DNA from: Phycisphaerae bacterium
GTDB taxonomy: Bacteria > Planctomycetota > Phycisphaerae > Tepidisphaerales > Tepidisphaeraceae
Length of the DNA stretch: 37,764 nt
Direction of reading: 5' to 3'
Assembly: GCA_014379105.1 (NCBI GenBank)
Contig: JACMML010000342.1
Location: 1 to 37,764 of the forward strand
The notes under the pieces were generated by a model, which was not told the DNA's origin, did not search any database, and saw only the letters and a program-made list of their open reading frames with translations. Below, in pieces: positions 1-37,764 of this stretch. Every line of letters begins with the position of its first letter. Position 1 is the stretch's first letter. The translations under genes and the position numbers were made by a program.

Positions 1-324
1 ATCACCAGCGGCGACGATTCAATGACCCTGCCGCTGATGTCGATCGGCGGCGTCGGCGTGATCAGCGTCCTGTCGAATCTGCTTCCCGGGAAGGTCAGCG
101 AGATGGTGAAACTGTTCGCGAAATCCGATCTGATCGGCGCTGCCCAGATACACCACGACGTTTTCGCACTGTCCAAGTCCCTGTTCCTCGACGGCAATCC
201 AGTCGGCATCAAGCACGCAATGAAACTAGCCGGCCTCGACACCGGCGAACTGCGCCTGCCGCTTGTCGAAGCGAATGAAGCGACGAAGAAAGCGATCGAG
301 GACGCTGTCAAACCGTTCCTCTAG
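1..324 (+). CDS. dapA: 4-hydroxy-tetrahydrodipicolinate synthase, 3' part only (5' end outside window)
   Basis: Frame is open from base 1 (ITSGDDSMTLPLMSIGGVGVISVLSNLLP...GNPVGIKHAMKLAGLDTGELRLPL), typical of the DapA C-terminal part; stop TAG at 322-324. Confidence 0.93.
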   Translation: MTSGDDSMTLPLMSIGGVGVISVLSNLLPGKVSEMVKLFAKSDLIGAAQIHHDVFALSKSLFLDGNPVGIKHAMKLAGLDTGELRLPLVEANEATKKAIEDAVKPFL

Positions 325-330
325 GAAGGA

Positions 331-505
331 TTCGCCACAGAGGCACGGAGGCACAGAGTAAGAAAAGTGAAGATATGAAGAAGGTGACCGCAGATTACGC
401 CGATTACGCAGATTTCTGAATCAACATTTTTATCTGCGTAATCCGCGCAATCTGCGGTTCAAACGTATTTTCTCCCTCTCTGTGTCTCTGTGCCTCTGTG
501 GCAAA
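331..505. repeat. Nested inverted repeat: outer arms 331-358 / 478-505, inner arms ~388-414 / ~432-459
   Basis: Outer arm ttcgccacagaggcacggaggcacagag is complementary (about 25/28) to ctctgtgtctctgtgcctctgtggcaaa; inner arm accgcagattacgccgattacgcagat is complementary (about 25/27) to atctgcgtaatccgcgcaatctgcggt. Confidence 0.85.
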
Positions 506-518
506 TTAATCAGTAACA

Positions 519-2078
519 ATGACTCACCTCTGCGTCTCCATCTACGTCAATGACCTCGCCCAGGCGCGCCGCGATGTCGCGCTCGCGGCCGAGCGCGGGG
601 CGGATATGGTGGAGTTGCGGGTTGATACGTTCACCGACGAAATGGAGGTGCGATCGCTGGTTTCGTCGTGCACGTTGCCGTGCATTGTCACCTGCCGATC
701 GCGGCTCGAAGGCGGACAGACGGAACTGGATGACGTGCAACGACTCGGGCTCCTGACGGCCGCCGGGGAGGCGGGCGCGAGCTACCTGGATATCGAGTTC
801 GCGACGATGCGGGATAACAACTGGGCCGGTCCGTCAAAGCCGCGCGATCAGCGGCCGGGGTGGATTTATTCGGCCCACGATTTTCAATCGCGCCCGCTGG
901 GGCTCAATCAGCTCATCATCGACCTCGCCCAAAGCACCGCCGACATCGCGAAGGTGGCCTGGCAGGCGCGATCCGTGCGCGACAACATCGAAGCGTTCGA
1001 ATTGATGCTCCAGCGGCACAAGCCCAGCGCCGCGATCTGCATGAGCGAACCGGGAATGATCTCGCGAATCCTGGCTAAGAAGTTCGGCGCGTTCGTGAGC
1101 TTTGCTTCCCTTGACAGTGCGTCCGCGACCGCGCCCGGACAGGTGACGGTGACCGATCTGAAGCAGATCTACCGGTGGGACGCGCAGCGCGCCTCCACGC
1201 GCGTCTACGGCGTGGTCGGGCAGCCGATCGCGCATTCGATGTCGCCGGCGATTCACAACCGCGCGTTTGATCATGTGGGATTTGACGGCGTGTACGTGCC
1301 GTTTCTCATTGAAGGCACGTACGAATCGTTCAAGGCTTTCATGGAGACGTTCCTCGAATTTCAGCCGCTGATGCTTGGCGGATTGTCAGTGACGATTCCG
1401 CATAAGGAGAACGCGCTGCGCTATCTTCAAGAGCGTGGAGCGACGATCGAGCCGCTGGCCGAGCTGATCGGAGCAGTGAATACGGTGATTGTGGCGCGCG
1501 ACGGGGACGATTACACACTGCACGGCCAAAACACCGACTACGCCGCCATCCTCGACGCGATCACGGATACGCTAAGCATCACGCGTGATGCGCTGGCGGG
1601 ACGACGCGTGGCCGTCATCGGCGCCGGCGGCACCGGACGTACCGCCGTTGCGGCGCTGGCGCGGTACGGGGCTGATGTCACGATCTATAATCGCAGCGCC
1701 GATCGCGCCGATGCGCTGGCAAAAGAATTCGACGGATTGTCCGGAAAGGTCGCCGCGGCGGCGATCGTATCGCTTGGGGCAGCGGATGCTGAAATCTTTA
1801 TCAATACCACCAGCGTCGGCATGCATCCGAATGTTGATGCGTCGCCTTTCGACTCAGCCACGCCGGATATCACTGAATCCACCCTGGTTTTCGATACGAT
1901 CTACAACCCGCTTGAAACCAAGCTGCTTCGCCAGGCCCGCCAGCGCGGCGCACGAACCATCGCCGGAATCGACATGTTCGTCAGGCAGGCGGCAGCGCAG
2001 TTTGAAGCTTGGACCGGGATCGCCGCGCCGGCGGACGTGATGCGCGACGTGGTGATCAGCCGGCTTGAAGTCAGCTAG
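519..2078 (+). CDS. aroDE: Bifunctional type I 3-dehydroquinate dehydratase / shikimate dehydrogenase
   Basis: N-terminal half matches type I DHQase (MVELRVDTF, PCIVTCRS, ...SAHDF, KVAW); C-terminal half matches shikimate dehydrogenase (YGVVGQPIAHSMSPAIHNRAF, SVTIPHKE, GAVNTV, VIGAGGTGRTAVAAL, NTTSVGMHP). Confidence 0.95.
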   Translation: MTHLCVSIYVNDLAQARRDVALAAERGADMVELRVDTFTDEMEVRSLVSSCTLPCIVTCRSRLEGGQTELDDVQRLGLLTAAGEAGASYLDIEFATMRDNNWAGPSKPRDQRPGWIYSAHDFQSRPLGLNQLIIDLAQSTADIAKVAWQARSVRDNIEAFELMLQRHKPSAAICMSEPGMISRILAKKFGAFVSFASLDSASATAPGQVTVTDLKQIYRWDAQRASTRVYGVVGQPIAHSMSPAIHNRAFDHVGFDGVYVPFLIEGTYESFKAFMETFLEFQPLMLGGLSVTIPHKENALRYLQERGATIEPLAELIGAVNTVIVARDGDDYTLHGQNTDYAAILDAITDTLSITRDALAGRRVAVIGAGGTGRTAVAALARYGADVTIYNRSADRADALAKEFDGLSGKVAAAAIVSLGAADAEIFINTTSVGMHPNVDASPFDSATPDITESTLVFDTIYNPLETKLLRQARQRGARTIAGIDMFVRQAAAQFEAWTGIAAPADVMRDVVISRLEVS

Positions 2079-2703
2079 TTCGAGCGGCGACCGGAATAAC
2101 CGTTATCGCTTTGGGGTCGACCGGGCAATGTTGCTGACACAAACCACACCCGATGCATGTCAACGGCTGGACCTGAACCGCGTCGTCCGCGAGTCGGATC
2201 GCGGCTTCACCCAGCGGGCAAATCTCGATGCAGATGGTGCATGGCTGGCCGAGCGACCTCGCGCATAGATGCTCACGCCACACCGCGGTGCCCATCTTGA
2301 TATGCGTCAGCGGCGTGGGAACCAGCGCGCCGGTCGGACAGGCCGGCATGCAATAGAGCCCGTCGCACGCGACACAGGCGGTGGTGTCGGCGTTGATATA
2401 CGGAACACCGCCGCCGTTTTGGCCCGTCGGATCAAGCCGAATTGCGTCCGCGGGGCACGCCGTGACGCAGTCGCCGCAGCGTCGGCAGGTCTGGGCGTAC
2501 TCGTCCTCGGGCAATGCGCCCGGCGGACGAAGCCAGAGACGCAGCGGAATGCTTTTCGGCGCGCGCTGCGGCGGATGCTGAAGTTTCTCAAAGTGATTGA
2601 TAGTGCGCTCGATCGGTTCCAGCGCGTTGACGATCGGTTTAAGAAGCTCTCCCAGCCCGCGTCTAAAAAACTGACGGCGATGGAGCGGGTTGTCTTCGGG
2701 CAT
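2071..2703 (-). CDS. 4Fe-4S ferredoxin-type protein (NapG/MauM-like) with Tat-like N-terminus
   Basis: Four cysteine clusters (CRRCGDCVTACP, CVACDGLYCMPACP, CTICIEICP, CIGCGLCQQHCP) and an N-terminal RRQFFRRG motif. Overlaps the aroDE 3' end by 8 bp (convergent). Confidence 0.88.
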   Translation of the reverse strand: MPEDNPLHRRQFFRRGLGELLKPIVNALEPIERTINHFEKLQHPPQRAPKSIPLRLWLRPPGALPEDEYAQTCRRCGDCVTACPADAIRLDPTGQNGGGVPYINADTTACVACDGLYCMPACPTGALVPTPLTHIKMGTAVWREHLCARSLGQPCTICIEICPLGEAAIRLADDAVQVQPLTCIGCGLCQQHCPVDPKAITVIPVAARTS

Positions 2704-2706
2704 GAC

Positions 2707-3321
2707 TCAGCCGTGCAGTCTAACGGTGACGGCCTTCTGCGCCGAGAAGACGCGGCCGGTAAGCTCATCGGTGAACGTGACCTTGATCGTCAGTTGCTCA
2801 TGTGCCGGCGGAGCCGATTGCCATGCGCACGGCAGGACGTATTCATACAAAAGCCCCGCACCATTCCACAGTTTCCGCGCATCGACGGCGGAAAACTCCC
2901 ACTTGCCGATGCGTACGTCACCCGCGGAGAGATCAAATGTCTCGACCGTAACCGAACCGGCTGCTTTCACGTCGTCGCCGGTGTCGTCGGTGGGAGTGAG
3001 ATAAATTTTCAGGCCTTCGTCACCGGGCTTTTTAGAATCAAAATCCGCACCGCCGGTCAGTCGGCCGAGCGCGATGCCGTGCGCGGTAAAGAGGGCCGCA
3101 AGACGCTCGGCCGGCAGTGTCGGAACGGTCGGCCGGTCCGATTCAAGTTTGCGGATAGTGTTTTGATCCACCTGCCGCGCCGTGCGGAGTTCCGCGACAA
3201 CCGTCTCAAGCTCCTGCACCTGTCTCCGCAGCGCGATGTTCGCCGGGTTGGGCTTAGCGCAGCCTGTCGCCATGGCGACGCCGATCAAAGCTGCGAGCAG
3301 GCGCGATGCGGGAGCAGTCAA
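2707..3321 (-). CDS. Hypothetical lipoprotein with coiled-coil segment
   Basis: Lipobox-like LIGVAMATGC, then a heptad-like segment (NIALRRQVQELETVVAELRTARQVDQNTIRKLE). Confidence 0.7.
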   Translation of the reverse strand: MTAPASRLLAALIGVAMATGCAKPNPANIALRRQVQELETVVAELRTARQVDQNTIRKLESDRPTVPTLPAERLAALFTAHGIALGRLTGGADFDSKKPGDEGLKIYLTPTDDTGDDVKAAGSVTVETFDLSAGDVRIGKWEFSAVDARKLWNGAGLLYEYVLPCAWQSAPPAHEQLTIKVTFTDELTGRVFSAQKAVTVRLHG

Positions 3322-3345
3322 TGTCGGTTCCTGTTCTTGAAGCTT

Positions 3346-3984
3346 CTATTCTTTAAATTCATCGCCGCCCGGTGGCCGGGGGACAATTTCCGGCGCGCTG
3401 TGAATTACGCGATCCGCCACGCCATATTCAACCGCTTCTTCGGCGAACATCCACTTGTTGCGGTCAAAATCGCGGAGAATCGTCTCCTGCGGTTTGCCGC
3501 ACCAGTCGGCCATCATCTTGTAAAGACGGTCGCGCAGACGAAGCATATGTCGGGCTTCAATTTCCAGATCGGTCGCCTGGCCTTGCAAGACGCCGCCGAT
3601 CAGCGGCTGGTGCAGCATGACCTGGCTATTGGGCAGCAGCGTCCGCTTTCCCTTGGTGCCGGCCGCCAGCAGCGCCGAGCCCATCGAGGCGGCCATGCCG
3701 ATGCACGTGGTCGCGACGTCGCAGCGCAAGAAGCGCATCGTGTCGATGATGCCGAAACCGGCGCTCACGCTCCCACCTGGGGAATTGATGTAGAAGTTGA
3801 TATCCGACTTGGAATCTTCGTTCGACAAAAACAGCAGCTGCGCCTGGATCACGCTGGCCGAGTCGTCGGTGACCGGGCCCGAGAGCATGATGATGCGGTC
3901 ACGGAGCAGGCGCGAGTAGATGTCATACGCACGTTCCCCCCGGCCGGTCTTTTCGATGACGATTGGAATCAATGTATTTTGCAT
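3346..3984 (-). CDS. clpP: ATP-dependent Clp protease proteolytic subunit
   Basis: Start chosen at [27 protein letters not shown] (ORF track start at 4098 is upstream); [19 protein letters not shown] and [11 protein letters not shown] motifs; Ser and His of the triad present, Asp in FDRNKWM. Confidence 0.95.
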
Positions 3985-4058
3985 GATAATCGAGTGATGA
4001 GTGGTAAGTGATCGGTGAACCGTATTTGTCACCTGTCGCTCTCCGCTCGTCGTCTCCT

Positions 4059-4769
4059 TTATTTCTTGTCGGTCTCCCGCCCGATGACTTCGTCGCACAA
4101 TCCGTACGCGACCGCGTCGGGCGCGTCGAAGAAGCGATCACGTTCGCTGTCTTCGCGGACCCGATCCTTGGGTTGCCCGGTGCAGTCGGCGATGATGCCG
4201 ATCAGCGTGTCCTTGGTCTTGATGATTTCTTCGGCCTGGATCTGGATATCCGCGGCCTGCCCGTACACGCCGCCGAACGGCTGGTGGATCATCACCTTGG
4301 CGTGCGGGAGGATGTAGCGCTTGCCCTTGGTGCCGGCCATGAACGCAATCGCCCCGCCGCTCTCGGCCCGGCCGATGCAGTAGGTCGCGACATCGCATTG
4401 CAGGAACTTCATGATGTCGTACATCGCCAGCGTGTCGTCGACGACGCCGCCGGGTGAATTGATGTAGAAGTTGATGTCCTCTGTTTTCTTGATGCTTTGC
4501 AGATAGAGCATCTGCATGATCACGCGCGACGCGGTGACGTGATTGATCTCGCCAACCAGGAAAATCACGCGGTTTTCGAGGAGCATTTCCTCGAGCGTCA
4601 TCTCGCGATAGCGGTTGGTCCCGCCGCCGGATGGTCCCGGCATCGCCATCGGCATCGCCATCGGGGATCGCGGCGGTGTATGGAATTGTGGTCGATCGGA
4701 TTGCTGGGCGGCCGCCAACGCGTACGCCTGGGAAAACAATGGGTCTTGATGGGGGAGTCTGTTCGACAT
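4059..4769 (-). CDS. clpP: ATP-dependent Clp protease proteolytic subunit, second copy with N-terminal extension
   Basis: [55 protein letters not shown]; about 55 residue low-complexity N-terminal extension. Confidence 0.92.
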
Positions 4770-4864
4770 CCATGCCTCTCTTCTGCGAATTACCGTCTGT
4801 GAATTACCCGGGCGATACTACGCCGCATACCGGCGCGGGTCAAACGGTCCAAAGGTGTGATAAC

Positions 4865-5935
4865 TCAGCGAAATCGGCAGACGACATCGTACAGTTTGCC
4901 GTTCAATCTCCTGGCGATCATCGTGTCTTTGATCATCGCCAGATTAACCGCATCGCAGGAGAATGCCGCGTCAAGATTACTCTCAACACCGCGGCCCATG
5001 CCTTCGAGGATGATTAGGTCCGCGTCGCGCGCCGCTTCATTCAATTCTGGAGAGACGCCCGCCAGATCGATCAGCGGCTCGCCGGTGCCGGTGGAGATGA
5101 TCGTTATCGGTAGTGAAGCAATCGAAGGCTCCACCTCAAGCACGCGCGGCCACCATCGGCGAACGTCGTACACGGTCATGTCGTTCAGCGTCGGCCGTTC
5201 ATTGGCCGCCAGGATGATGCTCGTGCCGCGCTGTGCGAGCCAGCGCATCAGCGGAATCGCGCCGAGCAGAAAATCGGCGCCGGCATTGTCGACAAAGAAG
5301 ACGCACTTCCGCCACGCGGCGCGATCAGCGGCAGCGCGGGAGGCGGCGCGGGCGCTGAATTGGTCGAAGTCGTCGATAAGCCACGGCCGCGCCGGCAAGC
5401 GGGCGCGCGTGGTGAAGAAATCGAGCTTGCCATCCAGCAGCAGCGTGGCGCTGCCTGCGGCGCCCATGTCGAAGATGTTGCCGGCAAATACTCCTTCGAT
5501 GACGGCGCGAAACTGGTCGTCGGCATCCAACGCGTCGATCTGGCGGCAAACCGCCGGCAGAAGATGGATGACCTTCTCATTCTCACGGTGCTTGAGGTCT
5601 TCAAACGGATCGGCAAAGCCATGCTTGCGCAGCATTGCGTCCCGCCATTCATCAAGCGTGAGCATCGTCACCCGGCCGCTGCCTTGTGGCTGACGGTCGA
5701 AGCGGTCGTAGGTCTCGATAAACTCGGCGCGGCACGCTTTGACGCGAGCCTCCACCTCCAGCATGTCCTGGCCGCGGACGGTCGCCATCTCAAGCGCGAG
5801 ATCGAGGATCGTTACGACATGCCGCTTAAAGAACTCCACCCAGTATGTGCGCGCTTCGTGATCCACGCGCATGTCCCATCGACACGCCTGATACGTCGCC
5901 GGATCGCGGAGCTTGATGAAGGGCTCGAGCTTCAT
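4865..5935 (-). CDS. DUF89 family protein (damage-control phosphatase ARMT1/PANK4-like)
   Basis: KCVFFVDNAGADFLLGAIPLMRWLAQRGTSIILAANERPTLNDMT and DLIILEGMGRGVESNL resemble the DUF89 metal-dependent phosphatase family. Confidence 0.8.
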   Translation of the reverse strand: MKLEPFIKLRDPATYQACRWDMRVDHEARTYWVEFFKRHVVTILDLALEMATVRGQDMLEVEARVKACRAEFIETYDRFDRQPQGSGRVTMLTLDEWRDAMLRKHGFADPFEDLKHRENEKVIHLLPAVCRQIDALDADDQFRAVIEGVFAGNIFDMGAAGSATLLLDGKLDFFTTRARLPARPWLIDDFDQFSARAASRAAADRAAWRKCVFFVDNAGADFLLGAIPLMRWLAQRGTSIILAANERPTLNDMTVYDVRRWWPRVLEVEPSIASLPITIISTGTGEPLIDLAGVSPELNEAARDADLIILEGMGRGVESNLDAAFSCDAVNLAMIKDTMIARRLNGKLYDVVCRFR

Positions 5936-6696
5936 CGGGCGGACATGCCCCCGTCGACGTAGATGTTCTGCCCGGTGATGTATTCCCCGGCGCGGCTGCA
6001 GAGAAGCACCGCCAGGCCGGCGCAGTCTTCATTGGTGCCAAGTCTTGGAATGGGCATTCCTTTGGCGCGTTCATTGGGATCCGTTCCCGGAGGAAACTGG
6101 TCCGCATTGCGAAGCGTGATGTACCAGCCGGGCGATATACAATTAACCGTGATCCCCTCCCGGCCATACTTGCGCGCCAGGCCTAGCGTGAGATTGGCGA
6201 TGGCCGCTTTGCTCATCGAATACGCCGGCATGTCCGGGTTGCCGCCACGCCCCTGGATGGAGCCGATATTAATGACGCGTCCCCACTGGGCGCGCTGCAT
6301 GTGCGGGATCGACAATTGACACATACGCGTCGCAAACAACACGTTGCAGTTCAATTGCCGGACCATCTCTTCGATCGGCGTTTCGAGAAATTTATCCACC
6401 CGCTGCACCGAGGCGTTGTTTACCAAGATGTGCAGATGGCCGAGGGATTCGACTGTGCGGGCGACCAGTTCTTCGGCGAGACCGACATCCGTCGCGTCGC
6501 CTCCCAATGCAATCGCGCGGCCGCCGGCGCGGTTGATCTCTTCGGCGGCAGATTCCGCGACGCTTAGCTCAATCTCCTGAATTGCCACCGCCGCGCCTGC
6601 GGCCGCGAGCGCCTGGGCGATACCCAGGCCTATTCCGCGCCCGGCGCCGGTGAGAATTGCGACCCTGTCCTTAACGCTGAAATCCGGCAGTTTCAT
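5932..6696 (-). CDS. SDR family NAD(P)-dependent oxidoreductase (FabG/gluconate 5-dehydrogenase-like)
   Basis: TGAGRGIGLGIA cofactor motif, LVNNAS, YSMSKAA active site, DGG near C-terminus; 4 bp overlap with the DUF89 gene. Confidence 0.93.
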   Translation of the reverse strand: MKLPDFSVKDRVAILTGAGRGIGLGIAQALAAAGAAVAIQEIELSVAESAAEEINRAGGRAIALGGDATDVGLAEELVARTVESLGHLHILVNNASVQRVDKFLETPIEEMVRQLNCNVLFATRMCQLSIPHMQRAQWGRVINIGSIQGRGGNPDMPAYSMSKAAIANLTLGLARKYGREGITVNCISPGWYITLRNADQFPPGTDPNERAKGMPIPRLGTNEDCAGLAVLLCSRAGEYITGQNIYVDGGMSAR

Positions 6697-6762
6697 GGTT
6701 GACGGATCGTATGCATCGCAGCGCGGTTGGCAACGTAACTTGTGGAATGGACGATTTGCCGG

Positions 6763-7491
6763 CTACTGCTCGATCAGCGTGTCATACACCTCGGCCACCT
6801 CGGTTTTACCGATCACGCCCATCTCTTCCAGCGCCAGCAGCGCCGCCTTCTGCTCGGCGGTCTTCTTATTCGGTCCCCACGCGCCGCAAAACCGGCGGCC
6901 GCTGATGACGACGCAGACCTCAAAGCATTTGCTGTGATCCGGGCCCTTTTCATCCAGCAACTCATACATCGGCGTGCCGCCCATCGACTGCTGCGCGTGC
7001 TGTTGCAGAACGGCTTTGTAATTATGCTGGTGAAGATTCGCCCAGACCGCCTCCACCTTCGGCGTCATCGTGCGCAGCACATATTCCTTAACGACCTCAA
7101 ATCCGCCATCAAGGTACAGCGCCGCGACGACCGATTCGTAAACTGCGGCCGCCAGCGAGTGCGGCATCAGCGCGCGGGAACTGATCCCCTTGCCGATGAT
7201 CAACAGGTCGGCCAATCCGGTCTCCACCGCGACCTCGGCACAAATCTTGCGCGAAACAACTGCGGATTTGATCTTGGTGAGATCGCCTTCCAGGAGTTCC
7301 GGAAAACGTTTGTAGAGCAGTTCGCAAACGATGACATCGAGCACGGCATCGCCGAGGAACTCCATGCGTTCGTTGCTGTTCAGGCGATTGTCGGCGATCG
7401 ATGCGTGTGTGAGGGATTCGTGCAGGAGTTGGGTATTTACGAAATGATATCCAAGTACTTCTTCGGCTTTGGCATGCAATTCAGGGGACAC
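6763..7491 (-). CDS. rnc: Ribonuclease III
   Basis: NERMEFLGDAVLDVIVCELLYKRFP signature, C-terminal dsRNA-binding domain (YKAVLQQHAQQSMGGTPMYELLDEKGPDHSKCFEVCV). Confidence 0.95.
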   Translation of the reverse strand: MSPELHAKAEEVLGYHFVNTQLLHESLTHASIADNRLNSNERMEFLGDAVLDVIVCELLYKRFPELLEGDLTKIKSAVVSRKICAEVAVETGLADLLIIGKGISSRALMPHSLAAAVYESVVAALYLDGGFEVVKEYVLRTMTPKVEAVWANLHQHNYKAVLQQHAQQSMGGTPMYELLDEKGPDHSKCFEVCVVISGRRFCGAWGPNKKTAEQKAALLALEEMGVIGKTEVAEVYDTLIEQ

Positions 7492-7835
7492 AGCGTGCTC
7501 ACTTTCGGCCGGCGCGGTTCAGACTCGGCCAAGAAGATTCACTGCTGAAGGGACGCGAGTTGCATCGACCCACCCTCGCAAGCACAAGGCTCGCGCAGAT
7601 CAACGCAAATCGGGCTCCGCCAGACAATGGCCGGTGGCAAAATCGCCTGCCCGGCCGGCCCTGACCAAACCGCTGCGTGTGACTCGCAAAATGCGACAAC
7701 GTCACCGCAAATCAGGGCCATTTCAATCTTCATAATAAACTATCGGCCGGGAAATGTTGGGTCAATCCCGGGAATATTCGCTCGGGCGCATCCCGCCTTG
7801 GACCGTGAGCGGCACCGGGCGCTCGCTGCGATCCG

Positions 7836-8630
7836 TTAATCGTCGCCAAAAGTGGCGTCAGACTTCTGCAGGAAGGTGAAGAAGCACATTTTCTCGACCC
7901 CGTCGACGACGCCGCGCAGCGCGAACAGCTTATAGAACCACGCCAGATCCTGCACCGTCGGCCCGTCCGGCGGTGCCGAGGCCGGCCCCACGAGTTCCTC
8001 AGGTGACACGCCCATGACATCCTCGGCCAGGAACGCGATGTTGATCTCGTCGGCGGTCATCGTCGATAGCACAAAAACGCCGTGTTTGCGGATCACATCC
8101 CGCAAATACCGATCGGCCATCCGCACCTCGATCTTTTCGAGCGCTTCGATGTACGCGATCGTTCGAGCGTCCTGCTTCCATTCGTTGGCCTGGCGCTCAT
8201 CGGCACGGAATGCGCCGAGCGTGGCCTCGAAATGGGCCTGGATCCGCTCATAAAACGCCTCGACTTCATCGCCTTCCAGCCACCTAATCATCATCACTTC
8301 GCCCGGCCGAGCGTGGACGTGATAATCGTTGGTCGAAAATTCCGTCACCTCGGGCATGTTCAACAGTGCGATCGCCTCCACAGCCGACGCCGGCGGGAGA
8401 ATCGGGCTATCCGGCGACTTTGATTTTTCCAGCCGTGCGATTTTCTGCTGAACATCCCGGGCCGTATCGCGCGGCAACCCCGGAAGAATACGGGCGTCGA
8501 ATTTTCTGGTCCCCTCAAAGACCGCGGCGATCTCGGCATACATCCGAAACTCGCTCGATTTTTCCTCGGCCCGGTCGTGCGGGTCCATCGGCGATTCCAC
8601 CGGCTCTTCATTGTTTGGTTCGTCAAACAT
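7836..8630 (-). CDS. Conserved hypothetical protein (264 aa, acidic)
   Basis: Long ORF on the same strand as rnc, with protein-like composition; no family recognised. Confidence 0.6.
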   Translation of the reverse strand: MFDEPNNEEPVESPMDPHDRAEEKSSEFRMYAEIAAVFEGTRKFDARILPGLPRDTARDVQQKIARLEKSKSPDSPILPPASAVEAIALLNMPEVTEFSTNDYHVHARPGEVMMIRWLEGDEVEAFYERIQAHFEATLGAFRADERQANEWKQDARTIAYIEALEKIEVRMADRYLRDVIRKHGVFVLSTMTADEINIAFLAEDVMGVSPEELVGPASAPPDGPTVQDLAWFYKLFALRGVVDGVEKMCFFTFLQKSDATFGDD

Positions 8631-8739
8631 GCCTGGGAAGGATAATCGAAGACTCGAATAATCGCCCGCCTTTGAACGGCTTGCATAACCCCGCCGCGGG
8701 GTTAGATTTCCCTCTGTTCTGCGGCAGCGATTGGGAGAT

Positions 8740-10056
8740 ATGGAAACTCACGTCGGGATCGTTCTTCTGGGCTGCGGCGTTGTCGGCCGAGGCGTGCTTT
8801 CAATCCTGGATCAAGAGCGCGATCTGCTCAAGCAGCGGACTGGCATTCACTTTGACGTGCGCCACGTAGTCTGCCGCGACGTATCAAAGCACGCCGATAT
8901 CGCAGGCGTCTATCAACTGACAACTAACGCCGAAGCCGCCGTGACCGACCCGGGCGTGCAGATCGTCGTCGAACTCATGGGCGGGCTCGAGCCGGCGGGC
9001 GGACTCATCGCCAGGGCACTGAAGGCTGGAAAACACGTCGTCACCGCCAACAAGGCGCTTTTGGCGGTGCGGAGCGCCGAACTATTTAAGCTCGCTAAAA
9101 ATCACCACGTCTCCATCGGCTTCGAGGCCAGTTGCGGCGGCGGCATTCCGATCATCGACGCACTGACGCGCGGGCTTCTGGCCAATCGCATCGACGCGCT
9201 GCTCGGGATCATCAACGGCACGTGCAATTTCATTCTTTCACAGATGTCGCAACACGGCTGGGGATACGAGCAGGCGTTGAAGGAGGCGCAAAAACTCGGC
9301 TTCGCCGAGGCCGACCCGACGATGGACGTCAACGGCCGCGATACCGCGCAGAAGCTGGCAATCCTCGCGTCATTGGCATTTAACGTGGCGGTCGGTGAGC
9401 AGGATATCGCCGTCAGTGGCATCGACACGCTACAGGCGGATGACATCCGCTACGCGGCCGAGCTGGGCTATGCGATCAAGCTGCTGGCGATCGCGGAGCG
9501 CGTCGGCGAATCACTTGCATTGCGCGTCCACCCCACGCTTGTCCACAATGAAGACCTGCTGGCGGATGTCAGCGGCAGCTTCAACGCGATCAGTGTTTTC
9601 GGCCACGCGATCGGCCACCAGTTCTTCTACGGCCGCGGCGCCGGGCAGATGCCCACCGCCAGCGCGGTCGTCGCCGACCTGCTCGGAATCGCGATGGGCG
9701 TCATCCCCCACGCCTTTGAAAGGCTCAACGTCCACACCGATCTTCCTCCGGTCAAGGTGCTGCCGCCGGACCAGCTCGAATCCCGCTATTACCTGCGCGT
9801 CACCACCAGGGACCAGCCCGGCGCCTTCGCCGGCATCACCAGCGCCCTGGGCCGACACGGGATCAGCCTCAAGAGCGTCCACCAGAACGAGACTGACACC
9901 GGCGACAACCCCGTGCCCGTCGTCGTCACCACCCACCGCGCCAAACAAGGCGCAATGACCGCCGCCATCCGCGAGATCGACGCCTTGCCGTCTATTCAGT
10001 CGCCAACGATCTGCATCAGGATCATCGATCAACCGACGGAGTTCGGGCAAGTTTAA
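8740..10056 (+). CDS. hom: Homoserine dehydrogenase with C-terminal ACT domain
   Basis: METHVGIVLLGCGVVGRGVL, ELMGGLEPAGGLIARALKAGKHVVTANKALLA, GIINGTCNFILSQM, AQKLAILASLAF; ACT-like tail YYLRVTTRDQPGAFAGITSALGRHGISLKSV. ATG at 8740 preferred over TTG at 8731. Confidence 0.96.
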   Translation: METHVGIVLLGCGVVGRGVLSILDQERDLLKQRTGIHFDVRHVVCRDVSKHADIAGVYQLTTNAEAAVTDPGVQIVVELMGGLEPAGGLIARALKAGKHVVTANKALLAVRSAELFKLAKNHHVSIGFEASCGGGIPIIDALTRGLLANRIDALLGIINGTCNFILSQMSQHGWGYEQALKEAQKLGFAEADPTMDVNGRDTAQKLAILASLAFNVAVGEQDIAVSGIDTLQADDIRYAAELGYAIKLLAIAERVGESLALRVHPTLVHNEDLLADVSGSFNAISVFGHAIGHQFFYGRGAGQMPTASAVVADLLGIAMGVIPHAFERLNVHTDLPPVKVLPPDQLESRYYLRVTTRDQPGAFAGITSALGRHGISLKSVHQNETDTGDNPVPVVVTTHRAKQGAMTAAIREIDALPSIQSPTICIRIIDQPTEFGQV

Positions 10057-10122
10057 TGATCAGAGCCGGATCAATTGGTTCGCCTCCACCACGCCTTGCG
10101 CCTCGCGATAACCGAGAAGAAT

Positions 10123-10145
10123 CACGTTCACGTTCACGTTCACGC
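10123..10145. repeat. Short tandem repeat of CACGTT (3 full units plus partial)
   Basis: Direct reading: ...atCACGTTCACGTTCACGTTCACGct... Confidence 0.9.
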
Positions 10146-10196
10146 TGAAGCGTTTAGGATCTCGAGCAATATACTTCCTCATATGTCGAATGTTGG

Positions 10197-10202
10197 TATG
10201 AT
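10197..10202 (+). promoter_or_regulatory. Candidate extended -10 element upstream of parA-like gene
   Basis: TGGTATGAT (TGn + TATGAT) about 25 bp upstream of the ATG at 10228, followed by AAGGAG at the expected Shine-Dalgarno position. No convincing -35. Confidence 0.3.
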
Positions 10203-10227
10203 TTCCATTTAGGATAAGGAGTCGAAC

Positions 10228-11115
10228 ATGGCTATCGTAGTTGGCTTCATCAGTGAAAAAGGTGGGGTTGGTAAGACGACCGCATGCTATCATATTGCGG
10301 TCGGGCTGAACTGGCATCATGGCAAACGCGTGCTCGTGGTCGATGCTGACTATCAAAGAGGAGGAATCACTGGCCGATTTCTTCCGGACCTTCTTGAACA
10401 TTTTCGTACTGGCCGGCTTCCTCACACAACCCTATGGGACAAGTTTCAAGAACTATACACCGGCCAGCAGATAACTCCTGCCATTGACATTCTTTCCACA
10501 CAGGAAGGCCCAAAACTTATCCCCGCTGATCCAAGGCTATCGCAGGTTACGGTCGAGAAGATGCCAGCAACAAACAATATTAGGCAAAACAGCATGTCGC
10601 TGTGGCGACACTTATCACTCTTGCGATCAGTTCTTGAGCCGCATTTAGACAATTTTGATTATATCTTGATCGACTCACACCCTGAGATATCAGAGGTCTT
10701 GCGGGCCGTAATATATGCGAGCGATCATTGTGTTTCTCCAGTGAAGCTTGATCTACAATCCACCATTGGTGTTGCTTCGGCAATAGAGGCAATGAATGAC
10801 GTCAATGCTGATGTGGAAATGATGATCCATGCCATAAGTAATCTGCCAGTTCATCAGCCGACACGATTTTCTGGCGCAATGGGAATGATGGCTAGGGAAT
10901 GGGGCGGCATTCTAAAACGCACCGAGCGGACAGAGTACCATCGACTCCGACGCGCGGGAACGATTTTTGACTCTTATGTCACAGAAGGCGATGGATTGCG
11001 TCAAGCTGCCGCCGAAAGAATGCCCGTGTATAATGTGAAAGGCGCAAACGCCGAACGCCAAGCAACTCAGTTTCGTGAGATGACAACGGAGTTCATGACA
11101 CGATGTCAAGCATAG
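10228..11115 (+). CDS. ParA/MinD-family AAA ATPase
   Basis: Deviant Walker A EKGGVGKTT, VLVVDADYQ, DYILIDSHPEISEVLRAVIYASDHCVSPVKLD; upstream GGATAAGGAG ribosome binding site. Confidence 0.93.
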   Translation: MAIVVGFISEKGGVGKTTACYHIAVGLNWHHGKRVLVVDADYQRGGITGRFLPDLLEHFRTGRLPHTTLWDKFQELYTGQQITPAIDILSTQEGPKLIPADPRLSQVTVEKMPATNNIRQNSMSLWRHLSLLRSVLEPHLDNFDYILIDSHPEISEVLRAVIYASDHCVSPVKLDLQSTIGVASAIEAMNDVNADVEMMIHAISNLPVHQPTRFSGAMGMMAREWGGILKRTERTEYHRLRRAGTIFDSYVTEGDGLRQAAAERMPVYNVKGANAERQATQFREMTTEFMTRCQA

Positions 11116-11564
11116 AACAAAACAATGTCGATGTTAGACAGTTGGTTCGCTTTCTAGGAATTGAAGGTGCACGCGCGGGACTTACACAAAGTAAGCGATT
11201 GACTGTGGACATGCTCCGCAAATTAGCTGAGCCGCTCAAACTTAATTTACCCGAGAAAGCAACGCGCCAAGTATTGATCGACGAAATGGTAAAGATTGCA
11301 TCTCGAAGGATTGACAAGCCAATCCATGAGCTATTTGCCATGGGCGAAAACTCGTTATTAGAATACTTCGAGCAAGTCGAAGCAGAGCCAGCGGAGATTC
11401 TGGACATTCTAAAAGAACTTAACGTGTCGCCGCGGAGAGAGGGTCGCAAGACTCTTTTTGAATTTGCAGCAAGAGAGCTAAGTGAAACTGGCCGCTTTAT
11501 ACGAATTGCGGGTAAATCAGAACCCTCTAAGTCAAACTCGGGAAACGCAACGTATCGCCCTTAA
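11103..11564 (+). CDS. Small protein with SAP/HeH-like helical segment, overlapping the parA-like gene
   Basis: Start overlaps the parA-like 3' end by 13 bp; LTVDMLRKLAEPLKLNLPEKATRQVLIDEMV resembles the SAP/HeH pattern of short DNA-binding helical motifs. Confidence 0.7.
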   Translation: MSSIEQNNVDVRQLVRFLGIEGARAGLTQSKRLTVDMLRKLAEPLKLNLPEKATRQVLIDEMVKIASRRIDKPIHELFAMGENSLLEYFEQVEAEPAEILDILKELNVSPRREGRKTLFEFAARELSETGRFIRIAGKSEPSKSNSGNATYRP

Positions 11565-12441
11565 GTCTGTCGCTTTTTCTATCCGCATCCTCCAAACATG
11601 ACGCTATGCAGCGAATGTCGCGCCTCCTAATTGGCTGCGTATCTACCTTATAGCCTGCGCAGTTACGTCGCACAAGCCGAACGGTACCGACGCGCTTCTT
11701 CTCTCACAACCACCGTGTCGTCCTATCAGGCGAATCAAAGCGGACCTAGCTCTTTTAGGTGAACTGTCCGTAGATTCCTCAAATTCTCCGTGCTGAAAGG
11801 GCATGAATTAGTCCGTCAATACCGGCAACTCAGATCGGCTTGCGACAGGGGCCCTTCCCTTTAAGTCTCTTGTGGGCCGAGCGATGGATGCCGTACATGC
11901 ACCATGGCCGGTCAACAATCGGGGAAACGTTCGCAACGAAACTGGGTGCGTGAGCGCCTGCGCAGCGCCGCCACAACCGAAATAGAAAACGTCTACTCAT
12001 TTTTTGCGGTGTTCGAGGAACGTGCGCGCGTTTTTGCGCGCGCTGGCGCAGCGCGGCGGGTGTTTATGGAGGGGACGAAATGCGCGCCGGCTTCCTAGCG
12101 AAGTAACCGCGTTGATTACCTCGCCGAATGTCCATTGGAGAAAGGAAGACATCATGACCCGATCCGAAAAAACGAACCCAAACTCCCGGTCCGACACGCG
12201 CGAAACAAGCGAGGATGATTGCGCGTTAAGCAAGGCGGTCTGCGTGTACTTGGCGCGCGTTGGTTTTCCGGCCAAACAATGGCCGGGCATGAAGTTGCGC
12301 CCAAACGTGAAAATGAAAAGTGACGAAACGAGAAATCGCTGCTTTTTGGAAATGAATTTGCTCGGCGATGGTCGCCATGTATTTGCGGCGGCGATCGATT
12401 ATTCTGACGTGGAGTCGAAGCTGTTGGTTCGCAGGACACGG

Positions 12442-13638
12442 ATGCCCGATATGAAATACGCGATTCTCATCCCCGACGGAGCGGCGGACGATCCGCTTCC
12501 GGAACTGGACAACCGCACGCCGCTGGAAGCGGCGAATACGCCCAATATGGACGAGGTGGCGCGCCTGGGCGTGCTCGGCACGGCGCGGACCGTGCCCGAC
12601 GGCTTTGAGAGCGGCTCGGACGTGGCGACGATGTCGCTGCTCGGATACGACCCCGCGAAATACCATACCGGCCGCGCTCCGCTGGAGGCGGCGGCGCAGA
12701 AGATACCGCTGGCACCCACGGATTGGGTCTTCCGCTGCAATCTCGTGACCGTCATCGACGGCATCATGAAAGACCACTCGGCTGGCGGAATCAGCGACGC
12801 CGATGCGCGGACGATGATTCATGACCTGGAACGGGCGGTGCAGGTGCCGGGGCTGGAGTTTCATACCGGCGTGTCGTACCGGAATCTGCTGGTCTATCGG
12901 GGCTCAGAAAACTTCGAACTCGCGACGCGGCCGCCGCACGAAATCCTCGACGAGATGGTGAGCCGGCACCTGCCTAAGGGCATCGGTTCTGACATGCTTC
13001 AGAGCATCATGCAGCATTCGCAGCGCGTTTTCGCCGGGCATGACGTCAACCGCGTCCGCACCGCGACCGGGCACAATCCCGCCACGCAGGTGTGGCTATG
13101 GGGACAGGGGCATCCGCCGGCGATACCAAAATTCGCGGACCGGTTTGGAGTGAATCATGGGGCCATGATCACCGGCGTCGATCTCTTGCGCGGGCTTGCG
13201 GTATTGCTGGGATGGGATGTGGTGGAGGTGCCCGGCATGACCAGCTTCCACGACACCGATTACGCCGGGCAAGGCCGTGCGACGTGCGCGGCGCTGGACC
13301 GATTTGATATCGTCGTCTCCCACATCGAGTCGCCGGACGAAGCATCGCACCAGGCAGATTGGAAGACCAAGGTGGCGGCGATCGAGGCGATTGATGAGCA
13401 TGTCGTCGGGCCGGTGCTGGATAAGCTTCGGTCCGGGGACCAGTGGCGGCTGCTGGTGTTGCCCGATCATCCCACCAACATCGCCACCCGCCGCCACGGC
13501 TACGCACCGACGCTCTTTGCAATGTGCGGCATAGGGCTGGCTCCCGGAGGCAGCACGGCCTATAGCGAAGCTCAGGCGGTGCGGGGACAAACCATTTCTG
13601 AAGGGCATGAGCTGATGGCGGCGTTTTTAGGAAAGTGA
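12442..13638 (+). CDS. apgM: Cofactor-independent phosphoglycerate mutase family protein (ApgM/COG3635-like; possible ThrB2-type homoserine kinase)
   Basis: MPDMKYAILIPDGAADDPLPELDNRTPLEAANTPNMDEVARLG...GFESGSDVATMSLLGYDPAKYHTGRAPLEAAA. The ORF stays open upstream to 12004; an alternative start with a strong RBS lies at 12154. Confidence 0.9.
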   Translation: MPDMKYAILIPDGAADDPLPELDNRTPLEAANTPNMDEVARLGVLGTARTVPDGFESGSDVATMSLLGYDPAKYHTGRAPLEAAAQKIPLAPTDWVFRCNLVTVIDGIMKDHSAGGISDADARTMIHDLERAVQVPGLEFHTGVSYRNLLVYRGSENFELATRPPHEILDEMVSRHLPKGIGSDMLQSIMQHSQRVFAGHDVNRVRTATGHNPATQVWLWGQGHPPAIPKFADRFGVNHGAMITGVDLLRGLAVLLGWDVVEVPGMTSFHDTDYAGQGRATCAALDRFDIVVSHIESPDEASHQADWKTKVAAIEAIDEHVVGPVLDKLRSGDQWRLLVLPDHPTNIATRRHGYAPTLFAMCGIGLAPGGSTAYSEAQAVRGQTISEGHELMAAFLGK

Positions 13639-13756
13639 GCAGGAAACCCGCTTTGCCGACGCGCGGCTCCTATAGTCGGTGGACCAGTTGTTTTTGAGAA
13701 TCAGCGTACGATCACGGTATGATGGTAGATCACGTGGCCGAAGCTGAGATCCCCTT

Positions 13757-15757
13757 ATGTTCTCTGTTCGAAGTGCAACCCAAAGATTAATTGAGCCGCT
13801 GGAAACCCGGCGGTTGATGGCGTTTGAGGAATGGGGAGAGGCCGAGCGGCTTATCCGATTTCCCGATGCGCTGGACACGTTCGCGCTCACCCCGCTCACC
13901 GGCGCGGGGCAGACGGTTGCGATCATCGACTCAGGCATCGACTACACGCACAGCTCGCTCGGCGGCGGTTTGGGACCCACGTTTAAAGTGATAGGCGGGC
14001 ATGATTTTGTCGACCACGATGATGATCCACTCGACACCTTCGGCCACGGCACGGAAGTCGCGGGAATCATCGCCGCCGATGAATATATCTCCGATGGGCT
14101 GAAGCATCGCGGCATAGCGCCCGGCGCTAAGTTGTTGGCACTGCGTGTTGACGGCAGCGGACAATCATCCGTGCCGGACGACCGGATCGCCGAAGCGCTA
14201 CAATGGTGCCTCGATCATCGCGTCGAGTTTGGAATCACCATCGTAAACATCTCCTACGGCACCGGGCATTTTGACGAATCGACGGTCAGCAGCATCTATG
14301 GCAATAAAATCCTGGAACTCAATGACGCCGGAGTCAGCATCATCGCGGCGGCCGGAAATGGAGGCGTTGACGACGGTCCGGGCATCGACACCCCCGCCGC
14401 CGACCCGCGTGTGATCAGCGTGGGATCGGTGGATGCATCGGACCGCATCAGCAACTTCAGTGAGCGCGGGCGCATATTGAGTCTGCTCGCGCCCGGCGAG
14501 TTTGTCGCGACGACTCTGCGCGGCGGAGGCTTTGGAAATGTGGATGGCACCAGCTTCGCCGCGCCGTTTGTCGCAGGGACAGTCGCCCTTCTGCGGACCC
14601 GCGATGACACGCTTCGACCGGCGGACGTGCAGTCCATCCTCGCCGCATCAGGAGCTACTAATTTCGACGGAGATAGCGAAGCCGCGCCCGCGACCCGGAT
14701 GACATTTCAACGACTTGATATCTTGGCCGCGCTGCAGTTAACCGAAGCGCGACAGCCGGCGACGCCGGGCGATCAACTACTCTTCGGACGCGGCGGCAAC
14801 AACAACAGCATCGCGATCGACCACTACGGCGTCACTCATCTGATCTACTACGATTCCATCGCCGAAACGCTGCGCTACAGCACGCGCTCGACCGCCGGCA
14901 TCTGGTCGCGGCTGGCAACGATCGATACCGATCGCCCGAAGCAGGGAACGTATGCGTCAGTCGCAGTCGACAAATCCGGACGGCCATCGGTCGCATACTT
15001 CGATGCCACGCACGGCGATTTGCGATACGCCAACTTCAACGGCATACGCTGGTCGACGCAACTGCTGGAAGCCAAGAACTCCACCGGCCTATACGCTTCG
15101 CTGGTCTTTGATCGCAACCAGCGTCCGGTGATCTCCTATTATCGCAAGACCACCGGCGATCTGAAGGTCGCGCGGCAGTTGGACAACGATCAGTGGCAAC
15201 TCACTTCAGTCGACACCGCCGGCGATGTCGGGCGCGATTGTTCGATTTCCATTGATGAACGTGGACGGATTGGCGTCGCCTACGCGGACTCAACGCGCGG
15301 CTACCTGAAGTACGCGCTTTACAACCCGCGCGCCAAGGCGTGGTCGCCGTCGATCGTGGATGACAAGCCGCGCGGTGTCGCGTTTATGTCCGCCGGTTTC
15401 GACAACGCCAATAATCCGATTGTCAGCTACTACGACACCGAGCCGGCAGACTTGAAGATCGCCCGATTTACTGGCCGGCGATGGCGCATCGATCGCGTTG
15501 CATCGCGCGGGGGGACCGGGCTCTATTCCACACCATTTGTTCGCGATGATGATTCTGTAGACCTTTTCTACTACGACAAGCGCGCCAACGGCGTGCGGCT
15601 GGCAAGAGGCGATGTCGGTGCGTGGCAAGTATCTGGCGTGCAAAATGGGGGCGGCCGATTCATGACCGTCGCCGCGGATACGTTCGCGGGAATCTACCGC
15701 TACACCTATTACGATACCGCCGCACGAACGGTGAAGATCGACGAGCGCGAGATCTAA
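13757..15757 (+). CDS. S8 family serine protease (subtilase) with N-terminal LEPRR-like motif and C-terminal repeat (beta-propeller-like) domain
   Basis: Catalytic motifs VAIIDSGIDYTH (D), FGHGTEVAGIIA (H), DGTSFAAPFVAG (S). N-terminus IEPLETRRLMA. C-terminal half has repeats of ~46-50 aa (e.g. SVAVDKSGRPSVAYFDATHGDLRYA). Confidence 0.93.
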   Translation: MFSVRSATQRLIEPLETRRLMAFEEWGEAERLIRFPDALDTFALTPLTGAGQTVAIIDSGIDYTHSSLGGGLGPTFKVIGGHDFVDHDDDPLDTFGHGTEVAGIIAADEYISDGLKHRGIAPGAKLLALRVDGSGQSSVPDDRIAEALQWCLDHRVEFGITIVNISYGTGHFDESTVSSIYGNKILELNDAGVSIIAAAGNGGVDDGPGIDTPAADPRVISVGSVDASDRISNFSERGRILSLLAPGEFVATTLRGGGFGNVDGTSFAAPFVAGTVALLRTRDDTLRPADVQSILAASGATNFDGDSEAAPATRMTFQRLDILAALQLTEARQPATPGDQLLFGRGGNNNSIAIDHYGVTHLIYYDSIAETLRYSTRSTAGIWSRLATIDTDRPKQGTYASVAVDKSGRPSVAYFDATHGDLRYANFNGIRWSTQLLEAKNSTGLYASLVFDRNQRPVISYYRKTTGDLKVARQLDNDQWQLTSVDTAGDVGRDCSISIDERGRIGVAYADSTRGYLKYALYNPRAKAWSPSIVDDKPRGVAFMSAGFDNANNPIVSYYDTEPADLKIARFTGRRWRIDRVASRGGTGLYSTPFVRDDDSVDLFYYDKRANGVRLARGDVGAWQVSGVQNGGGRFMTVAADTFAGIYRYTYYDTAARTVKIDEREI

Positions 15758-17439
15758 ACCGGCGCCAGTGGGGACGCCGCCGTCGCCGGCAGCGGCGACT
15801 CATTGGGGCGCTTCCAGAGCAGATGGCGCTTCCAATGCGCATCGTCGCGATTCGGAAAATCAAGCCGGTAATGCGCACCGCGCGATTCGGTTCGCGTCAT
15901 CGCGGCGGAGGTGACCAGAAATGCCACGGTCAGCATGTTCTGCAACTCCCAGCCCGCAACCGCCTGTTCCGCACCGGCGGCCGGTAGAAATGTTTTGTCC
16001 ATCACGTACCGGCACCAGAACGCGATAATCTCGCGCGTCTCGGTGAGCCGATCTCCTGATCGTTCGATGCCGACGTTGCGCCACATCACGCTGCGTAATG
16101 AGCTTTTGACGTCGGTGACGTCGAGTTCGGTCTTGTGCGAGACGTCGATTCGGTGATCAAGCGTGTGCGGAAAAACGGCCGGTGACTCTTTGGCCCGAAG
16201 CGCCGCGTCGGTGCCGGCGCGAGCGCCAAATACGAGTCCTTCGAGCAATGAGTTGCTTGCCAGGCGATTGGCTCCGTGCAGTCCGCTGCAACTGGCCTCG
16301 CCAATCGCGTATAAGCCGGGCAAGGCGCTGCGGCCGTACAGGTCTGCATCCACGCCGCCGATCATGTAGTGGGTTGCGGGGTGGATTGGGATCGGCTGGT
16401 GCGCCATATCGATTTCAAATTCCTCGCACAGCCTGGCCAGTTGCGGAAAACGTTTTTTGAACGCCACAACCTCGAGATGCCGGACATCAAGGAACACGTG
16501 CGTATAGTTCGTCTTGCGAATCTGCTCCACGATCGCTCGCGAGACAACGTCGCGCGGCGCGAGTTCAAGATCCTTGTGATAATCCCCCATGAAGCGGTAG
16601 CCGTTGCGGTCGATCAGGTGCGCGCCTTCTCCGCGTACGGCCTCGGTCACCAGCGCGCGGCTGGAGCCGGCGACGTACAGGGTGGTCGGATGAAACTGGA
16701 CCATCTCCATATCGCCGAGTGTCGCGCCCGCCCGATACGCCATCGCGTGGCCGTCAGCGGTGGCGATCTTGGGATTGGTCGATTCGCGCCACAATTGACC
16801 GGCGCCGCCGGATGCGAGGATGGTCTGCGCCGCCCAGATGATCTGTATCTGTTTATCGATCATCGCCAGCAGCCCGATGCATTGGCCGTCCTGGGTGATC
16901 AGATCGATTGCGAAGCTATGCTCGCTGACGCGGATGGATTCGAACGAGCGGACTTTGTTGATCAGCGTCTGCGCCAGTTCCTTGCCCGTCGCGTCGCCAT
17001 ACGCGTGAAGAATCCGTGCATAGCTGTGGCCGCCTTCCAGGCCGTACGCGAGGTCATAAGCATTGCCGCTGTGCTTGTCGAAATTGATGCCCCACTTGAT
17101 CAATTCAATCACGCGTGGCGGTCCCTCTTCGATCACCGTCCGAACTGCTTTTTCATCGCACAACCCGACGCCGACAACTTCGGTGTCGCGAATATGCGCA
17201 TCCACCGAATCCAATGGCTGTAACACCGCCGCGATGCCGCCTTGTGCCCACCAGGTGTTGGATTGCTCGATCGTTTCTTTGGTCAGCAGTAATACGTCTG
17301 CGCCCGACTCAGCCGCGGCAATCGCGGCACGCAAGCCCGCCACGCCGCCGCCAATGACCAATACATCGGCGATCTGATGGGGAAGGCGCGATGCGCGGAA
17401 CGGCACGAGGTAGCGGCGTTGAGTAAGCGATTCGAACAT
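15754..17439 (-). CDS. nadB: L-aspartate oxidase
   Basis: VLVIGGGVAGLRAAIAAAESGADVLLLTKE, NTWWAQGGIAAVL, RGEGAHLID, MIGGVDADLYGRSALPGLYAIGEASCSGLHGANRLASNSLLEGLVFG. Confidence 0.96.
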   Translation of the reverse strand: MFESLTQRRYLVPFRASRLPHQIADVLVIGGGVAGLRAAIAAAESGADVLLLTKETIEQSNTWWAQGGIAAVLQPLDSVDAHIRDTEVVGVGLCDEKAVRTVIEEGPPRVIELIKWGINFDKHSGNAYDLAYGLEGGHSYARILHAYGDATGKELAQTLINKVRSFESIRVSEHSFAIDLITQDGQCIGLLAMIDKQIQIIWAAQTILASGGAGQLWRESTNPKIATADGHAMAYRAGATLGDMEMVQFHPTTLYVAGSSRALVTEAVRGEGAHLIDRNGYRFMGDYHKDLELAPRDVVSRAIVEQIRKTNYTHVFLDVRHLEVVAFKKRFPQLARLCEEFEIDMAHQPIPIHPATHYMIGGVDADLYGRSALPGLYAIGEASCSGLHGANRLASNSLLEGLVFGARAGTDAALRAKESPAVFPHTLDHRIDVSHKTELDVTDVKSSLRSVMWRNVGIERSGDRLTETREIIAFWCRYVMDKTFLPAAGAEQAVAGWELQNMLTVAFLVTSAAMTRTESRGAHYRLDFPNRDDAHWKRHLLWKRPNESPLPATAASPLAPV

Positions 17440-17444
17440 GAGGT

Positions 17445-17548
17445 GTGAGGGTGAAGGCGTAAGGCGTAAGAAAGTTAATCCTTGATAATTTTGTGAATCA
17501 TAACTGCGGTCATGCGTTACGCCTCACGCCTGGCCCCTTCACCCTCAC
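17445..17548. repeat. Imperfect inverted repeat between nadB and nuoC
   Basis: 17445-17470 gtgagggtgaaggcgtaaggcgtaag versus 17517-17548 ttacgcctcacgcctggccccttcaccctcac; complementary with a small insertion in the right arm. Confidence 0.75.
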
Positions 17549-17551
17549 TCA

Positions 17552-18130
17552 TCAAGCCCCTTCGCGCGTGATAATTTTGTAATTCTCGCGCTCCCCGATG
17601 CCCCGCAGCGGGTAGTCCTTGCGGAGCGGATAGCTTCCGAATCCGTTCCACGTGAGAATGCGGCGCAGATCGGGATGGCCGGAGAAGACAATTCCGAACA
17701 TGTCGTAAACTTCGCGCTCCGGCCATTCCGCACCCGGCCAGATCGTGGTCACGGTCGGCAGGATCAGTCCCGGATCGGCCTTGGCGAGCGCCTCTTCATC
17801 GCGCACGTCAACGCCGGGCCCGGTCTCCCGCTCAGGATCGAGAAAAACTTTTAGCCAGAGGCGATTGTTGTATTCGGTGCTGGTCAGACCGTAATTCACC
17901 GCGAACCGGTGCTCCGCGCCGCCGAATCCGAGATAATCGACCCCGTTCAACTCCGACAAAAAATCGTATTTCGTCCGCGGGTCGGTTTTGAGAAATCCGC
18001 TCACCTCAGCGATGCGTTCACGGGGCACGATCAGCGTGATCATGTCTCGAAACTCGCCGGCCTTGAACGTGATGTCCGCGAATGCCTGCTTGAGCGGTTC
18101 GAACGCGGGATGATTGATTTTCTTTGCCAT
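17552..18130 (-). CDS. nuoC: NADH-quinone oxidoreductase subunit C (30 kDa subunit)
   Basis: KTDPRTKYDFLSELNGVDYLGFG, EALAKADPGLILPTVTTIWPGAEWPEREVYDMFGIVFSGHPDLRRILTWNGFGSYPLRKDYPL. Start chosen at MAKKINHPAF. Confidence 0.94.
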   Translation of the reverse strand: MAKKINHPAFEPLKQAFADITFKAGEFRDMITLIVPRERIAEVSGFLKTDPRTKYDFLSELNGVDYLGFGGAEHRFAVNYGLTSTEYNNRLWLKVFLDPERETGPGVDVRDEEALAKADPGLILPTVTTIWPGAEWPEREVYDMFGIVFSGHPDLRRILTWNGFGSYPLRKDYPLRGIGERENYKIITREGA

Positions 18131-18211
18131 GCGTAACCTCGGACGATTGTGGAGTTTGCGCTCGTTAAGGTCAAGTTGCAGGACGAAGCGCAAGTACCGA
18201 TGATTCGCGAC

Positions 18212-19228
18212 ATGACAGACGTGCTTCCCTACCACAGCATACCCCAGCCACCCCAGCCGGATCGCAGCGGAAGAATCCTGGCGGTGGGCATCATTCTTAC
18301 AATTTGCGGGGTGATGACCTCGTGCATCCTGGCGATCGCCCCACTGGCACTTCTCGCACCGCAACCGCCGGGCGAGCCCGGCGTGGAGAAGTCGCAGATT
18401 GTCGGCGCGATGCTCATCTACCTCGTGCTTTCAATTATCTTGCTCACGCTCGGCATCGGTACTTTTATGAAACGGCGGTGGATCCGCCCGCTCACGATCA
18501 TCTTGTCCACTCACTGGATGATCGGCGGGGTTTTTACAGTCTTCGCGATGCTACTGATGTATCCGGTTCTTCTTGCAAGCATGACGGCCCCCGCCGGCGG
18601 CGTATCACTGCCACCCGGAACTACGAGTGCGATTCTGATTGTCATCATCCTCATGATCGGCGTCATTGGCATTGCACTACCCGCATTGCTGATCTGGCTT
18701 TTGAAATCGGAGGAGTGTCGCATCACGCTGGAGTGGTTCGATAATAAGGCTCGATGGACGGACCACTGTCCTCTGAAGATTCTCGGCCTGGCGATCACGC
18801 TGTGCGTTGCGGGCCTGCTGTTCGCTTCATCGATCCCCTACGCCATGGTGCCTGGGGTGATCGTCCACATAACCGGCGCGCCGGCGGTCGTCCTCATCAT
18901 GATTTTTTCGGCGCTCCTGCTGCTGGCGGGTTATTGGGTGTATCGCTTGAAGATGACCGGGTGGTGGATCGGGTTCGGAGTCATCGTGGTGTTCGCGGTG
19001 CTGGCATCATTAACGCCAGTTTTTGTTTCCCCCGTTGAATACTATCGCAGCTTCGGCATGACGCCGGACCAGCTCGCGATCTACAAGACCCATGAAGACT
19101 CGTTGCGATGGCTTTTCATCGCAATGTCACTGCTTTTCGGCATCAGCTTCGCAATCTACATGCTCCGCCTCAAACCGGTCATGGAGCAGGCGATCCGCGA
19201 ACAATCGGCTAGATCGAGCACGCGATGA
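18212..19228 (+). CDS. Multi-spanning membrane protein, unknown function
   Basis: Several strongly hydrophobic segments (e.g. ILAVGIILTICGVMTSCILAIAPLALL). Start uncertain (18149 GTG, 18200 ATG or 18212 ATG). Confidence 0.72.
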   Translation: MTDVLPYHSIPQPPQPDRSGRILAVGIILTICGVMTSCILAIAPLALLAPQPPGEPGVEKSQIVGAMLIYLVLSIILLTLGIGTFMKRRWIRPLTIILSTHWMIGGVFTVFAMLLMYPVLLASMTAPAGGVSLPPGTTSAILIVIILMIGVIGIALPALLIWLLKSEECRITLEWFDNKARWTDHCPLKILGLAITLCVAGLLFASSIPYAMVPGVIVHITGAPAVVLIMIFSALLLLAGYWVYRLKMTGWWIGFGVIVVFAVLASLTPVFVSPVEYYRSFGMTPDQLAIYKTHEDSLRWLFIAMSLLFGISFAIYMLRLKPVMEQAIREQSARSSTR

Positions 19229-20765
19229 TCGGCTCCCCGTCACTCCCCAAACCCGCCCAGCGGCGGCCGTCGCGCTCGATGAGATCCATGGCTTTCTTCG
19301 GTCCCCATGTGCCGGGGGCATAGAGCTCGGGCTTGCGGGTGCTCTGTTTCCAGCCTTCGAGAATCACATCGATCACTTCCCACGCCGCCTCGGCCTCGTC
19401 GCCGCGGATGAAGAGGGTCTGGTCTCCGCTGATTGCGTCGAAAATCAGCCGCTCGTAGGCCTCGGGCGCTTCTTTTCCGAACGTGGTCGCGTAGTTGAAG
19501 TTCATTTCCACGCTCTTGATGTTCATCGTTCCGCCGGGCACTTTCCCGTTCAGGTGCATGGATATGCCCTCTTCGGGCGCGACCTTGATGACCAGATCAT
19601 TCGGGTAGACCGGCGAATCACATTGTTTCTGGAAAAGCGTCTGCGGCGGAGACCGAAACCGCACAATCACCTCGCTCACCTTGGCCGGCATGCATTTGCC
19701 GGTGCGGATGTAGAACGGCGTGCCGCTCCAGCGCCAGCTATCGATATACAGCTTCAGCGCAACGAATGTCTCGGTCGTGGAACCCGGCTCAACACCTTTG
19801 GCCTTGAGATAACCCGGCGTTGGTTTGCCTTTGACTTCCCCCGCGTCGTATTGGCCGCGCACGACGAACTCATCGACACGGGACGATCGCAACTGGCGGA
19901 CGGATTTGTAAACCTTAACCTTCTCATCACGGATCGACCGCGCGTCCAGTGCAGCCGGTGGCTCCATCGCGACCAGCGCCATCAGCTGGAAGATGTGGTT
20001 CTGCACCATGTCGCGCAGCGCACCGCTCTTGTCGTAGTATCCCGCCCGATCATCGGCGCTGACGGCCTCGGCGACGGTGATCTGCACACTGTCGATGTAT
20101 TTGTAATTCCAGATCGGCTCGAAGATCGAATTGGCGAACCGCATCACCATCAGGTTCTGAACGGTTTCTTTGCCGAGATAATGGTCGATCCGGTAAATCT
20201 GCGTCTCGTGGAAGCTCTGGGTCAGCAACTGGTTCAGTTCCAGGGCGCTTTTCAGATCATGCCCGAACGGCTTTTCGATGATGACCCGCTGCCAGGCGCC
20301 CTCATGCCGGACGGCCCCGGACTGCACGCGCTCGACAAGGCCCTGTTCGCCGAGGCACGTGGAAATCGGTTCGAACGCGCTCGGCGGAGTCGAAAGATAG
20401 AAAAGTCGATTCCCCTCAGTCTTGTGGGACACATCAAAAGCCGCCAGACGCTCCTTCAACTTGTCGAAATCGGCGGAATTGTCGTAGTTCCCGGTTTGAT
20501 AAAAAATCCGATCCAGCAGCCATGCCAGCTTTTGCTCGTCAACGCCCATTTTCTTCGCAGTTCTGGCGCTCTTGGCGATGGATTCGGAGCATATTTTGCG
20601 GAACGCATCGTCGCTCATCTCGGTGCGGGCGTAGCCGACGAGCGCGAAATTTTCACTTAGCAGCCCCTCGATTGCCAGCTCATACATCGCGGGGATGAGC
20701 TTGAGCTTCGCGAGGTCGCCGCTGGCGCCGAAGATAACCATTGCACATGGTGAGACAGTTGGCAT
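19209..20765 (-). CDS. zwf: Glucose-6-phosphate 1-dehydrogenase
   Basis: MVIFGASGDLAKLKLIPAMYELA, RVIIEKPFGHDLKSALELN, IYRIDHYLGKETVQNLMVMRFAN. Start chosen at MPTVSPCAMVIFG. Overlaps 3' end of preceding + strand gene by 20 bp. Confidence 0.97.
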   Translation of the reverse strand: MPTVSPCAMVIFGASGDLAKLKLIPAMYELAIEGLLSENFALVGYARTEMSDDAFRKICSESIAKSARTAKKMGVDEQKLAWLLDRIFYQTGNYDNSADFDKLKERLAAFDVSHKTEGNRLFYLSTPPSAFEPISTCLGEQGLVERVQSGAVRHEGAWQRVIIEKPFGHDLKSALELNQLLTQSFHETQIYRIDHYLGKETVQNLMVMRFANSIFEPIWNYKYIDSVQITVAEAVSADDRAGYYDKSGALRDMVQNHIFQLMALVAMEPPAALDARSIRDEKVKVYKSVRQLRSSRVDEFVVRGQYDAGEVKGKPTPGYLKAKGVEPGSTTETFVALKLYIDSWRWSGTPFYIRTGKCMPAKVSEVIVRFRSPPQTLFQKQCDSPVYPNDLVIKVAPEEGISMHLNGKVPGGTMNIKSVEMNFNYATTFGKEAPEAYERLIFDAISGDQTLFIRGDEAEAAWEVIDVILEGWKQSTRKPELYAPGTWGPKKAMDLIERDGRRWAGLGSDGEPIIACSI

Positions 20766-20859
20766 GCGGCTTTTCCTTACGTTAGCCCGTGAGCCGGACT
20801 CTACGAAACCTATGACCAATTGCAATGAATCCTGATCGGAACCGGACAGTCACTGGTCG

Positions 20860-21261
20860 TTAGTCTAGTCCGAACGGCCAGCGACCGTCCCCGAGGATGT
20901 CCGTGCCGAGATCCCGCTGCACGGGCGTCGCGACATACCAGCCCCAGAGTTCCCCCACCCTCGGATTACCTTCCAGGAACTGCCGCCAGCGGGCTTCAAA
21001 TTGCTGGAGGGCGTAAAGCCGTCCTTCCAGTGCATCGCTCCGCACGGCCTGCTGCTGCTGAAGTACCTCGGCGTCGGCGAGCTTTTTCTGCAATTTCTGA
21101 TTCTCGACCGCCAGTTCGTTTTTCCGATCCTGGGCATTTCGCAGCAGTTCCAGCGTGTTTTCGTACATTTTCTGCAATTGCTCAGGTGATGTCTGATTCT
21201 GCGCCATCGCCAGCGGCGACATCAACCCCAGCACCGCCAGCATGCAAACCACACGATTCAT
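20860..21261 (-). CDS. Small secreted coiled-coil protein, unknown function
   Basis: Signal peptide-like MNRVVCMLAVLGLMSPLAMAQ followed by a heptad-like segment (LLRNAQDRKNELAVENQKLQKKLADAEVLQQQQ). Confidence 0.65.
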   Translation of the reverse strand: MNRVVCMLAVLGLMSPLAMAQNQTSPEQLQKMYENTLELLRNAQDRKNELAVENQKLQKKLADAEVLQQQQAVRSDALEGRLYALQQFEARWRQFLEGNPRVGELWGWYVATPVQRDLGTDILGDGRWPFGLD

Positions 21262-21373
21262 GAACCGTCCTTTCGCGGCCGAATTGTAACAACTGTCGTC
21301 GCGAGGCCGAAATCGTACATATGTTTGTATAATGACCCGGGATGGAGCTTCCTCTGACGAAGGCAATCGATCG

Positions 21374-22702
21374 ATGATTCGCTTCGCGTGCATATGCGGG
21401 CTTCGATTCGAGTTACCGGACGAGCGAGCGGGGGATGAGTTTCAATGCTCCAACTGCATGCGGCTGGTTGATGTGCCGTCACCGGGCCAAATGGATGCGT
21501 TCGACGATGACGGAACCGTTCGGATCGCCGATGTCGCCCCAATACCGCCGGCCCTTCTGGAGAAAATTCGCGCGTTCGGACATCGCGACGATCTTCGCCA
21601 GACTGTGGACGAATACCTGTCCCTCGACGACGCCCCCGCCGCTGATGAGCCGCCACGTCGCCCCATGCCGCGCTACGACCCAGAGACCGGAGAACTGCTC
21701 GAACAGATAGATCTGCGCACCCAGGTGGCCGTCCCCTTGCCGCAGAACATCCCGATGGCCAAGCCGACGCTCGGCTACGCCAATCGTTCCACTGAACCGC
21801 CTGCATCGACGATCGCATGGTGGCAGCTTCCGTGGAAGCTGCTCAGAGGGCCCAACCTCGTCAGCATATTCATGGTGTTCCTCGTACACGCATTCGTGCA
21901 TTTCCTCCTGGTGATGCCCGGCCTGATTTTCATCACCCCGATTATCGTGCTGCTGATCGTGCTGGCGATCACGGCTCACTACTGCAACACGATCGAAGAG
22001 TTCGGACCGCGCCAACAGGATGAAATACCCGCGATGCTGCGCGGCGTCTCATTCACCGAAGACATTCGCATGCCGCTGCAAGGTTTGATCCTGGCATATC
22101 TCGCTTCGTTCGGCCCGCTGATGTTACTCTGGATTATCGAGCGCATCTTCAACTTCGAATCGCCGGCTTCGGAGCACGTACTGTTCTGGCTTGGCGTGCT
22201 CGTGTTCCCTGCCGCGCTGCTGACGGGCGTGACCAGCGGGGCTATCGGCGATTTTCTGCCGAATCGTCTGATATCGGTTTTCACGGCCAGCGTCTCGCAA
22301 TACTTTATGGCGCTGGCGGTGCTGATCGGAGCGTGGTTCGTGTATGGGCTTGCGCTGGGGTTCGTTGAGTACATTCCGTTCGGCCAACTCGCAGCCCCAG
22401 TGGCCACGGCGAAGGTTCCGTATCTCCGCATCATCGCAGGGCTCGCCCGGCTGTACGGAATGCTTCTGTTGGCGATCTACCTGACGCACCTCGCCGTGGC
22501 CATGCTCGGAATCCTCCACCGGCACCATCACCACCGCTTCCACTGGATCTATCTTGAATACGAGCGAGACGCGCGCGCGGACACCAACGCCCGGCTTGCC
22601 GAAATGCGGCGCCGTGGCGATCCGCGTCTGAATCGGGGTCGACGGGTGATGCCGGTTCAGCGGGTGACGCCGCCGGCCGGCGATCAAAGAGACGTGCGGT
22701 AG
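21374..22702 (+). CDS. Integral membrane protein with N-terminal zinc-ribbon-like CxC...CxxC
   Basis: MIRFACICGLRFELPDERAGDEFQCSNCMRLVDVP followed by several TM-like segments; ORF open from 21332, start assigned by the conserved-looking MIRFACICG. Confidence 0.72.
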   Translation: MIRFACICGLRFELPDERAGDEFQCSNCMRLVDVPSPGQMDAFDDDGTVRIADVAPIPPALLEKIRAFGHRDDLRQTVDEYLSLDDAPAADEPPRRPMPRYDPETGELLEQIDLRTQVAVPLPQNIPMAKPTLGYANRSTEPPASTIAWWQLPWKLLRGPNLVSIFMVFLVHAFVHFLLVMPGLIFITPIIVLLIVLAITAHYCNTIEEFGPRQQDEIPAMLRGVSFTEDIRMPLQGLILAYLASFGPLMLLWIIERIFNFESPASEHVLFWLGVLVFPAALLTGVTSGAIGDFLPNRLISVFTASVSQYFMALAVLIGAWFVYGLALGFVEYIPFGQLAAPVATAKVPYLRIIAGLARLYGMLLLAIYLTHLAVAMLGILHRHHHHRFHWIYLEYERDARADTNARLAEMRRRGDPRLNRGRRVMPVQRVTPPAGDQRDVR

Positions 22703-23574
22703 CGATGAAGCCCGTCACGCCAATGCGGCATCTGCTGACGGGTAAGGGACTCGTACGCCGACAGATCAAGCACGCTGTAGCCGGGGCGTGTGGCGCTGTC
22801 CGGCTTGAGTTTCTTCCACTCCGCGCTAGTCGTTCGTGAGAGCTCTGTTTTAAGCTCAAACTCTTCCAGTATGGCGGCCGTGAAGTCGTACCAGGTTGTT
22901 TCGCCGCTGTTGGTCAGGTGCCAGATCCCGTTGGCGCCCCGATGGATCAGTTCCAGCGTGGCGTCGACCAGATCATACGTAAACGTCGGCGTCCCGCGCT
23001 GATCGTCAATGACCTTCAACGGTTTCCCCTGCTTCGCGACATTTATCATCGTCGCCGGAAAACACGGACCGCCCGGACCATATAGCCAGGCGGTGCGGAG
23101 GATGAGCCAGCGCTCGGGTGCGCTGTCCTGCAAGAGTCGCTCGCCGAGTAACTTCGATTTGCCATAAGCGCTGAGCGGGCCGATCGGATCTCCGGGCTGT
23201 AATGGCCGCTGCAGGGTGCCATCGAAGACATAGTCGGTGCTGTAGTGCACCAACATCGCGCCCGTCTCCCGGCATTTCATCGCCAGCCGACCGACCCCAT
23301 ACCCGTTGCACTCGATGGCCTTGTCGATTTCCTTTTCCGCCAGATCGACCTTCGTGTATGCGGCGCAATTTATCACCAACGTTGGTTTGATCCGCGCGAA
23401 ACTCTGCTCGATGGAGTCACCGCTGCAGACATCGAGAATCGTCCGGTCGGCGTAAGTGACGTCAAGCTTCATTGGCGACATTCGCTGCTTGAACGCGAAG
23501 GCGAGCATGCCATTGCCGCCGGTGATGAGGATGCGATCGTAGATGCTACTCAAGTGGTTGTTCCGTCTACTCAC
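22684..23574 (-). CDS. rfbD: dTDP-4-dehydrorhamnose reductase
   Basis: ILITGGNGMLAFAF, LVINCAAYTKVDLAE, VHYSTDYVFDGTLQRP, YGKSKLLGE. Confidence 0.9.
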   Translation of the reverse strand: MSRRNNHLSSIYDRILITGGNGMLAFAFKQRMSPMKLDVTYADRTILDVCSGDSIEQSFARIKPTLVINCAAYTKVDLAEKEIDKAIECNGYGVGRLAMKCRETGAMLVHYSTDYVFDGTLQRPLQPGDPIGPLSAYGKSKLLGERLLQDSAPERWLILRTAWLYGPGGPCFPATMINVAKQGKPLKVIDDQRGTPTFTYDLVDATLELIHRGANGIWHLTNSGETTWYDFTAAILEEFELKTELSRTTSAEWKKLKPDSATRPGYSVLDLSAYESLTRQQMPHWRDGLHRYRTSL

Positions 23575-23656
23575 TTATTCAAGCGTATGTCGCATCGTCT
23601 GAGACCGCGTCATTCATCGACCGTACGTCACTGAGACAGTGCTTTTACATTCCGAA

Positions 23657-24679
23657 TCACCGGTTGGCATACTGAGCTTGGTAGTATTTCAAATAATCCC
23701 CGCTCTTGATATCCCGCCACCATTTCTCGTTATCACGATACCACTGGATCGTCGTCTTGATCGCCGATTCAAACCGATGCTGCGGCTCCCAGCCGAGTTC
23801 GCGCTTGATCTTGCTCGCGTCGATTGCGTAGCGCCGATCATGCCCCGGGCGGTCTTTGACGTATTTCACGTATTTGTCCCACGGCTTATCCATCGCCAGC
23901 AGGATCGTCTCGGTGATCTGGCGGTTGGTCATCTCATTGTTCCCGCCGACGTTGTACGCCTCGCCAAAAACGCCCTTCTGCAGCACTGTCCAGATGGCCT
24001 GGCAGTGATCTTCAACGTACAGCCAGTCGCGGACGTTCTTGCCGTCGCCATACAGGGGCACCTGTTTATCTTCCATCAGGTTGGTGACAAAAAGCGGAAT
24101 CAGCTTTTCGGGAAAGTGAAACGGGCCGTAGTTGTTGCTGCAACGCGTGGTCAGGACCGGCATGTGAAACGTGTGGAAGTAAGATCGCACGAGGCAATCG
24201 CCACCGGCCTTGCTGGCGCTGTAGGGGCTGTTGGGCTGGAGCGGCGTATCCTCGGTAAATTTCACGTCCGGCTGATCTTCGGGCAAGGTGCCGTAGACTT
24301 CGTCCGTGCTGACATACAGAAACTTTTCTATGTCCTTTGCTTTAGCGATGTCGAGCAGCACCTGCGTACCGACGACATTGGCCTGCACGAACGGGCCGCT
24401 GCCGAGAATCGAGCGATCGACATGACTCTCGGCCGCGAAATGGACGATTTGCGTGACGCCGTGGTCTTCGATGGCTTTTTGGACCGCCGACGCGTCGCAG
24501 ATATCTCCTTTTACAAAGATGACCTGATCGCCAAGCAGATCCGACAGGTTCGCGATATTGCCGGCATAAGTGAGTGCGTCATACGCGACAAGTTTCACGG
24601 GCTCACGCCGCTTGACGAGCATGCGGACGAAGTTGCTGCCGATAAAGCCGGCAGCGCCGGTGACGAGGAGAGTGTCCAT
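23657..24679 (-). CDS. rfbB: dTDP-glucose 4,6-dehydratase
   Basis: LLVTGAAGFIGSNFVRMLV, HFAAESHVDRSI, YVSTDEVYGTL, PYSASKAGGDCLVRSYFHTF, TRCSNNYGPFHFPEKLIP. Confidence 0.97.
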   Translation of the reverse strand: MDTLLVTGAAGFIGSNFVRMLVKRREPVKLVAYDALTYAGNIANLSDLLGDQVIFVKGDICDASAVQKAIEDHGVTQIVHFAAESHVDRSILGSGPFVQANVVGTQVLLDIAKAKDIEKFLYVSTDEVYGTLPEDQPDVKFTEDTPLQPNSPYSASKAGGDCLVRSYFHTFHMPVLTTRCSNNYGPFHFPEKLIPLFVTNLMEDKQVPLYGDGKNVRDWLYVEDHCQAIWTVLQKGVFGEAYNVGGNNEMTNRQITETILLAMDKPWDKYVKYVKDRPGHDRRYAIDASKIKRELGWEPQHRFESAIKTTIQWYRDNEKWWRDIKSGDYLKYYQAQYANR

Positions 24680-24701
24680 ATTATTAATTTCAGCCTTCTT
24701 A

Positions 24702-24725
24702 TTTAGAGCACCTCTTTAGAGCACC
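24702..24725. repeat. Tandem 13-bp duplication over the rfbA stop codon (tttagagcacc-tc-tttagagcacc)
   Basis: Direct reading at 24702-24712 and 24715-24725; the second copy contains the rfbA stop. Confidence 0.8.
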
Positions 24726-25594
24726 GCGCCGTCTTTCAGTACGCGAAGCAAGTACTGCCCGTATTCGCTCTTGCCGGCCTGGTCGGCGAGCTTCTGTAAT
24801 TGTGCAGCGTCGATGAACTTGCGCGCGTAAGCGATTTCTTCGACGCAGGCCACTTTCAATCCTTGTCGCTCTTCCAATGTCTGAACGAAGATCGAACTCG
24901 AGAGCAGCGAATTATAGGTGCCGGTATCCAGCCACGCGATGCCCCGGCTCATGCACTGCACCTGCAACTGGCCGCGCTCGAGATAGGTGCGATTTACGTC
25001 GGTGATCTCATACTCGCCGCGTGGCGACGGTTTCAAATTCTTCGCGATCTCCACCACGTCGGCATCATAAAAGTAGAGCCCGGTAACCGCCCAGTTGCTC
25101 TTGGGCTGTTTGGGCTTTTCTTCGATGCTCAGGGCTTTGTATTTGTTATCGAATGCGACGACGCCGTAGCGCTCCGGGTCTTTTACCTGGTACGCGAACA
25201 CACGCGAGCCGCTGGTCAGCCGCGCCGAATCTTCCAACATGCGCGTCAGTTCGTGGCCATAGAAGATGTTGTCGCCGAGGATTAGACAGACCGGCGAATT
25301 GCCTATGAACTTTTCGCCAAGCACGAATGCCTGAGCGATGCCGTTCGGTTGGGCCTGCTCCTGGTACTCAATTGTCAGACCGAGGTGCGAACCGTCGCCG
25401 AATAGCTCCTCGATACGCGGCAAGTCGCGCGGGGTGCTGATGATGAGGATCTCGCGTATCCCGGCCAGCATCAGCACTGAGAGGGGATAATAAATAGTTG
25501 GTTTGTCGTACACCGGCAGCAACTGCTTGCTGATGCAGCGTGTGAGCGGATACAGCCGCGTCCCGGCGCCTCCCGCGAGAACAATGCCTTTCAT
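24716..25594 (-). CDS. rfbA: Glucose-1-phosphate thymidylyltransferase
   Basis: [55 protein letters not shown]. Confidence 0.97.
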
Positions 25595-25694
25595 TCCATT
25601 CCTTTCAAGCGATCAACGAACAGCCGTGCGCGGGGCGTCCGCGCGACCATCCTTGTACGAGTGTATCGTGCAGATTGGAACCCCACGTGACAAG

Positions 25695-26372
25695 TCAAAG
25701 CGCCGGAATTACCGGACGGTATTTAGGTCGCTCCGCCCGCCAGAGATACCAGGTCGCGATACTCCGCCACGGTCGCCACGCATCGCCAAAGTTGACAATT
25801 TCCTTTGGCTTAGGCCTTGTCGCGAGTCCGAAGTGCTGGCGAAGACCTTCCTGAAGTCCCAGGTCGTCCACTGGCCACACGTCGGTACGGTTCATGCCGA
25901 AAATCAGCAGCATCTCGACCGTCCACCGGCCGATCCCTTTGATAGGAAGCAGCGCCGCGACAATCTGGTCATCGGTCATCCTGCTGAAATTGCGGGTATT
26001 GATCTTTTTAGACGCGAAGTGCGTCGCGAGATCCAACAAGTACCCACGCTTCTGCCGTGACAAACCGCAGGCACGGATCGTGGCTTCATCCGATTTTGTC
26101 AGGAACGACACCAGCCGATCAGGCGTGATGGTCTTCCTGGGAAAATTGGCGGCAAGACGTTTATACATCGTCGCCGCCGCCTGCACGCTTACCTGCTGGC
26201 TGAGAATCGACTGAACCAACTTCAAGAAATAGTTCGGCCGGCGCCGCAACGTGCACGGGCCGACCTGTGCGATCAACCGCCGCAGAACTGCATCACGCTT
26301 GAGATGCTTGAGCGCATTTGCCCAGGGATTCGCGATCGCCTTGGTCCGCTTCTTGATCGGCCGGCTACTCAT
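25695..26372 (-). CDS. DNA-3-methyladenine glycosylase II-like (AlkA-like HhH-GPD) protein
   Basis: QSILSQQVSVQAAATMYKRL, IKGIGRWTVEMLLIFGMNRTDVWPVDDLGLQEGL (HhH and catalytic Asp). Start taken at MSSRPIKKRT; TGATG overlap with the upstream reductase. Confidence 0.9.
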   Translation of the reverse strand: MSSRPIKKRTKAIANPWANALKHLKRDAVLRRLIAQVGPCTLRRRPNYFLKLVQSILSQQVSVQAAATMYKRLAANFPRKTITPDRLVSFLTKSDEATIRACGLSRQKRGYLLDLATHFASKKINTRNFSRMTDDQIVAALLPIKGIGRWTVEMLLIFGMNRTDVWPVDDLGLQEGLRQHFGLATRPKPKEIVNFGDAWRPWRSIATWYLWRAERPKYRPVIPAL

Positions 26373-28057
26373 CAGGCGATCTTCGCGGGCACCGGCTCGC
26401 GCTTTTTCTTTGGCGGCGGCGGGGTCCACTCGGGGATCGCGCTCCACGCGCGGATCTGTTCCAACTCCACGCGGTCGACGAAATCGCGAAATGTTTCCGG
26501 ATCGTCATCACCTTCAGGATCAACACGATTTTCCTGATAGACGCGCACCACTTTCTCGATCTGCTTGTGAATGATCTGCGTCGGCACCTTCTCGAACAGC
26601 GGCCGGACGAATTCCGGGCTTTCGCCGAACCGGCCACCGATGCAGAGGTCATACGCGTCGGACTTTTCGCCGTGCCACAGTGCTTTGGTGCCCGTCAATC
26701 CGATATCCGCTACCTGATATTGGGCGCAGCTATTGGGGCAACCGCTGATGCTGAGCATGATCGGCGAATCGATCTCCACCTGGCTCTCCAGGTGCTGCAG
26801 AATCTCCAAGGCCCGCTGTTTGGTTTCCACGACCGCGAGGTTACAGAACTGAATCCCCGTGCAGGAGATCAGGTTATGCCGCCACAGCGGCGCTTGGGGA
26901 TCGAGGCCGACCTGCTGAAGTTCTTTCACCAGCGGCTCGATATTTGCCTGAGGAACATCCGTGATAATGACGTTCTGCTTCTGCGACAAACGAATCTCGC
27001 CAACGCCGTGGGCGGCGTATCGCTCGGTCAGGTCAGCGACCGCCAGCATCTGGTCCGCGGTCCATCGGCCGCGCTCGATCGGGATGCCGACGTAGAAATT
27101 TCCGTTCTTCTGCTCGCCGATTCCCATGTGGTCCGTATGCAATGCGCCCCGCGGGGCGACGATCTCTTCATCATGCTCCAACTCAAAGCCGATGCGCTTT
27201 TCCAACTCATCGCGGATCCAGCGCCACCCATGATCGGCTACGAGAAATTTGAGGCGGGCACGGATGCGCTTGAATCGCAGTTCGTCAGAATCGCGGAAAA
27301 TAGCGCAGACTCCGCGCCAGATCAGCGGAATCTGCTCCGCGATCTTCTCCTGCGGAACGAAGACGCGCAGTCCCTGGCCAAAGTGCGGGGTCGAGGACAA
27401 GCCGCCGCCGACGAGTATGCCCAACCCGCGCTGTTCGACACCGTTGCGAACACGGCGGACGCCGAACGCGCCGATGTCATTGATCTGCGGCTGATTGCAA
27501 TGCAGCGGACAGCCGCTGATCGTCGTCTTAAATTTGCGCGGAAGATTGCTGAATTCATGACCGGCGGCCTTGAACATGTCGGACATCTGCTTGGGCAGGT
27601 CGCCGATCTCAACGATCTCATTCTTAAGCAAGCCCGCCAGCGGGCACGAACAAACATTGCGCGGCGTATCACCGCACGCGAATTGCGTATAGAGACCGGC
27701 CTTGTTGCCGACCCGCTCCAGCGCATCAGGAAAAGATTCGATTGTCATCCAGTGGAGCTGAATACACTGCCGTGTCGTCACATCGCCGAACCCGCGGCCG
27801 TGGTCTTTGGATACTTGCGCGATTTCCCGCAATTGCGACGGCTTCAGCCGGCCGCCGGAGATGCGGATGCGCCACATGAAATGACCGTCATTCGGCTTCT
27901 GCTGATAAATGCCAAACCAGCGCATCCGGGGAAAATCGTCTTCCTGAATCGACGCGAAGCCGGTCTGGGCATATCGATGAATGTCGTCCCACACATCAAG
28001 GCCATCTTTGGCACGTTTGATGTGCTCATTCTTGGTCATTTTCTCGTCAAAGTTCAT
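26372..28057 (-). CDS. Siroheme ferredoxin-dependent nitrite/sulfite reductase
   Basis: CTGIQFCNLAVVETK, SGCPNSCAQYQVADIGL (siroheme/4Fe-4S), FACGDTPRNVCSCPLAG, TISGCPLHCNQPQINDIGAFG. Nitrite versus sulfite specificity cannot be settled by eye. Confidence 0.92.
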   Translation of the reverse strand: MNFDEKMTKNEHIKRAKDGLDVWDDIHRYAQTGFASIQEDDFPRMRWFGIYQQKPNDGHFMWRIRISGGRLKPSQLREIAQVSKDHGRGFGDVTTRQCIQLHWMTIESFPDALERVGNKAGLYTQFACGDTPRNVCSCPLAGLLKNEIVEIGDLPKQMSDMFKAAGHEFSNLPRKFKTTISGCPLHCNQPQINDIGAFGVRRVRNGVEQRGLGILVGGGLSSTPHFGQGLRVFVPQEKIAEQIPLIWRGVCAIFRDSDELRFKRIRARLKFLVADHGWRWIRDELEKRIGFELEHDEEIVAPRGALHTDHMGIGEQKNGNFYVGIPIERGRWTADQMLAVADLTERYAAHGVGEIRLSQKQNVIITDVPQANIEPLVKELQQVGLDPQAPLWRHNLISCTGIQFCNLAVVETKQRALEILQHLESQVEIDSPIMLSISGCPNSCAQYQVADIGLTGTKALWHGEKSDAYDLCIGGRFGESPEFVRPLFEKVPTQIIHKQIEKVVRVYQENRVDPEGDDDPETFRDFVDRVELEQIRAWSAIPEWTPPPPKKKREPVPAKIA

Positions 28058-28130
28058 AATGCTGCGGACGCTCCGTTCGTCGAACAAGCATAGTAGCGTC
28101 GAAGGCGTGTTGCAACTGAACTTCTATTAC

Positions 28131-28138
28131 CCTATAGG
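28131..28138. promoter_or_regulatory. Candidate operator palindrome CCTATAGG in the divergent reductase / yggS intergenic region
   Basis: Sequence ctattacCCTATAGGaaaactagg in an A/T-rich stretch 74 bp upstream of the reductase ATG. Confidence 0.3.
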
Positions 28139-28225
28139 AAAACTAGGATTTCAGGGTATCGAGGGCGTCGCTTAAATGCGCGTTCCGCTTATAATCCTCG
28201 CTACAGAAACGGGAAGGAGCCCTCA

Positions 28226-28996
28226 TTGGCGAAGAAATCATTGCTGGCCGAGCGACTGGACGCGATCCGCGAACGGATGGCGACCGCGGCGAGCCGCGCG
28301 AAACGGGACCCGGCGGAGGTGACACTCATCGCGGTCACCAAAACCGCCGGTCCGGAAACGATCCGCGAAGCCGTACAGCTGGGGGTGACAGACCTGGCAG
28401 AATCGCGCGTTCAGCAACTGCTCCAACGCGCCGCTCAGACCCAGGAGATGGGACAGCGACGGCGCGTTCACGGGGATGACGCCAAAGACACCCCGGCCGC
28501 CCCGCGATGGCACATGATCGGGCATCTTCAGCGCAATAAGGTCAAGCAGATTCTTCCGTTGATTCACTGCGTGCATACGATCGATTCACTACGGCTCGCC
28601 GAAGAAATCGACGTCGCCGCCGCCAAGGTGGATCGCCGGATGGCCGTGATGATGCAGGTGAATGCGAGTGAAGAATCGCAGAAGTTTGGCGTCGCGGTCG
28701 GCGCCGCGCTTCATCTCGGCGAGCAGATCGCCACGATGCCGAATCTCCAGTTGGTCGGATTGATGACGATGGCCGAAAACAGCGACGACGAGAAGACGAT
28801 TCGCAACGCGTTCCGGCGCACGCGCGAACTGTTCGAAGAGATGAAGTGGCAGAAGATCGGCGGCACGAATTTCCGCCACCTTTCAATGGGCATGAGCAAT
28901 GATTTTGAGTACGCGATCGAAGAAGGCGCCACACTGGTGCGCATCGGCAGCGCGCTATTCGGGGCATCAACCGCGGACGACGTGAACGATAACTGA
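28226..28996 (+). CDS. YggS family pyridoxal phosphate-dependent enzyme (PLP homeostasis protein)
   Basis: VTLIAVTKTAGPETIREAVQLGVTDLAESRVQQL, WHMIGHLQRNKVKQIL, LSMGMSNDFEYAIEEGATLVRIGSALFG. TTG start with GGAAGGAG upstream. Confidence 0.95.
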   Translation: MAKKSLLAERLDAIRERMATAASRAKRDPAEVTLIAVTKTAGPETIREAVQLGVTDLAESRVQQLLQRAAQTQEMGQRRRVHGDDAKDTPAAPRWHMIGHLQRNKVKQILPLIHCVHTIDSLRLAEEIDVAAAKVDRRMAVMMQVNASEESQKFGVAVGAALHLGEQIATMPNLQLVGLMTMAENSDDEKTIRNAFRRTRELFEEMKWQKIGGTNFRHLSMGMSNDFEYAIEEGATLVRIGSALFGASTADDVNDN

Positions 28997-29028
28997 GCAT
29001 CGGACACGGACGTCCGTTACGAACCAAT

Positions 29029-29316
29029 TTGCCAGACATTGATTTATTCAACTTCTTCCGCTGGGGACTCTTTATCATCGCCTCGATCTACTGTGTCGTG
29101 GTGACCACCCAGAGCATGTGGAGCTGGTACGTGTGGCTCGCCACCAACGACCGCTACATCACAATCCTGCGCAGGTACGTCATCGTCCACGGCCTGCGAC
29201 TGCGATTCAGCACGTTCTGGGGTGATGTGCTTATCTGTGCGCTACTGATGCTCGCATTCACGCTGATGATGTGGGCGCACGCCATTCTCCGTGCGATACA
29301 GTGGGTTAGCGCATGA
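29029..29316 (+). CDS. Small membrane protein (95 aa), unknown function
   Basis: Two hydrophobic segments; ATGA overlap with the next gene; TTG start assumed. Confidence 0.6.
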   Translation: MPDIDLFNFFRWGLFIIASIYCVVVTTQSMWSWYVWLATNDRYITILRRYVIVHGLRLRFSTFWGDVLICALLMLAFTLMMWAHAILRAIQWVSA

Positions 29317-30296
29317 GCGAAGCGGAAGAATCCAATCCACCCCCACAGCAGCTGCCCGCCGTCATCTCGGCGCGTGTTGAACACGCCCGCACGCCGTCGA
29401 ATCAACTCGGCGATCTGCCGCAGGAGGAACTGGAAGCGATCGCCGAGGAATACGGCATCGAGCCCGGGCAGTTCCGCAGTAAAGCGGCGCTGGTCTCGGC
29501 GATACATGAGCGGCGCCAACTGATCGCGACCCTCGCGCGACAATCCATGCAGGAGGTGCTCGACTGGGCCGGACGATCGCTGCCTCCAACGGTTTCACCG
29601 GAGCAAATGGCGATTGAGATCGCCCACATCCGCTCGATGCGTTTCAACGGTCTCTCCGATCGCGGCCTGGTAGTTCTTGCGATGATGCGCGGCTGCGACG
29701 TCGAGGGAGCCGAATCGCGGGACGACATTATTTCAAAGCTGAAATCCCAGGAGGGATTTTTTGCCCGGATCAAACGCAAGACCCGCGGTTGGATGGGGAA
29801 ACGCGTTGAACGAATGGTCGGTGATTCGACGACAGAGATCCCCGCTCCAACACCGGAACCGCACAACAAGAGCACCGATCAGACGGCTGTGCCAAGGCAG
29901 CAGGCGCTGCGCGAAGAGATCGAAGACGCGGGCTTTTTCTCTGGAATCGCCAACCGGGTAAAAAAGCAGGCGGACAGCTACGTCAACCAGAAGCTGGACG
30001 AGATCGAAGCACGCATTGATCGCAAGCTCGATGAGATCGATCGCCGCCTGGCCGAGTGGCGTGATAAGGAGATTGCCAATCGCATTCGTATCCTCAAGAT
30101 CACACTGTGGGCGTCGGTCGTGGTGGCTGCGGTTTCGCTGATATACTCGTATGTGAATGTCGTAAGGGATCAATGGAATCAGCCGAAGAATTTAGCTCCC
30201 TCCACGACGCCTACGTCGATTGTGGTGCCCGCGCGTACTACCAGCGCCACGGCCGCAGCTATCGAAATCCCCACGAGCCGATCATCCGCGAATTGA
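29313..30296 (+). CDS. Hypothetical protein with SAP/Rho-N-like helical segments, coiled coil and a C-terminal TM segment
   Basis: NQLGDLPQEELEAIAEEYGIEPGQFRSKAALVSAIHERRQ, then MRFNGLSDRGLVVLAMMRGCDVEGAESRDDIISKLKSQ, coiled coil KLDEIEARIDRKLDEIDRRLAEW, TM ILKITLWASVVVAAVSLIYSYV. Confidence 0.72.
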   Translation: MSEAEESNPPPQQLPAVISARVEHARTPSNQLGDLPQEELEAIAEEYGIEPGQFRSKAALVSAIHERRQLIATLARQSMQEVLDWAGRSLPPTVSPEQMAIEIAHIRSMRFNGLSDRGLVVLAMMRGCDVEGAESRDDIISKLKSQEGFFARIKRKTRGWMGKRVERMVGDSTTEIPAPTPEPHNKSTDQTAVPRQQALREEIEDAGFFSGIANRVKKQADSYVNQKLDEIEARIDRKLDEIDRRLAEWRDKEIANRIRILKITLWASVVVAAVSLIYSYVNVVRDQWNQPKNLAPSTTPTSIVVPARTTSATAAAIEIPTSRSSAN

Positions 30297-30766
30297 TATC
30301 GCGGGTCGTTCAAACCTGGCCGCTAAATCTGAAAAACGTACTCGATCTGGCGGCCGGTAGCGGTGAAGTGACCCTCGCTCTCCGTGATAACGGCGCGACA
30401 ACCATCGACGCCATCGATCCATACACCGCCGAGGCATATCAAAACCGTACCGGCTCAAGTTGCGAACAGATTTCGTTTGAAGATATCGCCGGCGGCACTC
30501 TACGCGGAAGGCAATACTCACTCATCGCGTGCAGTTTCGCGATGCACCTGATGGATGAATCACGCTTGCCTGTGCTCTGCTGGGAACTCGCCGCAATCGC
30601 ACCGGCGCTGTTGATTCTGACGCCGCACAAGCGTCCGGTTTTGCGCGATGCATGGGGCTGGACGCTCACGCATGAGGTGCTACATGACCGTGTTCGGGCA
30701 CGGTTATACGGAGCAACGTCGCACAACGATTCCAGTACGCCTCGTCAAAGCCAATCGCCTGCTTGA
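30173..30766 (+). CDS. Class I SAM-dependent methyltransferase
   Basis: VLDLAAGSGEVTLALRDNGATTIDAIDPY motif I region, YSLIACSFAMHLMDESRLP. Start at ATG 30173 with AAGGGA upstream. Confidence 0.82.
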   Translation: MESAEEFSSLHDAYVDCGARAYYQRHGRSYRNPHEPIIRELISRVVQTWPLNLKNVLDLAAGSGEVTLALRDNGATTIDAIDPYTAEAYQNRTGSSCEQISFEDIAGGTLRGRQYSLIACSFAMHLMDESRLPVLCWELAAIAPALLILTPHKRPVLRDAWGWTLTHEVLHDRVRARLYGATSHNDSSTPRQSQSPA

Positions 30767-31652
30767 TCAGCACATCGCGGCGCAGCCAATTCTCTTCTTC
30801 CATCAGCTGTACGGATCGGCTCAAGCCAAGCCGTGCTACTGGCGGGATCGGCATCACCGCCCAATCGCTCCCGTGAACAACCTTCGCCATAACGCGCTGG
30901 TCATCGAAAATGCTCCCGTACGCATGCCACCGCGCCGGCAGATTCAGCGCGGCCGTGTCGCCGTAGAAGCGCTCGTGCTCGATCGCCATTTTCACAAACT
31001 GCCTGACGTAATCATTCCCAAACGGGCTGGATCGTGTGCCGCAGTGGGCGGCGATAACAGTCACGCCCCGCCGTAATGCGGGCAGCAACAGAACCGGGTC
31101 TGCGCACTGGTTCACATTTGGCAGCATCATCTCGCCACCCGTGTGTGAGAGCAGAGGGATTTTGTGATGGGCCAGCGCCTCGTAGAATTCAAAACACCGG
31201 CGATCCGATGGATCAATTCCTTGCGTAATCGGCAGCCATTTCACGAGCACCGCTCCCCGATTTACGCAGCGCTCCAGTTCGGCGATCGCGTCGCGGCGAT
31301 ACGGATGGACCGAAACGCCGAACAGCACCTTGCGGTTTCGGGCCGCGATTTCCATCACGTAGTCGTTCTCAACGAAGAAGTGGGTATCGGCATCGAGTCG
31401 CGTTCCGGATTTGTCGTAGACCGCGTCAAACGCCAGCACGACGGCCGCATCAATCTCGGGCGTGCTGTCGAGTTGCGAGATCAGAAGTCGCTCCAAGTCG
31501 AGTTCCGCCTGTGAGCCCACTTCGCCGATTCCAAATTTCCATCGCAGAAATCGAAACTGCGGCGATCGGAGAAGACGTGGCGACAGCGCCCCGTGGCCGG
31601 GCGTGAAGCCGGAGAGATGGACGTGGCAGTCTATGCGCATTGGATGGGTCAC
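30666..31652 (-). CDS. Amidohydrolase family (amidohydrolase 2 type) protein
   Basis: RIDCHVHLSGF, HKIPLLSHTGGE, GVTVIAAHCGTRS, VVHGSDWAVMP metal-site-like motifs. Confidence 0.85.
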   Translation of the reverse strand: MTHPMRIDCHVHLSGFTPGHGALSPRLLRSPQFRFLRWKFGIGEVGSQAELDLERLLISQLDSTPEIDAAVVLAFDAVYDKSGTRLDADTHFFVENDYVMEIAARNRKVLFGVSVHPYRRDAIAELERCVNRGAVLVKWLPITQGIDPSDRRCFEFYEALAHHKIPLLSHTGGEMMLPNVNQCADPVLLLPALRRGVTVIAAHCGTRSSPFGNDYVRQFVKMAIEHERFYGDTAALNLPARWHAYGSIFDDQRVMAKVVHGSDWAVMPIPPVARLGLSRSVQLMEEENWLRRDVLIKQAIGFDEAYWNRCATLLRITVPEHGHVAPHA

Positions 31653-33118
31653 TTTCCTGCGTAAGACAGGTACCGCTGATACGCAAGATCGACCGCCGGG
31701 CTCGCGCGGGGCTCGTATCGCTTGACCGGGAAGCTGGCGCGCACGACACCGCGTCCCTCTTCGAGCGATTTGATCGCCCCGGTCGCCATTGCCTGCACGA
31801 TGATGTTGCCAATTGCGGTGGCTTCAATCGGTCCCGCCACGACCGGCCGCTGGCAAACGTCGGCCGTCAATTGATTTAGCAGTTCGTTCTGCGTTCCGCC
31901 GCCGACGATATGGATTACGCCAATCTTTTTACCGAGTAGATCCTGCAGCCCTTCAAGCGTCTGGCGATATTTGCACGCGAGCGAATCCAGGCACGCCCGC
32001 ACATACGCCCCGCGTGTCGACGGCGCTTTCTGCGATGTAAGACCGCAGAATGCGTCAATCTTCTTCGGCATGTCGCCCGGCGAAGCGAATGGTGCGTGAT
32101 CCGGGTCTATCAGCACGTCATATGGTTTTGATTCGCCTGCCATCGCGGTCAACTCGGCGTACGTGTGGTCGTGCCCGTCCTTAGTGAATGCGCGGCGGCA
32201 TTCCTGCACCAGCCATAGACCCATGATGTTCTTGAGAAACCGAATGCTCCCGCCAATCCCGCCTTCGTTGGTGTAATTGTATTGAAGCGATTTCGGGTTG
32301 ATGAGCGGCTCGGGCAATTCCACTCCCATCAGCGACCAAGTGCCGGAACTGATATAGCACCAGTCCTGTCCCTCGGCTGGAACCGAAACAACAGCGCTCG
32401 CGGTGTCGTGGCCGCCCGGTGCGATGACAGTCGCCTGATCCACTTCGCACTCATCGGCCACGCTCTTCAGGAGTGGGCCCAGGACGGTCCCAGTGGGGAT
32501 GATCTCCGGGAGAATATGCGTGGGGATGCCCAGCTTCGTCAGCATCTGTGTCGCCCATGCCCGCTTGCGCGGGTCGTACATCTGACTCGTACTGACGATC
32601 GAAAATTCTGCTTTGGCAACGCCGGTGAGGAAGTAATTGAACAAATCCGGCATGAACAGCATCGTCCTGGCGGTGGCTAGTTTCGCCGAGTTGGCTTTGA
32701 CCAGCGCACGCAGCTGATACAGCGTATTGATCTCCATGAACTGGATGCCAGTGGTGTCGAAAACCTCTTCGCGCGGGATGATCGAGAACACATCCTTCAT
32801 CATCCCGGCGGTGACCGGATCGCGGTACATCGTGGGATTGCCCAGCAGGTCTCCCGACGAATCGAGCAGGCCAAAATCGACTCCCCATGTGTCAACGCCG
32901 ATGCCGTCGAGCTTGATGCCGCGGGTCGCTTTCAGTCCTTGCTTGATCTGCTCCCATTGGCCGAGCACGTTCCACTGCAATCGGCCATTGAGTTGGCCCA
33001 TCGGATTGGCAAAACGATGCTTCTCCTCGAGCGTGAGCCTGCCGTCGGCGAGCGAGCCCAGAATCGCCCGGCCGCTCTCGGCGCCGAAATCGAATGCGAG
33101 ATATTTTTGCTGCTTCAT
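31649..33118 (-). CDS. rhaB: Rhamnulokinase (FGGY family)
   Basis: KYLAFDFGAESGRAILGSL, IGVDTWGVDFGLLDSSGDLLGNPTMYRDP, IAPGGHDTASAVVSVPAEG, YISSGTWSLMGVELPEPLI, IHIVGGGTQNELLNQLTADVC. Start at MKQQKYLAFDFG. Confidence 0.92.
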   Translation of the reverse strand: MKQQKYLAFDFGAESGRAILGSLADGRLTLEEKHRFANPMGQLNGRLQWNVLGQWEQIKQGLKATRGIKLDGIGVDTWGVDFGLLDSSGDLLGNPTMYRDPVTAGMMKDVFSIIPREEVFDTTGIQFMEINTLYQLRALVKANSAKLATARTMLFMPDLFNYFLTGVAKAEFSIVSTSQMYDPRKRAWATQMLTKLGIPTHILPEIIPTGTVLGPLLKSVADECEVDQATVIAPGGHDTASAVVSVPAEGQDWCYISSGTWSLMGVELPEPLINPKSLQYNYTNEGGIGGSIRFLKNIMGLWLVQECRRAFTKDGHDHTYAELTAMAGESKPYDVLIDPDHAPFASPGDMPKKIDAFCGLTSQKAPSTRGAYVRACLDSLACKYRQTLEGLQDLLGKKIGVIHIVGGGTQNELLNQLTADVCQRPVVAGPIEATAIGNIIVQAMATGAIKSLEEGRGVVRASFPVKRYEPRASPAVDLAYQRYLSYAGK

Positions 33119-33240
33119 TCGTCCGTCCGTCTCCGTGAAATAGACCGCGAAATAGACTCGCTGCATCGTAATGGTTGAACGCCGTCGGAAGAAATGGCTT
33201 CACGCTACGATTTCCCGTCACAACGGGTAAACTGACAAAC

Positions 33241-33900
33241 GTGAATCGCACACGAACCAAACTCTGCGGCATGATGAACGCCGCTGACGCCCGGGCAGCC
33301 GCTGACGCCGGCGCGGATGCGATCGGCATGATCCTGCACGCCGATGCGCGGCGGCGGATCGACCTCGACACAGCCGCTGAGATCGTCACCGCGCTGCCGC
33401 CGTACGTGACGCCTGTCGGCGTCTTTGTGAATGCGCCAACGCATCTGGTCCTCGAGATAGCAACAAAACTACGCCTCGTCACCGTCCAATTCCATGGCCA
33501 CGAGACTGCCGAGGATATCGCCGCGGTCTCGCCTCTGAAGGTGATCAAAGCGGTCCGCGTCGCGCCCGAAACGATTCGCGCGTCTCTGGAGAAACTGCTT
33601 GCCCAGGCCACAACAAATCTTGCCGCACTGCTCCTTGAAACAGACACGGCGGGTGTATCGGGCGGCAGTGGAGTTGAGAACGACTTCGGCCTGATAGCAC
33701 AGCTCATCGCCGAACAGGCCCTTGTCGGCTTGCCGCCGGTGATCATCTCCGGCGGCCTGACCCCGCAGAACGTCGCGGAAGTTGTTCGGCTTCTTCATCC
33801 GTATGCGGTCGATGTCAGCAGTGGCATTGAAGCCGAATACGGAAAGAAGTCGGCGGACAAAATGCGGGCATTTGTCACCAACGCTGGCGCGTCGAGCTAG
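33241..33900 (+). CDS. trpF: Phosphoribosylanthranilate isomerase
   Basis: RTKLCGMMNAADARAAADAGADAIGMI, VGVFVN, VQFHGHE, LLLETDTAGVSGGSG, ISGGLTPQNVAEVVRLLHPYAVDVSSGIE. GTG start assumed. Confidence 0.95.
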   Translation: MNRTRTKLCGMMNAADARAAADAGADAIGMILHADARRRIDLDTAAEIVTALPPYVTPVGVFVNAPTHLVLEIATKLRLVTVQFHGHETAEDIAAVSPLKVIKAVRVAPETIRASLEKLLAQATTNLAALLLETDTAGVSGGSGVENDFGLIAQLIAEQALVGLPPVIISGGLTPQNVAEVVRLLHPYAVDVSSGIEAEYGKKSADKMRAFVTNAGASS

Positions 33901-33919
33901 CCGATCCACTTGTCGCGGC

Positions 33920-34798
33920 TCACTTGCCCCCTTCACGCTTATACGCCCGCGGAACAATCAGGATAAGTCGCTCCTGCTGCTCCGATGGCGTGTGATTCAG
34001 AAAAAACGCCGACCCCAGCGTACACGGGTCGCGCGCCTCGACAGACGGCGCGATCACCAAAAGGCTACTCAGCGGCAGATCGAGTGACAGACATGCGTCG
34101 TAGCGCACTTCTTCATTCGTATACGTGATCTCGCGCTCGAGCTTTCCGGGCAGAGTGGAATACTGCAGCTTCTTATTTTGCGCGCGGACCGCCGGCGACA
34201 ACGCGAGTCGAATCTGGTCGGGCTTGCGCGGCGTGGTCTCGAAAGAGAAATAGAGGATGTTGTCGCTCCGGTCATAAGAGCGACCAACCAGTTGATTCTC
34301 GCGATTGAAAAAGAAGATGGTCTGCTGATTAATGCCGGAGCGCACTGGAAACTCAATCTGCTTCCCGTCGATGCCGCTGAAACTGGAGATTTGCTTCTGC
34401 CTGTCGCCGGCCAAAGCCTGCAGGCTTGCTAGTTCAGTCACGGGCAGTTCGCCGACCCTGATGCCGTTCTTAAACAGCACGTCGTGGGCCGCCAGCTCCA
34501 CCGCGGATTCATTGACGCGCTTCCAGAACGCCTCATCGGCGCTGACGCTTTGGCGCGGCAGGAGAATCTCGAAGATCTCAATCGAATACATCAGCGACAC
34601 CGGCGGCATCGCGTCGCGCGGGGATGTGGGCAAATCAGGGATCGTCTCCGGCGCGGGCGCGGTGGCGGGCACATACGGGACGAACCGCGGCTTGCCCGCA
34701 TCGGCGCGGGCAGGCTGGCTCGTCTCGGGCTCAGCGCTACAGCCGCTGACGATCAGCGGTGCGCTCAGGAGCATCAGGATCAGCGTGCGGTATCGCAT
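33920..34798 (-). CDS. Hypothetical lipoprotein
   Basis: Signal peptide and lipobox-like MRYRTLILMLLSAPLIVSGC; remaining sequence not assigned to a family. Confidence 0.72.
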   Translation of the reverse strand: MRYRTLILMLLSAPLIVSGCSAEPETSQPARADAGKPRFVPYVPATAPAPETIPDLPTSPRDAMPPVSLMYSIEIFEILLPRQSVSADEAFWKRVNESAVELAAHDVLFKNGIRVGELPVTELASLQALAGDRQKQISSFSGIDGKQIEFPVRSGINQQTIFFFNRENQLVGRSYDRSDNILYFSFETTPRKPDQIRLALSPAVRAQNKKLQYSTLPGKLEREITYTNEEVRYDACLSLDLPLSSLLVIAPSVEARDPCTLGSAFFLNHTPSEQQERLILIVPRAYKREGGK

Positions 34799-34808
34799 GC
34801 GTAAAATC

Positions 34809-35999
34809 TCACAGCGAGGCGATGAGGTCGATCACACGGTCAACGCCCTGATCCCACTCGGCCGCGGAAATATTGATCGGCGGCGCGAGGCGGATCACCT
34901 TTTTACTTGTGATGTTGGTGATCAAACCCTTCGCCAGGGACTTGGCGACAAAATCCACCGGCTCGGCCGCTAGCTCAATGCCGATGAACAGTCCTCGGCC
35001 GCGCACTTCGGCGACCTTCGAACCGACAGCCGAACTCGATTTAAATTTGGCGCGCGCGGCTTCACCCAGATTCGCGGCGTGCTGGACCAGATCATCCCGC
35101 TCAATGACATCAAAGATCGTCCGGCTCACCGCCATGCAGATCGCGTTGCCGCCGAGCGTGCAGCCGTGTTTTCCAGGAACCAGCAATGCGGCGATTTCGG
35201 GCACGGCAAACATCACGCCCACCGGCAGACCGCCGCCGACCGCTTTGCCGAGCGTCATAATGTCGGGCGTCACGCCGTCGTATTGATGCGCAAACCATCG
35301 TCCGGTACGCCCGCAGCCGGTCCAGACTTCGTCGAAAATCAGCGTCAGCCCGCGCGCATCGCACAACGCACGGACTTTGGCGACATGTCCAGGCGGATAC
35401 ACGTTGATGCCGCCTTCTCCTTGAATGGGCTCCATGATGATGCTGCAGGTTTCATCGTCGACCGCGGCCTCGATCGCGCCGTAGTCATTTGCGTCAATAT
35501 TGGCGAATCCCGGCACCGCGGGACCAAAACCATCTTTAACCGCAGGGTTGCCCGTCGCGGCAATCATTGCCAGCGAACGTCCGTGGAAGCTCTTCATCAG
35601 CGAGATCGTCTTCCACTTCTTTCCGCCGTCCTTTAGGCCACGCAGGCGCGCGAGTTTGATCGCCGCCTCATTGGCTTCGAGGCCGCTGTGACAAAAGAAC
35701 GCTCGCCCGTCGAACGCGTGTTTTTTCAATCGCTCGGCAAATTCGATCTGCGGCTCGCTGTACAGCGCGTTACCGACATGCCAGAGCTTTCGCGCCTGCG
35801 CCGTGGCCGCCTCAACCAATTCCGGATGACAATGGCCCAGAATCGCCCCGCCAAATCCTGCAAATAAGTCCAGATACTTGCGGCCATCGGTGTCCCAGAC
35901 GTGGGTTCCCTCACCGCGCGCCATGACGACGGGAGACCGACCATAATTCTGGATCAATACCTCACCCGCGCGGCGAAGTAATTTCTGCGTATCCGACAT
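34809..35999 (-). CDS. argD: Class III aminotransferase, acetylornithine aminotransferase-like
   Basis: GEGTHVWDTDGRKYLDLFAGFGGAILGHCHPELVEA, FCHSGLEANEAAIKLAR, SFHGRSLAMIAATGNPA, LIFDEVWTGCGRTGRWFAHQ, TLGKAVGGGLPVGVM. Start at MSDTQKLL. Confidence 0.9.
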   Translation of the reverse strand: MSDTQKLLRRAGEVLIQNYGRSPVVMARGEGTHVWDTDGRKYLDLFAGFGGAILGHCHPELVEAATAQARKLWHVGNALYSEPQIEFAERLKKHAFDGRAFFCHSGLEANEAAIKLARLRGLKDGGKKWKTISLMKSFHGRSLAMIAATGNPAVKDGFGPAVPGFANIDANDYGAIEAAVDDETCSIIMEPIQGEGGINVYPPGHVAKVRALCDARGLTLIFDEVWTGCGRTGRWFAHQYDGVTPDIMTLGKAVGGGLPVGVMFAVPEIAALLVPGKHGCTLGGNAICMAVSRTIFDVIERDDLVQHAANLGEAARAKFKSSSAVGSKVAEVRGRGLFIGIELAAEPVDFVAKSLAKGLITNITSKKVIRLAPPINISAAEWDQGVDRVIDLIASL

Positions 36000-36087
36000 C
36001 CGAAACTCCAATCTTGTCGAACCGGGAAGATTACCAGACCATGCGTACACGGGCTACCATTTCGCGACTACCCGAATGAGGCCGACT

Positions 36088-37101
36088 ATGAAAAAACTCC
36101 GATGGGGCATTCTTGGCACCGGCAACATCGCCAGACAGTTCGCCGCAGGCGTGATGGAATCGGATCGTGGCGAATTGGCGACCGTGGGATCGCGGTCCGC
36201 CGGAGCCGCCAATAGTTTTGCTGCAAAGTTCACCATCCCGCACGCTCATGGAAGCTATGACGCCATGCTTGCAAGCGCCGATGTCGACGCGATCTATATC
36301 AGTCTGCCCAACACGATGCACCACGAATGGACCATCAAAGCCTTGCAGGCCGGCAAGCACGTACTGTGCGAGAAACCGATCGGCGTAACGCTCGCCGAGG
36401 CGCAGGAGATGTTTGATGTAGCCAATCACTGCGGGAAAGTGCTGATTGAGGCTTTCATGTACCGTGCCCATCCGCAAACCCTCAAGGTGATGGAGCTGGT
36501 CCGGTCGGGCGTCGTCGGTCAGGTTAACCTGATCAGGACCAGCTTCTGCTACAGAGTCCGCAAGACCGAAGGCAACATTCGCTTCAATGCCGGGCTGGCA
36601 GGAGGCGCGCTGATGGACGTCGGCTGCTACTGCCTGAGCTTCTCCCGCCTCGTGGCCGGCGAGGAGCCGACGACCCTCGCTGCGGTGTCGCGAACGCACC
36701 AGTCCGGCGTGGATGAGCAGACGTCGGTGATCGCGCGATTTCCCGGCGGCGCGGTTGCGGAATTTACTGTCGGGATGATGACACAGGCCGACAACACCGC
36801 GTACATTTGCGGCGACGAAGGCTATCTCAGGATCCCTGTACCGTGGAAGCCTGTGCCCGGAAAGGGGGAGATCATTCTCGCTCACTCGACACCGCCGCGG
36901 CAGGATTCGCCGGGAACTGCGCCCGTGGTGCCGCAACCCGTCAGCTATCCCATTGATGACCCGCGGCCTCTCTACGCGATCGAGGCCGACGCATTCTCGG
37001 CGGCCGTTCTCGATTCCGCCGCGCCGTTTGTTTCCACCGCCGAGACGCTTGGTAACATGGCGGCCCTTGAAACACTTCGGAAGCAAATCTTTGCGCGATG
37101 A
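36088..37101 (+). CDS. Gfo/Idh/MocA family oxidoreductase
   Basis: LRWGILGTGNIARQFAAGV, YISLPNTMHHEWTIKALQAGKHVLCEKPIGVTLAEAQEM. ATG at 36076 is an alternative start. Confidence 0.94.
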   Translation: MKKLRWGILGTGNIARQFAAGVMESDRGELATVGSRSAGAANSFAAKFTIPHAHGSYDAMLASADVDAIYISLPNTMHHEWTIKALQAGKHVLCEKPIGVTLAEAQEMFDVANHCGKVLIEAFMYRAHPQTLKVMELVRSGVVGQVNLIRTSFCYRVRKTEGNIRFNAGLAGGALMDVGCYCLSFSRLVAGEEPTTLAAVSRTHQSGVDEQTSVIARFPGGAVAEFTVGMMTQADNTAYICGDEGYLRIPVPWKPVPGKGEIILAHSTPPRQDSPGTAPVVPQPVSYPIDDPRPLYAIEADAFSAAVLDSAAPFVSTAETLGNMAALETLRKQIFAR

Positions 37102-37113
37102 CGGGGTGGCCGC

Positions 37114-37764
37114 ATGCTGAGTAAAACCGCACTCATCACGGGCATCACCGGGCAGGACGGCTCTTATCTCGCGGAATTTCTGTTGAGTAAAGGTTATCAA
37201 GTCCACGGAATCATTCGCCGCAGCAGCTCGTTCAACACCCAGCGCATCGAACATCTCTATCGTGATATTCACGACCCCGAGCGCCGGGTCCATCTGCACT
37301 ACGGCGATCTCATCGACGGCACCGGCCTGCGCGAGACGCTCACCCGCGTTAAACCGAACGAGGTTTATAATCTTGGCGCACAATCCCACGTGCGCGTGAG
37401 TTTCGATCAGCCGGTTTATACGGTGCAGTGTGACGCGCTGGGCACCATCGGGCTGCTTGAAGCCATCCGCGATATCCAGAACACCTACGGCCGGCCGATT
37501 AAGTTTTATCAGGCGTCCAGCAGTGAAATGTACGGCAAGGTGCGCCAGACGCCGCAGAACGAAGAGACGCCGTTTCACCCGCGCTCGCCTTACGGTTGCG
37601 CGAAGGTATTCAGTTATTGGCAGACCGTAAACTACCGCGAGGGTTACGGTATGCACGCCAGCAACGGCATCCTTTTTAACCATGAATCGCCCCGCCGCGG
37701 TGAGACATTCGTCACGCGCAAAATCACCCGCGCCGCCGGACGCATCAAGGAAGGCCTGCAGAGC
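37114..37764 (+). CDS. gmd: GDP-mannose 4,6-dehydratase, 5' part (truncated by window end)
   Basis: Translated by hand from ATG 37114: [49 protein letters not shown]...[15 protein letters not shown]...[10 protein letters not shown]...[21 protein letters not shown]. Not in the ORF track because it has no stop in the window. Confidence 0.96.

Follow-up and report, generated by a model that had tools for sequence, protein, structure and literature searches.

Why does a metabolic locus of a Phycisphaerae bacterium carry a ParA-type ATPase gene, overlapped by a small gene, in a tract of low GC content, and what might such a pair do? We addressed this in a window of 37,764 nucleotides, the whole of the stretch analysed here (contig JACMML010000342.1 of assembly GCA_014379105.1). 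The features of the locus are as follows, with strand and type of evidence.

8731–10056, + strand: hom (homoserine dehydrogenase), host flank on the left (profile match)
10060–11910, no strand, approximate edges: low-GC foreign tract with both genes (GC profile, GC3, empty hom–apgM junction in relatives)
10122–10146, no strand: CACGTT/TTCACG short tandem repeat upstream of parA (sequence; not common to relatives)
10228–11115, + strand: 295-aa ParA-type ATPase with a deviant Walker A; motifs SEKGGVGKTT, DADYQRGGI and LIDSHPE (ORF, profile matches, alignment)
11103–11115, + strand: stop/start overlap of 13 nt (ORFs; most relatives have a 4-nt ATGA or a similarly short overlap)
11103–11564, + strand: all-helical small partner of 153 aa, in which residues ~33–66 may form a SAP/HeH/Rho_N-like segment (ORF, alignment, profiles, AF2)
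11914–12351, no strand: host dispersed repeat, the right edge of the foreign DNA (three other copies of ~430 bp at 76–84%, and shorter pieces)
12454–13638, + strand: apgM (phosphoglycerate mutase), host flank on the right (profile match, relatives; an in-frame upstream extension falls in the repeat)

An insert at the hom–apgM junction

Base composition drops from about 0.60 GC to 0.475–0.50 over the insert (1-kb windows), and GC3 is 0.466 in parA and 0.429 in the partner gene, as opposed to 0.683–0.819 in the 18 other coding sequences of the window. In relatives of the same family, hom and apgM are co-oriented neighbours without the pair, with a gap of only ~30–60 bp in G009, G006, G014 and G002. 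As this gap measures 2.4 kb in the window, it reflects an insertion. The empty junctions and the composition together rule out a vertical housekeeping origin of the pair, and they bear out the preliminary description of this DNA, which had recognised an accessory insert here. Unrelated inserts occupy the same junction in two other relatives, a 1.6-kb secreted-protein-like gene in G010 (L047:2310-3955) and a stretch of ~0.5 kb in G013 (L051:4150-4667); the junction therefore tolerates insertion.

The extent of the insert had to be revised. It had been drawn up to apgM, whereas only the low-GC tract at ~10060–11910 proved foreign. The adjoining 11914–12351 belongs to a repeat dispersed through the host genome, with copies at 82%, 84% and 76% on contigs C334, C206 and C212, so the foreign part consists of the two genes and short flanks. 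The repeat is probably non-coding. An in-frame stretch at 12154–12453 was ruled out both as a gene and as the N-terminus of ApgM, as it lies within the repeat and its copies differ by indels; apgM proper starts at 12454. The core of the repeat, near 12218–12351, recurs at at least three further places in the host, and its GC-rich 40-bp motif (12031–12073) is found on several more host contigs. Like the preliminary description, we saw no integrase, transposase or parB in the insert, and no terminal repeat, integrase or transposase that accounts for the entry of the foreign tract was found at the site. Elsewhere in the window, 13757–15757 reads as a subtilisin-like protease with an N-terminal LETRRLMA motif, which we take to be typical of Planctomycetes, and 29313–30296 encodes a 327-aa protein with a segment that looks SAP/Rho_N-like by eye (ELEAIAEEYGIEPGQFRSKAALVSAI).

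The ATPase and its small partner

The larger gene encodes a ParA-type ATPase, as had been proposed. Profile searches matched it to AAA_31 (E 3e-23) and to ParA-type families, and it has the KGGxGKT motif with the signature lysine and the switch and Walker B aspartates of ParA/MinD deviant Walker A ATPases. The motif columns SEKGGxGKTT, D[AT]DYQRGGI and LIDSHPE are conserved in the intact family members; canonical ParA proteins have DxDPQ in place of the second and DxPP in place of the third. Mean column identity is 73% among 11 aligned members, and every member has an invariant cysteine near the C-terminus (window 11094–11112 region), irrespective of how its stop and start codons overlap. Among solved structures Soj, ParA and ParF come closest, and McdA is one of the weak structural relatives; the predicted structure of the protein itself was unusable (pLDDT 41).

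The 153-aa ORF overlaps the ParA ORF by 13 nt, exactly as first described, and its product has a mean column identity of 44% among the 11 aligned members. The SAP/HeH-like segment suggested for it is at best tentative. The AF2 model (7 sequences, pLDDT 81) is all-helical with seven helices, of which helices 35–45 and 55–66, with an extended loop between them, lie at the proposed place. Pfam Rho_N, a SAP-like fold, matches 4 of the 11 members with a best E of 4.5e-4, under the curated cut-off. HTH_26 is the other recurrent weak match, in two members, and Pfam, NCBIfam, PHROGs and PADLOC-DB gave no family match above cut-off for the partner. A ParABS system would call for a ParB or an RHH-type centromere-binding partner; neither domain was found in the partner with Pfam, NCBIfam or PHROGs, which gave only the weak Rho_N match. 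A fold search had been suggested as a way to place this protein, and it returned no match at E≤0.001 among PDB or BFVD structures. We took the PDB profile matches to cGAS and the oestrogen receptor, as well as a Pfam Diphtheria_C match (E 0.04, below cut-off), as noise. No catalytic effector domain was recognised in either protein, so there is no candidate for a killing or nuclease step.

A linked and mobile gene family

Relatives of the ParA protein with 54–69% identity to the window copy occur across Planctomycetes, Gammaproteobacteria and Betaproteobacteria. Identities of ParA and partner are 63% and 46% in a Planctomycetales MAG (L003), and 69% and 62% in a genome of the same class (G276, locus L008). 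Gammaproteobacterial MAGs (L004–L007) and a prophage contig from IMG/VR (L015) also carry the pair, as do plasmids of E. coli, Salmonella, Shigella, Enterobacter, Yersinia ruckeri and Acidovorax. In PLSDB, the ParA protein (E≤1e-30) and the partner each occur in 34 records, and another family member as query again retrieved 34. The partner lies directly downstream of every ParA relative found in genomes, which strongly supports a conserved pairing. A lack of association elsewhere, named in the preliminary description as evidence against its reading, is thus not what we found. The divergence matrices of the two proteins are closely correlated (r=0.96, Mantel P 1e-4). Between the E. coli and Enterobacter copies, pN is 0.04 for parA and 0.065 for the partner gene at a pS of ~0.71, which indicates strong purifying selection on both genes among these enterobacterial copies. 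Together the two genes make up a distinct family, obligately linked and horizontally mobile, with a fixed gene order, a short overlap and transfer across phyla.

The family is also rare. Among 398 genomes of the class to which the window belongs, two have the ParA protein, and one of 101 relatives has the partner. Sampling the phylum, the G399 class and the G400 order turned up the seed genome alone each time. At most 22 of 5,426 complete E. coli genomes contain the module (20 with most of it), with no chromosomal copies. Scans of viral contigs added the single IMG/VR contig, and none of the isolate phages yielded a member. The suggestion that the window copy is a remnant of an integrated element does not fit its open frames and the conservation of both genes across phyla. 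Two gammaproteobacterial MAGs do have stop codons near the Walker A motif of parA (L006:3964-4848; L007 ~4600-5518) next to an open partner frame, as expected of a dispensable accessory module.

Within the openly accessible literature and PADLOC-DB 2.0, the pair is undescribed. No account of the two genes together was found in that literature, and the main text of the DefensePredictor paper (PMC13092281) mentions neither ‘ParA’ nor ‘AAA_31’. PADLOC-DB 2.0 gave no match to a named system, only a partial PDC-M28B and noise; PDC-M28B is the best match of the ParA protein there (E 1e-7) and looks like generic ATPase similarity.

Genomic contexts

Defence adjacency was sampled at about eight chromosomal or prophage loci. 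In G400, the pair is flanked by an AbiJ_NTD3 protein on one side and by SspE, a hypothetical gene, PbeC, PbeA, SspD, SspC and SspB, a full Ssp/Pbe system, on the other. In G276, HmaC/DUF499, a HEC-09 NYN protein and HmaB are located ~2.5 kb from the pair. The prophage copy (L015) lies in the cargo region at the distal end of a P2-like prophage, where tail/lysis genes give way to host DNA. It comes after genes for a tape measure protein, the baseplate hub GPD, a lysozyme-like protein and a DNA adenine methylase; beyond it are genes for a J-domain protein, for a pair that by eye is RelE-like/antitoxin-like and for a trypsin-like protein, and then host DNA, which includes a transporter. A zeta-toxin-like gene is found near the pair in L006 and a DUF4143 ATPase in L004, whereas the window copy and L003 have housekeeping surroundings.

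Small mobilizable plasmids make up 31 of the 34 plasmid hosts. On ColE1 plasmids of 4.5–5.2 kb the pair is the main cargo and occupies the colicin slot, which in sister ColE1 plasmids contains colicin E1, EcsC with a GTPase, a transporter or unknown genes. By guilt by association, G400, G276, the P2-like prophage and the ColE1 colicin slot thus each place the pair in a defence island or a cargo slot of a mobile element. In Enterobacterales, the pair is followed by a third small gene, which is DUF2158-like and starts MPFNIGDIVYLKSE (L009:1669-1851; also L010 and L012); it was not seen in the Acidovorax or chromosomal copies. One 9.1-kb plasmid (L045, NZ_CP157101.1) resembles a 4.6-kb module plasmid that has formed a tandem dimer, and it has two copies of the pair.

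A possible role in conflict between genetic elements

Our preferred reading, held with moderate confidence, is that the pair is a mobile two-gene cargo module in conflict with other mobile elements, either phages or competing plasmids. Such a role would probably be anti-phage or anti-plasmid. The spread over phyla, plasmids, a prophage and defence islands makes a conflict system more likely than chromosome or plasmid segregation, and obligate pairing, purifying selection, patchy rarity, cargo slots and defence neighbours all point the same way. Against it stand the window copy and L003, which lie amid housekeeping genes, and the derivation of the adjacency from about eight chromosomal or prophage loci. 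PADLOC having no model for the pair, and neither protein a recognised effector domain, also count against it. The defence or conflict system raised as one option in the preliminary description is a candidate favoured by context, by way of guilt by association at these loci and the plasmid colicin slot.

As to mechanism, we more tentatively propose an undescribed anti-phage or anti-plasmid system in which a nucleoid-bound ParA and a SAP/HeH-like adaptor, with no nuclease or toxin domain, misplace or silence incoming DNA. By analogy with the ParA family, ATP-bound dimers would coat the nucleoid through non-specific DNA binding. The partner would act as the ParA adaptor, binding it and stimulating ATP hydrolysis, and its SAP/HeH-like helical repeats may bind a second ligand, which would set the function. 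Most simply, this ligand would be foreign DNA as it enters or replicates, or else a protein on such DNA. The contexts described above make foreign DNA or a phage or plasmid component the likeliest ligand, in which case the pair may tether or displace invading DNA on the nucleoid, and the replication or segregation of the target would be blocked.

It is less likely, in our judgement, that the pair is instead a minimal partition or positioning module of ParA and adaptor, which would stabilise small mobile elements or space them, with the chromosomal copies as integrated leftovers. In type Ib par operons, a small overlapping gene comes after ParA, a layout similar to that of the pair; its plasmid hosts are mostly small and mobilizable, the annotation of the E. 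coli and Enterobacter carriers shows no second par, and Soj, ParA and ParF are its closest solved structures. However, on Acidovorax pAV3334-1 the pair is accompanied by a separate ParA-ParB next to repA, and Y. ruckeri pYRKMM821_1 has a second ParA with a small gene unrelated to the partner. The ColE1 mobilization/replication backbone is present in 365 E. coli genomes (≥80% coverage), some 345 of which (~94%) are without the pair. As the module is found in only 20–22 E. coli genomes, it is not needed for plasmid maintenance. The chromosomal and prophage copies are solitary, with open frames. Finally, no upstream repeats, centromere or operator are common to 12 loci. Centromeres diverge fast; the tandem repeat at 10122–10146 is absent from relatives and therefore probably no conserved centromere. 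These other par genes, pair-free sister plasmids, lone chromosomal copies and the lack of a common cis-array lead us not to favour the minimal partition module that had been put forward as another option.

We regard as quite improbable a McdAB-like positioning of protein cargo, in which ParA would place a complex formed by the partner and the module would be mobile through a niche trait. This would suit the ParA family, the weak structural relationship to McdA and a partner without RHH or ParB domains, but no cargo genes recur between loci and the neighbours differ everywhere. A toxin–antitoxin or addiction pair is highly improbable despite the overlapping genes, the plasmid and prophage carriage and the zeta and RelE-like neighbours, as no toxin fold was found for either protein and the two genomes with a disrupted parA and an open partner would require ParA to be the toxin.

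ParA ATPases are known to move plasmids, chromosomes and protein complexes. If the conflict reading is true, this positioning machinery also serves conflict between genetic elements, in colicin slots, at prophage ends and in defence islands. Close homologues on E. coli and Enterobacter plasmids of 4.5–5 kb make the idea directly testable in E. coli. The same ParA pair is present on the ColE backbone of the colistin-resistance plasmid pSE11-03671 (mcr-5.1; L044, NZ_MK360094.1), so that a stability role, if any, would matter too.

Comparison with known systems

The pair shares with type Ib operons (ParF/ParG, ParA/omega) the order of a ParA-type ATPase and a small overlapping gene. Unlike in those operons, ParA is longer (294–295 aa) and has DxDYQRGG and DSHPE motifs, the partner is not an RHH protein by any profile, no centromere repeats were found in common and the pair is carried alongside other par systems. 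As in the McdA/McdB carboxysome positioning system, a ParA protein is combined with a small non-ParB partner and chromosomal copies exist; in contrast to that system, the pair has no carboxysome or other recurrent cargo and sits in mobile cargo contexts. VirC1/VirC2 likewise joins a ParA-like protein to a small partner on transferable plasmids, but the match to VirC1 is sub-threshold (E 4e-5) and the pair is also found on chromosomes without transfer genes. Although it matches no known defence family and has no recognised effector, the pair resembles the two-gene defence modules that P2-like prophages and ColE1 plasmids carry as cargo, in its position, its mobility, its rarity and its defence-island neighbours.
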